Below, piece by piece: positions 1-64,000 of a DNA stretch of 64,000 nucleotides. The position numbers and the translations under genes are program-made. The notes beneath the pieces were generated by a model that ran no database searches, was not told the DNA's origin, and saw only the letters and a list, made by a program, of their open reading frames with translations. Every line of letters begins with the position of its first letter. The stretch's first letter is position 1. Where the stretch lies: contig NZ_OY762512.1 in NCBI RefSeq assembly GCF_963665995.1, positions 3,596,001 to 3,660,000 of the forward strand, read 5' to 3'. This DNA comes from Pleurocapsa sp. FMAR1. Its GTDB lineage: Bacteria; Cyanobacteriota; Cyanobacteriia; Cyanobacteriales; Xenococcaceae.

Positions 1-1
1 T

Positions 2-841
2 GAGAGAGATGCCATAGTTTTAGCAACTAAATATACAAATGGTTTAGGTGATGGTAATCCTAATGGTGCGGGAAATCAGCGTAAAAACATGGTACAGTCC
101 GTTGAAGGCAGTCTCAAACGCTTAAATACTGACTATGTAGATGTTTTATGGCTACACATTTGGGACTTTATGACTCCTGCCGAAGAGGTTATGCGAGCCT
201 TTGATGATTTGGTTCGAGCAGGAAAAGTATTGTATATCGGTATTTCTGACGCTCCTGCTTGGGTGGTTTCTCGTTGCAATACCTTGGCGGAGTTAAGAGG
301 CTGGACGCAGTTTATCGGTTTACAGATTGAATATAGCTTAATTCAACGCACCTCAGAACGAGATTTATTACCAATGGCTCATACATTAGACATTGGCGTT
401 ACAGCTTGGTCGCCTTTAGCTAACGGTTGGTTGACGGGTAAATATACTAACGGTAAAAATGATGGTGGTGATAAGCGATTAGAAAATGAAATGATGGAGG
501 GGTTTGTTGATAAAAGCGATCGCAATACTGCCATCGCTCAAGAAGTTGACAAAGTAGCAGCACAAATAGACAAGAGTTCTTCTCAAGTGGCTTTAAGCTG
601 GTTATTGAGCAAAGGCGTAATTCCCATGGTCGGCGCGAGAAAAGTTTCTCATGTGGAGGACAATCTTCGATGTGTCGATCTTAAATTATCTCCAGAACAA
701 ATAAAACAGTTAGACGAAATAAGCCAAATCGAACTTGGTTTCCCTCACGATTTCTATAAAGCTGATCTAATCAGAAACTTTGTTTACAATGGCACGTTCG
801 ATAAAATCTATAATCATCGCTATTCTCAGTTAACTAATTAG
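2..841 (+). CDS. Aldo/keto reductase, 5' end outside the window
   Basis: NADPH-dependent oxidoreductase of the aldo/keto reductase superfamily ((beta/alpha)8 barrel, cytosolic). The reading frame is open from base 2, so the first ATG at 89 is internal and the true start lies left of the window. Two of the four catalytic-tetrad residues are visible: the Lys in LATKY (codon at 29) and the His in VLWLHIWD (codon at 155). The Asp and Tyr would be in the missing part. Later family features are QIEYSLIQR, the cofactor-loop region VTAWSPLANGWLTGKY, and IPMVGARKVSHVEDN near the end, which binds the NADP phosphate in this family. The substrate cannot be inferred. No gene follows until 1000. Confidence 0.9.
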   Translation, partial: ERDAIVLATKYTNGLGDGNPNGAGNQRKNMVQSVEGSLKRLNTDYVDVLWLHIWDFMTPAEEVMRAFDDLVRAGKVLYIGISDAPAWVVSRCNTLAELRGWTQFIGLQIEYSLIQRTSERDLLPMAHTLDIGVTAWSPLANGWLTGKYTNGKNDGGDKRLENEMMEGFVDKSDRNTAIAQEVDKVAAQIDKSSSQVALSWLLSKGVIPMVGARKVSHVEDNLRCVDLKLSPEQIKQLDEISQIELGFPHDFYKADLIRNFVYNGTFDKIYNHRYSQLTN

Positions 842-999
842 TCCTAAATGCGATCGGTTTTAACTTCTGACTTCATTCTTATCTATTACTCTAGCTAGAT
901 GTATTAAAATCACTAGTTAATATCTAATGCACATAAGTATCTGGTTAAATAACAAGATTTGACCCGTATAATTTTCCAATAAATTTAAGCGAATTTCTT

Positions 1000-2328
1000 A
1001 TGTGGGCAACAATTCAATCTGTTCTCTGGTGGCTGTTTATTGCTTTTTTAGTCCTCAGCCTAGCTCTTTTCATTGGTTTTTATCTGCGGGGGGCATTTCG
1101 CGATCGCATTAACTACAAAGTAAAACACGCACCCCGCCCAGACGAGCCACAATTTCCTTTTACCCTTGCCAGTATTACCAATTCTTTTATGACCGATGGT
1201 GTTATTACAGATTTTTGGAATGAGCCTGATAAAATTCAACAAGCTCGTATAGATGCAATTAGCAAGGCACAACATACAATCGACTTTGAGACTTTCTTTA
1301 TGACTCCAGGAAAACGGGCAGATAATTTTGCCGTTGCCTTAGCAGAAAGAGCTTCTGCGGGGGTTGAAATTCGTCTGGTTGTCGATCATTATGGAACAAA
1401 AGACATATCAGACAATTATTGGCGACGTTTGCGGGGTGCGGGAGTAAAAGTCTCCTTTTTTAATCCTCCCAATTGGAAAGCTCCTTTAGATTATGCTGGA
1501 CGGACTCACCGCAAGCTACTATTGATTGATAGCCAATTTGGCTTAGTAGGTGGAGCGGGAATTTCCGATCTTTGGGACGGTATCGAAAAAAAAGATGATA
1601 CTCAGCCATGGTTAGATGTGGAGATGCGTATCGAAGGAGAAATAATTAGTATTTTAGAAGGAGTGTTTTGTCAACACTGGACGTTTGATGATGGCACAGC
1701 GGATTTGGGTAGGAATAAATTCCCGAATTTTAGTAATGGCAGGGAAAAAGATACAAGCGAAAAGCAAGACTCCAACCTAATGTTAGTTGTCCCAGGAGCA
1801 AATCCTCGAATCCGTTTCTCACCAATTCAGTCATTTAAATGCAACAGTATTCTCTGCGCTAGAAAAAGAATTTGGTTAGCTAGTCCTTATTTTCTTCCTG
1901 ATAACAACTCCATAGATATATTAGTTGCAGCCAAGCAAGATGGAGTAGATGTTCGCATTCTTACCACCAGCCAACGTAGCGATAAAAAACCTGTTTACTA
2001 TGCTTCATTTGAACACTACGGCAATTTATTGCGAGGCGGTGTAGAAATCTATGAATTTCAGCCTAGTATGACTCATGCTAAATTACTCTTGATTGATGAT
2101 ATTTGGGCGACTACGGGTAGTGCCAATTTTGACCCGCGCAGTTTTTGCCATAATGAAGAGCTAGACATTTGTAGCGCGCAACCTGAATTAGTACAAGGCA
2201 TTAAAGACACTTTTGAAAAAGGCTTTGCCCAAAGCAAACGTATAACTCTTGAGCATTGGCAAAAGCGATCGCTAATTAAACACCGTATTATTGGTAATAC
2301 AGTAGATTTTTTCCAATGGCAACTATAG
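1000..2328 (+). CDS. Phospholipase D-superfamily cardiolipin synthase-like protein
   Basis: Membrane-anchored phosphatidyltransferase or hydrolase of 442 residues. It starts with one strong transmembrane helix (about residues 8-29). Two HKD signatures follow: H170-x-K172-x4-D177 in THRKLLLID, followed by GGAGISD, and H359-x-K361-x4-D366 in THAKLLLID, followed by GSANFDPRSF. The second Asn/Asp-rich tail and the 440-residue length are typical of bacterial cardiolipin synthases, which condense phosphatidylglycerol units. Other PLD-type activities remain possible. The start ATG is preceded by an AT-rich leader with a weak AAGCGAA purine stretch. The gene appears monocistronic. Confidence 0.82.
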   Translation: MWATIQSVLWWLFIAFLVLSLALFIGFYLRGAFRDRINYKVKHAPRPDEPQFPFTLASITNSFMTDGVITDFWNEPDKIQQARIDAISKAQHTIDFETFFMTPGKRADNFAVALAERASAGVEIRLVVDHYGTKDISDNYWRRLRGAGVKVSFFNPPNWKAPLDYAGRTHRKLLLIDSQFGLVGGAGISDLWDGIEKKDDTQPWLDVEMRIEGEIISILEGVFCQHWTFDDGTADLGRNKFPNFSNGREKDTSEKQDSNLMLVVPGANPRIRFSPIQSFKCNSILCARKRIWLASPYFLPDNNSIDILVAAKQDGVDVRILTTSQRSDKKPVYYASFEHYGNLLRGGVEIYEFQPSMTHAKLLLIDDIWATTGSANFDPRSFCHNEELDICSAQPELVQGIKDTFEKGFAQSKRITLEHWQKRSLIKHRIIGNTVDFFQWQL

Positions 2329-2345
2329 TCGTACAAGATTAGATT

Positions 2346-2415
2346 AGCGGTGCGACCCCGCGTCGCCGTTAGGCGCAAGACAAAGGCTTTAGCCGCATGT
2401 ACGCGCACCAAGACA
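2346..2415. repeat. Intergenic GC-rich repeat, copy A
   Basis: GC-rich block in AT-rich surroundings. It begins tagcggtgcgaccccgcg and ends acgcgcaccaagac. Both words recur in reverse orientation at 39518-39570 (copy B), with a different central spacer. This copy lacks an obvious right-hand inverted repeat. Confidence 0.7.
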
Positions 2416-2440
2416 GGACAGTGAGGGTGATTGGCTTGAA

Positions 2441-2469
2441 AGTAACAAGTAATAAGTAGCAAGTAACAG
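2441..2469. repeat. Short degenerate AAGTAA-type repeat
   Basis: Tandem, imperfect units of the form agtaac/aagtaat/aagtagc/aagtaac. A very similar stretch lies at 17121-17156. Such short repeats are common in cyanobacterial intergenic DNA. No function is visible. Confidence 0.55.
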
Positions 2470-2553
2470 TTGAAAAAATGTCAAACACGTTTTTGCGTAA
2501 TGCTACATAAGCTATTAAACACTCATAATTAAATAATTGAAGGATTGTAATTA

Positions 2554-2847
2554 GTGCAGGTGAGATTAGAAAACGATATATTATTTGTTGCCCACCAAGA
2601 TTTGCCACCCTACAAAAAAGGTGGCTCTGTGGTACGCAATAGTTACTTCTGGGCGTTAAAATCTATTGCCTGTTTTACGTCTAGAAACAAAGATTGGGAA
2701 TACGATGCAGAAGTTTGGGTAGCTCTTGCCAGAATGTTAATCTCTTTCACCGAATCTGGATATTTAGGAGAAAAAGAAACCTGTTTAGAATTTCCTGAAA
2801 CTACACCTATTCCTAATCAATTACGTTCCGTTTCTAGCTATTTATAA
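2554..2847 (+). CDS. Small hypothetical protein (97 aa)
   Basis: Not recognised. GTG start with an AAGGA-like Shine-Dalgarno sequence about ten bases upstream (gaaggattgtaattaGTG). The product is soluble, aromatic-rich and acidic towards its end, with no signal peptide, membrane helix or catalytic motif. The amino-acid pattern (ACFTSRNKDWEYDAEVWVALARM) looks like a genuine folded helix-strand protein rather than a chance frame. It stands alone between the PLD-type gene and a convergent small membrane protein. Confidence 0.5.
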   Translation: MQVRLENDILFVAHQDLPPYKKGGSVVRNSYFWALKSIACFTSRNKDWEYDAEVWVALARMLISFTESGYLGEKETCLEFPETTPIPNQLRSVSSYL

Positions 2848-2904
2848 TATTGACCAACGGTCACAGCAGCGGATAGACTCCCTAAAATACAACTATCTGT
2901 AAGA

Positions 2905-3183
2905 TTATTTTTTCTGATTTCGGGAAATCTGTTGGTTTTTTAGGCGATCGCGCAGCACCTCAGCTTCTTCTAGATCGCGCTGTGCTTGAAGCTGACGTAA
3001 AGCTTCTTGGGTTGTCCCGACAATCAGCCCTCCAGTGCCACAGATTAACATATAAGTCTGTTCTAAGTTTTGATAGTTTTTACTGGTGTAGGGAGTTTTT
3101 ACAATCTTTGCCAGCACTAAGCCAATGCCGACACCAAGTGCTGCTGTCACTACACCAGCAAACCAGATTTTACGTTGGTTCAT
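2905..3183 (-). CDS. Small single-span membrane protein (92 aa)
   Basis: Unrecognised protein beginning MNQRKIWFAG, with one or two glycine-rich hydrophobic segments (about residues 6-25 and 44-60). An Arg/Glu/Gln-rich amphipathic C-terminus follows (RQLQAQRDLEEAEVLRDRLK) that looks like a short coiled coil. I chose the ATG at 3183; the longer frame would need a TTG at 3237 and adds a segment with no membrane or family character. Inner or thylakoid membrane location is inferred only from hydrophobicity. Confidence 0.55.
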   Translation of the reverse strand: MNQRKIWFAGVVTAALGVGIGLVLAKIVKTPYTSKNYQNLEQTYMLICGTGGLIVGTTQEALRQLQAQRDLEEAEVLRDRLKNQQISRNQKK

Positions 3184-3265
3184 AATTTTCGCTTTGTGTG
3201 AAATGGTTATGTTCAAATAAACTAAGTGGGTAGACAAGAAAAAGCTTAGTTATGTAACAGAATGT

Positions 3266-4327
3266 TTAGCTAGAATTAAATCGAAAACGTTCTATCGAGT
3301 ATTCTCCAGTTATTCCTCTGGCTTCTATTCCAGACATAACTGCATAAGCAAGGTCTAATTCATCTTCAAACATTTGCCCTACTAGCTCATGAGTTTTTAT
3401 TTGATGCCACTCTACTTCAATCGGATTCATCTGTGAACAATATGGTGGCAAGAAAAACAGGTATAATCCCATTGCCTCCCATTGTGACCATTTCTGCTGT
3501 ACTTTTTGGCTTTTGTGGATTGAACCATTGTCTTGTACGATGACTCTAATTTTTCCCGTGCGCTTCAATTGTGACTGTGCAAGCTTTGCTTGCTCATCCA
3601 TCATTTTTATATAGCTTTTGCTATTGAAGCTACCAATAGCCAGACCATAAGTAAACTTAACTGATGGTTGCCAAAGCCCCAAGATGCTTAAGCGTCTTCC
3701 TCTTCTCTTAGTCTGTTCGAGTCTTTTCTGTTTTCCGCGAAAAAAGTAGCTGTAACTTACGGGTGTCCACATACAAAATCCCGATTCATCGAGATAAAAT
3801 AGGTCAACCTCTTCTGCTGCTGCACTTAATTCCAACATATCTAAGTCAGCTTGCTTAATTGCGGTAGTGTTTCTGGTCTTGGCGTTGACTATGAGACTGG
3901 CGAGTTCGTTTCCAAATTATCCCCTTTTTTTGAGTACCCTTCGTAGATGCTCAGGACTCAATTGAATTTGTCTTTCTCTGGCTAGTTTTTGTGACAGTTG
4001 TTTGCTGTTGTAGGTTCGCTGTTCATTTTCTAAACTCTGTTCGAGATGTTCTAAATCTTCTTCTGAATAACGTTTTTTCCCTCCTCTTCCTCTAGCTTCC
4101 CATAACCCTGCTAACCCCAATTTTTGCCATCTTTTGATTGCTTCTCGGACAGTCTGTCGATGACAATCAAAATGAACTGCAATGTCTTCGATGTACCATC
4201 CTCGATTATTGAGTCGTAGCATTGAGCCTCTGTCTTTGACTCTTTGAGGAACAGTTGTCGCCGTTCTTAACTCTAGTAATGTTCTATCTTCTTCTCTGTT
4301 CAAGAAGATTCTCAGCCTTGCTCCCAT
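3266..4327 (-). pseudogene. IS630-family transposase, disrupted
   Basis: Remnant of a DDE transposase of the IS630/Tc1-mariner superfamily. The N-terminal part (4327-3917) has tandem helix-turn-helix features, including RQTVREAIKRWQKLG. The C-terminal part (3838-3266) keeps all three acidic landmarks: [20 protein letters not shown] and [15 protein letters not shown]. The linker is damaged. The HTH frame runs through a short A-run/GGGG tract into an in-frame TAA at 3917-3919. The family-like linker ([17 protein letters not shown]) is readable only in the -1 frame, and the DDE part is back in the original frame. Two compensating indels therefore separate the parts. Terminal inverted repeats were not identified. 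Product is probably inactive. Confidence 0.8.
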
Positions 4328-4410
4328 CTCGATTTTCCTTAATTTGTCTAATCTTCGACTTTAATTATCTTTACATACTTTATCTTTTTCATCCCTCCCT
4401 ACTTAGTACG

Positions 4411-4443
4411 TAGCTTTTAGCTCTTAGCCCTTAGCTTTCAGCT
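4411..4443. repeat. Short TTAGCTC-type degenerate repeat
   Basis: Imperfect heptad-like units (tagcttttagctcttagccc and onwards) between the IS630 remnant and the RND pump stop codon. They resemble the short tandem repeats widespread in cyanobacterial intergenic DNA. Confidence 0.5.
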
Positions 4444-4459
4444 ACGAGCGATCGCTCGT

Positions 4460-7400
4460 TTAAACTGGATTATCACCTTCTTGAAAGCGAGTTGAGGCGG
4501 GAGTATCGGCGCGATCGCTCCTTTCTAGATTTTTTGCATCTTTTACACGACCGTTAGAATCGTCTGCATCATCTTTTGGCGGTTTCTTATTAAGAAATTT
4601 CGCTTCTAAGCTTTTGATAACCACATAGAGGACTGGTACGACCAAAAAGCTCAGTATCGTAGATACCAGTAGTCCGCCAACCAGAGCCGTTCCAATTGAC
4701 CGACGGGAAGCCGAACCCGCTCCAGAAGCAATAACCAAGGGGAAGAAACCAACTAAAGAAGATACCGCAGTCATCAGGATCGGACGGAAACGTTCTTGGG
4801 CAGCTTCTTGTGCTGATTTGACAATAGAAACTCCTGTCTCTCGCGTTTGGTTGGCAAGTTCCACAATCAAAATCGCGTTTTTACTGGCAAGACCAATCAA
4901 CATTACTAGTGCCACCTGGACATAGACGTTGTTGTCTAATCCTGCCAAGCCAATAAAAGATAAAGCACCTAAGATCGCCAAAGGAACAGTTAACAGAATG
5001 ATTAGGGGATCGATATAGCTTTCGTACTGAGCCGAGAGAGTCAGAAAGACCATGATGATCCCAAAGAGAAATACTAATGCTCCTAAACTACCAGCAGCCA
5101 GTTCTTCTTTAGCCAAACCAATCCAATCTCCAGTGACTCCAGGTAAAGACGATTTTGCTACTGCTTCATCAATTGCTGCGATCGCTTGACCAGTAGAAGA
5201 ATCTTCGGCTGCCTCTGCCTGAATTTTGATCGAGCGATCGCCGTTGTAGTGATAAATAATCTGGGGGCCAATAATACGAGAAATTGTGGCTATTTCTCCC
5301 AGAAGAATCATTTGTCCTCCCCGCGATCGCACGTAAAGATTCTCTAGATCGTCAGGAGAATTACGAGCTTCGCCCTCAGCCTGTAAAAATACCCGATAGC
5401 TGCGTCCCTCTAGAGTAAAGTCGTTGACATATTGAGAACCTACCAAAGCGCCAATGGTTTGTAGTGCCGACTCAAAATCAACATCTAGAGCTTCGAGGCG
5501 ATCGCGATTGATGTCTACCTGTAGTTGAGGGGTACTGGCTGAGAACTGGGTAAAAGCCGAGCCAACCGCAGGTGACTTATTGGCTTGAGCAATAATTTCT
5601 TGAGCATTGGCTAGAAAATTATCGATATCCAGGCTTCCGCCACTTTGGTTTTGTAGCTGTAGTTCAATCCCTCCAGTGGAGCTAAACCCAGGAATGGGCG
5701 GTAGGTTAAAAGCAGCAATGGTCGCATTTTGATTTACATAGAATTGTTGGTTAAGTCGTTGGATAACGCTTTCTGCGGTTTGATCCGATCCAGTTCGCTC
5801 ATCCCAAGACTTGAGTTTGGCAAAGAACACCCCTTTATTGGGGCCTGCACCTTCCAAACCAATACCGCTAGCGACAAAATAATCTTCTACTTCGGGAGTA
5901 TTTTCAAAAGTCTCGGAGACAAACTTGGTAACTCGATCCGTATAGCTCAAGGATACTCCATCAGGAGCTTGGATGATTCCCAAGAAAACCCCCTGATCCT
6001 CTGGGGGAACAAAGCCTCCAGGCACTGCTTTAAACACCATATAGGTGGCAAATAGACCCAGGACAAACAAGCCAATTACAATGTAGCGAAGGCGAATGAG
6101 AAACTTAACGAAGGCCGTGTATCGGTCTATAACCCAGCTTAAAAACCGATTAAATGGCGTAAATATCTTGTCCAAAAATCCTTTTTTGCCATTACCTGAC
6201 TGCTTTTGTTCTTGCGATCGCAACAAGATTGCAGACATAGCGGGGGTAAAAGTCAGGGCGTTAAAGGTTGACACAAGCACGGAAAAGGCAATAATTAAGG
6301 CAAACTGCTGGTAAAGTATCCCAGTTGTTCCTGGGAAAAACGCCACGGGAATAAATACTGCCATCAGTACTACAGAGGTGGAAAGAACTGCCCCAGCAAT
6401 CTCGTCCATCGCTTCAAAAGATGCCTTTTTCGGTGTCATTCCTGCTTCGATCTTGGCGGTAATTGCTTCGACAATAACGATCGCATCATCTACAACTAAC
6501 CCTGTAGCTAGAATTAAGCCAAACAAAGTCAAACTGTTAAGTGAAAATCCGAAAGCAAAAGCAAATCCCAATGCACCTATAAGTGAGACTGGAATTGCCA
6601 CTGCCGGAATAACGGTGGTGCGCCAATCTTGCAGAAAGATAAAAATGATGATGATTACCAGAGCGATCGCCTGGAGCAAGGTTATAAAAACCTCTTTGAT
6701 CGATACTTGAATAAACTCAGTGGTATCGTAAACTAGAGATTTAACCAATCCTGGAGGAAAATTCTGACTCAATTCATCCATGGCATCTTTGACGTTATTA
6801 CCGACATCTAGGGCATTACTTCCAGGAAGTTGAGAGATAGCAATACCAATGCCTTCTTGTCCATTAACGCGAGCATTGGCAGTATAGTTTTCTGCACCAA
6901 TTTCTGCATAGCCCACATCCCGCAGATGCACCACCGCGCCACTTTCTAAAGTTTTGACTACCAAATTTTCAAACTCAGCTTTACCTTGAAGGCGACCTTG
7001 AATCCGAACTGGTAGCTCATAATCTTGATCTCCAGGGTTAGGCTCTTGACCAATAGAACCCGCGCCCACCACTACGTTTTGCGAACTAACAGCTTGAGAT
7101 ACATCCAATACGGTTAATCCTCTAGCAGCTAGAGCTTGAGGATCGAGCCAGAGTCGCATCGCATTTTGTTTGGCCCCAAATACGGTAACGTCTCCTACGC
7201 CCTCAATCCGCTTTAAAACATTAGTGACATTGGCATCGACATAGTTACTAACGAAAATGTCATTGTAGACTCCTTTTTCGCTATAAATACCAAAGATCAA
7301 GAGGATGCTACTAGATGCTGCTTTGGTAGTAACCCCCCTTTGTTGGACTGGACTGGGCAACTGTGGTAAAGCCTGGGCTACGCGGTTTTGGACGTTAACC

Positions 7401-7723
7401 TGAGCAATATCCTTATCCGTTCCCGTAGGGAAATAAATTGAGATATTACTACTACCAGCATAGCTCTCAGAAGTTGAGTAATCCATTCCTGGGACACCGT
7501 TAATTTCCTCTTCCAAAATTGTGGTAACGGTATCTTCGATAGTTTCTACATCAGCCCCTGTGTAGGTACTTGACACCTGAATTTGAACGGGGGAAACATC
7601 GGGCAGATAGTTAATTGGTAGCAGAGGAATACAGACTCCTCCCACCAGGACAATGACAATGGTACAAACCGTAGTTAGTACGGGACGTTTAATAAAGTTT
7701 CCAGCGATGGAGAATAAAGCCAT
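4460..7723 (-). CDS. RND-family (HAE1/AcrB-type) efflux transporter
   Basis: Inner-membrane proton-driven multidrug efflux pump subunit of 1087 residues, the normal length for the family. The N-terminus FIKRPVLTTV leads into TM1. Two large periplasmic loops alternate with membrane blocks. The proton-relay aspartates are in GLVVDDAIVIVE (D412 and D413), and the partner lysine is K948 in LASKNAILIVE. The C-terminal extension is short, charged and cytoplasmic. It probably assembles as a trimer with the membrane fusion protein encoded upstream at 8106-9377 and an outer-membrane TolC-type channel that is not in this window. The 380-bp spacer between the two genes is full of hairpins and may uncouple their expression. 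Substrate unknown. Confidence 0.95.
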   Translation of the reverse strand: MALFSIAGNFIKRPVLTTVCTIVIVLVGGVCIPLLPINYLPDVSPVQIQVSSTYTGADVETIEDTVTTILEEEINGVPGMDYSTSESYAGSSNISIYFPTGTDKDIAQVNVQNRVAQALPQLPSPVQQRGVTTKAASSSILLIFGIYSEKGVYNDIFVSNYVDANVTNVLKRIEGVGDVTVFGAKQNAMRLWLDPQALAARGLTVLDVSQAVSSQNVVVGAGSIGQEPNPGDQDYELPVRIQGRLQGKAEFENLVVKTLESGAVVHLRDVGYAEIGAENYTANARVNGQEGIGIAISQLPGSNALDVGNNVKDAMDELSQNFPPGLVKSLVYDTTEFIQVSIKEVFITLLQAIALVIIIIFIFLQDWRTTVIPAVAIPVSLIGALGFAFAFGFSLNSLTLFGLILATGLVVDDAIVIVEAITAKIEAGMTPKKASFEAMDEIAGAVLSTSVVLMAVFIPVAFFPGTTGILYQQFALIIAFSVLVSTFNALTFTPAMSAILLRSQEQKQSGNGKKGFLDKIFTPFNRFLSWVIDRYTAFVKFLIRLRYIVIGLFVLGLFATYMVFKAVPGGFVPPEDQGVFLGIIQAPDGVSLSYTDRVTKFVSETFENTPEVEDYFVASGIGLEGAGPNKGVFFAKLKSWDERTGSDQTAESVIQRLNQQFYVNQNATIAAFNLPPIPGFSSTGGIELQLQNQSGGSLDIDNFLANAQEIIAQANKSPAVGSAFTQFSASTPQLQVDINRDRLEALDVDFESALQTIGALVGSQYVNDFTLEGRSYRVFLQAEGEARNSPDDLENLYVRSRGGQMILLGEIATISRIIGPQIIYHYNGDRSIKIQAEAAEDSSTGQAIAAIDEAVAKSSLPGVTGDWIGLAKEELAAGSLGALVFLFGIIMVFLTLSAQYESYIDPLIILLTVPLAILGALSFIGLAGLDNNVYVQVALVMLIGLASKNAILIVELANQTRETGVSIVKSAQEAAQERFRPILMTAVSSLVGFFPLVIASGAGSASRRSIGTALVGGLLVSTILSFLVVPVLYVVIKSLEAKFLNKKPPKDDADDSNGRVKDAKNLERSDRADTPASTRFQEGDNPV

Positions 7724-7739
7724 AATTAATTAAACATTT

Positions 7740-8070
7740 GAAGGTTGGCGATCGATAATTTAAAAGTTGCGTCTGAGGTGGAATATGATTCCGCCCCCCT
7801 GCCCCCAATCCTGGGGGAGTCAAGATAACTTCAAGTCCCCCACTCGCGCGTACGTGCGGGCAAGCCCTTCGGCGACGCGGTGAGACAGTTGCGGTGGACT
7901 GGTTCCCCGGCATAAGGAGGGCGCGTCGCCTGTGGTTTCCCAGGCGTTTATGTCGCCCGTCAAACTGTTGAACCCTTTAGGGGGTCGCTCGTCTTGGGGG
8001 ATTTAGGGTGGGCGGAAATGCCCTGAGTTAAAGGGCATATTCCACGCCCACCCAAAGGGGGCATTTTAAA
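7740..8070. repeat. GC-rich intergenic repeat cluster with large hairpins
   Basis: Gene-free spacer between the membrane fusion protein and the RND pump. It is far more GC-rich than its neighbours. It contains a strong hairpin with arms gggtgggcg (8006-8014) and cgcccaccc (8045-8053), whose inner arms also pair (aatgccct with agggcat). It also has opposed gggggatt/aatccccc-like blocks and GC words such as cggcgacgcgg. It looks like a composite of interspersed repeats. Open frames across it are chance products of the GC content. Confidence 0.6.
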
Positions 8071-8105
8071 ATCAGCAACGTTAAAGCAGTCAACCTAGAA
8101 CCTGC

Positions 8106-9377
8106 TTAAGATTCTGGTTGATTAGATTCTGGTTTAACGGGCGCACCATCTCGCAGCTTGAGGATGTTCGAGACGGCAATGCGATCGCCTGTTTCTAGTC
8201 CAGAAGTGACCTGATAACTATTGTCCTGAATCGGTCCCAACTCTACGGGGGTCATGTTAACTACCTGTTTATCGTTTTTGTTAGGTTCATTGTTTAACTG
8301 ATAGACAAATTCCTTTCCTCCCGTGCGAGAAATCGCCCCAGTCGGAACTAAAATTCCGCGCTCGGTGTCCCAAGTAAGACGTGCCTGCACATATTGTCCA
8401 TTTCGCAATTCACCTTCGTTCTTAAAACGTGCTCTTGCTAAAATAGTTTGGTTTTCTGGGTCAACCGTTGGCGAGATAAAGGTAAGCTTACCTGTAGATA
8501 ATTTTTCTTTGCTGGTAGGATCGATTAAATCTAACGGTAAACCTAGCTTAAGCTGGTTTGCTCGACTCGAAGGGACTTGAATATTTAAGAATAGCTCATC
8601 TGATTGGGTTATTCTCGCCACCACAGATTGACCAGCACTTACATAAGCTCCCTCCTTCACAGGAAAATTATCTATAACTCCAGCTATAGGAGCTTTAATT
8701 GTCTTAAAACCCGTACTTACCGAAGAAGCATCCGCCTTTGCCTGTGCCTGACGAATATTAGTTTTTGCTTGGTTTATTTGAACTTCGGCGGTAGAAACAT
8801 CTTGTTCTGCGCTAATTAAATCGTTTTTTGCTGCTTCGGCTTTCTGTAATGTTTCGTCTAAGCGGACTTGTGCCACTCCACCTTCTTCAAACAGCTTCTG
8901 CACGCGCGGTACATACTTACTAACTAAATCGTAGTTAGTTTTTGCACTATTGCGTTTAGCTTTAGCAATGTCGAGTTGCTTAAGAGCATTTTGATAATCG
9001 TCTTTGGCTACATTGACCCCTTCTAAAGCTGCTTGATAGTTGGGTGCGCTTTCTCCAGGCTCTAGCTCCATGATGGTTTGCCCTGCCTCGACTCGTTCCC
9101 CAGCCTCAACTAAAATCTTTTTAATGCGTCCTTGAATTTCGGGATTAACCTCAACGATTTTAACCGCTTCTAAGTTACCGACAAATTCCGAGCGATCGCC
9201 AATTGTAGCGGACTGTAATTTTGCTATTTTAACGGGTATAGCACTTGCCTCAGTATTTTCCTTGGCATCAGTGGCATCTGAGCTAGAATTGCAGGCAGTA
9301 CTCAAAAATGAAATCGATAGGGTTGCTCCCAATAGGACAGGAGATAAACGCCTTTTAATAGTCGTTCTAACTTTCAT
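8106..9377 (-). CDS. RND efflux membrane fusion (periplasmic adaptor) lipoprotein
   Basis: AcrA/MexA-type adaptor linking an RND pump to an outer-membrane channel. It has a lipoprotein signal peptide with lipobox LSTAC and predicted lipidated Cys29. A lipoyl/barrel-sandwich half motif follows (IKKILVEAGERVEAGQTIMELE), then an alpha-helical hairpin of about residues 105-215 rich in Ala, Lys and Gln, then the second lipoyl half (TIKAPIAGVIDNFPVKEGAYVSAG), and beta-barrel and membrane-proximal domains to residue 423. The gene precedes the pump gene on the same strand, the usual order. The upstream region (9378-9480) should hold the operon promoter, but no clear operator was seen. Confidence 0.93.
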   Translation of the reverse strand: MKVRTTIKRRLSPVLLGATLSISFLSTACNSSSDATDAKENTEASAIPVKIAKLQSATIGDRSEFVGNLEAVKIVEVNPEIQGRIKKILVEAGERVEAGQTIMELEPGESAPNYQAALEGVNVAKDDYQNALKQLDIAKAKRNSAKTNYDLVSKYVPRVQKLFEEGGVAQVRLDETLQKAEAAKNDLISAEQDVSTAEVQINQAKTNIRQAQAKADASSVSTGFKTIKAPIAGVIDNFPVKEGAYVSAGQSVVARITQSDELFLNIQVPSSRANQLKLGLPLDLIDPTSKEKLSTGKLTFISPTVDPENQTILARARFKNEGELRNGQYVQARLTWDTERGILVPTGAISRTGGKEFVYQLNNEPNKNDKQVVNMTPVELGPIQDNSYQVTSGLETGDRIAVSNILKLRDGAPVKPESNQPES

Positions 9378-9589
9378 GTAAACTAAAATATTTTAAACGT
9401 TAATACTTCTCTCTAGATATTTTCTACCGTCTATGTTCTATATTCGCGGAGATAGGGCGAGCGACGATCGTGCTATTGATAAAAATTATTCTTTTTAGGC
9501 TTGAGTTAAACAGAGGCTCATTCTCAAGCCAGAACAAACGAACTGCACCCATGCAGTAGAAGATAAGTTTGGCATTGCCGAATTGAGAT

Positions 9590-9652
9590 TTGATTCCCCG
9601 GCATCGCGTCGCGCCCCCCTACCCTTAGAATTGCCTGTAAGGGGGCATTTGA
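9590..9652. repeat. GC-rich intergenic repeat fragment
   Basis: Short GC-rich block (attccccggcatcgcgtcgc, then a C-run and taagggggcattt) sharing words such as ccccggcat and gggggcattt with the repeat cluster at 7740-8070. It is probably another copy of the same interspersed family, near the start of the 860-bp gene-poor stretch 9378-10238. Confidence 0.45.
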
Positions 9653-9697
9653 GAACTAAAAAATATATAGATTCATGTTTGAATTCAACAATGACGA

Positions 9698-9896
9698 TTA
9701 ACGATAATAAGTAACGCCACGGTATTTCAATTTGGTTTTCTGTTGAGATTTAAGAGCTTTGTCTTTTTCAATTTGTAAAGTTAAATCCCCATAGCGATCG
9801 CGTTTGCTATTATCCAAACACCGACAATCTTCTAAAAATTCTTTTTTATGGTCATACCAAAATGCGAGCGGCTCGAATACAGTTTTCGCGCTAGAT
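9698..9896 (-). pseudogene. Possible remnant of a DUF4278-type small protein
   Basis: Reading leftwards from about 9896, an open frame encodes a charged stretch (FEPLAFWYDHKKEFLEDCR) and ends LKYRGVTYYR before a TAA at 9698-9700. The ending resembles the L-x-YRG-x-x-Y motif of cyanobacterial DUF4278 proteins, also seen intact at 15452-15637. There is no ATG, GTG or TTG in the first part of the frame, and an upstream stop lies just before it. It is therefore either the tail of a broken gene or a gene with a lost start. Confidence 0.35.
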
Positions 9897-10211
9897 TTAC
9901 TTAATATATTTTATCCAGGGAAATTTAGGATTGATACCCACTGACAAAGAATTCCCTCGATAGACAATCTCTAAGTTATAAGGCTTAATAGCAGTTTTTC
10001 TTTCTACTGCTTTTTTCAAAAAGACAACAATACCAGAATAAGAGTTAAATTCCTGCAAATCTTTTTTCAAAATCAAAATACAGGGTATTCTATTACAATT
10101 AATAAAAGTTAGCCAGTGATAGTCACAGATTACTCCGCCACCTCCGACATGAACGGACAGACATATGTGGAGGTGCGCCTTGGTACTGCGATCGTTGGTT
10201 AAAACATACAC
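9897..10211 (-). CDS. Doubtful hypothetical ORF (104 aa)
   Basis: Open frame of unknown nature in the spacer upstream of ndhC. The C-terminal half ([20 protein letters not shown]) looks protein-like, the N-terminal half less so. It ends next to the DUF4278-like remnant in another frame, so both could be pieces of one decayed gene. No Shine-Dalgarno sequence or family motif supports it. Confidence 0.25.
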
Positions 10212-10238
10212 AATTTACTAGGGAGTAATAAATCAAAA

Positions 10239-10601
10239 TTGTTTGTTCTCAATGGCTATGAATATTTCTTGGGTTTCTTACTTATCTGTAGTGCAGTTCC
10301 AGCCCTAGCTCTAACTGCTTCTAAACTACTAAGACCCAGTAACGGCGGTCCTGAACGTCAAACAACTTACGAATCTGGAATGGAACCTATTGGGGGAGCC
10401 TGGATTCAATTTAATATCCGTTATTATATGTTCGCTTTGGTTTTCGTTGTCTTTGATGTAGAAACAGTATTTTTATATCCCTGGGCAGTAGCTTTCAGCC
10501 GCTTAGGATTGTTAGCATTTGTAGAAGCATTAATATTTATTGCCATCTTGGTAGTTGCTTTAGTATACGCGTGGAGAAAAGGAGCTTTGGAATGGTCATG
10601 A
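10239..10601 (+). CDS. ndhC: NAD(P)H-quinone oxidoreductase subunit 3 (NdhC)
   Basis: Membrane subunit of the cyanobacterial NDH-1 complex, which moves electrons from ferredoxin to plastoquinone in respiration, cyclic electron flow and CO2 uptake. It is 120 residues with three transmembrane helices. The family signature [18 protein letters not shown] includes the quinone-channel loop, and [16 protein letters not shown] carries the conserved acidic residues of helix 2. It ends KGALEWS. The start is TTG at 10239, preceded by gggag; the encoded [13 protein letters not shown] matches the family N-terminus. First gene of ndhC-ndhK-ndhJ; its TGA overlaps the ndhK start region. Confidence 0.97.
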
Positions 10602-11326
10602 ATTCCCAAACATTTGAACAACAGCAAGCAGAAAAAATTCTTAATCCGATTAACCCGACCAAGGTCACTCAGGATTTATCAGAAAATGTCATTTTAACTA
10701 CGGTAGACGATCTTTATAATTGGGCAAAACTCTCTAGCCTGTGGCCCATGCTATATGGTACAGCCTGTTGCTTTATTGAATTTGCAGCTTTAATTGGCTC
10801 TAGATTTGATTTTGACCGCTATGGTTTAGTCCCTCGTTCAAGTCCTCGCCAATCGGATTTGATTATTACCGCAGGTACAATCACTATGAAAATGGCTCCT
10901 GCTTTAGTCCGACTTTATGAGGGAATGCCTGAACCCAAGTATGTAATTGCTATGGGTGCTTGTACTATCACAGGAGGAATGTTTAGTACCGACTCTACTA
11001 CCGCAGTCAGAGGAGTAGATAAATTAATTCCCGTGGATGTATATATTCCTGGCTGTCCTCCTCGTCCAGAGGCTATTTTTGATGCCATCATCAAGCTACG
11101 CAAGAAGATTTCTAATCAATCTTTACAGGAGCGAGCCGAAGTTTTAGAGCAGACCCATCGTTACTACAGCACTGCACACAACATGAAGGCTGTAGAGCCA
11201 ATTTTAACTGGTAAATACGTGCAGTCTCAAACTCGTCAAGCACCACCTAGGAAGCTCGCCGAAGCAATGGGAATGCCCTTACCTGCAATAGAGTCAGCAG
11301 AAAAAGAAGAGGTAGAACGTGGTTGA
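10592..11326 (+). CDS. ndhK: NAD(P)H-quinone oxidoreductase subunit K (NdhK)
   Basis: Peripheral-arm subunit (PSST/NuoB family) holding the [4Fe-4S] cluster N2, the last cluster before plastoquinone. Cluster cysteines are in [20 protein letters not shown] and PGCPPRPEA; the quinone-site Arg-rich loop [10 protein letters not shown] is present. I chose the ATG at 10592 because AAGGAG ends about eight bases upstream and the frame then reads [11 protein letters not shown] 10598 is the alternative. An earlier GTG at 10571 lies within ndhC without family similarity. It overlaps the ndhC stop by several bases, which implies translational coupling. About 244 residues, normal for cyanobacteria. Confidence 0.96.
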
Positions 11327-11858
11327 AGAAAAGAAAGAGAATCAAAATCCTGATAAAGAGGTGGCAGCCTCAGAAATAGTTACTGCAGGTCAGACTTCTA
11401 GCTGGCTAACTGAAAATGGTTTTGATAACGAGGCTTTAAATCCTGACACCTCTAATATTGAAATGATTAAGGTAGATGCAGATTTATTGTTGCCTATTGC
11501 CACTGCTTTATATGCTTATGGTTATAACTACCTCCAGTGTCAAGGGGCTTATGATTTAGGACCAGGCAAAGAACTAGTTAGCTTTTATCATTTAATTAAA
11601 GTTGACGATGATGTAGAGCAAGCCGAAGAAGTTCGTCTAAAAGTCTTTTTGCCGAGAGATAATCCTCAAGTTCCTTCAGTTTACTGGATTTGGAAGGCAG
11701 CAGACTGGCAAGAGCGGGAAAGCTATGATATGTTCGGTATTGTCTACGAAGGTCATCCTAATCTCAAGCGTATTTTGATGAACGAAGATTGGGTTGGTTG
11801 GCCTTTGAGAAAAGACTATATATCCCCTGAATTTTTTGAGTTACAGGATGCTTATTAA
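11319..11858 (+). CDS. ndhJ: NAD(P)H-quinone oxidoreductase subunit J (NdhJ)
   Basis: Peripheral-arm subunit (30-kDa/NuoC family) of NDH-1, packing beside NdhK and NdhH. The family core [19 protein letters not shown] with the following [16 protein letters not shown] is complete, and the protein ends FFELQDAY. It starts at a GTG overlapping the last codons of ndhK, with agaagagg six bases upstream, so expression is coupled. The acidic N-terminal tail (first 40 residues) is variable in cyanobacteria. 179 residues. Confidence 0.96.
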
Positions 11859-11926
11859 TTTAATAAATAGTTGATAACTATTGAGATAGTAGCTATTAAT
11901 TGCCATATTTTTGATTCAAATCACTG

Positions 11927-11964
11927 GATGTAGAAACACAATTTTTAAGTTTCTACATCTTTTT
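11927..11964 (+). terminator. Rho-independent terminator of ndhCKJ
   Basis: Perfect 11-bp stem gatgtagaaac (11927-11937) / gtttctacatc (11949-11959), an 11-nt loop, then a T-rich run ttttt. It lies about 70 bases after the ndhJ stop. Confidence 0.8.
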
Positions 11965-12110
11965 ATTTCTAAACTTGTTCAAAACTTATCCAAATCAGAG
12001 TAATTTTAAGGCTTTCTCAAATTATTTAAATTGTTAAAATATTTAAATATCAAATTATTTTGTAAGAAATAAAGCGATCGCCTTACAGCAAATTCCTGAG
12101 CGGCAATTAG

Positions 12111-12350
12111 CAAACTGCGATCGATAATCAAGCAAAATATCAAGCTCAAAAGCGATTATATATTCAAGAACTAGATTTGCCTCTGGTTGTCTGCGTCGAT
12201 CATAACCCCCATGTCGGTCAAAATATTACGCAAATTTAAAATCCTGCTGGCTATTGTGTTATTGCCGTAAATGATGCAGCAAAAACTTTAATGGTACTAT
12301 TGAAAACTCAGCCAACTCTAGTTTTTTTGAATGCAGCAATGTCAGACTAA
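12111..12350 (+). pseudogene. Remnant of a PatA-like response regulator
   Basis: The frame from 12111 reads QAKYQAQKRLYIQELDLPLV, then VCVDHNPHVGQNITQI, a TAA stop (12237-12239), and NPAGYCVIAVNDAAKTLMVL followed by LLKTQPTLVFLNAAMSD. This follows the cyanobacterial PatA pattern: an E-L-x-LP linker, a receiver start (V-CVD), a G-Y-x-V-I turn and an L-x-FL strand at the phosphoacceptor position, which is Asn here instead of Asp. The frame also stops right after the MP-equivalent position. Just upstream another frame reads IALQQIPERQLAN, perhaps the preceding domain. The gene is clearly dead; the spacer 11965-12407 holds nothing else I can name. Confidence 0.6.
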
Positions 12351-12407
12351 TTATTTATTTACAGTATTTTAATATTTTTAAACTCAATACTGGATGTAAA
12401 TTCATCG

Positions 12408-13145
12408 CTATATTCTTTGTAATAGACTTAATCCATGAGTATCAGTGCCACAGGTACTATAGAGATTGTGTTTTTTAGCTAATTCTTGCACGTTTTTAGT
12501 TTTATTGGGGCTAGGTCTCCAGATTTTAGGATTATCATAAGCATAGTAAGTTTCTACACCATCAATTTCTAATTCGGCAACTGCTGGAATTAATCGGTTT
12601 CCAGAACGGCGATAGCGTTCTGGATGAGCTAGTACCACTAAGCCTCCAGCTTGGTGAAGACAATCAATTACCTGTTTAGCTGCTGCATCTTTGCCTAAAG
12701 GCTTTTCTCCTTGAAGATATAGCTCTAAAGAAGGATGTTCGGGATCGAAGCCATAACCCAATATATGTACTTCTACCTCTAACAGCTTGGATGTAATTTC
12801 TACCCCTGTCCATAAATGAGGCAGGTTTTCTACTTTACTTTTAAAGCCTAGATCTGAAAGATATTGTTCGGCTTGTCGATAGCCGCTAACCGAATGATGG
12901 TCTGTAATCGCAAAACCTTGAAGTCCAATAGCGATCGCCTGTTGCACCAGGGATAATGGTGTTAGTCTACCATCTGAAGCAGTGGTGTGCATATGAAAGT
13001 TAAAAGCATAGGGACAACTAACATAGCTAATAGTTTCCCAGACACTCTTGAGGTAAACAGTGTCCTGTGTTTTTGGTTTGAAAGGATACATAGCAACCAT
13101 GCACATCAAAGGGGAGAAAATGTTTCTATTGGTTACAAATACCAT
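12408..13145 (-). CDS. PHP-domain metal-dependent phosphoesterase
   Basis: Cytosolic member of the polymerase-and-histidinol-phosphatase superfamily, likely a nucleotidase/exonuclease of the YciV/RNase AM type, although the substrate is not certain. Metal-ligand motifs in order: FNFHMHTTASDGRLTP, ITDHHSVSG, VEITSKLLEVEVHILGYGF, VVLAHPERYRR and CGTDTHGLS. The cyanobacterial version is usually 220-240 residues. The ATG at 13145 gives 245 residues, but internal Met codons at residues 14, 16 and 19 fit family length better; no Shine-Dalgarno sequence decides between them. Monocistronic and convergent with the decayed PatA-like gene. Confidence 0.85.
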   Translation of the reverse strand: MVFVTNRNIFSPLMCMVAMYPFKPKTQDTVYLKSVWETISYVSCPYAFNFHMHTTASDGRLTPLSLVQQAIAIGLQGFAITDHHSVSGYRQAEQYLSDLGFKSKVENLPHLWTGVEITSKLLEVEVHILGYGFDPEHPSLELYLQGEKPLGKDAAAKQVIDCLHQAGGLVVLAHPERYRRSGNRLIPAVAELEIDGVETYYAYDNPKIWRPSPNKTKNVQELAKKHNLYSTCGTDTHGLSLLQRI

Positions 13146-13295
13146 AACAAAATAAAATACCTACTGGGAAGCATAACTAGGAACGAGCAATGATAAAAAA
13201 AAGATTAAAACCATTGACAATTATACCTAATATGGATTTCCAAGCCTACAGTTTAATAATTAAAAATAGATATAAAGTTATCTAATAATTTATAT

Positions 13296-14198
13296 ATGAC
13301 GACCTTATTACCTGCTGTTTTACCTGTAGGCTTGATTATTTTAATTGGTTTTATCGTCGGTCGTACTTTACCATTACAGCGTTCAACTCTCTCCCAGTTA
13401 ACTTTATATACTTTATCTCCAGCATTAGTAGTTGATGGACTTTATCGTACTAAGTTGTCTTTAGCAAGCTCAAGCAAACTATTGCTAGGATTTGCCCTAA
13501 CCTCCATAACTATATACAGTCTTGTTTGGCTGGTTAGTAGAGTATTTGGCTTGAATCCAACCCTAAGCCGAGCAATTACCGCTATCATTATGTTTCCTAA
13601 CAACGGCAATATGGGATTGCCTGTGGCGACTTTTGCTTTGGGTGCAGCAGGACTAGACAGGGCAATTATCTATATGCTGGGGTCTAGTTTTCTCATGTTT
13701 TGTTTTGGTCCTGCTATTATTCGCGGGAATGGCGTAATTGAAGGTTTTAAGTTAACTTTACGATTACCGTTGCTTTGGGCAATTTTATTTGGCATTAGCC
13801 TGAGATTATTTTCAGTTAAACTACCCTGGGAATTGGATAAAGGTATTCAGCAGTTAGGTGCAGCAGCAATTCCTATTGCCTTGATTTTACTAGGAATGCA
13901 ATTATCTCAGACTCGTTTCCAACCAAGAATTAAAGAAATTGTACTTGCTATTGCCCGCTTAGCCATTGCTCCTCTGATTGCTTATTGTTTTGGCAGGTTA
14001 CTACAGCTAGATAGTTTAAATTTACAGGTACTAATTTTGCAAAGTGCCATGCCTACGGCAGTTAATTCTTTTGTGCTGGTAAGCGAGTTTGGTGGCGATA
14101 AAGATTTGGTTGCTAGGGCAATTGTTACATCCACCCTGATGAGTTTTGTTACCTTACCTATAGTCTTGACAGTGTTGATGAAAATACCTCAGACATAA
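13296..14198 (+). CDS. AEC-family (auxin efflux carrier-like) permease
   Basis: Polytopic inner-membrane transporter of 300 residues with about ten hydrophobic helices. Family features are the N-terminal PVGLIILIGFIVGR, the central FPNNGNMGLPVATFALG (the Asn-rich broken helix of this fold), and AIPIALILLGMQLSQTRF, which opens the second five-helix repeat. The repeat crossover QSAMPTAVNSFVLVSEFGGD is also present. Bacterial members move malate, malonate or other organic acids; the substrate here is unknown. No partner gene adjoins it. Confidence 0.88.
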   Translation: MTTLLPAVLPVGLIILIGFIVGRTLPLQRSTLSQLTLYTLSPALVVDGLYRTKLSLASSSKLLLGFALTSITIYSLVWLVSRVFGLNPTLSRAITAIIMFPNNGNMGLPVATFALGAAGLDRAIIYMLGSSFLMFCFGPAIIRGNGVIEGFKLTLRLPLLWAILFGISLRLFSVKLPWELDKGIQQLGAAAIPIALILLGMQLSQTRFQPRIKEIVLAIARLAIAPLIAYCFGRLLQLDSLNLQVLILQSAMPTAVNSFVLVSEFGGDKDLVARAIVTSTLMSFVTLPIVLTVLMKIPQT

Positions 14199-14352
14199 AA
14201 ACAAGTGCCTATAAGAATTTAACGCCAATGCTGATGGGAAATATCCAGTTATTTTCTTACAATGATATTATAGACAGCTTCCGAGATTGAAATTTTTTAC
14301 TGACAAAATTTAAACCTCAAAAAGTGAATAAGAAATTAAGATTAAGCAAATT

Positions 14353-14736
14353 ATGTTAGGAAATTTTCAGCAAAGCAATTTGCGAATTGAAGTAAACGCC
14401 TCGGAAAAAAACATTAGAGAAAGCTTACTCGAAAGCGATCGCCTTAAGCAATGGATGTGGCCACAAAACTTTACTTCTCTATCGGGTCAATTAACTAAAG
14501 GAGATACTTTTATTAGTTCTTTGGGATTAATAAAAGTTGAACATCAAGTAGAGATGGTTGAAGATAACTGTCTACGCTTAATACTAAGCAAAGGCATAGA
14601 TGGATATCATCAATGGCACTGGGGTGATGGCTGGCTACAGTCTCGCTTGGAAGGTATTTCGGCTTTGCCCCTTAATTTGGGACAAACTCTTAGCTTATTT
14701 CGTTTACGTCAATACCTCAGTACTAATTATCAATAA
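14353..14736 (+). CDS. SRPBCC-like conserved cyanobacterial protein (127 aa)
   Basis: Small soluble protein with the layout of the START/SRPBCC ligand-binding fold. It has an N-terminal beta strand (LRIEVNASEKNIRESLLESD), a helix ending RLKQWMWPQNF, strand pairs, and a long C-terminal helix (LNLGQTLSLFRLRQYLSTNY). No catalytic residues are evident. Similar short proteins of unknown function are widespread in cyanobacteria; the assignment rests on pattern only. ATG at 14353 preceded by aagattaagc. Confidence 0.6.
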   Translation: MLGNFQQSNLRIEVNASEKNIRESLLESDRLKQWMWPQNFTSLSGQLTKGDTFISSLGLIKVEHQVEMVEDNCLRLILSKGIDGYHQWHWGDGWLQSRLEGISALPLNLGQTLSLFRLRQYLSTNYQ

Positions 14737-14741
14737 CCTGA

Positions 14742-14830
14742 GTTCGGGATAAGCTCAAATTCTTGTTATTTCGTTGGCTGAAAATGCTATTCCTTGGTAA
14801 AATAACTGTCGAAATTGTCTTAACCCGAAC
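14742..14830. mobile_element. MITE-like element with inverted termini
   Basis: An 89-bp segment bounded by gttcgggataag (14742-14753) and cttaacccgaac (14819-14830), which are inverted repeats matching at 11 of 12 positions. No coding capacity. It sits in the convergent spacer between two small genes. It is probably a non-autonomous derivative of an insertion sequence whose parent is not in this window. Confidence 0.55.
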
Positions 14831-14849
14831 TAAACGTTACTCAATATTT

Positions 14850-15242
14850 TCAACTTGAGCAAACGCTGGTTTCCAACTGTCTAAACTCTTCTTGCAAAAT
14901 AGATACTAGCTGGTTGTTTCCCTGATTTTTTGCTACCCGCAGACGATGCTGCAAGTTACAGCGTAAGTTTTCTAGATGTTTTTTTTGTGCTTGGCGATCG
15001 CTTAACTGATATTTCAAAATATCATAAGCAAAACTAACTTCTTCAGCTTGAGATGGCTTAACTAGACACGTCCTAGAAACATAGTTAATCTGCTCGATGT
15101 TGCTTTGTCTTCTATGGGACTGGCTTTCTACTGATAATATGTGGCGAGGTAGCTTAGATCTATGATGACAAGCAGTAATTTCTGTTTCAATTAGTAGCTG
15201 GTACTCTCTCCTGCTACTAGTTGAATAAGATAGATTTTTCAT
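14850..15242 (-). CDS. Conserved hypothetical protein (130 aa)
   Basis: Unrecognised basic protein. The N-terminal half is poorly structured and rich in Ser, Arg and His. The C-terminal half is helical (QKKHLENLRCNLQHRLRVAK, then NQGNNQLVSILQEEFRQLE), a pattern seen at the end of several small cyanobacterial proteins. I prefer the ATG at 15242; the longer frame starts at TTG 15260. No membrane segment. Confidence 0.5.
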   Translation of the reverse strand: MKNLSYSTSSRREYQLLIETEITACHHRSKLPRHILSVESQSHRRQSNIEQINYVSRTCLVKPSQAEEVSFAYDILKYQLSDRQAQKKHLENLRCNLQHRLRVAKNQGNNQLVSILQEEFRQLETSVCSS

Positions 15243-15451
15243 TATTTTCTTTACAGTCAAAAATATTCATAGTAATAGCAAAAGTTAACAGTTAATTTAT
15301 TTAGTCTGAATTGATGGAAGTATTGCAGGTAGAGAAGATAGAGAGGTGGTGGAGTGGAGAAATAGAGAGGATGGAGTAAAAACGACTCTACACCAAATAC
15401 CCCAAATACTTCACTACCCCAATTACTCCTCAAAACAATTTTGACGGACTA

Positions 15452-15637
15452 CTAGCCTTTAGTGTAATGGACTCCTCGATAGGTTAATCCTGTTGGTTTG
15501 TTGCTATGACGGTGCTTTTCTGTTAAATGATGAACTTTCCAAGGCTTACCACGATAGAGTCCACCAACTTCACCTTCACTTACATCCCATTCTAAATGGG
15601 GAGCTTCATAAGTTTTTCCTCTAAATTGTAGCTTCAT
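15452..15637 (-). CDS. DUF4278 domain protein (61 aa)
   Basis: Tiny protein built of the DUF4278 motif: it begins MKLQFRGKTYEAP and ends LTYRGVHYTKG, two copies of the L-x-(F/Y)RG-x-x-Y pattern, with a third weaker one (GLYRGKPWKV) between. The family is abundant in cyanobacteria and has no known function. ATG start, AT-rich leader. The 285-bp spacer to coaE contains nothing I recognise. Confidence 0.8.
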   Translation of the reverse strand: MKLQFRGKTYEAPHLEWDVSEGEVGGLYRGKPWKVHHLTEKHRHSNKPTGLTYRGVHYTKG

Positions 15638-15922
15638 TTTTTATACCTCTAACATGAACTATAGATATTTTTTTTACTTTTAAATTTTAAATATTGGCGA
15701 CTACGAGATTTTCAACTCGATCTGGTTCACATTCTTCCTAACAAATAGGTAAGTATGCTACTTCTTTTTTAAGACAAAGTTAATTCGCCTCTATTACAGT
15801 GAGCAATAAAAACTTTTCATCTAAAACATCGAGAAAATTTATTGCCTTGTCATTTTATTATAGTACATTTTTCTGTAACTATTGTTACCGTTTTATCCAG
15901 AAAATAGATTTGTTATAAAACT

Positions 15923-16531
15923 TTACTGAAAAGAATCCTTTTTATTAATTGCAGTATCTACTTGAGCATATAAATCAGCTAGATCGGCATTATTATGTAA
16001 AACAACGTCTGCTGCTGCAACCTTTTCTACCAGAGGAAGTTGGTTGTCAATTCTCGATTGAGCTTGCTCTAGAGTTAAATGATTGCGCTGCTGTAGGCGG
16101 GTAATTTGTAAAGCGCGATCGCAACTAACTACCCAGATTTCTGTCACCGTATCTGTGAGCTTGGCTTCAAACAACAAAGGTATAGCTAACACGATTGTAT
16201 TATTTAAAGTATAGTGCAATTCTTGCTGAAAGCGATCGCGAACATAGGGATGGATTTGGCTTTCTAGCCACTGCTTTTCTTGAAGATCATTGAAAACAAT
16301 TTCTCCTAAACTAGAGCGATCGAGATCGTCATCAGCTAACTTTACCCTCTCACCATAATGAGCAAAAATAGTCTGTAAAATAGGTGAATTTTTTGCTACG
16401 GCTTCCCTTGCATAAATATCTGCATCCAATACAGGCAAATTATATTTCTCTGCCAAGTAATTCGATACAGTAGTTTTTCCTGTGGCAATTCCTCCTGTTA
16501 GTCCAATAAGTCTGCTGGCTGAATTTTTCAT
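15923..16531 (-). CDS. coaE: Dephospho-CoA kinase
   Basis: Phosphorylates the 3'-hydroxyl of dephospho-CoA, the last step of CoA synthesis. P-loop GGIATGKT at residues 13-20 in the N-terminal context RLIGLTGGIATGKT. The family motif DADIYAREAV holds the catalytic Asp and lid contacts, IHPYVRDRF follows, and the CoA-domain region is LLFEAKLTD, followed by a typical QITRLQQRNHLTLEQAQSRI segment. 202 residues, full length. The C-terminal tail is short. Transcribed away from the flavin-reductase gene. Confidence 0.95.
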   Translation of the reverse strand: MKNSASRLIGLTGGIATGKTTVSNYLAEKYNLPVLDADIYAREAVAKNSPILQTIFAHYGERVKLADDDLDRSSLGEIVFNDLQEKQWLESQIHPYVRDRFQQELHYTLNNTIVLAIPLLFEAKLTDTVTEIWVVSCDRALQITRLQQRNHLTLEQAQSRIDNQLPLVEKVAAADVVLHNNADLADLYAQVDTAINKKDSFQ

Positions 16532-16637
16532 GTGTAACGAATGCTTAAAGTTAATATTTCTAACTAAAGGAAGTTTTTCTAATTACAGTTGCTTGATAAA
16601 CTAATGCGAGGTAATTTTAAATTAAGGAGCAAGACTT

Positions 16638-17120
16638 TTGTTAGACCAACAGGCAAAAAAAACAATGTTACGCAAAATCCCTCATGGATTATACATCTGT
16701 GGCGTTAAAGAAGGGGATGAAATGAATGGTTTTACAGTTAGCTGGTTGATGCAATCATCCTTTGAACCGCCTTTGGTAGTTAATTGCGTCAAGAAAGGCA
16801 CTGTTTCCCATAAAATGATCGAAAATACCCAAGTATTCAGCATCAGCTTTTTAGAAGCAGGACAAAAAGACTTAGCGGCATCTTTCTTTAAACCCAAATC
16901 CCGCGTGGGTAACAAATTTGAGGATGTGGAATTTTATGAAGGAGAAGAAACAGGCTGTCCGATTATTAAAGACTCTCTGGGTTACATTGAATGTAAAGTA
17001 GTCGGCACAGTCGAACAAGGAGATCACACCGTATATGTCGGCGAGGTAATTGCTTCTGGTATTCATCGCCAAGGCGATCAATTGTTGTTATCTAGTACTG
17101 GTTGGGAATATGGTGGTTAA
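16638..17120 (+). CDS. Flavin reductase-like FMN-binding protein
   Basis: Single split-barrel FMN-binding domain of the flavin reductase family (160 residues). The family segment runs from KIPHGLYICGVKEGDEMNGF through TVSWLMQSSFEPPLVV and the later HTVYVGEV. Free-standing domains of this type in cyanobacteria act as flavin:NAD(P)H reductases or are related to the C-terminal part of flavodiiron proteins; the electron partner is unknown. The start is TTG at 16638 with a strong AAGGAG eight bases upstream, which decides it. Confidence 0.88.
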   Translation: MLDQQAKKTMLRKIPHGLYICGVKEGDEMNGFTVSWLMQSSFEPPLVVNCVKKGTVSHKMIENTQVFSISFLEAGQKDLAASFFKPKSRVGNKFEDVEFYEGEETGCPIIKDSLGYIECKVVGTVEQGDHTVYVGEVIASGIHRQGDQLLLSSTGWEYGG

Positions 17121-17237
17121 AGTAAGAAGTAAGAAGTAATAGGTAAGAAGTAGCAAGTCAGAATGTTTTTAAAAGCGCATCGGTCTTGATAAAGCAGCTA
17201 GTTTTATCAAGACTCTTGTAGCTTGCTACTTTTTTTC
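17121..17237 (+). terminator. Repeat-rich terminator region after the flavin reductase gene
   Basis: Short AAGTAAG-type repeats (17121-17156) are followed by a stem gtcttgataaa (17183-17193) / tttatcaagac (17203-17213). An outer pairing agtagcaag / cttgctact runs into seven or eight T. It can terminate both this gene and the convergent PIN/TRAM gene. Confidence 0.5.
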
Positions 17238-17252
17238 TGTTGTTTAATCAAA

Positions 17253-18350
17253 TTAACCAACTGCATTAGAATAGCTTTCCGATTCAGACTGGGGTTTAGC
17301 AAAAATCATTCTACCTGCGGAGGTTTGTAAAGAAGATGTCACTACTGCCTGTATCTCTCCACCGACGAAATCACTCCCTTCTTCTACCACAACCATAGTG
17401 CCGTCTTCTAAATAGCCAATACCCTGTTCTGGTTCTTTCCCTTGCTTAAGTATTTTAAGCTCTAGATTATCCCCAGGAAGATAAACAGGACGTAATGAAC
17501 GAGCAAGATCGTTAATGTTGAGAATTTGTACCTTTTGTAGATTAGCAACTTTACTAAGGTTATAGTCGTTGGTCAAAAGAGTGCCGCTAATTTCTTGAGT
17601 CAATTTAACTAGCTTGGCATCAACCGTATCGATATCCTCATAATCAGCTTGATTAATCACAATGCGATTGGGGTAGTCTTCCTGCATCTGATTAAGAATA
17701 TCTAAACCTCGTCTACCACGAATCCGCTTTTGGGAGTTGCTAGAATCAGCCAGATTTTGTAATTCTTGCAGCACAAACTGAGGAATAAGTATCTGCCCTT
17801 CTAAAAAACCAGTTTTAAGCAGTTCTTCCACCCTGCCGTCGATGATACAGCTAGTATCGAGAACTTTGGCAGGCATAGCTTCTAAAGTTCCTTCAGCTAC
17901 CAGCATTGATTCAATACTATTAGGATTAATCAAGCGTAAAAAGGTACGTCCATGAGTATCCGCTAAACTAATACCTAAATAAGAGAACATGACGCTACCT
18001 AATACCGCTACAGTAGGTTTAAAGAAGCTTAGTTCTTTGGGTATGGGTAACAAGAACATCGGTGCCAGCATTAAGTTGGCTACCAGCAAACCCATAACTA
18101 GCCCGATCGCTCTGGTAATGATAATCTCAATTCTAGTGCTGCGAATCTGCTGCTCTAGACGGCGATAGGTAGTCTGTACGGCAACTCCAATGCCTAAACC
18201 AATTATGGCAGCAAAGCCAGCAATCACGAAGCGCAAGGCTTCGATATTTGATACCCCTTGCAAGATATCAGGAGGAAGCAACTGTAACCCATCAAACCCG
18301 ATGTTTACAGCAGCGATAATGCAAATGATAATTATGATGGCATCAACCAT
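17253..18350 (-). CDS. PIN/TRAM domain membrane protein (YacL-like)
   Basis: Integral membrane protein of 365 residues with four N-terminal hydrophobic helices (about 1-20, 40-60, 85-105, 112-130). A cytoplasmic PIN nuclease-like domain follows: it begins DTSCIIDGRVEELL with conserved acids and has a later TNDYNLSKVANL motif. A C-terminal TRAM RNA-binding domain runs from GKEPEQGIGYLEDGTMVVVE to SSLQTSAGRMIF. The architecture matches YacL-type proteins found in Firmicutes and cyanobacteria. Ribonuclease activity is plausible but unproven for this branch. Confidence 0.9.
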   Translation of the reverse strand: MVDAIIIIICIIAAVNIGFDGLQLLPPDILQGVSNIEALRFVIAGFAAIIGLGIGVAVQTTYRRLEQQIRSTRIEIIITRAIGLVMGLLVANLMLAPMFLLPIPKELSFFKPTVAVLGSVMFSYLGISLADTHGRTFLRLINPNSIESMLVAEGTLEAMPAKVLDTSCIIDGRVEELLKTGFLEGQILIPQFVLQELQNLADSSNSQKRIRGRRGLDILNQMQEDYPNRIVINQADYEDIDTVDAKLVKLTQEISGTLLTNDYNLSKVANLQKVQILNINDLARSLRPVYLPGDNLELKILKQGKEPEQGIGYLEDGTMVVVEEGSDFVGGEIQAVVTSSLQTSAGRMIFAKPQSESESYSNAVG

Positions 18351-18579
18351 TGTCTTAGTTGAATATTATGATAAAGATGTATTTCTTCTTTACTGTAATA
18401 AATTCTCGGTAATAGTGTAATAAATCTAAGGGAGTTCTTAATGTTGCAAAATTAATCTAAGCGACGGAATTTATCTCTTAAATCTAGATATATATACGTT
18501 TTTAATTTGAAATAGAAATATCCATAATTTTTTTAGAACTATACTCAACATAATTATTCAGGTGTTGAAATATTTAATA

Positions 18580-19845
18580 ATGGCTAAAAATATATCTTTA
18601 ACCAGACTTAGTTTAAATTCTAATTTAGTAGCCACTGTATTAGATCTAGTTCCTACTGCTGCTTATATTCATATTCCTTTTTGTCGTCGTCGCTGCTTTT
18701 ACTGCGATTTTCCAATTTCAGTGGTGGGAAATTCGGGGGGGAAATCCGCATCTATTATGCTAGAAGAATATATTGCTGCCTTAATCAAAGATATTCAATC
18801 AACACCATCAACCGAAGAACCTCTACAAACAGTTTTTTTTGGTGGTGGCACGCCTTCTTTATTATCTCCACAGCAGCTAACACAAATTATACAGGCGATC
18901 GCATCCCATTTTGGTATTGCTGATAACGCCGAAATATCAATGGAAATCGATCCAGGTACTTTTGATCGCCATAGATTATTAGGATATTTAGAAGCAGGGC
19001 TAAATCGCTTTAGTTTGGGAGTGCAGACTTTTGATGAGGAGTTGCTCAAAGTTTGTGGGCGTTCTCATACTTTAGCTGATGCAATGCAGGCTGTAGAAAT
19101 AATTAAACAGCTAGAAATTGATAACTTCAGCTTAGATTTAATTTCAGGTTTACCCCATCAAACCTTAGAACATTGCCTGAAATCTTTAGAAACGGCAATT
19201 GCGATCGCGCCTAAGCATCTTTCCTGTTACGATCTAGTACTTGAACCAGTTACTGCCTTCGGCAAACAATATCAGCCAGGAGAAACCCCCTTACCTAATG
19301 ATGATGACGCTGCCCAGATGTATCGGCTGACTCAAGCGACTTTAACCAAGGCAGGATACCAGCACTACGAGATATCCAATTATGCTCAACCTGGTTATCA
19401 GTGTCGTCATAATCGAGTGTATTGGGAAAATAAACCTTATTATGGCTTTGGTATGGGTGCAGCTAGCTACGTTGCAGGGAAAAGATTTTCTCGCCCTCGA
19501 ACTCGCCGAGAATACTATGCTTGGTTGGAAACAGGATCAATTGTAGATGCACCAGAAATATCTGCCACAGACTATATACTTGAAACTTTAATGCTAGGTT
19601 TGCGTTTAGCAGAAGGTATTGATTTAGAACAATTTGAACCAGATATCTTAAAAAAAATCTGGTCTTGCATTAAGCCATATTATCGTCAGGGATGGATAGA
19701 AATATTAGATAATCAAGAACAATTGATTGATTTAAAAGATCGAAATTCACTGTTTCCGTTGCCAGGAAGAGTTCGCCTTAGCGATCCTGAAGGATTTCTC
19801 TTTTCCAATACTGTTCTTGCTAGCCTATTTGAGAAATTAGCATAA
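18580..19845 (+). CDS. hemW: Radical SAM heme chaperone HemW
   Basis: Coproporphyrinogen III oxidase-like radical SAM protein, now regarded as a heme-trafficking chaperone. The [4Fe-4S]/SAM motif is CRRRCFYC (C35, C39 and C42 from the ATG at 18580), in the context AYIHIPFC. The glycine-rich FFGGGTPSLL, SMEIDPGTFD, and LNRFSLGVQTF that mark the HemN/HemW barrel follow. The HemW C-terminal domain is complete (DYILETLMLGLRLAEGIDL). A TTG at 18562 would add six residues. It has CxxxCxxC followed by DF rather than a HemN-type extra Cys, favouring HemW over a true oxidase. Confidence 0.9.
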   Translation: MAKNISLTRLSLNSNLVATVLDLVPTAAYIHIPFCRRRCFYCDFPISVVGNSGGKSASIMLEEYIAALIKDIQSTPSTEEPLQTVFFGGGTPSLLSPQQLTQIIQAIASHFGIADNAEISMEIDPGTFDRHRLLGYLEAGLNRFSLGVQTFDEELLKVCGRSHTLADAMQAVEIIKQLEIDNFSLDLISGLPHQTLEHCLKSLETAIAIAPKHLSCYDLVLEPVTAFGKQYQPGETPLPNDDDAAQMYRLTQATLTKAGYQHYEISNYAQPGYQCRHNRVYWENKPYYGFGMGAASYVAGKRFSRPRTRREYYAWLETGSIVDAPEISATDYILETLMLGLRLAEGIDLEQFEPDILKKIWSCIKPYYRQGWIEILDNQEQLIDLKDRNSLFPLPGRVRLSDPEGFLFSNTVLASLFEKLA

Positions 19846-20079
19846 TTAATTTTTGTCGGGGCGAATAATCATTGATGTCTTAGCTGAAATGAAAGATGAA
19901 ATTCGTAGTTAAACTAATAATTATCATTGGTTTGAAAATTCTTGGTTTTAGTATTTTTTATAAATCGGATTTAGTGTCAATTGGCTTTACCTTGCGTTTA
20001 CCATTGTCTTTATGCTTTTGTTTGGTGACTTGACTATCGAGGCTTAGAAACCAACCTAAGTCTCGCATCGATCGCTTCA

Positions 20080-20643
20080 TTATACGATTCTGTAGCGATC
20101 GCCTAAAGAAATTCCATTAACATTACCACGAAACCTTACCATTGCTTCGCTAGAGTTAAATTGCAAAGCAATTTGAAATACGGTCATCTTTTTTTGTACT
20201 GCCCACAATAAACCATGTCTGGGAATCTGCAAACATCCACCTAGATATGTTGCCTCATCTTCGTCTTGTTGACGGCGTTGAAAAAGTCCTGTTTTTGGAT
20301 CTCTGTCTACCATTTTGTGTTTGAGTATTATGTGAGCGAATTCGTGCATAAGATTGGATTGCTGACGTACAGGCACATGACGAGAATTGTGAACGATCCA
20401 TAATGGATTTTGACGAATAATTCCTGCTGACCAGTTTTTATCAGGATCGCTGAGTAACTTAATAGATTCTGAGTCGGCATTAGGAAATGTTTCAGCAGTA
20501 AAAACTTCTGCTTCAAAATGCTTGGCTAAAATTGTGGCTGGTAACGTCTCAAAAGCTTTGAAACCCAACATACTGCGCTTTTTAGATGCGATCGCTTCTA
20601 ATCTTTGTCGGTTTTCAGTCGTTAAACTTTTAATTAATCCCAC
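20080..20643 (-). CDS. ImmA/IrrE-family metallopeptidase
   Basis: Putative zinc protease of 187 residues with motif HEFAH in NLMHEFAHIILKHK and a downstream acidic helix (QQDEDEATYLGG) that supplies the third metal ligand in this family. Members cleave a cognate XRE-type repressor, as ImmA does for ImmR and IrrE for DdrO. An XRE regulator is encoded immediately upstream with a gap of only six bases, so the two form a classic pair. They are divergent from the truncated pPIWI-associated helicase. Whether they control it is inference. The spacer 19846-20079 holds no recognisable gene. Confidence 0.85.
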   Translation of the reverse strand: MGLIKSLTTENRQRLEAIASKKRSMLGFKAFETLPATILAKHFEAEVFTAETFPNADSESIKLLSDPDKNWSAGIIRQNPLWIVHNSRHVPVRQQSNLMHEFAHIILKHKMVDRDPKTGLFQRRQQDEDEATYLGGCLQIPRHGLLWAVQKKMTVFQIALQFNSSEAMVRFRGNVNGISLGDRYRIV

Positions 20644-20649
20644 TTGTAA

Positions 20650-21006
20650 TTATTCCTTTTCATCTTTATTTTGGGATAAGTCTTTGTATGCTGCTTTAAC
20701 TAAAGACGCTAAAGCATTAGCGATCGCAGGATCGAGGTTTTTATCGGCACGTAGTTGAATTGAAATAGCTTCAGCAGTTTCTATGTTCTCTTCCTCTGTA
20801 TCCTTGATTAGCTCATTCAATGGCACTTCTAGCCAGTCACAAATAGCTAAAAATGTATCCATGTCAGGAGTTTTGCCATTTTCTACCCGCGAAATAGTTG
20901 AAGGGCTAACATTGCCAATTTCTTTTGCTGTTTCTCGTAAACCGCGAGAACCACGCTTACTACGCACTAGGCTAGCTAATCTTTCGATATCTAGATAACT
21001 TCCCAT
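20650..21006 (-). CDS. XRE-family transcriptional regulator
   Basis: Repressor-like DNA-binding protein of 118 residues. The N-terminal helix-turn-helix runs from LASLVRSKRGSRGLRETAKE to STISRVENGKTPDMDTFLAI. A C-terminal helical part (AIANALASLVKAAYKDLSQN) probably serves dimerisation or protease recognition. I chose the ATG at 21006 (MGSYLDIERL); the longer frame to 21063 adds 19 residues unlike any XRE protein. It is the likely target of the adjacent ImmA/IrrE protease. Its 5' end is about 90 bases from the divergent helicase frame, so one spacer may hold both promoters. Confidence 0.85.
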   Translation of the reverse strand: MGSYLDIERLASLVRSKRGSRGLRETAKEIGNVSPSTISRVENGKTPDMDTFLAICDWLEVPLNELIKDTEEENIETAEAISIQLRADKNLDPAIANALASLVKAAYKDLSQNKDEKE

Positions 21007-21097
21007 AATGCTATTTTGTTTTACAGAAATATTTTTGTTTCTTAGTTGATACGGCAAAAACAAAGAGTGTATATTTTATGAAACGATTGTATCGCTT

Positions 21098-23266
21098 GTG
21101 AGAAATAGAGAAGGTAAGTACGAACAGTCTGATATTGTGGTGTTCGATGAAGCAGATACGATTATTGAATGGTTTGATAAAGTATATGCAGAACAAGTAA
21201 CCCTAACTAATAGAAGCAGAGACGGCGTTTTTGATATTACTGGGGTTAAAACCGAACAATCCAACCGAATTGAAACTTTGCGATCGCCTTTAAAGGCTAG
21301 ATGGAGTGCAGTACAAAGAAATGCCCAAACAGCAATTGAAGCCACTCTTACATTACTCGGCGAAGATTTAGGGCAAAAAATTCTACAAGACTGGGTACAA
21401 CAAGGTTATTTTACGCCGCACGTGCTTTTTTACAAGTTAGCACGTCGTTTAGCGGGATTAGAAGAATACGATTCTTATGCCAAATCGTCACAGCAACTAA
21501 TGGCAGATGAGGGAAGAATACAACCCATGATGGAAATTGTGGATTATTTTCTCAAAGACGATCCCGTAATGAGACGTAGAAGTTCCAATTCTGCAACAAC
21601 TGGACTGTTAGAAATCGTGCAACTTATCAACAACAGGGGCGAAAGTGCTACCGATGAAGAGATTTATAATGATTGTCATAATTGGATAACTACTTTTTTT
21701 CCCAACACTCGAAGCAATTTAGATCTTTTAAAAACAGAATTAAATAACCTAAGAAATCAGCCAAACTCGGAGGATTTATATCCTTATCTAACTAAAGAAG
21801 AAGATCTCGACACTATTCAAACTCTTGCTTATCGTTTGCAGTTTACCCTAACAGTTACATTATTAGATCGCCATACCAAAATTGTCTTCTATGAATGGCA
21901 AAATCGACCTAATAATATTCGTGAACCTTCTCCCCATCGCCGAATGCCAATGGGAATGATTGATATTTTGCCGTTACCAGTTACGGGAAGACAATTCGGG
22001 ACATATTATTCTAGCAAAGACAGTAATACTCTGAGTCTGTTTGCCTATTCTAATATTGGGCGAGATTACGTACTTAATTTCCATCGCTTATTAACCGATT
22101 TTGACGGCTTGAAAGGGGCAAATGTCTTGGCACTTTCAGGAACATCTTATTTACCCGACTCTACTACTTTTCATGTGGGCGATCCTCAAGGGGTATTGAT
22201 GCCAGAAACAACGGCGCAAGAAGCGATCGCTCAAAGTGAATTTGAATTTCTACCTCAGTTTAATGAGAAGAATAAACCAATTCGCGTCTCTGGTAATTTA
22301 AGTAACAAAATACAAGCCCGTACCAAACTCACGCAGGTTGCTAAATCTCTAGTTACTCAAAATGGCAGCAATCATCTTGTTTCGGAACTACAGATACTAA
22401 AAGATTTAGGAGAAAGTAATCCCGAACTCTGGGCAGATCGCGATCGCATTTTAATTTTAGTCAACTCTTACGATCAATCTAAATGGGTAGCAGATGAATT
22501 GCGAACTTACTTACCCGATATTCGCGAACAAATCTATCATTTAGTTAATGACAACCTAGAACCAGAAAAAAACGGCAAATTCAAGCCAGGAGAGCTAAAA
22601 AGAGCAGATATCGAAACATTTGGGCAAAATGGGGGCAAAATACTAGTTGCGTCTACAAGCTCTATCGGACGTGGATTCAATATCCTTAACAGTAACGGTA
22701 AAGCAGCTTTTGGCGCAGTGTACTTTCTAACTCGTCCTTATCCTCATCCCAATGATACAGCAGCGATCGTCCAGGAATTAAATCGACGTGCCTATGAATG
22801 GCGAGATAAAGAAGATTTTATTGTTTGGCAACAAGCAGATGGAATTGCCCAAAGTGCAGAATTACTGAGAAAAACAGCAAATAATTACTGGCGTTCAGTT
22901 GAACAGCGTTCTTACTATCGAACTCTGCGAGATAATCCTGATTTATGTGCTTTTCCCCGTCATGATTTAGCAGCCACAACACTAGGCAGAATTATTCAAG
23001 CAGTAGGGCGTTTGATTCGCGGTGGTGTTCCCTTTCATGGTTATTTTGTTGACTCTGCTTGGGCAGATAATAGTGCTAAAAAGCTTGCTGCTGAAAAAGC
23101 TGGTGACGATCCAAATCAAATTGATAATGATAGCGAAGAAAATAGCTTGTTAGTCGCCACGATACTCAGAGTTTGTGATTATGCAGCAGAAGATGACTCA
23201 GTTGGGAATGCTTTATATAGACCACTTGCTGATGCTTTAGAAAATATCGAAAATGTCTTCTTCTAA
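21098..23266 (+). CDS. DinG-like superfamily II helicase of a pPIWI-RE system, lacking its N-terminus
   Basis: C-terminal three quarters of a large helicase (722 residues from the GTG at 21098). The visible sequence opens directly at motif II: VVFDEADTI, DEAD at residues 17-20. No Walker A (GxGKT) precedes it. The frame is open only from about 21050, without such a motif. Later helicase landmarks are present: GANVLALSGTSYLPD, RDRILILVNSYDQSKWVADE (motif IV-like), GKILVASTSSIGRGFN (motif V) and QAVGRLIRGG (motif VI, residues 634-643). Burroughs and colleagues described DinG-type helicases next to pPIWI-RE proteins, as here. Without motif I it should not hydrolyse ATP, so this looks like a 5' deletion whose junction abuts the XRE/ImmA pair. 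Confidence 0.75.
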   Translation: MRNREGKYEQSDIVVFDEADTIIEWFDKVYAEQVTLTNRSRDGVFDITGVKTEQSNRIETLRSPLKARWSAVQRNAQTAIEATLTLLGEDLGQKILQDWVQQGYFTPHVLFYKLARRLAGLEEYDSYAKSSQQLMADEGRIQPMMEIVDYFLKDDPVMRRRSSNSATTGLLEIVQLINNRGESATDEEIYNDCHNWITTFFPNTRSNLDLLKTELNNLRNQPNSEDLYPYLTKEEDLDTIQTLAYRLQFTLTVTLLDRHTKIVFYEWQNRPNNIREPSPHRRMPMGMIDILPLPVTGRQFGTYYSSKDSNTLSLFAYSNIGRDYVLNFHRLLTDFDGLKGANVLALSGTSYLPDSTTFHVGDPQGVLMPETTAQEAIAQSEFEFLPQFNEKNKPIRVSGNLSNKIQARTKLTQVAKSLVTQNGSNHLVSELQILKDLGESNPELWADRDRILILVNSYDQSKWVADELRTYLPDIREQIYHLVNDNLEPEKNGKFKPGELKRADIETFGQNGGKILVASTSSIGRGFNILNSNGKAAFGAVYFLTRPYPHPNDTAAIVQELNRRAYEWRDKEDFIVWQQADGIAQSAELLRKTANNYWRSVEQRSYYRTLRDNPDLCAFPRHDLAATTLGRIIQAVGRLIRGGVPFHGYFVDSAWADNSAKKLAAEKAGDDPNQIDNDSEENSLLVATILRVCDYAAEDDSVGNALYRPLADALENIENVFF

Positions 23267-23297
23267 AAAAATTTGTGTAATTAGATAAACCCTGTAG

Positions 23298-23317
23298 GGG
23301 CGAACGGCCGTTCGCCC
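23298..23317. repeat. Perfect 20-bp palindrome upstream of the pPIWI-RE gene
   Basis: gggcgaacgg followed by ccgttcgccc, a perfect inverted repeat in the spacer between the helicase and the pPIWI-RE gene. A variant with an 8-nt loop lies at 26754-26777 on the other side of the gene. It may act as a terminator-like hairpin or simply be an interspersed repeat. Confidence 0.7.
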
Positions 23318-23396
23318 TTACCCATAACGTAATGTAATTATTTTCAATAAATATTATGCAAAAAAAAACAATTCTAATGTAGCTTTACCCTCCCGT

Positions 23397-26336
23397 ATGA
23401 ATTTAGCGGAAAACCCATTTGCTGATTTAAAAATTGCCGTGTTAATGTTTCCTTATTCTAGGGAGGTTCGAGATTTTTGTAACGATATCCAAAGAGTACT
23501 ACGTAAAAAAGAGAAAGAACCTTTTCCTTATCGACAATTAAATAATGGTTTACTTGCCTGTAGTTCAACTTTGACTTATGGTTTTGAATGGTTAGAAACC
23601 ATAGATTATGTTCGTCAATATCGCGCATTAGCTGTTGGTAAATCTGAAAATATTTTAGACAATATACCCACACCACAACAGATACACGATCTGATTTTTA
23701 CTTGGGCGCAAACTTGGACAAGACAATTTTTAAATAGGCGAGGTAATAAAGATGAGATCGAATCAGTATGCGATCGCTTTTTAGATGCTGTTGATATTTT
23801 CCCCGAAGATTGGCAATGGGAATATATTCAACCAGCAACTTTAATCGAAGATATTAATTCTAATAACGGTTTGGGATATCAGGCGATTCCCAGTTTACTT
23901 GCGACTTTATTACACGAAAAAACTATTACTATCAAGTTAGAAAATATAGAGCAAAAAATTATTTGGCGTAAAGTACAAAACGGTTGTTCGGGTAAAACGG
24001 GATTACATTTAGTCAGTCAGCCTTTTAAAGTTAACTATATCGAAAAAAATGATCGGGATGGAACGGTTAAAGAACAAGAAGGTTATTATGCCTATACCCT
24101 AAATTTATATTTACATACTCAAGCAGGAAGATTTAATGATCGAGGTAATTTAAAGCCTTGGATATTTTTACACCTCGGTTGTCAAAGATACGCCGATGAA
24201 CCTTTAGTAAAACATAATTTTGGGCGAAATATTTCTGTCTTAATAGGAATGAATACCGCCCGTATAGATAACTATCCTACTGATTCAATTTTAGTTAAGT
24301 TGACTACCGATCGCGATAATGTTAAACAATGGCAAGAACAGTTACCAGATTTGCTAGCTGCATTCAAAGCACGTCCTCTTATTAAGCCACAGGAAATATT
24401 CAACAATCCTAAAAAATATGGCAATTTAGATAATGCTAAAAAGTGGAGTAATGATGAATATTATCTTATTCATACTGAAGGCTACAAATACAGGGAAGAA
24501 GGGCAAAAAAGCGGCGGACACGGGCATCATATCGATACTGGTTTTAGTTTAAAAGAACGTGCAGATATTACTAGTAAAGTCTTGCAATTATTAAATTGCA
24601 CATTAATTGCAGACAAACCAATGGAATGCGATATTAAAGCACCAACTGGTAAAAAAATGCCTTTGGCAATGCGCGATTATGATTATCTAGGTAAATCTTT
24701 ATTGCCTTCTGCGCTATCAAAACATAGTGAAGAGGAACAACAAGAAAAAGTAAAGGAAAAACAGACTATTATCGTAAATGCTATTAAACGAGCCTCTAAT
24801 AATAATCCAATTTATTTATTTGTAATTTATCGCGAAGAACACACTAAAAGATTAGTCAATCAGCAATTACGATAATCTTTATTGTTACGAGAGGGCGATT
24901 GCTTTCCAGAACATATTACCGTTACAGATGTTTTGATTGAAGACTCCACTCTTTTAGAAAGAATATCTGTAAGTGGCTTGTCTTCAGTCAACAGAAACTT
25001 CGATCAAGAAATAAGAAAAGGGCATACCAAAAAACGTCAGGCTTGGCAGAATTTTTTAAAGAATAATGTTCTCAACAAAGTAAAAAGTAAAAACGACTCA
25101 AGTATTTTTGCAATTATTGAAATAGGAACAATTCAAAAAATAAAAGGAGTAGACCCCAAACAAAACATTAGAGGTGCAGTACGAGAAGCTTGTGTCTTAG
25201 AAAATATCAATTCTCAGATGCTACAAACAGTAAAGCCAACCAAGAAAGATGATAAAGTTTATAGTCCACAAACAAAAGGAAGAACATTAAACGCTGTATT
25301 AGATGTAACTTTGCGCCATACAGGTACATTGTACGGTTTACCTTCAGAAGTTTACCAACTAGCAAAAATACCAGAAAATATTGCTCACAAATTAGATATA
25401 ATTGCCTTTTGTCGAGTGCAAAAAAACAATTTTATCGGTAGAAATCAGTTTCAATATGCGATCGCAGTACGTCTTAGTGCTACAGGAACAGTAGACGTTT
25501 TGCTTCCTAACCATAAACAATGGATTCCTTATACACAAGCAGGAATAGAAATAGGAAAATTATTTCATGAAGTAAGAAAAGCGAGAAATACTCAAGGCAG
25601 CGATCGCAAAATATTAGAACAGGTTCAAATGAAGGGCGGAGATTTAGTAAAGTTTGTCGCCGATACATTGGTAAATCATTTAAAAAATCCTACTGTTGTT
25701 TTAATTGAAGCTGATGTTTGGCGTAACGAACGTAGCAAAAATGGAAGCGGTAATCAGGCTTGGTTTCAATTAAAAAATGAATATTTATTAGAGCAACGAG
25801 ATATTTTAAACTTTAGTCATGTAATTGGTCACAACTGCCAATATAAAAGAGACGACGAAAAACTGAACAATTTGTTAACTGTAATTCGCCTTCGTAGCGG
25901 AAAGGAGACACCTCAGTATGTTACTAATAGACAGGAATGGAATGAAGATTCTGAAACCAAAGACTTTACTCAATTAAGTGGATTTATAGATAAAACAGCC
26001 CCAGAATTATTACATTATTTTTCAATAGGTAGAATACCTAGCACTCAAAAAGGGCAAAATGAACCCCAAGCTAGAAATTTGTCCAAAATAGAACATCAAG
26101 ATGATATCTACGCAGCCAACATTGCTTACAAACATCAGCAAATGATTGAAATATTGCCCTTTTTTGTTCGCGCCGATCTTCAGACAGAAAAAAGCCTAAA
26201 AGCACTTTGTCGAGTACCACACTATTTAAGAACATCTCCCGCATTTACAAAAGGAAATATTCATCAACCATACCCAATGCACCTAGGAATTGATCTAATC
26301 CAAGATCTTCTATGTATTTTAGATTTGGATTTTTAG
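23397..26336 (+). pseudogene. pPIWI-RE family protein (Argonaute/PIWI relative) split by an in-frame TAA
   Basis: Prokaryotic PIWI homologue of the RE clade, predicted to bind guide or R-loop nucleic acid in an inter-genome conflict system. Two frames, 23397-24875 (492 aa) and 24882-26336 (484 aa), lie in exactly the same phase, separated only by TAA at 24873-24875. Read through it gives about 978 residues, the expected size. The first part corresponds to the N-terminal pPIWI-RE module (DUF3962-like). The second holds the RNase H-fold PIWI domain, with a strand-helix TVVLIEADVWRNERSKNGSG whose Arg (codon 776 of the joined frame) is a candidate for the signature R. The partner helicase lies upstream. 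The usual restriction-endonuclease partner is not seen. A single substitution explains the split; the TTG after it could allow separate translation. Confidence 0.72.
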
Positions 26337-26375
26337 AGCCTAAAAAGTTTTGTTTTTGGAGATCTCTATTTAATA

Positions 26376-26744
26376 TTACTTTAAAACTTTAGCTATGCGG
26401 TCTGCTAAATTAAATGGATCGTAGGGTTTAGTAATTACATCGGACACCTGAAGCTGAGTAAAGGATCTTAGTTCGGCTGGTTGAGCTTTTGCCGTTAATA
26501 AAATGACGGGAATAGAGCGAGTGACAAAATTAGCCTGTAGTTCAGAAAAAGTTTGCAAACCATCCATAACTGGCATCATCACATCCAATAAAATTAAATT
26601 TGGCTGCTTGGCGATCGCTTTAATTAAGCTTTCTTGACCCGAACTTGCCGTGATAATTTCCCAATTCCTAGTTACTTCCAATCAAATTTGAGTAGCTTCC
26701 CGCACGTCGTCATAGTCATCAATTATTAAAATTCTTTGATTCAT
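26376..26744 (-). pseudogene. CheY-type response regulator with an in-frame TGA
   Basis: Single receiver domain of about 122 residues. From ATG 26744 the frame reads MNQRILIIDDYDDVREATQI, then TGA (26682-26684, codon 21), then LEVTRNWEIITASSGQESL and on. All receiver residues are present: acidic pair D9/D10, phosphoacceptor D54 in ILLDVMMP, T84 and K106 in ITKPYDP. In relatives the position of the TGA is usually Cys, so a TGC or TGT to TGA change would explain it. The part after the stop could restart at TTG 26681, but that product lacks the acidic pocket. It lies just after the pPIWI-RE gene, convergent with it. Confidence 0.8.
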
Positions 26745-26753
26745 TATTAGTAC

Positions 26754-26777
26754 GGGCGAACAGCCAGCCGTTCGCCC
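26754..26777. repeat. Hairpin repeat gggcgaac / gttcgccc
   Basis: Eight-bp stem gggcgaac (26754-26761) / gttcgccc (26770-26777) with loop agccagcc. Second copy of the palindromic family at 23298-23317; the two copies bracket the pPIWI-RE and response-regulator genes. Confidence 0.65.
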
Positions 26778-26838
26778 TTAACTGATTACCAATTGCTTAT
26801 TACCAATTGCGTCCCTATTACGTCACTGAAGAAGGATT

Positions 26839-26891
26839 GGTGGGCATTACTCAAATAATTGATTCTGTTGTTATTAATTGGGATGCCCACC
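26839..26891. repeat. Inverted repeat ggtgggcat / atgcccacc
   Basis: Nine-bp arms at 26839-26847 and 26883-26891 enclosing an AT-rich centre, in the spacer 26745-27064. This is the only structure I see in that gap apart from the neighbouring hairpin; the 62-codon frame across it is a by-product. Confidence 0.55.
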
Positions 26892-27064
26892 CTACAATCT
26901 TATCTAATAGGAAAATGACGATAGTTGCGATCGGCAAGATTAAAATTCCTACCTGCCAAGGTTTAATGGATTTTATTGCTTTTCCTCTGCCTTAGAGTCT
27001 TATGATCTGTTTTTATCCTAGCGAGATTTTTAATAAAGCAGATTAATTTGGTAATAGACCTGTT

Positions 27065-27649
27065 TCAAGATTTTGCCCGATTGCCTTTCTGTAGCCAACC
27101 TGGAGGATTAGAAATTATTCTAATCCCCGCCACCAGAATTACAACCAAAACGATCGCAGCAGTCCAAAGCGGGAAAGTAATACCCAGAATCGATAAAGAA
27201 ACTGAGCCGACAAGTTCGGTAGTTGCCACAATAAAGTTACCTAATCCAGCAGTAACGCCTGTAGAAGCTAATCTAGTAAAACTAGCCAAAGTTCCCATCA
27301 ATCCTGCTGTTCCACCTCCTGCGATCGCAGCTAACGTCCATTGTAAGACAGGATCGGTATGTCCCAAAGTAGCAGCAGTTAAGACTGTACCAATACCTAC
27401 GGCAATTGGCACTTGAACCGTATCTAATAGGTTATCGACTACGGGAACGTAATAAGCCAAAACTTCTAAAACAGTAGCAATGGCAAAAGCGATCGCTGCC
27501 TCGGTAGTTCCCAGCCATTCAAATCCTGACGAGAGGGGAATATGACCATACATAGCCCCCAAACTCAATACTAAAGGTGGTAAAAAAACTCGCAGACCAC
27601 AGGCTGCACTGAGGGTTATACCTAAACAGAGGGCAACAATAATTTCCAT
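27065..27649 (-). CDS. DUF4126 membrane protein
   Basis: Hydrophobic protein of 194 residues with about five transmembrane segments. Recognisable DUF4126 features are the N-terminal GITLSAACGLRVFLPPLVLS, the YVPVVDNLLDTVQVPIAVG segment, and Gly/Ala-rich helices (AAIAGGGTAGLMGTLASFTR). The short basic end is NPPGWLQKGNRAKS. Function unknown. It follows tldD by about 20 bases on the same strand, so the two are probably co-transcribed. Confidence 0.85.
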   Translation of the reverse strand: MEIIVALCLGITLSAACGLRVFLPPLVLSLGAMYGHIPLSSGFEWLGTTEAAIAFAIATVLEVLAYYVPVVDNLLDTVQVPIAVGIGTVLTAATLGHTDPVLQWTLAAIAGGGTAGLMGTLASFTRLASTGVTAGLGNFIVATTELVGSVSLSILGITFPLWTAAIVLVVILVAGIRIISNPPGWLQKGNRAKS

Positions 27650-27670
27650 AATTTAGTTTGATCTACCTAT

Positions 27671-29065
27671 CTATCTTCCGCCGACAACTACGTTTTTGAT
27701 GCGAATATGAGGACCTCCAACACTTACAGGCAAAGGCATTTGTCCCCCTTTTCCGCATCCTCCATTGGTATAGAGAGTGTCGCTACTAATTGCATCTATA
27801 TCTTGCAGAGTTTGAAAAACATTCCCTGATAAGGTTACATCACTAACAGGCTCGGCAACTTTACCATCGCGAATCATATATCCTTCTGCTGCTGCAAAAG
27901 TAAACATTTCGCCGTTAGTTTGTCCACCTAGCATTCTGACGGCATATACTCCTTCTTTTATACCTTCAAACATCTTTTCTAAGGGAGTATCTCCAGGTTC
28001 AATAGCCGTATTAGTCATCCGCACAATAGGAGGATAGTTAGCGCGAATTGCTCTAGCGTTACCTGTGGGTTTTTCCTGCATTTTTCCTGCTGTCTCGCGA
28101 GAGTGGAGACGCTCTGTTAAAACACCGTTTTTAATCAAATACTTACGTTGTCCTGGCACACCTTCATCATCGTACTTCATCGAGCCTGGTAGGTTCTCCA
28201 TGGTTGCATCATCAACAACATTTAGCTGTTCAATGCCCATAGGTTTACCCAAAGTAAGCAATTCCTGCATTTTAGGATTCTCGTAGACAAAATCTGCTTC
28301 TGAAAGATGCCCAAAAGCCTCGTGAATAAACACCCCAGCTAGATAAGGATCGAGAATTACCGTATATTGACCACCTTTAACCGATTTCGCTTCTAATTGT
28401 CTAACTGCTCGTTCTGCTGCTCCTTTAACTTTGTCTTCAATACCCACCAAAACATCAAAATCATTGCGGGAATGAACAGACTCAAAGCCTTGACGTACTA
28501 TTCCGTCTTCTCCTTTAGCGATCGCTGCAAATCGTCCATTAACGTCTAGTCTTTCTTGGACAATACAGCTACCAGTAGAATTGACAAAAGTTTTAGTCGC
28601 AAAGCGATCGCTAATACTTGCCATTGTCGTTTGAATGCGAGGATCGAAATTCAAAAGAATTTGATTATAAGCCTCTAGCAGCTTACGTTTATCTTGCAGG
28701 GATACACTACGAGGATCTCGTTTAATCTTCTCTTGGACGAAATCTTCAATTGGTTCGGCAGTTGCTAGCTGAGTTTTATCTTTACCTACAAGTTTAGCTT
28801 GAGAAATAGCTTCTTCAATTCGTTCATGCAACTCTTTCAAGCCATTAAAGGTAACAAAACTCCAGCCACCATCATGACAGGCGCGTATTCCTCCACCAAG
28901 AGAAAAACTACGATCTACAGAGTCTAGCTGTTCACCACGAAAAGAAAGCCCTGTAGACTCACTCTGTTCAACTCTAATCTCTAAATAATCTATTTGGTTT
29001 TTATAGGCTGCGATCGCACTTTTGATCTGTTCTGTTGTCGCTGTAGCTGCTGTTGCTGTACTCAT
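27671..29065 (-). CDS. tldD: Metalloprotease TldD family
   Basis: Zinc metalloprotease subunit that, with TldE/PmbA, degrades unfolded peptides and processes some modified peptides. The HExxxH zinc motif is HEAFGHLSEAD (H248, E249, H253), and the C-terminal region has GGCGKGGQMPLPVSVGGPH, which carries the third ligand in the family. 464 residues, full length. The N-terminal half contains the substrate-handling domain (LSFRGEQLDSVDRSFSLGGG). The partner gene is not in this window. It heads a probable two-gene unit with the DUF4126 protein. Confidence 0.93.
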   Translation of the reverse strand: MSTATAATATTEQIKSAIAAYKNQIDYLEIRVEQSESTGLSFRGEQLDSVDRSFSLGGGIRACHDGGWSFVTFNGLKELHERIEEAISQAKLVGKDKTQLATAEPIEDFVQEKIKRDPRSVSLQDKRKLLEAYNQILLNFDPRIQTTMASISDRFATKTFVNSTGSCIVQERLDVNGRFAAIAKGEDGIVRQGFESVHSRNDFDVLVGIEDKVKGAAERAVRQLEAKSVKGGQYTVILDPYLAGVFIHEAFGHLSEADFVYENPKMQELLTLGKPMGIEQLNVVDDATMENLPGSMKYDDEGVPGQRKYLIKNGVLTERLHSRETAGKMQEKPTGNARAIRANYPPIVRMTNTAIEPGDTPLEKMFEGIKEGVYAVRMLGGQTNGEMFTFAAAEGYMIRDGKVAEPVSDVTLSGNVFQTLQDIDAISSDTLYTNGGCGKGGQMPLPVSVGGPHIRIKNVVVGGR

Positions 29066-29570
29066 CGGCGTTATTCTTAAATATACTTACTCAATTATTA
29101 ATATTTTGACATTAAATTTCCCAGAGGGACGAAGATCGCCACTAATATCCTAAGTCAGAGCAAACTAATAACTACTATTTAAGCGATCGCTACTTGTTAG
29201 CATAGACTAAAGCAAGCGAATATTTGTCGTTATGGATTTGATCAAATGAGTATTTATATACTGATACACGGTTCGTGGCACGGTAGCTGGTGCTGGAACA
29301 AAGTAGCAACTCTGTTGGAGCAGGCTGGACACAAAGCAATTGCACCTGACTTACCCAGTCACGGTGATGATCGGACACCCATCTTTGAAGTTACTTTGCA
29401 AAGCTATGAGGATCGTGTCTGCGAAGTAGTAAAAGCGCAAACAGAGCCAGTTATTTTAGTGGGGCATAGCATGGCTGGAATAGTCATTACCCAAGCTGCC
29501 GAACAATGCCCAGCTAAGATCGAGAAGGGTAGAGTCGAGGGGAGCTATTACGCTCCGCCCCTCTCTTTTA

Positions 29571-29604
29571 GATCTGTACGTGCGACTTTCACCGCATACG
29601 GCTC
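29571..29604 (-). ncRNA. Group II intron domain V
   Basis: 34-nt catalytic hairpin beginning GAGCCGUAUGCGG on the minus strand with a GAAA loop and continuing UCGCACGUAC. The usual terminal strand CGGUUC is CAGAUC here. That gives two mismatches in the lower stem, one at the base normally pairing with the G of the AGC catalytic triad. Confidence 0.8.
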
Positions 29605-29614
29605 CCGAATATCT

Positions 29615-31141
29615 TTAGTCTTTCCGACCTTTGCCCATGTGTGTATAGTGGTGACAGCTTCTGTGATTGGCGATTAGATTCTCCCTGTCCCAGTTGTTGT
29701 GATTACCATCAATATGATGTAATTCTACTTTTTCTCCGTAGAGAAATTTCAATCCACAATATCCACATGAATGATTTTGTTTTCTAAGCGTGCTTGCTAT
29801 TGCTCCGTCGTAATATTTACTGTTTCTCTTTGCCCAGTAGTTTATGTCTCCATCAAAAGGAGTCTTTTCTCCTTTGACGTTGACAAATTTGTTCTCTGAG
29901 TAACTAACAGTTGGGAAGGCGTTTTTGACCATTTTGACTGCTTTATAGCGGTTTATAGATTTTTGTTTTAAGAACACTTTGAATGTTCTTTGGGATAATC
30001 TCCCTAAATTGAATCTTGAACCGTCCATCTTGCAGAATTTATGGTAATTGCGCCATCCCCTAACGACAGGCGCTAGCTTTGACACTTTTGTTTCCGCATC
30101 ATAGTTAGAGTTGTTGACGATGTATTTAACTTTGTTACGAAAAGCTTTGAAGTTGTCCACTGATGGGATGCTCCTAAACTTGCCGTTTTTTTGGACGTAA
30201 AATTTCCATCCAAGAAAGTCAAAACCATCTGTCGAAGCCGTTACTTTGGTCTTCTTTTGGTTAACTTCCATTCCTCGTTTGGCAAGAAATTCTTCAACTT
30301 TGGCAAGTATTTGTTCTGCACTATCTTCTGGTTTTAGTATGAAAACCATGTCATCCGCATAACGAGTACACTTAGATGTCCTTTGTTCCCCAATTAGTTC
30401 TATGCCGTTCAAAGCAATGTTAGCCAATAATGGGCTTACAACTCCACCTTGCGGTGTACCTTGATTGGGAAACTGTGGGTTAACTCCGATTTTAAGACAT
30501 CGACGTATTCCGTCTATAATAAAATCGGGAGCAATAACTATGTCTAAGATGGATTTATGACTTATGCGGTCAAAGCATTTAGAGATGTCTATTTCTAGAA
30601 CTCTCTTTTTAATTCCGTTGCTTTTGCTTCTTAGATTGTTGAACAGGTTTTTTTGGGCGTCATGTGTGCCTCGTCCTGGTCTAAACCCGTAGCTTCGAGC
30701 ATGGAACGTTGCTTCGTGTGCTGGTTCTAGAGCATATTTCAGTAAACATTGATATGCTCTATCGGCTATTGTTGGTATTTTCAGTATTCGCTTGCTGCCA
30801 TCCTTTTTAGGAATGGGTATCTCGCGAAGTCCCTGGTGTACCCAAGTTTTGTAGTTCTTTCTTAGAGTTTCCTCTAAGTCAAACCTTTCCTTGAATGACA
30901 ATAATTTCTTGCCATCAATTCCAGCCGTTTTCTTTCCTGTGTTTAGTTGAGTTACTTGTCTAATTGCTAGCATCCTTGCTGAACGAGAAGATAGAATCAA
31001 CTTCTGTAGACTTTTAGCCTTAGCTTTGTCTCCTTCTCTAGTTGCTTTGTATATTCTCCTTTGGAGGCGAAATAATACTTTCTGAAATCCCTTCCAGTCG
31101 GCAAATTTCCAGTTATCGCTATAACTTATGCTATGCGTCAT
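29615..31141 (-). CDS. ltrA: Group II intron reverse transcriptase/maturase with HNH endonuclease
   Basis: Intron-encoded protein of about 508 residues, needed for splicing and retrohoming. The N-terminal RT0 region is followed by the palm, with TPQGGVVSPLLANIAL and the catalytic YADD (residues 261-264) in RYADDMVF. Maturase domain X is around LAPVVRGWRNYHKF. The C-terminal HNH nuclease has zinc-binding CGYCGLKF, then VELHHIDGNHNNWDRENL and HRSCHH. I chose ATG 31141 (MTHSISYSDNWKFADWKGFQ) with gaagg about ten bases upstream; the frame extends to 31240 into ribozyme sequence. The frame is undamaged. Confidence 0.92.
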   Translation of the reverse strand: MTHSISYSDNWKFADWKGFQKVLFRLQRRIYKATREGDKAKAKSLQKLILSSRSARMLAIRQVTQLNTGKKTAGIDGKKLLSFKERFDLEETLRKNYKTWVHQGLREIPIPKKDGSKRILKIPTIADRAYQCLLKYALEPAHEATFHARSYGFRPGRGTHDAQKNLFNNLRSKSNGIKKRVLEIDISKCFDRISHKSILDIVIAPDFIIDGIRRCLKIGVNPQFPNQGTPQGGVVSPLLANIALNGIELIGEQRTSKCTRYADDMVFILKPEDSAEQILAKVEEFLAKRGMEVNQKKTKVTASTDGFDFLGWKFYVQKNGKFRSIPSVDNFKAFRNKVKYIVNNSNYDAETKVSKLAPVVRGWRNYHKFCKMDGSRFNLGRLSQRTFKVFLKQKSINRYKAVKMVKNAFPTVSYSENKFVNVKGEKTPFDGDINYWAKRNSKYYDGAIASTLRKQNHSCGYCGLKFLYGEKVELHHIDGNHNNWDRENLIANHRSCHHYTHMGKGRKD

Positions 31142-32259
31142 AATTATTACCTTCTTAGTTGAACATTGTTCTGATATCCTTGAGGCGCGGAAAGCAAAGC
31201 TTTCCCAGTCGTCGAAGACGACGATCTGAGTGCTTCGCACTCTGCACGCCTCATCCTACCCTCTGCTTGGTTTTCCGCTACTCGTCTAGCCTATTCAGGT
31301 TTTCGATTCCTGAAACCAAGTATCAGAGTTTTTATTCGTTCCGATGGTTAGATTGACTGATGTTTTAGGGCGGTTCAATTTGTCTATTACCTTCTCAGAG
31401 AAGTAGCTTGTCAACCACAAACGCTACGAGAATAGGCGGTAATAAAGTCCATATTTGTTGTTCAGATTATGGCTCCAAATTAAGACATTTTCCTAGAACC
31501 TGTTTACCCATGACATCTCCCTATTAGCGGTAGTGTGGCTATCTGTTTTGCCTCTAATTCCGCCCTGCTGCACGCTTTACCCTGTAGGATTCCGAGCCTA
31601 CTCAGTAGTGCCAGATAAGGAGTCATCTATCTCTTAGATGGGGGGACTTTAACCTCCATCCAACTATCAGTTCAGGTTACATACAGTTTTCTCCCTGTCA
31701 TCACCTGGAAGCTTCTATTTCTCTAATTTCTAGAGTTTCGCGGCTTCAACGAATCGCACTTGGTCTACTTGTGCGCTTTGTTGCTGGAAAATGGCGAATC
31801 TGCACAGGAGAGAGATCCAGATCCAGATTCTTTGTTGTCGCCAAAGATCATCATGTCTGAAGATCACAGCTATATCACGGTTGAAGATGAATTTGTGAAG
31901 GATATCTTCTATGGGGATTGCTCTGATGAAGACGCAAGGAAGTTTAAAACGCAATTGGTACCAGAAGCTTTAGCTCCTTTTAATACGCCAGTACGCACAA
32001 CCGCAGAAAACTTTGGACGATTGCATCGGGTTTATATTGAGTCTCTTCAAGATCGGGCTATTTCGCTCTCAGCGCAGCGAAAAATGCAGGCTGCACTACC
32101 ATGCCAGCAGGTGATTACAATGAATACCAGCCACTCGCCGTTCCTTTCTAATCCTGAAGCATTAGTAACTCATTTAATTTCGCTTTAGATAAATCGATAT
32201 TGATAGCTGCCCTAAAGAACGACACGTATTTATTTTCCAACAATAATAACTAAATTATT

Positions 32260-32688
32260 ATGAATCGAGTTTTTGCCTTTATTATTTCTCTATCGATTTT
32301 ATTAATTTTTGCCAAACCAATGAATTCAAAGACAGCTACTTTGTCTATGGTTGAAAGACAAGCAACTGCTTGGGAAACACAGGATGTACCAACCCTTATT
32401 GGAGATTTTGCTCCCGATGCTATTTTTATAGCTGGAGGCTTCACCTTTAAAGGAGTAGACGCAATTGAGAAGGCAGCCAAAGATTATTTTCAGCAATTTA
32501 CCGATACTAAAGTAAAAATTAAGCGAACAATCTTTAAAGATCGCCAGGGCGCAGTAGAATGGGACTGGAGCGATCGCAACCAGAAAACAGGAAAGCGATC
32601 GGCAGCAGAAGATGCCATCATTTTTGAGCTACGGGATGACGGCAAGATTACTTACTGGCGTGAGTATATTGAAAAGAAAAAGGTATAG
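32260..32688 (+). CDS. Exported SnoaL/NTF2-like protein
   Basis: 142 residues: an N-terminal hydrophobic signal or anchor (VFAFIISLSILLIFAKPM), then a cone-shaped NTF2-like fold. Its typical pattern is a helix VERQATAWETQDVPTLIGDF, then APDAIFIAGGFTFKGVDAIE, and the strands AVEWDWSDRN and DDGKITYWREYIE. Related SnoaL-like proteins are often stress-related with unknown ligands. Located just after the disrupted hydrolase on the same strand, about 70 bases away. Confidence 0.75.
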   Translation: MNRVFAFIISLSILLIFAKPMNSKTATLSMVERQATAWETQDVPTLIGDFAPDAIFIAGGFTFKGVDAIEKAAKDYFQQFTDTKVKIKRTIFKDRQGAVEWDWSDRNQKTGKRSAAEDAIIFELRDDGKITYWREYIEKKKV

Positions 32689-32747
32689 TTATTCCAATTC
32701 ATTTCCACTGATTTATCTATAATAAAACTTTTCAAAGCGTACTGTTG

Positions 32748-32833
32748 CCTACCTACTAACTACTAACTGCGGGTGTGGAACAAGCTCCCTAAACGGGAGC
32801 GTTTCCACCCGCCCTAACTACTAACTACTAACT
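32748..32833. repeat. Hairpin flanked by CTAACTACTAACT repeats
   Basis: A strong stem with outer arms gcgggtg (32769) and cacccgc (32806-32812) and inner gctccc/gggagc is bordered on both sides by runs of ctaactacta. The right-hand run forms the last codons of the convergent gene that ends at 32821. Confidence 0.55.
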
Positions 32834-33777
32834 ACCCAATGCTGAATTGAACTATCAATGTTTAGTAACTCAGACTTTACTTTAAAAGTAGTATCAGAAT
32901 GTTCGGGTTTGGGACGAATTCTCAGCAGAAAGTAACCTTTATTATCTTGAGGTGATAGTAAATATTTAGGTTCGGTGATTATGCACCAACTTAAAGGTAA
33001 ACTAGAGCGATCGTAAAGAGTAAAATAAATATCAAATTGCTCAATAATTTCAGGCTCGATAGCTATTTGCAAAGCCTGTTGTGAATCTAAATAATTATAG
33101 GCAAAGTGTGTATCTGGCGCGCCGACGGGTAAATATTCTCTACGGACAAAAGATTCTGGTAAATAATCGCGCAGCTTAAGAATAGTAAAAATATAGTAGT
33201 GCAGACTGGAGTAGAACCAGTTTTTGGCTTTAATTAAATCGTAGTAATAATCATTAATATTGCTAGGAACGCTATAAGAATCTACAAATAAACTATCATC
33301 AAGTTTAATAGCGGGGTAATTAATGGCTTCAGAACGATTATAATAACGAACGCCAAGTGAATATTTACCAGAAGGTAATTTTACTGTATGCCAGTCATTA
33401 TCTTGGTTAATTTTATCGGACTCTATGCTGGTAACTGTTTTATAAGCAGGAAAGCTATATATTACTGCAATCCAAGAACGGGCAGAATTATTAGCAGTTT
33501 TGATGTTGATTGCAATTGATTCATTTACAGTAAATGGTCCTAAAGTTCCAATCACCGCATGAGTATTCCAACGCGGTCCTTTAGTCATTAAAACTGGCAG
33601 GATCAGTGGCGCATTGATCATTTTTTTAGATAATACGCGCCACTGTGAAGCTTTCTTTTTATTGAGCGTCAGGTAAACAGTAAATAAATTGCCGATGAGC
33701 AATTTCATGACTTTGTAAAAGACAAAAGATAACAAAGCCAAGGGAATTTCCCACAGTAAAAATATTTTTTTCATCAC
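32821..33777 (-). CDS. Conserved cyanobacterial membrane-anchored protein (DUF6208-like)
   Basis: 318 residues. An N-terminal hydrophobic segment pair (about 5-40) anchors it. A domain with motif LPVLMTKGPRWNTHAVIGTL follows, then mostly beta-rich sequence (LPSGKYSLGVRYYNRSEAIN) and a C-terminal domain (APDTHFAYNYLDSQQALQIA). I believe this is the family called DUF6208, but the name is from memory. Function unknown. The last five codons lie in a CTAACTA repeat, so the C-terminus may be repeat-derived. It follows purH on the same strand with a 44-bp gap. Confidence 0.65.
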   Translation of the reverse strand: MMKKIFLLWEIPLALLSFVFYKVMKLLIGNLFTVYLTLNKKKASQWRVLSKKMINAPLILPVLMTKGPRWNTHAVIGTLGPFTVNESIAINIKTANNSARSWIAVIYSFPAYKTVTSIESDKINQDNDWHTVKLPSGKYSLGVRYYNRSEAINYPAIKLDDSLFVDSYSVPSNINDYYYDLIKAKNWFYSSLHYYIFTILKLRDYLPESFVRREYLPVGAPDTHFAYNYLDSQQALQIAIEPEIIEQFDIYFTLYDRSSLPLSWCIITEPKYLLSPQDNKGYFLLRIRPKPEHSDTTFKVKSELLNIDSSIQHWVVSS

Positions 33778-33821
33778 AAAATAATTATTTGTTTTGCTTA
33801 ACTTGCTACTAATGCCCCTTT

Positions 33822-35360
33822 TTAATGTAAAAAATGACGAGTCCCGCTTAAAACCATGACTATGCCTAACTCATTAGCAGCAGCAATAGATTCTCGATCG
33901 CGAATTGAACCTCCTGGCTGGATAATGGCACTAATTCCCGCAGCGGCAGCAGTCCGTACAGAGTCGTCAAAGGGAAAAAAGCCATCACTAGCCATCACTC
34001 CTCCTTGAGCTTTATCTCCCGCTTGTTCTAAAGCAATTTGGACTGAACCGACACGATTCATTTGTCCTGCACCAATACCAATAGTAGCGCGATCGCGACT
34101 AATTAAAATAGCATTTGACTTGACGTGCTTAACTAGCTTTTGGGCAAAGAGCATTTCCTCTATTTGTTCAGGGGTAGGCTTTTTCTCCGTTACCATTTGC
34201 CAATCATTAGGGTTTTCAATTTTGTCATCGCTAGCCTGGACTAAAAATCCTCCAGCGATCGCTTTAATAGTTTCCTTTTGCCCTGTTGCTAAATCTGGCA
34301 AGATTAAAATTCTTAGTTTCGACTTAGCTTGCAAGATAGCTTTGGCTTCGCGATCGCAACCAGGAGCCACCACACATTCTAAAAAGGTTTTAGTCAAAGC
34401 CTCTGCCGTTGCTGCATCGATAGGCTGGTTTAACGCCACAATTCCCCCAAAAGCCGACACTGAATCAGCATTAAAGGCTTTTTCGTAAGCTTCAGCCAAA
34501 GTATTGCCCATGGCTGCACCACAGGGATTGGTGTGTTTTAAAACTGCTGCTGCTGGCTCTGAAGGCTTAAATTCGGTAATAATTCTTCTTGCTGCTTCTA
34601 AATCAACTAAATTGTTATAGCTTAGTTCTTTTCCCTGTAATTTGCTTGCTGCTGCCCAGCCTGATGCTGCACTTTGATACCAAGCAGCGGGTTGATGGGG
34701 GTTTTCGCCATAACGCAGAGATTGAACCTTGTTTCCCCTAATGCTATAGCTGTCTTCCATATCCTCTGAGCGATTAAGCTTGGCAAAATAATCAGCGATC
34801 GCGCGATCGTAACTATTAGTATGGGCAAAAGCCTGACCAGCCATTTGTTGACGAAAAGCTAAGGAGACTTCCCCTTGAGACTGCTGATACTCGGATAGGT
34901 ATTGGTCGTATTGACTAGGATTACATAAAACAGTCAGGTACTTAAAATTCTTCGCTGCTGCGCGAATCAAAGTTGGACCGCCGATGTCGATCTTTTCGAT
35001 CGCTTCTGGTATAGTGACATTGGGTTGGGCTATTGTTTGCTCAAATGGATATAGATTCACCACAACTAAATCCAGAGGACGAATATTATTAGCCTCTAAA
35101 TCTTGTCGATCTTCTGCCAAATCTCTACGGGCTAAAATTCCTCCGTGAATACGAGGATGTAAAGTTTTTACTCTACCCCCCAATATCTCTGGTGAACCTG
35201 TGTAGTCACTAACTTTAGTTACGGTGATGCCAGCATCCTGTAGAGCCTTGGCTGTGCCACCACTACTGATAATCTCGAATCCGAATGTTTCTACTAACTG
35301 TTGAGCTAACTCAACAAGACCAGTTTTATCCCAAACGCTGAAAAGTGCTAAACGGCTCAT
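33822..35360 (-). CDS. purH: Bifunctional AICAR formyltransferase/IMP cyclohydrolase
   Basis: Last two steps of de novo purine synthesis. The N-terminal MGS-like cyclohydrolase domain (residues 1-200) has SGGTAKALQDAGI and GRVKTLHPRIHGGILARR. The C-terminal formyltransferase has RYGENPHQPAAWYQ, the catalytic KHTNPCGAA and GIGAGQMNRVGSV. 512 residues, normal. The ATG at 35360 is only 32 bases from the end of the IS110-like transposase gene, so the element sits where the purH promoter would be expected and may have changed its control. Confidence 0.97.
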   Translation of the reverse strand: MSRLALFSVWDKTGLVELAQQLVETFGFEIISSGGTAKALQDAGITVTKVSDYTGSPEILGGRVKTLHPRIHGGILARRDLAEDRQDLEANNIRPLDLVVVNLYPFEQTIAQPNVTIPEAIEKIDIGGPTLIRAAAKNFKYLTVLCNPSQYDQYLSEYQQSQGEVSLAFRQQMAGQAFAHTNSYDRAIADYFAKLNRSEDMEDSYSIRGNKVQSLRYGENPHQPAAWYQSAASGWAAASKLQGKELSYNNLVDLEAARRIITEFKPSEPAAAVLKHTNPCGAAMGNTLAEAYEKAFNADSVSAFGGIVALNQPIDAATAEALTKTFLECVVAPGCDREAKAILQAKSKLRILILPDLATGQKETIKAIAGGFLVQASDDKIENPNDWQMVTEKKPTPEQIEEMLFAQKLVKHVKSNAILISRDRATIGIGAGQMNRVGSVQIALEQAGDKAQGGVMASDGFFPFDDSVRTAAAAGISAIIQPGGSIRDRESIAAANELGIVMVLSGTRHFLH

Positions 35361-35392
35361 AATTGCTCTTACTTTAAAAAACAGGCAATATT

Positions 35393-36604
35393 TTATCTAA
35401 CCAGTTCTTTGACTAACTCGCAATATAAAAGCCTAGTTGCTTTAAATAATATTCTAATCAAGGCATCTTTTCCCTTTACAGTTTTTCGCAATTCCTGATA
35501 GCGATCGCTTAATTGTCTACCAACGTCAGAGCTAATACGATTGCTACTCGGTGCGACCATACAAACCGCCCAGGCATATAGATGTGAGCGTATCATTGAG
35601 CTACCGTGAAACTTTTTCATTGATTTTTTGCCAGAATCAGAAAAGCTGTAGCTCATGCCCAAAAATGCTTGAAACTTTCTCAAAGAGCGATCGCGTTTTT
35701 GTAACCTATCATTATCGTTATACTCTCTCTCAATTAATGGTTTGCCTTGAAATAAGAATTTCTCGAACGGATAGATATTAAATAGCAATAATGCTCTAAC
35801 TGAGATTCCAAAGTTAAAACGGTCAAATACTCGATTGTAAGCATCAAAATTAGAATTAGATATAGCATCTTTGAGTAATTCTAGATAATTAAAGTAACGT
35901 AATTCAATATCATAAATTAAGCGAGCATGATTGCGCGTGTAATTGGATATTTTTATATTTAACTCTTGTCCTATTGAAGATGAGTGTATCTTGTCATATC
36001 TAGTATTTGCTCTATCTGTAGCCAGCCAATAAATTAACGGGGTATACCCTTTGACTTCACTTATTTTCATGGCAGATGTAGCGATCTCAGGTAGTTCATA
36101 GCTCAATCTTTGCCGTAGTTGAGCAATGAGATTAGTTCTTAATTTTTGTAATTGTTCCTTGGCTAAAAATAGTTCTCTCAAGTTAACTACTAATTCATTT
36201 TGATAGTAATTAAGATACCTTTTTTGTCCTTGATCATTTATAAATGATGAATCAAAGTAGGTAGCAGCTAGGCTTAAGGCATCTTCAGTGTCACGCTTGT
36301 TTTTAAATCCGTATTCACCTCTAGCACAATATAAATCGGTATGGGATACCCAATAAATTGCTATACCGTGATGTTTGGCTAGAGTTACCCAAAACTGAGA
36401 ATACCAATGTCCACTAGGTTCTAATACGATGCCGTTTGGTTGTAGCGATAGCAGTTTGTCTGCTCCTAAGCGATCGCATAATACCTTATAAAATTGTTTT
36501 TGCTTTCGCAATACTTTGTAATGCTGAAGTATGTTGGCGGGAAACTCATCAAGGCAGCACAAAACAGCCGATCCACAACCGACATCTAAACCAATTATTC
36601 TCAT
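35393..36604 (-). CDS. IS110-like DEDD transposase
   Basis: 403-residue recombinase with a RuvC-like N-terminal domain: IIGLDVGCGSAV (first D), GIVLEPSGHWYSQF (E) and NKRDTEDALSLAA (paired D). The C-terminal region (LRKFQAFLGMSYSFSDSGKK, then GSSMIRSHLYAWAV) matches the Transposase_20 pattern with its catalytic-serine neighbourhood; the usual helix-hairpin-helix IPGIG is replaced by FNFGISVRALLL. The frame is intact. The 235-bp non-coding stretch upstream (36605-36839) could encode a bridge RNA as in IS110 elements. Exact element ends were not found. It adjoins the phage-like element; whether it belongs to it is unclear. Confidence 0.75.
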   Translation of the reverse strand: MRIIGLDVGCGSAVLCCLDEFPANILQHYKVLRKQKQFYKVLCDRLGADKLLSLQPNGIVLEPSGHWYSQFWVTLAKHHGIAIYWVSHTDLYCARGEYGFKNKRDTEDALSLAATYFDSSFINDQGQKRYLNYYQNELVVNLRELFLAKEQLQKLRTNLIAQLRQRLSYELPEIATSAMKISEVKGYTPLIYWLATDRANTRYDKIHSSSIGQELNIKISNYTRNHARLIYDIELRYFNYLELLKDAISNSNFDAYNRVFDRFNFGISVRALLLFNIYPFEKFLFQGKPLIEREYNDNDRLQKRDRSLRKFQAFLGMSYSFSDSGKKSMKKFHGSSMIRSHLYAWAVCMVAPSSNRISSDVGRQLSDRYQELRKTVKGKDALIRILFKATRLLYCELVKELVR

Positions 36605-36839
36605 GTAATATAGAGGAGTGTAAATAAATAAATCGCAAAAGGGGCATCTTACTAAACTCCCAAAAGCCCTATCCTGGCTTATTTTTATCTGTAAGATCGT
36701 CTGTCCAATTGCTTCGTGTATTTGGGCTTATTAATATTGAAAGCAGTTGAATTGCTTAATTTACCTTGAAAGCCCAACCAATACACGATACGGGACTATC
36801 CCGCGACATCAAATTGCTTTAATGTTTCGATCGCCTGTC
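36605..36839. other. Structured non-coding stretch upstream of the IS110-like gene
   Basis: No open frame. It contains opposed arms cgtgtatttgggctt (36715-36729) and aagcccaaccaatacacg (36772-36789), which pair except for a three-base bulge. A small hairpin cggga-cta-tcccg follows about ten bases later. The arms could be element ends or part of a bridge RNA. Confidence 0.45.
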
Positions 36840-37073
36840 CTAGACAATCTCATCAGGCGGGTATTCTATCTCTATTCGCTCGTCATAGTCTGATTCATTA
36901 ATGACTAACGTACTGTCGGTATTGCCAACTTGAAGATAATAGCGAGTTTCACCTTGGCTGGTGGTCATTACACCACGAACAAATAAGTTGGTGTTCCCTA
37001 GGCGATCGCCGATCTTATATCTAGGAGCATAAAATTCTGAGTGATCTTGACCGCTCCAAGTTTGTTTATTCAT
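36840..37073 (-). CDS. Small KIGDR-motif protein (77 aa)
   Basis: Unrecognised. It begins MNKQTWSGQD and contains PRYKIGDRL, then a beta-rich segment (FVRGVMTTSQGETRYYLQVG) and an acidic end. The order motif-KIGDR-strand-RGV matches the neighbouring gene at 37070-37270, so they are paralogues, possibly a small SH3-like barrel. The start at ATG 37073 overlaps the upstream stop (ATGA), indicating coupled translation; the longer frame to 37127 lies inside that neighbour. Confidence 0.6.
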   Translation of the reverse strand: MNKQTWSGQDHSEFYAPRYKIGDRLGNTNLFVRGVMTTSQGETRYYLQVGNTDSTLVINESDYDERIEIEYPPDEIV

Positions 37074-37270
37074 AGCCGTTTGCACTCTCTTTCTAAATAT
37101 TCTTCCTGAAACCAAATATCCGACCACAGATAATTAATTCCTAGATGAAACCCGTATTTCCAGCCTGTTGAATCATGATTTTCCATTACTCCTCTAATTG
37201 TTGACAAAACGGTTTGACCATTAATATTTAAATAAATGCGATCGCCAATCTTATATTTTGGTTTATTCAT
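37070..37270 (-). CDS. Small KIGDR-motif protein (66 aa)
   Basis: Paralogue of the gene downstream: it begins MNKPKYKIGDRIYLNINGQT, followed by LSTIRGVMENHD and an aromatic-rich end. An in-frame ATG six bases earlier (37276) is also possible. Its start overlaps the stop of the 88-residue gene before it, so the three form a coupled series. Function unknown. Confidence 0.6.
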   Translation of the reverse strand: MNKPKYKIGDRIYLNINGQTVLSTIRGVMENHDSTGWKYGFHLGINYLWSDIWFQEEYLERECKRL

Positions 37271-37529
37271 CTTCAAATTTCGCCGTCCATCTAATTCGAC
37301 ACCTGGTTCTGTCTAATTCCTCAAGCAAGTCTTGTTTAGTCTCAAACGACGCTACATTAAAATATCCATCAGTAATCACAAATCGCTCAAACGAGTTACC
37401 CATACCAATTTGTAAGATATAATACTGCTGCCAGCCCACTTTGTCGTATGGTTCGCCATATTGATCCAATACTGTTTGTGTAACTTGATAACCATAATTG
37501 CCAAGCACGTATTCTCTAACTTTTGTCAT
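37263..37529 (-). CDS. Hypothetical protein (88 aa) of the tiny-gene string
   Basis: Unrecognised acidic protein with many aromatic residues (GWQQYYILQIGMGNSFERF). It may be a divergent member of the same barrel family, sharing a Y-x-L-Q-(I/V)-G strand with the 77-residue neighbour. It overlaps the next gene by a few bases. ATG at 37529. Confidence 0.5.
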   Translation of the reverse strand: MTKVREYVLGNYGYQVTQTVLDQYGEPYDKVGWQQYYILQIGMGNSFERFVITDGYFNVASFETKQDLLEELDRTRCRIRWTAKFEDE

Positions 37530-37544
37530 CTTTCATATTTTGGT

Positions 37545-37748
37545 TTATTCATAATCTTTAAAGTTGTCTTTTTGATAATCGTTCCATTCACGAGTACTTT
37601 GAATTTCTTGTAGAATAAACTTTTCAATTTCTCTTAACAAGCACTCTTTGGAACGGCAACCACTAAAACGGTTAATGTCTTGGATAGCACCCCATATACC
37701 TTGCAAATTATCTATATCAAAATAGTCTTCTTGATTATCTCCAAACAT
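37545..37748 (-). CDS. Hypothetical acidic protein (67 aa)
   Basis: Unrecognised. It begins MFGDNQEDYFDIDNLQGIWG, contains two Cys (SGCRSKECLL) and a helix EIEKFILQEIQSTREWNDYQ. Its ATG follows a remnant frame MNKSKYQIGDRYVWR, and its stop overlaps another remnant MNKPKYER. It therefore lies between two broken copies of the KIGDR gene start. Confidence 0.5.
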   Translation of the reverse strand: MFGDNQEDYFDIDNLQGIWGAIQDINRFSGCRSKECLLREIEKFILQEIQSTREWNDYQKDNFKDYE

Positions 37749-37825
37749 AGCGATCGCCTATCTGGTATTTTGACTTATTCATAGCTTGAGTAATGCCCTA
37801 TCTAGAATAAGCATCACGTTAAGGT

Positions 37826-37996
37826 TTATTGTTTATTTTTGGTTAACACCGACATGAGCGTATAGTTAGACTCAGATAAAAGTTCTGTCAATACGCTGAT
37901 TACTCTTTTCGCTCCATAGCGAGAAATTTCGTCTTTCAGTCTTGAACTCAGCAATCGGTCTTCAAAGCGATCGTGCTGCTTCTGGTTTTGATTCAT
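37826..37996 (-). CDS. Hypothetical helical protein (56 aa)
   Basis: Unrecognised. From ATG 37996 it reads MNQNQKQHDRFEDRLLSSRL and then a helix-turn-helix-like pattern (EISRYGAKRVISVLTELLSE). It could be a small DNA-binding or antirepressor-type protein, but no family match is certain. First gene of the leftward string. Confidence 0.45.
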   Translation of the reverse strand: MNQNQKQHDRFEDRLLSSRLKDEISRYGAKRVISVLTELLSESNYTLMSVLTKNKQ

Positions 37997-38079
37997 AGTT
38001 TTAATTTTCAATGGTTCGGTTAATGATTGCTAGTAATCTTAGGCTTGTGGTCACTAACCACTAGCTGATATGTTTACTA

Positions 38080-38118
38080 CTACCTTGTGGGACTGGATAA
38101 ACCAGTCCCACAAGGTAG
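38080..38118. promoter_or_regulatory. Perfect 17-bp hairpin in the divergent spacer
   Basis: Arms ctaccttgtgggactgg (38080-38096) and ccagtcccacaaggtag (38102-38118) with a five-base loop ataaa. There is no T-run on either side, so it is not a standard terminator. It lies between the leftward tiny genes and the XRE regulator and could be a regulator site, an origin structure or an RNA element. Confidence 0.6.
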
Positions 38119-38239
38119 GATTTACACCTACAGGACTCACGCCGATTACGTCGGGCATCATGAGAGACAATTAGAGCATCAAGTGTTCCAAAATTACCGT
38201 TCTGAGCCACTTGGTGTTTTTTGTTGTCTTTCTATATGT

Positions 38240-38297
38240 ACTTTAGTGCAAGTCAATATAATTTGTCAAGCACTTAAGTGCATAGAACTTTAGTGCT
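38240..38297 (+). promoter_or_regulatory. Operator-like array upstream of the XRE gene
   Basis: Two direct copies of actttagtgc (38240-38249 and 38287-38296) flank a perfect 12-bp palindrome gcacttaagtgc (38270-38281). All share the half-site (G)CACT(A/T)AAG in one orientation or the other. The last copy ends four bases before the XRE start codon, as expected for an autoregulated repressor. A TTGTCA hexamer at 38263 may be the -35 box. Confidence 0.65.
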
Positions 38298-38300
38298 ATC

Positions 38301-38543
38301 ATGAATAAAAATTTAGATTCGAGAGAACCAACGTTGAGAACCTTAAGAGAGTCTGCTGGGCTTACTCAAGAGCAACTAGCAAAAGAGCTAAATTTGGGGA
38401 TTAGAATTATCAGCGATTGGGAAAATGGAAAAAAAGTACCCAAATTTGATAATGCTGTTTCTCTTGCCTCTGCTCTAAAAGTTTCTCTCAAGACGTTAGC
38501 GAGTTCAATGAGAATGAATGTATCGAAAATTCCCAATGACTAA
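38301..38543 (+). CDS. XRE-family regulator (80 aa)
   Basis: Compact Cro/C1-type helix-turn-helix protein: LRTLRESAGLTQEQLAKELN, then IISDWENGKKVPKFDNAVSL. Probable repressor controlling both the leftward tiny genes and its own rightward transcript through the repeated sites just upstream. No protease or dimerisation domain. Followed by its own terminator. Confidence 0.88.
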   Translation: MNKNLDSREPTLRTLRESAGLTQEQLAKELNLGIRIISDWENGKKVPKFDNAVSLASALKVSLKTLASSMRMNVSKIPND

Positions 38544-38548
38544 AAATA

Positions 38549-38581
38549 ATGGCAAGCAGTCTTAACCTGCCTGCCATTTTT
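38549..38581 (+). terminator. Rho-independent terminator after the XRE gene
   Basis: Stem atggcaagcag (38549-38559) / ctgcctgccat (38567-38577) with one mismatch, followed by five T. Confidence 0.7.
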
Positions 38582-38609
38582 CCAATCCATTATTAACTAA
38601 ATCCTAGCA

Positions 38610-39482
38610 ATGACCTGTCATAAAAAAAACGATCAATTTGCGCCATCGCGCGGTTTTGAAGCATCGAGCAACGATATAACCGACCAAATACTAGCCGAAA
38701 GTTATGATCCGCATTACCAGCCTTTAGCTCCCAGTTATGAAGAATTAGCCGAATACTCAGACGACCTGGAACACTGGGGGAATCAAATAACCTATGAATG
38801 GGCAACTGAAGAAATACTTTCTTCCCGCATGGGTTGGGTACGGGCTGGATTAGTAGCCGATCGCGTCCGACGCTACCGACTTTATCAAGGCAAATTCTCA
38901 GACTGGAGAACTTATTGTAAAGAAGTTTTAGGTAAGCAAAATTGGCAGGTAAATAAAATGATTGATGCAGCTAAGGCTTTGATGGAATTAACCGAACACG
39001 GTTTTAAGATTTTGCCTAACTGTACATCCCAGATGGAAAAATTAATCTCCTGCTGCAAAAAAGGACAAATGCTCTTAACTGAAGCTTGGCAAGAAGTGAT
39101 AGATTATCTACCTGCTGCTCATCTGATTACTGCTACCCGCATCTGTGAAATTCTTGGTTTTCCGATTGAGTCAGGTTATAACTTGCCTAAAGGTTATCTG
39201 AAAAAAATCAGACATCTAGCAGAACGCGACGGCGTGAGCATAGGAGAAAAGCTTGATGAGCTAATCTATCTCGACACCGAACCAGAAGAAGAAGAATCCT
39301 ATGAAGAGACAGAAGCCGAACAGTTTACTAAAGAGCAACTCTGGCATCAAGATATGCGGAAGCTGGTTGAACAACATGACCGCGAAATCTGGTTACTGAG
39401 CGTCATTGCCAAGTTGGTTAAACCGATAAAGAAGACGTTTAGTCAATATAGCTATCTTAAACAACTGAAGTATCAAACTTGA
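38610..39482 (+). CDS. Cyanobacterial plasmid/phage-type protein (290 aa)
   Basis: Belongs to a family common on cyanobacterial plasmids and genomic islands, with core pattern VRRYRLYQGKFSDWRTYCKE, then VLGKQNWQVNKMIDAAKALM and FKILPNCTSQMEKLI. The middle resembles a helical DNA-binding module, the following segment has a highly acidic stretch (EPEEEESYEETEAEQ), and the tail is basic and helical. Role unknown; replication, partition or regulation are possibilities. ATG at 38610, shortly after the XRE terminator. Confidence 0.6.
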   Translation: MTCHKKNDQFAPSRGFEASSNDITDQILAESYDPHYQPLAPSYEELAEYSDDLEHWGNQITYEWATEEILSSRMGWVRAGLVADRVRRYRLYQGKFSDWRTYCKEVLGKQNWQVNKMIDAAKALMELTEHGFKILPNCTSQMEKLISCCKKGQMLLTEAWQEVIDYLPAAHLITATRICEILGFPIESGYNLPKGYLKKIRHLAERDGVSIGEKLDELIYLDTEPEEEESYEETEAEQFTKEQLWHQDMRKLVEQHDREIWLLSVIAKLVKPIKKTFSQYSYLKQLKYQT

Positions 39483-39491
39483 TTACCATGT

Positions 39492-39574
39492 ATTACTAGC
39501 GGTCATATTCTGGCTGCGTCTTGGTGCGCGTTCCCTTGCGTCTTACGCCGACGCGGGGTCGCACCGCTAGTAAT
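39492..39574. mobile_element. 83-bp MITE-like element, repeat copy B
   Basis: Perfect 12-bp terminal inverted repeats attactagcggt (39492-39503) / accgctagtaat (39563-39574) enclose GC-rich sequence that, reversed, matches copy A at 2346-2415. It ends 13 bases before the ATG of the next gene. Confidence 0.7.
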
Positions 39575-39587
39575 TTGGAGCAAGAAA

Positions 39588-39953
39588 ATGTCTAAGCAAT
39601 TGTCACTCTTCAATGCTGATATCGAAACACAATCAGTTTCGATATCAGAAATTGATAGCGACGACCAAACCGTTGCCAAACAAGAAGCCATACAAAGATA
39701 TTTAGATTCAAAGGAGAAAGATTATCAATGCTGTGTGACTAAATATAGTTCTGGTAGTAGCTCAAGAGAATACTATCGTTTGTCCTACCGCATCTCAAAA
39801 CGACGGATGAAACATATACATATCTGTGGAGGGAGCATTATTTCTGAACTAGCAACCTACCGAGCTAAGAAACTCGAGGCAATGATCGATCACGGTGCAG
39901 AATTAGAAGAGGTAATCGCAGCAGTTAGGACTTTTAACAGTGGTCAAAAATAA
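39588..39953 (+). CDS. Hypothetical protein (121 aa)
   Basis: Unrecognised; small basic core (YYRLSYRISKRRMKHIHICG) followed by a helix (ATYRAKKLEAMIDHGAELEE). Similar short proteins accompany integrases on cyanobacterial elements, and it faces the integrase gene tail to tail with a three-base gap. GGAG lies ten bases before the ATG, contributed by sequence right next to the MITE. Confidence 0.5.
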   Translation: MSKQLSLFNADIETQSVSISEIDSDDQTVAKQEAIQRYLDSKEKDYQCCVTKYSSGSSSREYYRLSYRISKRRMKHIHICGGSIISELATYRAKKLEAMIDHGAELEEVIAAVRTFNSGQK

Positions 39954-39956
39954 AAA

Positions 39957-40541
39957 TTAAACTGTAAGGGTCGCGATCGCGCGTTTACATTCTGATGGAT
40001 CGTCATCAAGATAAAGCCTGACTGTAGCGATATTCATGCCCATGGTTTCGGCAATGGTAACAATGCTGATGCCTGACTTTCTAAGCTGATTGATTACCCA
40101 ACGCCTAGAACTGTGTGTCGAGTATCCAGATAAACCAAAATCAGCAAAAATAGACCGCCAATATTTATCCACGGCACTTGTTGTAATGTGACCAGAAACA
40201 GAACCAGATTTTAAGCGAGTAGGGAAAAGATAGCCCGCTTGTGGTGGCGTATATCTTTCCAGGTGATATCTAAGATCTGGGTGAACTGCTACTTGACGAG
40301 TAGCAGCCTCACCGTGTTTTGTGGATTTCCTCGTGGAACTGGCAAAGGTTATTGCATCAAGTACTCTACCGTTTTTGTAGCAGTCATTTACTTTTAATTG
40401 GGTAATTGCCCCCACGCGTTCACCAGTAAACAGCGAGATCTCAAAAATCAGTCTTTGTTGGGGTGAAATTAAGCGCGATCGCATTTTTTTGATGACGTTG
40501 CTATCCCAGATTGCAGCTTTACCTTTTCTAGCGTTCTTCAT
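39957..40541 (-). CDS. Minimal tyrosine recombinase/integrase (194 aa)
   Basis: Catalytic domain of a phage-type integrase. The conserved residues are visible in order: Arg in FTGERVGAITQL, Lys in STRKSTKHGE, H-x-x-R in YSTHSSRRWV, and the Tyr nucleophile in VRLYLDDD. The N-terminal arm- and core-binding domains of typical integrases (350-400 aa) are absent, and the frame starts immediately before the catalytic domain. It may be a short self-sufficient type or a truncation. Upstream (40551-40689) are inverted copies of aactccctatt that could be binding sites. Confidence 0.85.
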   Translation of the reverse strand: MKNARKGKAAIWDSNVIKKMRSRLISPQQRLIFEISLFTGERVGAITQLKVNDCYKNGRVLDAITFASSTRKSTKHGEAATRQVAVHPDLRYHLERYTPPQAGYLFPTRLKSGSVSGHITTSAVDKYWRSIFADFGLSGYSTHSSRRWVINQLRKSGISIVTIAETMGMNIATVRLYLDDDPSECKRAIATLTV

Positions 40542-40659
40542 GAATTATTTAACTCCCTATTTTGTATTCATATATCTACAAAAGTGGGAGTAAGTATCAA
40601 ATAAAAATAAATATAATTGGCTACATCCTAATATTTACGGCTGTTTAGCGCATCCGTAT

Positions 40660-40695
40660 AACTCTCTATTCTAGGTAGAATAGGGAGTTCTTTTT
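40660..40695 (+). terminator. Hairpin with T-run upstream of the virion-like block
   Basis: aactctctattcta (40660-40673) pairs with tagaatagggagtt (40676-40689) except one G-T pair, followed by cttttt. It could be a terminator or attenuator. A third inverted copy, aactccctattttg, lies at 40551. Confidence 0.55.
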
Positions 40696-40743
40696 ATTAG
40701 TAAGAACTGGGAAAAATATAAATACAATTACAATTTTTAAGTC

Positions 40744-41052
40744 ATGACTCAAATTAATATTGCCACTGATATCCCCTCACAAATTAATACCCTGGAGCGT
40801 CTGGCTATGTGGTCATGTATGGCATTGAGAAGAGTTAACCCAACTCTAGCCGTGACTGAGATTGCCAATCAAACGGCTGAGAAAGTAGCCCAAACAGCTT
40901 TGGTACAGGCTGACGATGGCAAAATCAGATTTATCGGTAGGCTAAGCATTGAAGTTGCTGCTGACTACGCAGAAGACAATCAATACAAGCTTTGGACAAA
41001 AGCACTTGAATTCGGTAATACTCAACTGCCCGCAGCATACAAAACAAACTAA
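40744..41052 (+). CDS. Hypothetical protein (102 aa), first gene of the virion-like block
   Basis: Unrecognised; soluble, alpha/beta composition (INTLERLAMWSCMALRRVNP, then FIGRLSIEVAADYAEDNQYK). No signal peptide. The last base of its TAA stop is the first base of the next ATG (41052), so translation is tightly coupled. It may be a small structural or assembly protein by position only. Confidence 0.55.
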   Translation: MTQINIATDIPSQINTLERLAMWSCMALRRVNPTLAVTEIANQTAEKVAQTALVQADDGKIRFIGRLSIEVAADYAEDNQYKLWTKALEFGNTQLPAAYKTN

Positions 41053-42941
41053 TGCCTATTTTTACTAAATTTGTCAAAACTCCTGGGGGTCAAGTCAGGT
41101 TCGAGGCAACCACTAGACCCCCAGGGATGATCGAAGGCTTTAGAAATCCCGTCCCTCCTCCTCCTCCTGGAGGTGGGGGAAAAATTCTAAGTAAGCTGAT
41201 TAAATACGGTGGGAAATTCTTATCAATCCCCCTGTATGTAATTTTTGACTTCTTTGGTAATCTTGCTCCATTAGAATCTGGCGACATTCCCGATTGGGTA
41301 AAAGACCCTGGGGAAAAGCAAAATTTTACAATAGGCAGAACTAGACAGTTTTCAGGCACGCCTGGGGTTCACTACGATATCAAATATCGTTATCGGGAAG
41401 GAGCAAATCAGCCTTGGAAGGAAGCTATTATTGTTCTTCCCTATTACACAGTTGCGCCGTTCGCATTAATAGATTGGACTTTTAGAGGAGGAAACGTTGA
41501 CGAAATATATACAGGTAGCATTAAGTTGGAGGCCTGGTCATACGGAACGGGCTATCAAGGCTCATGGTCTTTAGGCGTAAATTGTGGTGATGGTAGTGGA
41601 GGCTTGTATAGAAACTCGTTTGAAGCGCGAGGTACTAATTACGGTAGTCCTCCTGCAACATATGAGGTAATTGAATTAATACCTGGGGATAGTACCGCTT
41701 CAGTTCCTCCTGTAACTGAAGTTGACGTTACAGATTCAACCGAATCAAGTAACGATCTGTCGAGGGCTTCTAGTGACGTAACAGGTGCAGAAGAATGGAG
41801 TTTTTCGCAATTTGTAAAATTATCGGGTATAGGACAAAGCAATCAGAAGCCTCAAATTAATTCTATTCCCCAGCCAAAGATAACAGATAAGCCTGGGATA
41901 GTTCCCACACCCACCCCGCAGCCAATACCAGAGCCTGAGCCAAAGCCAGAGGTAAAGCCAGAGTTCGACAGCGACACAAAAGAGATAATTAAGCAAAAAC
42001 CAGAGTTCGATAGTGACACTAAAAAAACAGTTGAGCAACAAGAAGGCAGATATCCAAATCTTGAACCTGGGAAGGAATATATCAAGCGGATTACGACAAG
42101 AGATAGTGAGGGAAGAACTATTAAGATTACGGAAAGTCCCGCAGAGGTTTTAAATCCTAAGCCTCAACCTATTCCTGACCCAAAACCAGCAAAAATTACT
42201 ACTAAAAAGCCAGTAGCAGAAAAGCCTAAAGTTACTTTTCTCAAACCTCCTTCTAAAATCAATCTAGAAAAAACTCCTACTCCTACTCCTACTCCACAGC
42301 CTGAACCAGTTAAACAACCGACTCAAACCAAGGTAGATAAATGCGCTGATGCCTGTATCCCAACAGTGAACTTTAATTTACCCGACAATTCGGAATTAGC
42401 GGAATGTCTGGCAAGAATAAAGCAACAGTTAGATGAAATTGAAGATGCGGTTAACGTCAAGCTAGAGGGAGAAATTAAACTGGGAAGCTGTGAAACTCCT
42501 GATAATTCAAATACTTCTAATGACGAGTCTACTAAATCAAAATATGTTGCAGACGCAGCTAAAACAATTAAATATTCAGACAAGGGATTGACAGCAATTA
42601 ACTCAGGTTTACTAGCAATAGCTGATAAGTTGACCTCTCTGCATGAAGCACTTTGTGAACCATGTGATGCAATAGCAACTATTCCTGAAGGTTGGCAGCT
42701 AAAAAAAGAGCAGTTAACACCCCAACTAGCAATTATTTTTAGACCTGAAGATAGTCAAGTAAGGTCAGGGAACTATCCGCTATACATTCCACACTACAAT
42801 GGCAATCCTAAGCCTAAAATCACAGGCTACAAAAAAGGTGATTATTGGGCTAGATGGATCTTATCTGATAACAGTCAAATACACGTTAACGCATCATCTA
42901 AGGCTGAATCTTTAAGAGTCATTCGGATGTTAGAAAAATAA
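41052..42941 (+). CDS. Large modular structural-like protein with proline-rich linkers (629 aa)
   Basis: Largest protein of the block. Residues 1-75 contain a PPPPPGGGG stretch and a hydrophobic helix (GGKFLSIPLYVIFDFFGNLA). Residues 80-200 look beta-rich. A long low-complexity linker follows with PTPTPQPIPEPEPKPEVKPE and a second PTPTPTPQPEPVKQPT. The C-terminal part has paired cysteines (CADAC, CEPC) around a helix AECLARIKQQLDEIEDAVNV, and a final domain. The layout suggests a tail-fibre or spike-like adsorption protein; this is inference. The frame stays open for 55 codons after the TAA, so the stop may be secondary. Confidence 0.6.
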   Translation: MPIFTKFVKTPGGQVRFEATTRPPGMIEGFRNPVPPPPPGGGGKILSKLIKYGGKFLSIPLYVIFDFFGNLAPLESGDIPDWVKDPGEKQNFTIGRTRQFSGTPGVHYDIKYRYREGANQPWKEAIIVLPYYTVAPFALIDWTFRGGNVDEIYTGSIKLEAWSYGTGYQGSWSLGVNCGDGSGGLYRNSFEARGTNYGSPPATYEVIELIPGDSTASVPPVTEVDVTDSTESSNDLSRASSDVTGAEEWSFSQFVKLSGIGQSNQKPQINSIPQPKITDKPGIVPTPTPQPIPEPEPKPEVKPEFDSDTKEIIKQKPEFDSDTKKTVEQQEGRYPNLEPGKEYIKRITTRDSEGRTIKITESPAEVLNPKPQPIPDPKPAKITTKKPVAEKPKVTFLKPPSKINLEKTPTPTPTPQPEPVKQPTQTKVDKCADACIPTVNFNLPDNSELAECLARIKQQLDEIEDAVNVKLEGEIKLGSCETPDNSNTSNDESTKSKYVADAAKTIKYSDKGLTAINSGLLAIADKLTSLHEALCEPCDAIATIPEGWQLKKEQLTPQLAIIFRPEDSQVRSGNYPLYIPHYNGNPKPKITGYKKGDYWARWILSDNSQIHVNASSKAESLRVIRMLEK

Positions 42942-43109
42942 TATGTAATTAACAAATATCGTACTAATCCTATTCCCTGGTTAGTTACAGGCGAGACAAC
43001 CCCAGGTACTTTTAAACAGATAAAAGTAGCTCCTATTAGGTGCGATTATTATCCATCTGGTAAGGCTAATAACATTCCCACATGGCGTTATTACTTTAAA
43101 AAAGATTAG
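42942..43109 (+). other. Open extension of the 629-aa gene beyond its TAA
   Basis: In phase with the preceding gene, 55 codons reading VINKYRTNPIPWLVTGETTP, then IKVAPIRCDYYPSGKANN and ending TWRYYFKKD. No start codon of its own. Protein-like composition suggests that it was, or is, the natural C-terminus. The remaining spacer to 43232 shows nothing else. Confidence 0.5.
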
Positions 43110-43232
43110 CTATGGATATATCTCTTTGGATGTGCGAAGACTAGTGTTCGCACACGGCTTACTGTTGATTATCTATTTTTTTGATGCCATGTTGGAAATG
43201 ACAAATTTATTCCTAACTAATTTTTTAAAAAC

Positions 43233-43463
43233 ATGGCTGCACCCATTGATTTAAGCGGATCTGCATCATTAGAACAACAGGCATACTCTGTAGCCTTAGA
43301 ATTACAGCGACTAGAGTTAGCGGTTGCCCCTGAAAGTAGACCAGATCAGATACAAGTTGCTTTTGATACTGAAGGGTCTACAGTGGGCATTGCTATGTCG
43401 CTAAATACAACTTTGACAGTAACTAACGGTAATGCCGTAATAGCTGTAATCCCTTATTTGTAA
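43233..43463 (+). CDS. Hypothetical small protein (76 aa)
   Basis: Unrecognised. N-terminal helix (SLEQQAYSVALELQRLELAV) followed by a beta-rich half (IQVAFDTEGSTVGIAMSLNT) ending in a hydrophobic strand. Small size and position among putative structural genes suggest a minor or major coat component, with no direct support. Confidence 0.55.
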   Translation: MAAPIDLSGSASLEQQAYSVALELQRLELAVAPESRPDQIQVAFDTEGSTVGIAMSLNTTLTVTNGNAVIAVIPYL

Positions 43464-43533
43464 AGCGATTAATAGGTAACGTTCAACAGTTATCAAAATG
43501 ATTCTAAAAATTTATTAACATGAGAATTTAGTT

Positions 43534-44055
43534 ATGGCAACAGCACCCGTTAGAGGTATAAGAGTGCCTATAAAGCTCCCATTTAAAGGAGCAACCGACG
43601 GTACAGATCAGTTTGTAGCAATGAAAGAACCAGTAGCCAAGGCTCTTAAATTCGATGTTGCAACAATATCAGACCTTAACTATCAGGTTAAGGTTACCAA
43701 GAAAAAAAATAAAAAAAGCAATTTACCAATACTTAAAAATGAAAAGGTTGATGTAACTCGCCGTCGCCGTCCTGGATATAGACAGAGATCCGTAAGAATA
43801 ATATTTCAAACAGGCGGAGGATCTGGGATAGGTTTAAACAAAAATCCTACGGTTGGAGCAAAGATCAAAGTTGGTTCTAACTCCTATAAATCCCTTCAAT
43901 TTCCTATAACTAACTCTATTCCAATTGAAAAAGTTTTGGAATACTTTGAGAAAGGAAACGGAAAAGATCTTAAGGCTCTGAAAGTAGTTGAAGTTAATAC
44001 GGGTCAAAGCTATCCTCTCTTGAAACCAAAAAGTGCAATATCATTGAAAAAATGA
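43534..44055 (+). CDS. Basic structural-like protein (173 aa)
   Basis: Unrecognised. Strongly basic with TKKKNKK and VTRRRRPGYRQRSVRII patches and beta-rich flanks (GAKIKVGSNSYKSLQFPIT). It could bind nucleic acid or form a virion part. Its stop overlaps the next ATG by four bases (ATGA). ATG at 43534. Confidence 0.55.
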   Translation: MATAPVRGIRVPIKLPFKGATDGTDQFVAMKEPVAKALKFDVATISDLNYQVKVTKKKNKKSNLPILKNEKVDVTRRRRPGYRQRSVRIIFQTGGGSGIGLNKNPTVGAKIKVGSNSYKSLQFPITNSIPIEKVLEYFEKGNGKDLKALKVVEVNTGQSYPLLKPKSAISLKK

Positions 44056-44486
44056 TGAGTAATGCCTGGCGTTTGCGAACAACGCTTTACAAAAAGGCAG
44101 TTACTAGTAATGACGAGCGGATTTTTATTCCTGCTTTTGATACAGGAAAAACCTATAGCTCTGAACTTATTGCTATAGGTATTTCTGTAATTAATTCCTA
44201 TGATAATTGGCGTTATGGTGGCTATGTTTGCCAAGAATTAAATTTATCTTGCTTTGGATACCTTAATAATAATAAAGCCTTTTATCGTAGCGGTAATTTG
44301 TTAATTAATAATGTTTCAATCCTTAAGCTTAATTTGTTGTCAGGCAATAGCTACAAATTAAGATACTTTCCCCCTACCTATTTTGCTGACGTGAGAATTC
44401 AAGTCTGGGAATATCAAGGCGAAAAATTTGATTTGCTAGACGAACAGCTAAAAAGAATTGAGAGCAAAATAGAGCAACTATATTAA
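44052..44486 (+). CDS. WEYQG-motif structural-like protein (144 aa)
   Basis: Unrecognised, beta-rich. The C-terminal section LLSGNSYKLRYFPPTYFADV, RIQVWEYQGEKFDLLDEQLK and a short coiled coil (RIESKIEQLY) resemble the middle of the next gene (LSGLSYELFYFSLNR, IKIWEYQG), so the two are paralogues in tandem. Likely a virion surface or tail-tip component by context. Confidence 0.6.
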   Translation: MMSNAWRLRTTLYKKAVTSNDERIFIPAFDTGKTYSSELIAIGISVINSYDNWRYGGYVCQELNLSCFGYLNNNKAFYRSGNLLINNVSILKLNLLSGNSYKLRYFPPTYFADVRIQVWEYQGEKFDLLDEQLKRIESKIEQLY

Positions 44487-45136
44487 TGGCTTTACAGGTA
44501 ACTGATAACGACTGGATTTTAAAGGTAGATCGACAAATTGACTTCAACTTAAACGGTCAATTATTGGGCAGTTTTACAGGCAAGTTTGTGGCTACTTCAG
44601 TTACTTCTGATGTGGCTGGTGATATTTGGAATAAGGGGGGAGTTTTACGCCAAGGGATAAATACACTAGCTGGTTTAGCTTTGGGTGAACCTAAAGAACT
44701 TTTGCTTAGAGATTTAAATTTACTAACCTTTGAACCTTTATCAGGTCTTAGCTACGAGCTATTTTACTTCTCACTCAATCGACTAGAAAAAACCAATATA
44801 AAAATCTGGGAATATCAAGGAATGCCACTATACACTCAAGACGTATCAAGTCCTGTAGCTACTACAGCTACGACAACAACTCCTGCACTAACTAGTGCTA
44901 CTGCTGCTACTTCAATATTGGCAGCAAATATCAACCGCAAAAGCTTTTCAATCAAAAACAAGGGCAATAAACCCGTATATATAGGCTTCTCGTCTAGCTT
45001 TACTGGAAGCAATGCCTACCTAACTCTTAACGCTGGAGCTATTTATTTATCTGACGTTAGCTACACGGGGGAAATCTGGGGTTTGCTCGTCAAGCAAAAT
45101 GAGAATACGGATTTAATAGTAACGGACTTTGTGTAA
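44486..45136 (+). CDS. WEYQG-motif protein with virion-type C-terminal domain (216 aa)
   Basis: The first half is paralogous to the preceding protein. A Thr/Ala-rich linker (ATTATTTTPALTSATAATSI) leads to a C-terminal domain, SFSIKNKGNKPVYIGFSSSF, then AYLTLNAGAIYLSDVSYTGEIWG. This pattern recurs at the ends of many phage head or tail accessory proteins. Starts and ends overlap its neighbours by single bases. Confidence 0.6.
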   Translation: MALQVTDNDWILKVDRQIDFNLNGQLLGSFTGKFVATSVTSDVAGDIWNKGGVLRQGINTLAGLALGEPKELLLRDLNLLTFEPLSGLSYELFYFSLNRLEKTNIKIWEYQGMPLYTQDVSSPVATTATTTTPALTSATAATSILAANINRKSFSIKNKGNKPVYIGFSSSFTGSNAYLTLNAGAIYLSDVSYTGEIWGLLVKQNENTDLIVTDFV

Positions 45137-45570
45137 TGCTTCTACCTTCAGGCAAAGTTGTCTACGTCTCAACTCCTATATACGCTAATTCTCATTTTTC
45201 CTGGGGAGAAGTTACCTGTAACTGTACTCGTCACATTGAGAATCTAATTTTAAATAAAAAGCTAGTTATTAGCGCGATCGCTATCGAGAAAAACATTGTC
45301 AAAACAGCGATCGCCCTCGATGAAATTCGGGCTAACCTGTCAAATCGCCCAATCAAGGTAAATAGCTGGTATCGTCCTGCATTAGTTAATCGCGCTGTCG
45401 GCGGTAAAGAAGATAGCAGACATCAGTTTGGCGATGCGGTAGATATTTGCAGCGATTATTATCTGCCAAGCAAAATTTACACTTTTTTAAGCATGACGCA
45501 TAATGGCGGGTTGGGACTATATCCGTCCTTTCTTCACGTTGACTGGCGGGGGTATAAAGCAAGATGGTGA
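45136..45570 (+). CDS. Peptidase M15-type endolysin
   Basis: Murein hydrolase-like protein of 144 residues, related to zinc D-Ala-D-Ala carboxypeptidases of the M15 family. The landmarks are VNSWYRPALVNRAVGG, the zinc-binding S-x-H-x-x-G-x-A-x-D in DSRHQFGDAVDI, and the second histidine segment GLGLYPSFLHVDWRG. It probably lyses the host wall at the end of a lytic cycle. It overlaps the following membrane-protein gene, the common lysin-holin arrangement. Confidence 0.85.
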   Translation: MLLPSGKVVYVSTPIYANSHFSWGEVTCNCTRHIENLILNKKLVISAIAIEKNIVKTAIALDEIRANLSNRPIKVNSWYRPALVNRAVGGKEDSRHQFGDAVDICSDYYLPSKIYTFLSMTHNGGLGLYPSFLHVDWRGYKARW

Positions 45571-45890
45571 GGACTAACAACAACAATTCCCCGACAGGTA
45601 TATTCTGGAACTTTGCAGAAGCCGCACTTTTGACCATTTCTCTAGGCACATCTTTATCAATTATTAGGGCAAATCAATTTGAGATTGAAGCTGCCCAATA
45701 CAAGCTAAAGACAACTAATGCCCTCGTCAAGGTACAGAAAGCTTCAAATAAGCTTGCAGAGAATGCTGAGAAGCTACCAATTACCAAAGCCAAACGTCAA
45801 GAAATCAAAAAATTAACGGACGAATCTTCAGCAATAATTGATGAAGCTAAAGATGAAATAAGCCAGAAGGTAGATCGCTTAGTTGAATGA
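45564..45890 (+). CDS. Holin- or spanin-like membrane protein (108 aa)
   Basis: One N-terminal transmembrane helix (WNFAEAALLTISLGTSLSII) followed by a long charged coiled coil (KVQKASNKLAENAEKLPITK and onwards). It overlaps the end of the endolysin gene by seven bases. Position and topology suggest a lysis accessory protein; no family match is claimed. Last gene of the block. Confidence 0.55.
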   Translation: MVRTNNNNSPTGIFWNFAEAALLTISLGTSLSIIRANQFEIEAAQYKLKTTNALVKVQKASNKLAENAEKLPITKAKRQEIKKLTDESSAIIDEAKDEISQKVDRLVE

Positions 45891-46102
45891 GCGATCGCGC
45901 TTTTTACAAATTAATGTCTGTGGGGTTTTACCTTATGATATTTTCAGAAACTAAATATTTAATAATATTTAATTTTTTATTGATTGGGAAGCGCGATCGC
46001 ATTTCAAGGCTTGATATATAATTGTCACACTAGCTTGAAGTATTTTTTCTGTATCGTTATTACATTGACTATATTTAAGTTTAAATAATTAGTAATCAAT
46101 CT

Positions 46103-46873
46103 TTAATCGATGCTTTGTATAAAAGACTTTATCAATTGAACAAACTCTAAAGTCTGTTCAAAATGAACATTATGACCACTGTTTTTGACAATTTCTAATT
46201 TAGAAAAGCGACATAAGAGGTCAATTTGTTGATTAATAGCTATAAACTTTTGGTCAAGCTCACCCACTACAAGCAGCATCGGTACGTGGGCTTCTGGTAA
46301 ATGATTCCAAAGAGACGGTTGCTGACCCAAACCCCCATGAAGTAGAGACTTAGCCAGTTTGAGAGGATTATTATCCAATCTTTTGGCGATCGCCTGTTGA
46401 TAATTCGGATGCAAAGTAAAAGAAGTAAATAAAGAATTGCTATACCATTGCTGTAAAAATAAAGCAAAGTCTTGATATTTAAGTTTTTCTATTAATTTAG
46501 AATCTTGTTTAATGCGCAATTCTCGCTCTGCTTGTGTTCGCAATCCTGGAGAAGCAGATTCTAAAATAACTCCTTTAAAATAATGAGAAAAATGAATAGC
46601 TAAATATAAGGCAATTCTGCCTCCCATTGAATAGCCTACTAAAAAACAAGACTTTATTTTTAGAGTTTTTATGAGTTGAATTAATGCTCGGCAAATATTA
46701 GGTATTTGATAGTTATCATCTTGCCTAACTTTAGTTTTACCATGACCAGGTAAATCAACTACAAGACAGCAAAATTGTGGACAAATTAAATCAATTAATT
46801 CTAAAAAGTCATTACTATTTCCCATAAAACCATGAAAAAATAAAATAATTGGCTTTTGACGATCACCAATCAA
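46103..46873 (-). CDS. menH: MenH-like alpha/beta hydrolase (phylloquinone pathway)
   Basis: Probable 2-succinyl-6-hydroxy-2,4-cyclohexadiene-1-carboxylate synthase of phylloquinone/menaquinone synthesis. It has the oxyanion region FFHGFMGNS, VDLPGHGKT, the nucleophile GYSMGGRIAL, the MenH-type ESASPGLR, the acidic VVGELDQKF and the catalytic KNSGHNVHFEQ. The marked start is TTG 46873, but the frame stays open upstream (KYEQDYQFNYSLIGD), which matches how family members begin. No ATG, GTG or TTG is found there before a stop, so the true start is uncertain. Confidence 0.85.
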   Translation of the reverse strand: MIGDRQKPIILFFHGFMGNSNDFLELIDLICPQFCCLVVDLPGHGKTKVRQDDNYQIPNICRALIQLIKTLKIKSCFLVGYSMGGRIALYLAIHFSHYFKGVILESASPGLRTQAERELRIKQDSKLIEKLKYQDFALFLQQWYSNSLFTSFTLHPNYQQAIAKRLDNNPLKLAKSLLHGGLGQQPSLWNHLPEAHVPMLLVVGELDQKFIAINQQIDLLCRFSKLEIVKNSGHNVHFEQTLEFVQLIKSFIQSID

Positions 46874-47089
46874 AGAATAGTTGAACTGATAATCCTGCTC
46901 GTATTTACTGTTAATGATGCAATTTTATTTTTATACTCTAGTAAACTTTATGCAGCTATTTAAACATATTATAAATGTCTATCAGAACAAAACTCACTCA
47001 ACATTGCAAATTAATATTTCATTTACTGATTAATTTAAAGTCTTTAGATTATAATTTATCTGAATATCATCAATAACAAGTCAAAAATT

Positions 47090-47293
47090 ATGGGTAGAAA
47101 AGCTAAACTAAAAAAAATGCGGAAACAGAAAACTACCGCCAAGTCTAATCAAGAATACAATCAAACTCAGTTTGTTCAGCAGTTTGCCAAAATGGGTTAT
47201 CAATTAAGAATCGATCCTAAGTCACAACCAGAAACCAATAGAGGAAATATATCTCCAGAAATTCCTCAAGCAAAAATTGAACCCAAACTATAG
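47090..47293 (+). CDS. Small basic cyanobacterial protein (67 aa)
   Basis: Begins MGRKAKLKKMRKQK, an N-terminus repeated in many short cyanobacterial proteins of unknown function. A central helix (TQFVQQFAKMGYQLRIDP) and a Pro-rich tail follow. Probably nucleic-acid or ribosome associated given the charge, but this is a guess. Convergent with a small membrane protein. Confidence 0.65.
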   Translation: MGRKAKLKKMRKQKTTAKSNQEYNQTQFVQQFAKMGYQLRIDPKSQPETNRGNISPEIPQAKIEPKL

Positions 47294-47309
47294 CCAATAT
47301 TATCTAAAG

Positions 47310-47519
47310 CTAAAGTAAAATATTATTAAGAGCTTTACGACTCAATTCCCAACTAGATATAGGCAAGACAATTGGCCAGAAAAAAGGTGTAATTAATAAA
47401 AAAGCCCAGGATGTCAAATCATTTTTTGGAGTACTTTGGTCATAGAAGAAAAGCATTAACCAATAAACAAAAACCATAAGTGTAATTGTCCAGTACCAAG
47501 CAAAGATATTATCTGACAT
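47310..47519 (-). CDS. Small two-span membrane protein (69 aa)
   Basis: Two hydrophobic helices (WYWTITLMVFVYWLMLFFY and AFLLITPFFWPIVLPIS) joined by a short polar loop. The ATG at 47519 gives MSDNIFAWYW. Unrecognised, but its codon pattern and topology support a real gene. Confidence 0.6.
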   Translation of the reverse strand: MSDNIFAWYWTITLMVFVYWLMLFFYDQSTPKNDLTSWAFLLITPFFWPIVLPISSWELSRKALNNILL

Positions 47520-47615
47520 TCTTCAATAAAGCTCAAGTAACTACTTTATACTTATTGTTATTGATAAGAATCAAAGCTGTAAGCCGTAAGAATACTTAAA
47601 TAAAATTAAGAATAA

Positions 47616-48395
47616 TCAAGGAGTTAAGTGATTTTGGCACACGAGTTGTATACCTTGAAAAACTAAATTGCGATCAACTATTATCTGTTGAGCAACTTGA
47701 GGAGATTGCAGATGCAAATATCGCCAGAGTAACTCAGCATCTCCTCCAGTAAAAATTACTTGATGATTGGAAAATTGTCGCTGCCAATCAGCAATATAGC
47801 TAAAAATACCAGAGATGGTTGTATAAATAATCCCACTGGCGATCGCTTCATCGGTATTTAATGCCCAACGTTGAGGTAAGGTATGAGGAAGTTCTATCTC
47901 TGGTAATGCGGTTTTTTGCTTGAGGCTGGTAAGCTGCGATCGCAATCCAGGCGAGATTGCGCCTCCTACAAGTCTTTTTTGTCGATCCACTCCTGTAAAG
48001 GTTAAGGCTGTGCCTCCATCTATTACCAAACAGGCTTGACTATAAGTTTCTACTGCACCCCAAGCTGCTAAAGCGCGATCGATTCCCATGGTGGGATAAA
48101 TATTTTCTAATTCAATATCTTCTAGAGTTATTATTTTTAAATCAGCATAATTTTGCCAAAGTTTTGTTTGTTCTGGGACAACTGAAGCTAAATAAACTGG
48201 TATTTGCGTAAGCTGTTTTTCAAGTAGTTGGTTAGCTAAAAACTGCTGAGGTAACTGATTGGGTTTGATTGCGACTGATAAATGTTGGGTATCCCAGGTT
48301 TCAATCAAAGTATACTGCTCAAACCATGCCCAATGGAGTCTGGAGTTGCCAATTGCTAACCCTAACCAATTATCAAAGCTTGTATTATTACTCAC
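47616..48395 (-). CDS. coaX: Type III pantothenate kinase
   Basis: First step of CoA synthesis. ASKHA-fold kinase with phosphate-1 motif LGLAIGNSRLHWAWF, GIDRALAAWGAV, the acid-containing LVIDGGTALTFTGVD and GGAISPGLRSQ. 259 residues. GTG start at 48395; the terminus of a MITE-like element begins two bases upstream, so the untranslated leader is made of transposon-derived sequence. CoaE lies elsewhere in the window (15923). Confidence 0.93.
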   Translation of the reverse strand: MSNNTSFDNWLGLAIGNSRLHWAWFEQYTLIETWDTQHLSVAIKPNQLPQQFLANQLLEKQLTQIPVYLASVVPEQTKLWQNYADLKIITLEDIELENIYPTMGIDRALAAWGAVETYSQACLVIDGGTALTFTGVDRQKRLVGGAISPGLRSQLTSLKQKTALPEIELPHTLPQRWALNTDEAIASGIIYTTISGIFSYIADWQRQFSNHQVIFTGGDAELLWRYLHLQSPQVAQQIIVDRNLVFQGIQLVCQNHLTP

Positions 48396-48396
48396 T

Positions 48397-48568
48397 TATA
48401 GCGGTTCTCAGACTCATGAGGTACAGAATTTATTGACTTTAGGGATTAGGAATCGGGGATTAGGGATTAGGGATTGCTTTCCCTTGCCCAGGAGTTTCGT
48501 TTTCACTCACCAGTCACCAGTTCGGTGACAGAACCAAAGTGTACCTCGTTAATACGAGAAACGCTATA
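48397..48568. mobile_element. MITE-like element, TATAGCGGTTCTCA family, copy 1
   Basis: 172 bp bounded by tatagcggttctca (48397-48410) and gagaaacgctata ending at 48568, with inner ggtacag / gtacctcg also opposed. It contains a short GGGATTA repeat (48441-48475). Copy 2 is at 59491-59638. No coding capacity. Confidence 0.7.
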
Positions 48569-48589
48569 TTTTCAAAACTAGCCGTAGAT

Positions 48590-49708
48590 TTACTGAGAAT
48601 TAATTTTCTGCCATTTTTGGATCCAGGTAATTAACTTTGCATCGCTGATTTTCTGATTATTTCTAGTTTGCAATAATTGGCTCAAGTCTGCTGCTGATTC
48701 TTGTTTCTGTTGTTGACAAGCAGCAATTAAAGTCTTGTCGTCAACTAGAGATTTTCCCAAACCGAGAGATGTTTGTAGTTTTCTTTGTTCATCTTTAGCA
48801 ATAGTATCTATAATAAAATCTGTACTGTTAGCTTTTTCTAATACTCCTGCTAGAGCATCAATATAAGCTGTACTATTATCTATGACTGCGGTTTTAGAGA
48901 CAATAGGTACACCAAAGCGACGAAAAGCAGCAGCACTAGCGACACTACCAATAACTATCATTTGTATAAACAATAAATATAAAGGAGTTTTGGCAAGATA
49001 GCTTAGAACGTCTTCTCTTTGCTCTTTAACAATGGTTTCTTGGTCTTTATAGCCGTGAATATATTCGTCTACCCAGATAGCTTGATTTTGGCTAACTAAC
49101 TCTGCTAGGAATTCATAATTATCAGGGGAATCTTGATAGGCATTAGCTGCTAAATAGGGAGTGGTGCTGTAGATAACTTTGCCTTGACCGAGTTTTTCTG
49201 ACCAAACAATAGTGCCATAGCGATCGCTGAGTAAGCTGGGATTTTGGCTAGGAAATATGTAACGGCGAGTAGTTTCAATTTTGATTTGACTGCTTGATAA
49301 AGGTCGATTTCGATAGGGTATAAAGCTTTGAAAAGGTGCTGCGGTGGCTGGTAGATTAACTCCCAGAATTACCAGAGTATTGCCTTTTTCTACCCAGCTA
49401 GACTCATCTTTAGATAAGTCTAGGGTGCTAGACAAAAAATCAGCTTTACTGTGGATTTTAATATAGGTAACTCCCTGATGATTATCTTTAACAAATTGGG
49501 CAAAAGGCTTTTGCCAACGTTTGATTGGTATTTCCTTTTTCGACATATATTCATACCATGCACCATAACCATCAGGAGCGCGTCCATAGCTTGAGCCACT
49601 GTTGTTTTTACTGCCGTCACCGTTAGGTGCAGCAATTAAAGTTAGAATAAGAATTACAGCGATCGCAATTATTGCAAACAGCCATTGACGTTGACGAAGG
49701 TTTGGCAT
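48590..49708 (-). CDS. DUF4350 membrane protein
   Basis: 372 residues. N-terminal transmembrane helix (WLFAIIAIAVILILTLIAA), an extracytoplasmic DUF4350 domain (SSYGRAPDGYGAWYEYMSKK, with TTPYLAANAYQDSPDNYEFL), then a second helix around residue 235-255 (LYLLFIQMIVIGSVASAAAF) and a cytoplasmic tail. Often encoded with DUF4129, RDD and MoxR genes; function unknown. Its ATG overlaps the stop of the DUF4129 gene. Confidence 0.82.
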   Translation of the reverse strand: MPNLRQRQWLFAIIAIAVILILTLIAAPNGDGSKNNSGSSYGRAPDGYGAWYEYMSKKEIPIKRWQKPFAQFVKDNHQGVTYIKIHSKADFLSSTLDLSKDESSWVEKGNTLVILGVNLPATAAPFQSFIPYRNRPLSSSQIKIETTRRYIFPSQNPSLLSDRYGTIVWSEKLGQGKVIYSTTPYLAANAYQDSPDNYEFLAELVSQNQAIWVDEYIHGYKDQETIVKEQREDVLSYLAKTPLYLLFIQMIVIGSVASAAAFRRFGVPIVSKTAVIDNSTAYIDALAGVLEKANSTDFIIDTIAKDEQRKLQTSLGLGKSLVDDKTLIAACQQQKQESAADLSQLLQTRNNQKISDAKLITWIQKWQKINSQ

Positions 49709-50325
49709 TATGATCCCTTGGGATTAACTTCAATTTGCTTATATGCCTGCTGACATTGCTCAAACAAAGAGCGATCTGCTTGCGCCCTACCAAAACATAA
49801 TCTTTGATGACTAGACAGCAATAGCTCGTAGGCTTGGAGGCTAGATAGATCCTGCTTTGAAAGCGATCGCCGATATTCTTCATCGGTAAGACTAGATCTC
49901 GCTGCAATAATTCCCCGCTCATCTAGTAGCTGCAACATCGCCTGATATAAACAAAAAATTGCTTGACGATAGTTACCTTCAATTCTGGCTGCTTGCGATC
50001 GCTCTAACCAGTCTGCTTGAGAAAATTTTGGTGTATTGGTAGGTTTATCGATGATTGAAGAGTGGTTATTTTTTCTTTGCCAGCGTTTCCAGTAAGGACG
50101 CAAGCCAAGCCATAGTTGCCATGTCAGCCAAACTAATAAAATAGCCAGAAGCGACCAGATACAGAATTTGACAATTTGCCAGAGTAGCTTAGATTTGAGC
50201 CATCCTAGCTCCCAGGAGTCTGTATTTAATTGAGAGGTTTTATATTCGATCCATTCACCAATTCTGCGTTTAATTAAATCTATGCGCCAGCCTAAACCGT
50301 CTTGTTTGAATGACCCTGCGGACAT
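49708..50325 (-). CDS. DUF4129 membrane protein
   Basis: 205 residues with one membrane helix (LLAILLVWLTWQLWLGL) and the C-terminal DUF4129 domain, QADWLERSQAARIEGNYRQA, then LYQAMLQLLDERGIIAARSS and SLTDEEYRRSL. Co-transcribed with the DUF4350 gene (overlap). Together with the divergent RDD gene it forms a conserved cyanobacterial neighbourhood of unknown role, perhaps a cell-envelope complex. Confidence 0.82.
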   Translation of the reverse strand: MSAGSFKQDGLGWRIDLIKRRIGEWIEYKTSQLNTDSWELGWLKSKLLWQIVKFCIWSLLAILLVWLTWQLWLGLRPYWKRWQRKNNHSSIIDKPTNTPKFSQADWLERSQAARIEGNYRQAIFCLYQAMLQLLDERGIIAARSSLTDEEYRRSLSKQDLSSLQAYELLLSSHQRLCFGRAQADRSLFEQCQQAYKQIEVNPKGS

Positions 50326-50539
50326 AACAGTCTTGCATTAAACATTGAACACTAATCATTAAACATTGATATTTCCAAATTGGGTAGTAGTTAGGGCAGA
50401 CAAAATCTTGGTAAAATACTAATCGAGTATTAATTGGATGTAACTATAACTATATCTATGCTTGGAATCACAGTTGCCTCTGCTAGATCGAGCTAGACTC
50501 AAAGCCTAAATTAATTATTGTTTTCTAGGCTCGATATAT

Positions 50540-51325
50540 ATGCGTTTTTTTAATCAAATTAATTTACAAACTCCAGAAAGCGTCGAACTTGAATTTACTT
50601 TAGCAGGGATTGGCAATCGCGCATTTGCTTTAATCATAGACTACATAATTATCAGCTTGACTGCTTTACTAACTTGGGGAGTTAGCTATTTCTTTGCTTA
50701 TCAAATCGATCCAGGGTTTATTTTTGGTTCAAATCCAGACCTACTTGCACAGTGGATTATAGCAATTCAATCTCTCGTTGCTTTTGCCATTTATGCTGGC
50801 TATTTTGTAATTTTAGAAACCCTCTGGCAGGGACAAACTCCAGGCAAAAAATGGACAAAAATTAGAGTTATTCGCGATAACGGTAAGCCAGAAAGGTTGC
50901 CTCAAGCTATTTTACGAGCATTACTTAGACCAGTAGATGATATCTTGTTCATCGGCGTATTTTTTATATTCTTTTCTCAAAAAGAGAAACGTATCGGTGA
51001 TTTAGTTGCAGGGACACTTGTAGTTCAAGATGAACAGGCATCTAAATCTGCTAATTTTGATATTTCCCCAGAAGCTCAAGATTTAGCGGTTCAACTAAAA
51101 ATTGAGTCTGAGATAACTAATTTACTGCCAGAAGATTTTGCCACCATTCGCGATTTTCTCCAGCGTCGTCAAAATATTATGTTGGAATATCAGCATCAAT
51201 TAAGCCGTAAATTAGCCGAACAGGTTAAAGAAATTATTTTGTTAGAAAAAGTTCCCGAAAACTATAGTAACAGCCAATTTTTAGAGGCGATCTATCTAGC
51301 TTATCAACAAAACAATGATTATTAA
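50540..51325 (+). CDS. RDD-family membrane protein
   Basis: 261 residues. The RDD domain begins NRAFALIIDYIIISLTALLT, with the Arg and Asp of the family name, and has a second landmark WQGQTPGKKWTKIRVI. About three transmembrane helices precede a long helical cytoplasmic C-terminus (EDFATIRDFLQRRQNIMLEY). Divergent from DUF4129/DUF4350 with a 214-bp spacer that probably holds both promoters. Function unknown; some relatives move ions. Confidence 0.88.
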   Translation: MRFFNQINLQTPESVELEFTLAGIGNRAFALIIDYIIISLTALLTWGVSYFFAYQIDPGFIFGSNPDLLAQWIIAIQSLVAFAIYAGYFVILETLWQGQTPGKKWTKIRVIRDNGKPERLPQAILRALLRPVDDILFIGVFFIFFSQKEKRIGDLVAGTLVVQDEQASKSANFDISPEAQDLAVQLKIESEITNLLPEDFATIRDFLQRRQNIMLEYQHQLSRKLAEQVKEIILLEKVPENYSNSQFLEAIYLAYQQNNDY

Positions 51326-51421
51326 TCAGTGCTAATTTATTGGTGACAAGTTAAGGCTGTGTATTGTTTGTCAACTGATTTTAGCTATCAGCCATCAGCT
51401 ATTAGTTTTAATACAAACACA

Positions 51422-53188
51422 CTACTTTTTAAGTTTAAAATAAGCTTCCATTACCTGTCTTACCAAAGGTGCAGCTACCGAACCACCGCCACCACCAGAA
51501 TGTTCAGCAAAAGCCACCACCACAATTTCTGGTTTATCAAAAGGGGCATAAGCTCCAAACCAAGTATGAGCTTCTCCTGGAGGTGCTTCTGCCGTACCGC
51601 TTTTTCCTGCCCCTGGGGGAATATCAGGAGAATTTAATTTTGTCCCTGTTCCTCCGTTGACTACGGCTCTAAGTCCTTGTTGAATAGTAGATAAGGTAGT
51701 GGGCTTGAGGTTTAGGTTTACTCTTTGAGCTTGTTTGGTTTGATTATCTGTTTCTCGTAAATGAGGCTTTACTCGATATCCATTATTCGCGATCGCACTA
51801 AACATAACGGCTATTTGTAAAGGCGTGGCGGTGGTAAACCCTTGACCGATCGACATATTAACCGTATCCCCTACAGTCCAGCCCCAATTGTCAAAATTAC
51901 GGCGTTTCCAAGCATCGTCGGCAATCAGTCCTGCTGTTTCTCCTTGTAATTCGATGCCTGTTAATTTCCCTAAACCATAAGCTCTTGCCCATTTGATTAA
52001 CTCTTCGCCGCCAACTCCCTGTCCAATTTGACCATGAAAAGTATTACTACTCCAAGCCAAGGCAGATACATATCCTAATGGTCCAAAACCGCTTTTATTC
52101 CATTCTCCAAATCTTGTCCCCCCGACAGATAAATAGGGATATGTACCCAAAATAGTGTTAGGAGGATACTTTCCCGATTCCATTCCTGCTGTATCGGTAA
52201 CTATTTTAAATGTAGAAGCGGGAGGAAAAGCCCGTAAAGCCATATTGAGGAAAGGATTACCCTGCGCCTGTAATTCCTTCCAGGTTTCTGTCGTCACAGA
52301 AGTAGAAAAAATATTGGGATCGAAGCTAGGATAACTCGCCATCGCCAACACCGCGCCATTATTAGGATCTAAAGCAACAATTGCGCCTTTTCTTGTTCCT
52401 AAAGCAGCTTCGGCAGCTTTTTGCACATCAGCATCAATGGTTAATTTAATATCTTTGCCTAATTTGGCGGGATTTTCACCCAAATATCGAATAATGCGTC
52501 CTCCACCATCAACTTCGAGCTTTAATCCACCCCATTTGCCTCTAAGTTCAGATTCATAGCCAGACTCTACGCCCATTTTGCCGATTACGTCCCCAAGACG
52601 ATAACCTTTTGATTTTTTTTGCTCTAATTGCTCTTGGTCTAATTCCCCTGTATAGCCGAGAATATGAGCAGCAAAGTTTCCTTGGGGGTAGTATCTTACT
52701 TTGCCAATATCTATTTCCACCCACTGAAACTGAGAATGATATTCTTCTAGTGCCGTAATTTGCGCTGGAGTTAGATGACGAGCAATGGGAATTAAGCTCG
52801 GATAGTTATATCCTGCTTCTTCTACTCTTTTTTGTAAATCTTGGGCATCAATATTTAAGATTGCAGCAATAATATCGCGGTTTTTTACCCAGTTTTTTTG
52901 TTTGTATGCCTTGGGCCACAAGTAAGCAGAATAAGATGAACGATTGGTGGCTAAAACTTTTCCCTGACGATCTAGAATGCTGCCTCTAACTGGTGGTTTG
53001 GGAACAATACGAGTTCGGTTTTGATCGGCTTTTAATTGGTTTAAGTCTCCCCGTTGTATTTGTAAATAACTCAAACGCCAGCCAATTCCTCCAAAAAGAA
53101 TCAAACTAATTACCATGGCAAGAGGAATTGTTTGCAACTGTCTGCCTACACTACGATTAATTGGCTCTTGAGACTTGGTTTGTAACAT
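51422..53188 (-). CDS. mrdA: Penicillin-binding protein 2 (transpeptidase)
   Basis: Class B PBP that cross-links peptidoglycan, most like the elongation-specific PBP2. One N-terminal membrane anchor (IPLAMVISLILFGGIGWRLS) and a pedestal domain (RTRIVPKPPVRGSILDRQG) precede the transpeptidase domain, with nucleophile S325-T-F-K328, SSN in the second motif, and K529-S-G in the third. 588 residues. The segment VRYYPQGNFAAHILGYTG is typical of MrdA. Confidence 0.9.
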   Translation of the reverse strand: MLQTKSQEPINRSVGRQLQTIPLAMVISLILFGGIGWRLSYLQIQRGDLNQLKADQNRTRIVPKPPVRGSILDRQGKVLATNRSSYSAYLWPKAYKQKNWVKNRDIIAAILNIDAQDLQKRVEEAGYNYPSLIPIARHLTPAQITALEEYHSQFQWVEIDIGKVRYYPQGNFAAHILGYTGELDQEQLEQKKSKGYRLGDVIGKMGVESGYESELRGKWGGLKLEVDGGGRIIRYLGENPAKLGKDIKLTIDADVQKAAEAALGTRKGAIVALDPNNGAVLAMASYPSFDPNIFSTSVTTETWKELQAQGNPFLNMALRAFPPASTFKIVTDTAGMESGKYPPNTILGTYPYLSVGGTRFGEWNKSGFGPLGYVSALAWSSNTFHGQIGQGVGGEELIKWARAYGLGKLTGIELQGETAGLIADDAWKRRNFDNWGWTVGDTVNMSIGQGFTTATPLQIAVMFSAIANNGYRVKPHLRETDNQTKQAQRVNLNLKPTTLSTIQQGLRAVVNGGTGTKLNSPDIPPGAGKSGTAEAPPGEAHTWFGAYAPFDKPEIVVVAFAEHSGGGGGSVAAPLVRQVMEAYFKLKK

Positions 53189-53359
53189 ATATAAGTTATT
53201 TATTATCAGTCCTAAACTTTTAGAGACGTTTAATATTTCACGATCGAGATAAGTTTAGTTGGGCAAAGATACATTTAAGCAGCGAACTATATCTTTTAGT
53301 TTTCCCAATCTAGATAATAATTACATCATCAAGGAATTTGTTTCTTCAATCCGCTAATT

Positions 53360-54520
53360 TTATTTTTGTTTGGGTATTTTAGAAAAGTTTTCAAACCAAC
53401 CTCGCCGCCAAAAGAAATAAATCAAAGAAGCTGCGATCGCTATCATGACTAGCCAACAAAAAGGATATCCCCAATACCAGTCTAACTCTGGCATATTCCA
53501 AGGAGACTTGTCGGGATTAAAGTTCATGCCATAGATACCAACGATAAAAGTCAGAGGAATAAAAATACTGGAAATTACCGTTAATAGTTTCATAACTTCA
53601 TTCATTTTATTGTTAATAGCAGACAGATAAATATCGGTTAAACTAGAGGCTAATTCACGGTATGTTTCAATAATGTCAATAATTTGTACAGCGTGGTCAT
53701 AACAGTCTCTCAAAAAGATTAAAATCTCTGGATCTACAAAGCTACTACCGTCTCTGATCAATTTATTTAAGGCATTTCTTTGAGGCCAAATTGCTCTACG
53801 TAAAGCTAATAGTTCTCTTTTTATTTGATAAACTTTAGCCAAACTTTGGTTAGTAGGATTAAAAAGAACTTCGTCTTCTAGGTCTTCTATCTTTTCGCCA
53901 TAAATTTCTAAAACGGGGAAAAAACCATCTATAATTGCATCCCAAAGAGCATAAGCTAGATAATCTGCTCCCATGGTGGTAATGTTTCCTTTTTTAAATT
54001 TAATTCGCCTTCTCACTGGTCGAAAACAGTCTTTTTCTGGTTTTTCTTGTACGGTCAATACATAGTTCTTGCCGACTACCAAACTCACTTGTTCTAACCA
54101 AAACCCCTCTCCTGAAGTTTTGGGGATAACCATTTGAGTAATAATTACTAACTGTTGCGGATAATCTTCAACCTTTGGTCTTTGGGGAACATTAACCACG
54201 TCTTCTAATACCAAAGGATGTAAGCCAAATACTTTGCCTAGTCTTTGCAAAATGTTTTCGCTACCCAAACCCTTAACATCAAGCCATGATACTGATTCTG
54301 TATCGAGATGTTCGGCACAGGCTTCAGGGGTTAGGTTGTTAATTCTTTTGACGCGATCGCGATTGTAGTCAATTAAAATTATCTCAGGTAAGTCTGCATC
54401 ATCTTCAATATTGAGCGTACCTGGCATACTGCCTGGCTGCTCATAAGCATAATCAAATAAATCTTCTTCCTCTTCTGTGGCTGTCTTTGAATTCTGGTTT
54501 ACTTGATTTACGTAACTCAT
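53360..54520 (-). CDS. corA: CorA magnesium/cobalt transporter
   Basis: Pentameric divalent-cation channel of the CorA family. Large cytoplasmic N-terminal domain with VSWLDVKGLG and LGKVFGLHPLVLEDVV; two C-terminal transmembrane helices separated by the signature GMN (G331 in IYGMNFNPDKSPWNMPE); the C-terminus is a basic tail. I prefer ATG 54520; a GTG at 54538 would add six residues. About 386 residues. Confidence 0.93.
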   Translation of the reverse strand: MSYVNQVNQNSKTATEEEEDLFDYAYEQPGSMPGTLNIEDDADLPEIILIDYNRDRVKRINNLTPEACAEHLDTESVSWLDVKGLGSENILQRLGKVFGLHPLVLEDVVNVPQRPKVEDYPQQLVIITQMVIPKTSGEGFWLEQVSLVVGKNYVLTVQEKPEKDCFRPVRRRIKFKKGNITTMGADYLAYALWDAIIDGFFPVLEIYGEKIEDLEDEVLFNPTNQSLAKVYQIKRELLALRRAIWPQRNALNKLIRDGSSFVDPEILIFLRDCYDHAVQIIDIIETYRELASSLTDIYLSAINNKMNEVMKLLTVISSIFIPLTFIVGIYGMNFNPDKSPWNMPELDWYWGYPFCWLVMIAIAASLIYFFWRRGWFENFSKIPKQK

Positions 54521-54564
54521 GAGAAGGTAGATGTCCACTTAAAGATATCGATCGACGATCGTCG

Positions 54565-54593
54565 ATTACTCCGCTCTAAACGGGCGGAGTAAT
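54565..54593. repeat. Hairpin attactccgc / gcggagtaat
   Basis: Ten-bp perfect stem (54565-54574 with 54584-54593). The right arm continues ctctgatt. A related hairpin, tccgcctt/aaggcgga followed by gtgatctct, lies at 63325-63343. Adjacent on the left is the 16-bp palindrome atcgacgatcgtcgat (54551-54566). Confidence 0.55.
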
Positions 54594-54613
54594 CTCTGAT
54601 TTTATTATTACCT

Positions 54614-54643
54614 AAAAAAAATACCAGCGATCGCGATCGCTGG
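54614..54643 (-). terminator. Terminator built from a double HIP1 palindrome
   Basis: Perfect 20-bp palindrome ccagcgatcgcgatcgctgg (54624-54643), two overlapping HIP1 octamers, followed on the minus strand by tattttttt. It is the probable terminator of the NFACT gene. The rest of the 54540-54848 spacer is AT-rich with no gene. Confidence 0.65.
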
Positions 54644-54848
54644 CTAAGTAAAATGTTGTTGTTATTTAAGCCTGGAAAAATCTTTTGTTGCGCGTTCCCG
54701 AAAAAGCAACTTTCAATCTTTGACTTAACTAAGAATTGTAACAGAAGATACGCTATTTTTGTAAAAAAATAATAACCGTATTGTCTGTTACACCAATTTT
54801 ACGCTAGCAGGTTATGAAATGATGTGATTTAGATCTCTCAACTAAAGT

Positions 54849-56597
54849 TTATGTTCTTTGAGAAAGATATTTTTTGGCTACTTGAGGTTTACCCCAAATA
54901 ACTGTTTCTTGTTTATAAATTACCATTCCAGGCTTTGCACCTTTGGGTTTGTAAACATATTTAGGCTTGGTATACGTCACTGGGACTTGTTCACTTTCGC
55001 GAGCTTGACTGTAATAGGCTGTCAGATCGGCAGTAAACTGAAGATCTGCCTCACTGGGAACTGTACCTGGATTTAAACGCAGCAATACATGACTACCAGG
55101 TATTTCTTGGGTATGAAACCAGAGGTCATATTCTACGGCAGTACGGAAAGTTAAAATATCGTTTTGACGATTATTGCGTCCAATCCAAATTTCACATCCA
55201 GATGGAGCAGTATAGCGATAGGGTTGGGTATCTCGGTCTACTTTTCTGTCATCTGCCTGACGTTCGACAGCAAAATAATTTTGTTGAACTAGCTCTTCTT
55301 TAATTTCTTCTAGAGCGTGGAGATTTTCCGAGCTACCAATTACTTTTTCTCCCTGTAGCTGATTTAAGGCTGTTTGCACCTGAGATAAATAATTAATTTC
55401 ACTATCTACTTCTGCCAGCAAAGGGACAACTGCCCCTTTGGCTCTTTTTAGCTTCTGGCTATTTTTATAGAGAGCCTGAGCATTCTGCACCGCGTTTTTT
55501 TCAGGATTAAGCTTGATTTTAACTGGCTTGCCTGTTTCAAAATCATTCAAAGTTATTGACTTCATGCCTGGCTGCCATTCATGAAGATGTGCCATTAACA
55601 AATCTGCTGAGGAGCGATCGCTATCCGCATCGGCAGACTGTTGTAAACGTTGACGGAATTTATTGGCTTTGACGTTTAGCTTTTTGAGCAGATTAGTTAA
55701 TTTCTGATTTAGCTGATGGTGCAGTTGCTTAAACTGCTGTTGATTAACCTCGTCGGTGTAGTAGTGATGAAGTAAAGTTTGCACTCGCTCTGCTGATTCA
55801 ATTTTATTCCAGCCCAAGACTGTATAACCATTGGCTAACCAGCCAGGATCGAACTGACGATTATTTAAAACCATCAGCCACTTTTGCCAGTAGCTAAATA
55901 ACTCCTGCCAATGTTCAGCTTCTAAAGTATCTGTATTCTGCTGGGGTGATAAACCTGCTGCAATAATAATTTCTTCTGCTACTCTAGGGCTTAAACCACG
56001 ATATGACTTAAGTAACTGACGTTGCAGATTACCAGGAATTAGGCTTACTCTTTCTTGCCAGCGTGCAGAAGATTCTTCTAGCTTAGGAGTTGTACCAGTC
56101 AGGGGTGGGGGCATCTCGTAACCTTGACCAGTTTGGATCGGACGCACACTAGATTGAGCAGCACTAATTTGACGGGCAGGGGTAATAATTTGTTGGTCGG
56201 CATCGGTAAGAATGACGTTACTATATTTGCCCATAATCTCTACGTATAAATGCCAAAGAGGGGCTTCTCCTGGACGGTTGGCGAACTGGAGATCCAAGAC
56301 TCTTTCCCAAGCTGCGATCGCCTTAATATCAATTAAAGCTAAACCATTAAGCTGATGGCGAAGCTGATCGCTAAAGGTAAAAGTGTCCTTAACCCTGGGT
56401 GGGGGATCGCCAATATTGATTCTGGCTGCTTCAGGATGCCAGCAAATAGTCAGCCAAGGCTTGGCTTTGAGGGTGCGTAAAGCTAAAGAGATGGTAAAGC
56501 GATCGCGTTGATATATCTGCTCAATACGAGCAGGAATCCAGTCTCGATTAAGTTCATTGCAGCTTGCCATCAAGGTCGTGTAGTCAACTGGTTGCAT
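54849..56597 (-). CDS. NFACT-family protein (RqcH/Rqc2-like)
   Basis: 582 residues. The NFACT-N domain opens MQPVDYTTLMASCNELN and includes WERVLDLQFANRPGEAPLWH. A helical coiled-coil middle (KKLNVKANKFRQRLQQSADA) follows, then the NFACT-R RNA-binding domain EIWIGRNNRQNDILTFRTAV with DLWFHTQEIPGSHVLLRL. Relatives bind 50S-peptidyl-tRNA and add alanine tails in ribosome rescue; older annotation calls them fibronectin-binding proteins. The catalytic-like DR and HTQ motifs support the RqcH group. Confidence 0.9.
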   Translation of the reverse strand: MQPVDYTTLMASCNELNRDWIPARIEQIYQRDRFTISLALRTLKAKPWLTICWHPEAARINIGDPPPRVKDTFTFSDQLRHQLNGLALIDIKAIAAWERVLDLQFANRPGEAPLWHLYVEIMGKYSNVILTDADQQIITPARQISAAQSSVRPIQTGQGYEMPPPLTGTTPKLEESSARWQERVSLIPGNLQRQLLKSYRGLSPRVAEEIIIAAGLSPQQNTDTLEAEHWQELFSYWQKWLMVLNNRQFDPGWLANGYTVLGWNKIESAERVQTLLHHYYTDEVNQQQFKQLHHQLNQKLTNLLKKLNVKANKFRQRLQQSADADSDRSSADLLMAHLHEWQPGMKSITLNDFETGKPVKIKLNPEKNAVQNAQALYKNSQKLKRAKGAVVPLLAEVDSEINYLSQVQTALNQLQGEKVIGSSENLHALEEIKEELVQQNYFAVERQADDRKVDRDTQPYRYTAPSGCEIWIGRNNRQNDILTFRTAVEYDLWFHTQEIPGSHVLLRLNPGTVPSEADLQFTADLTAYYSQARESEQVPVTYTKPKYVYKPKGAKPGMVIYKQETVIWGKPQVAKKYLSQRT

Positions 56598-56811
56598 AAT
56601 AGTAAATATAATAAAAGTTCAAATAAATAATTAAATTACTGTAATTCTGGCTACAAAGCGTTTAGATTGGTGCTAAAAGCTAAAATTTCCGAAAATAACC
56701 TCGTCTATATGCCATTTTGCTTGTAAATCAAAGTTTTTAACTATAATATTAAAATTATATTTTCTAAACTTGGCGATAAATCACTCTAAAAGTCGCAATT
56801 CACAAATAATT

Positions 56812-57060
56812 ATGGATATTCAATTAATTAATATTGGTTTTGGTAATATAGTTTCCGCTAATCGTATTATTGCTATTGTTAGCCCAGAATCCGCACCTAT
56901 CAAAAGGATTATTACCGAAGCAAGAGAGAAAAGCTTATTAATAGATGCAACTTATGGTCGCCGTACTCGCGCTGTCATTATTACAGATTCATCTCATGTA
57001 GTATTGTCCGCAATACAGCCTGAGACTGTGGCTCATCGATTTGTAGTTAATAAAGAATAG
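56812..57060 (+). CDS. RemA-like DUF370 DNA-binding protein
   Basis: 82 residues beginning [20 protein letters not shown], followed by [20 protein letters not shown] and the signature [18 protein letters not shown]. RemA in Bacillus is a DNA-wrapping activator of matrix and osmoprotection genes; cyanobacterial members lie next to gmk, as here. I chose the ATG at 56812; the earlier start at 56770 is a TTG and adds a non-conserved leader. Confidence 0.9.
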
Positions 57061-57087
57061 AATCCTAACTAGATTAGATTATCATCA

Positions 57088-57660
57088 ATGTCAGTAGAAC
57101 AGCTAGGTAAACTCATCGTCATCACAGGACCAAGTGGTGTAGGAAAGGGTACGATTGTCAGTCTACTATTGCAACGCTATCCTCAACTACGGGTGTCTGT
57201 TTCTGCTACTACTAGACAACCTCGTTCAGGAGAAACCGAAGGCATAAATTATTATTTTCTGAGTCAAAAAGACTTTGAAACGGCAATTCTTAATCATGAA
57301 CTTTTAGAATGGGCAGAATACGCGGGAAATTATTATGGCACGCCCAAAGCTCAGGTATTAGAACAAATCGAGCAGGGAAACTACGTCATTTTAGAAATAG
57401 AGTTAAGAGGAGCTAGAGCGATCGCCAATATGTTTCCTGCCGCTTGCCGTATTTTTATTATGCCTCCTTCTATTGAGGAACTAGAACAGAGAATTAGAAG
57501 CAGAGGCAAAAACTCAGAAGAGTCAATCGTCCAACGGTTAAAGATTGCTAGAGAAGAAATGGCAGCCAAAGATGAATTTGAAGTTCAAATTGTCAATGAT
57601 GATTTAGAAAAGGCGATCTCTAAGTTAGAAAAGGCTATTTTTTCTGAGAATACTGAGTAA
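57088..57660 (+). CDS. gmk: Guanylate kinase
   Basis: ATP-dependent GMP to GDP kinase. P-loop GPSGVGKGTIVS; GMP-binding segment SATTRQPRSGETEGINYYFL; YYGTPKAQVLEQIEQG; lid RSRGKNSEESIVQRL. 190 residues, full length. It follows the remA-like gene by 27 bases, forming a two-gene unit as in many bacteria. Confidence 0.96.
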   Translation: MSVEQLGKLIVITGPSGVGKGTIVSLLLQRYPQLRVSVSATTRQPRSGETEGINYYFLSQKDFETAILNHELLEWAEYAGNYYGTPKAQVLEQIEQGNYVILEIELRGARAIANMFPAACRIFIMPPSIEELEQRIRSRGKNSEESIVQRLKIAREEMAAKDEFEVQIVNDDLEKAISKLEKAIFSENTE

Positions 57661-57698
57661 GCTGGCGTTGGTGAATCAGGGTATGATTTTTAAACGTT

Positions 57699-59273
57699 TT
57701 ACCAAAATCCTCGTTTTCCTGAAGGCATAATAGTCATCCAGTTTGTTTTGACTTCTTCTAGCTGTTTTTTAGTTAAATTAGTATTGCTTAGATTAGCACC
57801 ACAGAGATTTGCCCCCTTGAGCTTAGTGTCTCTAAAATTGACATAGCTCAAATTTGCACCACGAAGATCTACATCTTCCAAATTGGCAGCATTAAACAGA
57901 GCGCGAGTTAAGTCAGCATTACGCAACATAGCCTGACGCATATCACAACTTGTAAAGCTGGTTTTATTTAAATCTGCTCCCTGAAAGTTGACTCTGATTA
58001 ATTTAGAATCGTGAAACTTAGATTCGGATAAATCGGCTTTTTGTAGATCTTGCATGGTCATATCTTTTAAGCCAAAGTCTTTTCTACCAGAACTATAGGC
58101 TTTTAAAACCTCTTCAGCCGAAATTTTTGCAGGCTTAGGAGGGTTTTTAGCAGCTTGACTGAAAGAAGCGGAACTAGCACTAGTTTGAGCAGCATTTCTC
58201 GAATATCTGGAGGTATAAGCCATTCTGCCTGTCTGACGGGACATCCTGATGTCACCTTTAGAACTAGATGTAGTATCCCGTCGAGAGTACGCCATTCTTG
58301 AGCGATTAGCAAGAGTACTAGGAGGCTCATTAGCGGTAGGAAAACTAAGCATACTGTTAGATAGGCTATCTACATGATTTTCTAAGTCTAGTACCTGCAA
58401 TACTTCTTCGGCACTTTTATAACGGCTTTTGACCGCTACCTCTAGCATCTTGGTCAAAATTTCCGCAAAACTATCGCTGACATCAACATATTTAAACCAA
58501 TCAATATCTCCAGTAATGGGATCGCAATCCATATTTTTAGGTGCTTTTCCCGTCATTAAATACATACAGGTAACACCAAGGGCATAGACATCGCTAGCAT
58601 AAACAGGACGCATAGCTAACTGTTCAGGAGGAGCAAAGCCAGGAGTACCGACTGCAAAAGCAGTAAATGCCGTTTGATTAGAACCTGCTGCACTAATATT
58701 GTCAACTTGATTTTTAACTACTCCAAAGTCAATTAAAACTAACTGATCGTCTATTTCGCGGCGAATAATGTTAGCAGGTTTGATATCTCGGTGAATAACT
58801 TTTTGAGCGTGAATATCTCGCAGAATCACCAAAAGTTCTTTGAGTACCTGTCTTGCCTTTGCCTCATTCAAAACGCCAATTTTTTTGACTTCCTGCTGAA
58901 GATTGTTGCCCTCAACAAACTCTTGAATTAAATAAAATTGATTGCGATCCTCAAAATAATCTAGCAGTCTAGGTATCTTAGGATGATTACCAATTCTGCC
59001 TAATGTTCTGGCTTCTCTTTCAAATAATTCCCTTGCCATGGACAAGAAGTTAGGATTGTCTGTATTGGGACGTAGTTGCTTAATTACACACAAAGGTCTT
59101 CCTGGAAGAGCGAGATCGGCAGCTAGAAAAGTTGCGCCAAAACCCCCTTTACCTAAACCTTTAACTAAGTGATAGCGACCATGTAACAGCAATTTTGCTC
59201 CGCACGCTTGACAGAGTTTAGACTTAGGATGATTAACTGGTTTGGGACAGGATGGATTTAGGCAATAGCTCAT
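57699..59273 (-). CDS. SpkB-like Ser/Thr protein kinase with pentapeptide repeats
   Basis: 524 residues. N-terminal cysteine motif CLNPSCPKP...CQACG (zinc-ribbon-like), then a Hanks-type kinase: GKGGFGATF loop, VIK lysine, HRDIKPANII catalytic loop, IDFGVVK and PGFAPPEQLA. After a Ser-rich linker (about 320-400) come pentapeptide repeats (ADLNKTSFTSCDMRQAMLRN and onwards). The architecture equals Synechocystis SpkB, linked to motility and oxidative-stress signalling. Catalytic residues are complete. Confidence 0.9.
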   Translation of the reverse strand: MSYCLNPSCPKPVNHPKSKLCQACGAKLLLHGRYHLVKGLGKGGFGATFLAADLALPGRPLCVIKQLRPNTDNPNFLSMARELFEREARTLGRIGNHPKIPRLLDYFEDRNQFYLIQEFVEGNNLQQEVKKIGVLNEAKARQVLKELLVILRDIHAQKVIHRDIKPANIIRREIDDQLVLIDFGVVKNQVDNISAAGSNQTAFTAFAVGTPGFAPPEQLAMRPVYASDVYALGVTCMYLMTGKAPKNMDCDPITGDIDWFKYVDVSDSFAEILTKMLEVAVKSRYKSAEEVLQVLDLENHVDSLSNSMLSFPTANEPPSTLANRSRMAYSRRDTTSSSKGDIRMSRQTGRMAYTSRYSRNAAQTSASSASFSQAAKNPPKPAKISAEEVLKAYSSGRKDFGLKDMTMQDLQKADLSESKFHDSKLIRVNFQGADLNKTSFTSCDMRQAMLRNADLTRALFNAANLEDVDLRGANLSYVNFRDTKLKGANLCGANLSNTNLTKKQLEEVKTNWMTIMPSGKRGFW

Positions 59274-59490
59274 TCAAAATACCTACAAGGCTCTGTCTGA
59301 CAAATATGTTTTTTGAGAGAGCGAATTCGCTCAATAGCTAACTTCTTGGTTTAAAACAATTAGTTCCCAGCTATTTCCTCACCAGCATATCCTAAAATTT
59401 TTAAAATCAGTTGAGTTAAACAGTTTATTGATAGTTAAGTGTGTAAGGTAAAAGCATTAGTTGCTTACTCTGATTGTTATCTACAAACAA

Positions 59491-59638
59491 TATAGCGGTT
59501 CTCAAATTAGTCAGGTACAAAGTAAATCGTTTTAAGGCAGAGGGCAGCAAGGTGTACCCACCGCAGCTAGGCAGCAAGGCTTGTTCGCCGCAGCTAGGCA
59601 GAAGTTAGATGTACTTCAGTAAACTGAGAAATGCTATA
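59491..59638. mobile_element. MITE-like element, TATAGCGGTTCTCA family, copy 2
   Basis: 148 bp bounded by tatagcggttctca (59491-59504) and tgagaaatgctata (59625-59638), inverted at 12 of 14 positions. The centre carries two copies of ccgcagctaggcag. It lies in the 423-bp gap between the kinase and kaiC; I see nothing else in that gap. Confidence 0.7.
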
Positions 59639-59696
59639 TTGTCTGGTTTTTGATAATTATCAATTATGATTTTTACGGAAGGTCATACTCTATAGC

Positions 59697-61277
59697 TTAT
59701 CCTTCGTCTTTTGAGTCAATACCTATATCCTTGACGTTTCTAGCAATTCTTGATAGCTCGCTTTTTTCGTTTAAAGATACACGAGATGGTGAACCACTAA
59801 TAATGCCTTCGTAGTTACGAAAAGATTCTTTAATAAAGGGGATTTCTGGTGCATCAGAGCTAATCACATATTCTCTAATACCTTTGTCATGCCATGAACC
59901 ACGCATCTTAAAGACGTTCATGGCACGAGACATTTCACCGCGAATTTCTACATATTGTAAAAGAATAATCGTATCGGTAATAGTAGAAATATGGGACTCG
60001 GTAATTGAATTAGCCCCCAAAAATCGATCGGTAGTGTTGGTAAAAAAGCCTGTGATCTCTTCTTGTTTGGCATAACCAGTAACGCCAATGACAAACTGAC
60101 GGAAGGCATTATTACTAACTCCCCTAGCTAACGCCGAAAGGGAATCGATCGCGATGCGAGCAGGCTTAAAATTAGTAATCTCAGACTTAATCATCTGTAA
60201 ATGATCTTCTAAACCCGCTGATTCTGGATAACAGCAAAGTAATTTAAGTAAGCCTTTACGCTCCATCTCCTCAAAATCTACCCCCCAAGAGGAGGCATTA
60301 CGAGATAGCTGCGCTCTAGATTCTTCATAGGCAAACAGTACGGCTCTTTCACCTTGACGACACCCCTCTTCTAGGAACTTGCTTACTAATAGAGTTTTGC
60401 CTGTTCCTGTTGCTCCCGTAACCAAAATAATCGAGTCTTTGAAAAAGCCACCGCCACAGAGCTTGTCGAGAGTTTTAACTCCTGAAGAACGTCGTACGTT
60501 AGATGAACGTTGAGTAAGACGCATAGCACCAAGGGGAAAGATATTAATCCCGTCATTGGTAATCGTGAAAGGATATTCTCCTTTCATGTGGGTAGTACCC
60601 CGCAGCTTGAGAATTTCAATGGTACGTCGCCGACGTTCTCCTTCTAAGACATTGCGGATAATAATTACGTTGTCCGAAACAAATTCTTCTACTCCAAAAC
60701 GGGCAACAGAGCCGTATTCTTCCACCCTTTCAGTAGTTAGGATAGAAGTAACTTCTAGCTGCTTGAGACGGGCTACTAAACGAAAAATTTCTCGCCTTAC
60801 TACTGAAGCTGCATCATACTGTTGAAATACTGCCGTAACCGAGTCAATTGAGACTAGCTGCGCCTTATATTTACGTATTGCATACTGAATACGTTCGATC
60901 AATGCCGATAGGTCAAAATTCCCTACTACTTCTTGCCCTTCAGGATCGGGGGAAGCATCTAAAATAAATAATTTGCCGCGATCGATTAAGCTTTGTAAAT
61001 CCCAGCCAAAACTACAGGCATTTTCAATAATATCTTTTGGGGATTCTTCAAAGGTAACAAAAACACCAGGACAATCAAAAAATTCAATTCCTAGATAAAG
61101 AAACTGAATGGCTAACAGGGTTTTACCTGTACCAGATGTTCCACTAACTAAAGTTGTTCTATTAGCGGGCAAACCGCCATGGGTGATTTCGTCAAATCCT
61201 TCAATCATGGTGCGGATTTTGCGAACTCCTTTGGTAGATAGTTCTGTTGCTGGTTGATTAGGATTTGGTTCGTTCAT
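59697..61277 (-). CDS. kaiC: Circadian clock protein KaiC
   Basis: Hexameric ATPase, autokinase and autophosphatase at the core of the cyanobacterial clock. Duplicated RecA-like halves: CI with Walker A GTSGTGKT (46-53) and CII with GATGTGKT. The phosphorylation pair falls exactly at S431 and T432 (ESHISTITDT), and the A-loop/KaiA-binding C-terminus follows. 526 residues. Gene order reading leftwards is kaiA, kaiB, kaiC; kaiB ends 103 bases before the kaiC start, so kaiBC is probably one operon. Confidence 0.98.
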   Translation of the reverse strand: MNEPNPNQPATELSTKGVRKIRTMIEGFDEITHGGLPANRTTLVSGTSGTGKTLLAIQFLYLGIEFFDCPGVFVTFEESPKDIIENACSFGWDLQSLIDRGKLFILDASPDPEGQEVVGNFDLSALIERIQYAIRKYKAQLVSIDSVTAVFQQYDAASVVRREIFRLVARLKQLEVTSILTTERVEEYGSVARFGVEEFVSDNVIIIRNVLEGERRRRTIEILKLRGTTHMKGEYPFTITNDGINIFPLGAMRLTQRSSNVRRSSGVKTLDKLCGGGFFKDSIILVTGATGTGKTLLVSKFLEEGCRQGERAVLFAYEESRAQLSRNASSWGVDFEEMERKGLLKLLCCYPESAGLEDHLQMIKSEITNFKPARIAIDSLSALARGVSNNAFRQFVIGVTGYAKQEEITGFFTNTTDRFLGANSITESHISTITDTIILLQYVEIRGEMSRAMNVFKMRGSWHDKGIREYVISSDAPEIPFIKESFRNYEGIISGSPSRVSLNEKSELSRIARNVKDIGIDSKDEG

Positions 61278-61380
61278 CTAAGCTAAGAATGATGGTTCTT
61301 ATTTGCTTATTTAAAGCAATCGCCGTTTAACTTTGGTCACGGCAGTATAATATTTTACATCCAATGCGATGAATATGACG

Positions 61381-61689
61381 TTACCTTTCTCGCTCACGGA
61401 TTTCTTCGTAAAGCAAATCTAAGCCAATCAAAACCTTTTCGCGATCGCTCAAATCGCCAATTATTTTACGAACAGGAGGCGGTAAAACCTTAGATAGGGT
61501 TGGAGTTGCCAAGATTTTGTCTTCTTCAGCTAACTGAGGACTCTTTAAGACATCAATCACTTTAAGAGCATAAACTCCCTGAAAATCTTTCTCTAAAATG
61601 TCCTTTAAAGTCTTCAAAGCTCTAACTGAGTTTGGTGTGTTTCCCGCTACGTATAGCTTGAGTACATAGGTTTTTCTAAATTGATCCAT
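61381..61689 (-). CDS. kaiB: Circadian clock protein KaiB
   Basis: Fold-switching thioredoxin-like protein of 102 residues that binds phosphorylated KaiC and recruits KaiA and output kinases. Family sequence [40 protein letters not shown] and [20 protein letters not shown] is complete, including the cis-proline region. ATG at 61689; stop 103 bases upstream of kaiC. Confidence 0.97.
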
Positions 61690-61998
61690 AATGTTGAATA
61701 ATTTATGCGTTGAGATGAGGCGATCGCGCTCATAATTTTACTTGACTTAATATAGTTGGGCATTGTTGTTATAAATTTGAGCTTGAAGCAGGCTTTGTTT
61801 CCAATACCAAATTACCCTTTAGCAGCAAAGCAATTAACCATTTATACTAAATTTGATTTATAAAACACTCTTTTTATGGATCTAGCCAAAGTCTTCTGAC
61901 TATATGCAGGCAAGCGCGAAAATTGAAGCGAAGCACCATGTATAATTGCGCTTTTGGAACTTGCACAACATTAAAGTATTTTATCCCAAGATTTAATA
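61690..61998 (-). promoter_or_regulatory. kaiBC upstream region
   Basis: 309-bp gene-free gap between kaiA and kaiB. By position it should carry the kaiBC promoter. A TATATT hexamer (minus strand, about 61750) is a possible -10 box, but no convincing -35 or known clock element was recognised. Confidence 0.4.
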
Positions 61999-62964
61999 TT
62001 ATTCTACTGCAAACAATAATTCTAGGGAGAAGTCTCCTCCAGGAATAGAGCGACGATACATTTCACAAAGGTGAGCGGTAATATCAATCAGTGGCAAACG
62101 ATAGTCAAGCAAAATGTCATCATTTCTGCCTTCTATTTGTAACTGATAAGAAAATTCATCAATTAATTTCATGTGTATTTCGAGAATTTGCGAAGTAGAA
62201 ATATCAGCAAAAAAAGCTTGATCGACAAACTCATCAATTAGCTTATTTATTTCTGAGTTCTCATTAAAGTATTCCAGCAAAATTTGACAGTAGCTTTGGC
62301 TTAATTTTTGGTCTAATTTTTCTTGCTCTTGTTTAGATAGATTGCGGTAAAAAAGGCTGGATTGGCGTTTGTAATAAATCCCTAAATATTCTTCCAGTCT
62401 TGCTTGGATTTTTTCCGTTAGCCGACGCTGTTGTAATACAAGCGATCTATGCACTTTTTCTGTTTCTGGTTCATTTATAGTCTTGTGAATATTAAGATTA
62501 GAACTAGGAGAGAGGCTCAAAAATGTAGTAATAGCCAGGTTAATATAAGTATTGATTTCTGCTAGCTGAGTTGGATACAGATGTATTTCTGCTTGATGAT
62601 AAATAATGCAAGCTTGAGTAATATCGTCAAGAAAGTTGCAATCATCTGCTAATTCAAGCTTAGGATTAGCAGGCTGTTCAGTCTCGACTATTACCATAGG
62701 CAGTAAAATTCTTGATTGCCATAACTCCTCCAAGGCTGAACTTGATTGACTATCTTTGACTAAAACAATGCAGTCTATCTGTTCATTGTCGGTCAAAAAA
62801 CCAACTAGATTACTACTTAAACTAAGATCTTTAACTTTAAAGCGATCGCTATTTAATCGCTCAATAACTAATTTAGCCAACTGCTGTTGGGTATAAAACA
62901 AACAAATATGCAGTTTGCTTCTAATCTTTTCAGTTGAACAAAAATTGTCTTGATAATCTGACAT
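61999..62964 (-). CDS. kaiA: Circadian clock protein KaiA
   Basis: Stimulates KaiC phosphorylation. 321 residues, full length (some cyanobacteria have only the C-terminal domain). N-terminal pseudo-receiver (LHICLFYTQQQLAKLVIERL, with IDCIVLVKD in place of a phosphoacceptor aspartate) and C-terminal four-helix dimerisation/KaiC-binding domain (YYKRQSSLFYRNLSKQEQEK to IPGGDFSLELLFAVE). ATG at 62964. Probably transcribed separately from kaiBC, given the 309-bp spacer. Confidence 0.96.
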   Translation of the reverse strand: MSDYQDNFCSTEKIRSKLHICLFYTQQQLAKLVIERLNSDRFKVKDLSLSSNLVGFLTDNEQIDCIVLVKDSQSSSALEELWQSRILLPMVIVETEQPANPKLELADDCNFLDDITQACIIYHQAEIHLYPTQLAEINTYINLAITTFLSLSPSSNLNIHKTINEPETEKVHRSLVLQQRRLTEKIQARLEEYLGIYYKRQSSLFYRNLSKQEQEKLDQKLSQSYCQILLEYFNENSEINKLIDEFVDQAFFADISTSQILEIHMKLIDEFSYQLQIEGRNDDILLDYRLPLIDITAHLCEMYRRSIPGGDFSLELLFAVE

Positions 62965-63474
62965 TGCTGAGTAAATTCTACGTTATGGTTGTCAGAGTTA
63001 CATTTGAATCTGAAATAAAATAAGGCACCGCTATCAAGACTAGAGCAGCCCATAGAAGCCTATATGATGCTCAGAGAACGCAAGCACCATGAACTGACGA
63101 TGTTTTAATAACGTCAATAAATATTAAATATTTAATATTTATAAAAATTTAACATTTATTGTTCGACTTTGCGAATTGTAATAAAACACAATTTAAAGCA
63201 ATAGTGAACCAACTCACCAAAGGTAATAAGATGTATAAATATATAGAGATAGCATCTTGCTAAATTAGACTGGCTAAATTGCAAGATAAAATTTCTTTTT
63301 AATTGAGCATAATGTCAACTGTTTTCCGCCTTGTAAAGGCGGAGTGATCTCTAAGGGTTGGTCAAATCAATAGTTGCTAATAAGTCTAAAATTGCTTTGC
63401 TCGAGAATGGTAGAACCTAGTCTGCTGTAGACGTTAGCCAATTTCTCTTCTGGAAGACAAAAAAACGAGAATTT
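62965..63474. other. Divergent spacer between kaiA and the kinase-like gene
   Basis: 510 bp with no credible gene. It contains a hairpin tccgcctt/aaggcgga (63325-63343) followed by gtgatctct, related to the one at 54565-54593. AT-rich palindromic stretches (aatatttaatattt, about 63122) are also present. Promoters of both flanking genes must lie here. Confidence 0.5.
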
Positions 63475-64000
63475 ATGTTTAGTCACGCTCTTACTCTGAA
63501 CGATTTTGCCTATTCAATTCCCATCTGTCAACCAGAAGCAGATTTGGGGAGTATCTTAAATATTTTTAAGCATGGTAATTGCCAAATAATTGCACTTCCC
63601 TTAAAAAATAATGCCTGGGGAACACTTAGCTCTCAAGATTTGCTATCGTTGATGGCTCAACTATGGCAAAGAGATTGTGTAGCCATGATTAGTCATCCGA
63701 GAATAGCTCGTCAAGAAGATATTTCTCACCTAAAATACAAAAATTTTGAACATTTAATCAAGTCAGCGATCGCTCTTTCGGGCAAGATTAAACTGCAAGA
63801 GTTTTTAAATAATTTAGAAGATGTTTCATTGAGAGATCGCGAATATTTAATAATTGATGAGTTGGGTAAGCTACAAAGAAGGCTATAAACCTCACGAATA
63901 CTTAGATATTTAGCAGCAAACTTTGAGCGAACTATCGCTAATACGCTCCAAATTTCATCCCAGCCAATGATGGCAGATTCTCTGAATACTGATAAATTTT
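63475..64000 (+). pseudogene. CBS-like sensory domain of a histidine-kinase-type protein, with an in-frame TAA; 3' end outside
   Basis: 137 codons from ATG 63475 encode a CBS-pair-like sensor segment (SIPICQPEADLGSILNIFKH, CQIIALPLKNNAWGTLSSQD, then YLIIDELGKLQRRL). At 63886-63888 comes TAA, yet the same frame stays open to the window edge (TSRILRYLAANFERTIANTL). In cyanobacterial CBS-containing histidine kinases the motif G-x-L-x-G-L-(L/D)-x-x-R-L-L-x-(F/Y)-LA continues exactly like this, so the stop appears to interrupt one gene. Kinase domains would lie beyond the window. Placement beside kaiA may be meaningful but is unproven. Confidence 0.5.

Follow-up and report, generated by a model that had tools for sequence, protein, structure and literature searches.

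A pPIWI-RE defence operon, probably recently inactivated, in a cyanobacterial genome

Genes and lesions at the locus

The DNA analysed here, termed the window, is a stretch of 64,000 nucleotides covering positions 3596001-3660000 of the one-contig 5.43-Mb genome (99.88% complete) of Pleurocapsa sp. FMAR1. Its GCGATCGC sites are presumably HIP1, a cyanobacterial mark, and the closest relatives of its pPIWI-RE protein, where named, belong to the Nostocales. Features of the locus are given below in window coordinates; L and G numbers denote comparison loci and genomes.

20080..20643, minus strand: M78 (IrrE/ImmA-like) metallopeptidase gene with a HEFAH motif, CapP-like (Pfam PF06114, E=5.2e-11; PADLOC capP, E=9.5e-6)
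20650..21006, minus strand: gene for an XRE-type HTH repressor-like protein (Pfam HTH_3, E=2e-9; 78% by tblastn against L011 HTH protein residues 1-116)
21046..21075, plus strand: sigma-70-like promoter candidate TTGATA-18-TATATT before the operon remnant (10/12 matches; weak evidence)
21109..21118, no strand: deletion junction; relative to the same-genus locus L010, bases 8135-10932 (2798 bases) are missing, comprising the REase gene and the start of the helicase gene
21119..23266 (ORF 21098-23266), plus strand: PprDinG helicase stump (PADLOC PprDinG profile positions 368-924/930; tblastn to homologue residues 479-1212)
23356..23368, plus strand: ATG homologous to the L010 start codon, with C and an A9 run after it; off the reading frame of the gene by one base (by-eye comparison with L010)
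23397..24872, plus strand: 5' piece of the pPIWI-RE gene, X domain (PF13111 pPIWI_RE_X, E=1.2e-21)
24873..24875, plus strand: in-frame TAA at homologue residue 504, shortly 5' of the MID domain match
24876..26336, plus strand: 3' piece of the pPIWI-RE gene, MID and RNaseH/PIWI domains (PF18157 MID_pPIWI_RE, E=1.2e-6; PF13032 RNaseH_pPIWI_RE, E=1.7e-18)

The two pieces of the pPIWI-RE gene correspond to plus-strand ORFs in the same phase, 23397-24875 (492 aa, ending in the TAA) and 24882-26336 (484 aa, starting at a TTG), both assigned to PprPIWI by PADLOC. Past the TAA the reading frame is open from 24876 for 486 codons, and because such a length would arise by chance with a probability of approximately 1.6e-17 at the base composition of the window (assuming independent bases), the downstream frame was taken to be real coding sequence. 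When the intact 989-aa homologue of L011 was used as a tblastn query, a single alignment of residues 3-988 was obtained with exactly one stop, the TAA at residue 504. A preliminary description of the locus had proposed two halves of one protein in one phase, separated by a single stop at 24873-24875 with seemingly intact sequence on either side, and the ORF coordinates and this alignment agree with it on each point. Its assignment of both halves to pPIWI-RE was likewise confirmed by Pfam, with the X domain in the 5' piece and MID and RNaseH in the 3' piece, all three matches exceeding the curated cut-offs. The pieces together thus carry X, MID and RNaseH_pPIWI_RE in that order, which intact relatives carry in one chain; five of the six scanned pPIWI-RE proteins matched all three models, L013 being without a MID match. 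The R of a V/I-R-x-R motif and the E of an E-T/V-P motif were found in the window protein and in several distant copies, in a region where the alignment is poor and one row (L047_1077) is a helicase, and these columns may be the family-naming arginine and glutamate of PMC3702460. Of the RNase H catalytic positions, an acidic one on one strand is occupied by E, while the first is indistinct; according to PMC3702460, RNase H catalytic residues are kept only in a subset of pPIWI-RE proteins.

At the intact locus L011, the HTH and M78 genes run in one direction and the genes for REase (378 aa), helicase (1212 aa) and pPIWI-RE (989 aa) in the other. The order REase-DinG-pPIWI-RE was found in L011, L013, L015, L016 and L020-L023 (families named for L011); the window has no REase and a truncated helicase. 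Blastn blocks pair window 20104-21108 with L010 7132-8134 and window 21119-26018 with L010 10933-15826, leaving a 10-base junction, and against L058 the alignment blocks stop at window 21093 and resume at 21124. The helicase stump is without approximately 480 N-terminal residues and is kept from the DEAD motif onward, so that the Walker A (residue 278) and the cysteine cluster (residues 378-435) of the L011 helicase have no counterpart. The out-of-frame start at 23356 could be replaced by the internal ATG at 23397, which aligns to L011 residue 15, with a loss of 14 residues. The claim that the gene was broken by a single TAA was therefore correct as to the stop but incomplete, since the deletion also took the REase gene and the 5' part of the helicase gene, and the start codon matching that of L010 is shifted in frame. 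Promoter-like sites numbered 17 in the region, compared with 18.7 expected in shuffles.

Homologues across the stop and the age of the break

Comparison across the stop was carried out in a clade set of 22 loci (the window, L010, L011, L058 and L013-L030), in which the duplicate L012/L027 was counted once and the scrap locus L059 was left out; L026 was cut by both contig ends, giving 21 assessable pPIWI-RE loci. The gene was undivided in 14/21 and broken in seven, by stops or frame changes in the window, L010 (stop at residue 225), L018 (residue 231) and L030, by an insert in L028, and by loss of the front in L017 (40 residues) and L024 (256 residues; the contig ends 1138 bases upstream). The column of the TAA held Asp or Glu in all 21 other distinct sequences, 0/21 having a stop there, and an orthologue from the same genus, in G401, is a frame of 991 codons with 74% identity over the 3' half. 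That homologues might consistently be two genes at this point, as the preliminary description had allowed, was not borne out, the relatives carrying single chains. The L028 gene, from Nostoc carneum NIES-2107, is interrupted by approximately 1.36 kb of other sequence (L028 11421-12781).

These comparisons bear on the suggestion that the gene is really split, with an X-domain half and a MID-PIWI half forming two subunits and the second made by re-initiation at TTG 24882, an arrangement for which short pAgos provide a comparison. The stop falls between the X and MID Pfam matches, near the start of the latter, where division would hurt least (its nearness to a domain border is extrapolated, because some residues precede the start of the Pfam MID model), and both halves are open and constrained, as those of a still-used split protein would be, the second for 486 codons. 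We nevertheless consider such a division very unlikely, since the homologues are single chains without a stop at this column and no purine-rich ribosome-binding site was seen by eye before TTG 24882; furthermore, the two in-frame starts that follow are again TTGs, the first in-frame ATG (25218) lies inside the MID match, and the operon partners are deleted. A predicted model of the L011 protein, of poor quality (mean pLDDT 47.8), would place the residue at a helix end between two strands, which also argues against a division here. We give similarly little credence to a MID-PIWI half that is produced from a start past the TAA and acts, singly or together with the X half, under the HTH/M78 switch, without helicase and REase; if true, this stripped-down Argonaute-like protein would be an Argonaute split in the making.

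A single stop with the same frame on both sides would also suit programmed read-through or recoding of the TAA, giving a full-length protein, but relatives have their in-frame stops at other positions (residues 225 and 231 of pPIWI-RE; 633 and 964 of the helicase) and in varied codons (TAA, TGA and TAG), so there is no conserved recoding site. With 0/21 other sequences bearing a stop at the column and the deletion disabling the operon anyway, recoding, which the preliminary description had offered as an option, is the least probable of the readings weighed and can be set aside almost entirely. Sequencing or assembly error was also considered. The locus is known from one assembly, an A9 run, of the homopolymer type at which errors typically occur, lies beside the start, and a further gene of the genome (L009 12807-15300) seems to carry a frameshift; the TAA, however, is a stop that leaves the frame unshifted, in a genome assembled as one contig with 99.88% completeness, the same operon carries independent damage in the form of a deletion not explicable as sequencing error, and relatives show parallel damage. 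An artefact is, accordingly, highly improbable.

The age of the break was estimated from changes unique to each of the window, L010 and L058 at 372 comparable codons after the stop, the counts being small and obtained by parsimony. Synonymous to nonsynonymous changes after the stop were 39 to 20 in the window, 45 to 26 in L058 and 28 to 38 in L010 (Fisher, window vs L058, p=0.85; window vs broken L010, p=0.012), and the stop looks young because the window counts resemble those of L058, whose pPIWI-RE is intact, unlike those of broken L010. Before the stop, the window was no different from L010 (p 0.39) or L058 (p 0.31). Omega between the window and L010 was 0.23 downstream of the stop; upstream, two parts gave 0.23 and 0.35. 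Values of 0.17-0.23 were obtained for five pairs that are intact or nearly so, one of which includes the stop-bearing L018. Together, branch counts and omega indicate that selection acted on the 3' half over most of the branch leading to the window. The helicase stump gave a ratio of 0.127, vs 0.135 in L010 and 0.171 in L058, and since this motor-less stump looks similarly constrained, constraint here records the past and cannot show present use of the 3' half. As far as sequence can tell, the breakage seems recent, as the remains, including the stump, still look constrained.

Among the options originally put forward, a recent nonsense mutation is thus the best supported, as one part of the decay of a whole operon. 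The locus very probably represents a pPIWI-RE defence operon of three genes (REase, DinG helicase, pPIWI-RE) that lost its function recently. Rather than encoding a novel type of split protein, the broken gene is most likely on its way out. No more than a truncated X-domain protein, and no functioning system, would be expected from the remnant. Viewed singly, the gene is an unremarkable pseudogene of young age; the clade-wide pattern of loss is more useful.

Operon decay in the clade and in cyanobacteria

Clade loci were gathered through close relatives and with two X-domain peptide patterns, and are therefore not a random sample. Among 17 fully visible operons, eight (L011, L013, L015, L016, L020, L021, L022 and L023) had REase, helicase and pPIWI-RE open and nine were broken (the window, L010, L014, L017, L018, L025, L028, L030 and L058), a stop five or fewer residues from the protein end being counted as a natural end (REase of L016; HTH of L030 and L058). 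Point lesions sit at different residues, and the deletions in L014, L017 and the window, together with the damage in L028, affect the same HTH-to-helicase region to differing extents. Within 27 genomes of the family to which the window's genome belongs, matches were found in four (the window, L010, L058 and L059), three of them broken at different places: in L010 the helicase is in three frames and pPIWI-RE has a TAA at residue 225 and has lost its C-terminus, and in L058 the helicase has a TAG and pPIWI-RE is intact. L059 consists only of scraps on a 3.7-kb contig. The 9/17 broken operons suggest frequent loss of pPIWI-RE systems in cyanobacteria, perhaps on account of cost; such systems being costly, loss of the operon was probably tolerated or favoured.

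Two family searches of 386 cyanobacterial genomes recovered 16 pPIWI-RE places in 14 genomes. One (G305), cut by a contig end, was excluded, and 5/15 of the others were broken (the window, G070, G042, G340 and the second place of G382). As a control, hsdR in the same 386 genomes gave at least 137 rows over the cut-off, 7 of those listed having an internal stop or a frame below 700 aa; this control is rough, as rows were counted by hand, at most two candidates were scored in most genomes and the score cut-off favours whole genes. Broken pPIWI-RE places were more frequent than broken hsdR genes among the matches listed (5/15 vs 7/137; Fisher p=0.0025), also when two fragmentary places were dropped (3/13 vs 7/137 among the matches listed; p=0.043). 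The contrast is a lead and not proof, because the two sets were gathered in unlike ways, relatives are non-independent and many genomes are drafts.

An empty site was sought in 12 same-genus genomes, of which 12 have the left and 11 the right flanking gene, and none was shown; in G400 and G401 the flanking genes are on one contig, more than 1 Mb apart, and in the other nine genomes they are on different contigs. Relatives of the L058 protein were found neither among plasmids nor, using six peptide patterns, among viral contigs.

The HTH/M78 pair and neighbouring elements

The HTH and M78 genes are transcribed divergently from the operon remnant. For the HTH gene, a longer ORF with a TTG start was replaced, on homology, by the start at 21006. 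An M78 gene lies beside 17/17 fully visible operons of the clade, and the HTH gene is full length in 14 and partial in three. The M78 frame is open at all 17 loci, which is not significant, because only about one lesion would be expected from its length (a rough estimate). In L014, L017 and L028 the damage extends to the HTH gene, which has lost its front or is broken, and M78 is still open. When the L011 HTH and M78 proteins were compared by tblastn with 11 distant pPIWI-RE loci, no match was obtained, and among 13 pPIWI-RE genomes searched M78 was near pPIWI-RE only in that of the window, G070 and G167. The figure of 3/13 indicates that the pair is a feature of this clade rather than a general companion of pPIWI-RE. 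An operator motif common to 13 HTH-operon gaps was sought, the dyad having no mismatch in L010, one in the window and two to five in the other 11 loci. To the eye, GTTTCA/TGAAAC-like half-sites recur between HTH and operon.

HTH and M78-like peptidase genes adjoin the operon as in a CapH/CapP-type regulator; in CBASS and Bub operons, CapH and CapP are likewise an HTH protein and a peptidase adjoining a defence operon, and the peptidase, activated by ssDNA, cleaves the repressor (PMC13373217). The CapP likeness is weak (capP, E=9.5e-6 for the window copy and 8.8e-4 for the L011 copy), RmrA models scoring about equally. For pPIWI-RE, PMC3702460 mentions, in the text available, fusions of HTH domains with REase and a rare fusion of a zincin-like metallopeptidase with stand-alone pPIWI-RE, so both activities have been linked to the family before; the divergent pair flanking the window operon is not described there for the three-gene system. 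Among the titles and abstracts of openly accessible papers listed for pPIWI-RE or PIWI-RE, none concerned the HTH/M78 pair or operon decay. The pair offers a testable idea for the control of the little-studied pPIWI-RE systems.

Burroughs, Iyer and Aravind 2013 (PMC3702460) propose that pPIWI-RE recognises RNA-DNA hybrids, DinG unwinds and REase cuts. The locus shares the X, MID and RNaseH domains of that three-gene system, and its intact relatives the gene order; unlike that system, the window is without REase and the helicase motor region and has a stop in pPIWI-RE. An intact pPIWI-RE of this clade would use a guide or sense RNA-DNA hybrids on invading DNA, the helicase would open the site and the REase would cut. 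By analogy with CapH/CapP, the HTH/M78 pair would hold the operon off until DNA damage activated the peptidase, which would then cleave the repressor. In the window, the deletion has taken the REase and the helicase motor region, and the nonsense codon cuts pPIWI-RE between X and MID. PsPIWI-RE of Pseudomonas stutzeri is reported as a guided nuclease (PMC10991935); it is of the same family by name alone, and the window gene is broken.

A second pPIWI-RE operon of the same genome (L009 4677-12686), distantly related and with no M78 nearby, is open throughout (REase, 450 aa; helicase, 1092 aa; pPIWI-RE, 1051 aa). A TAG in its helicase match, which begins upstream of the ATG of the 1092-aa ORF, apparently falls before that ATG. 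With this operon intact, the broken one may be needed less. A gene at L009 12807-15300, judged by eye to be glycogen-phosphorylase-like, lies in two overlapping minus-strand frames, reflecting a frameshift or an assembly error. Within window 29246-32188, a group II intron (Rfam RF00029, 29529-29606, minus strand) with a reverse-transcriptase-like ORF (29615-31240, minus strand; named by eye) seems to split a plus-strand gene that is alpha/beta-hydrolase-like, with pieces from 29246 and at 31760-32188.
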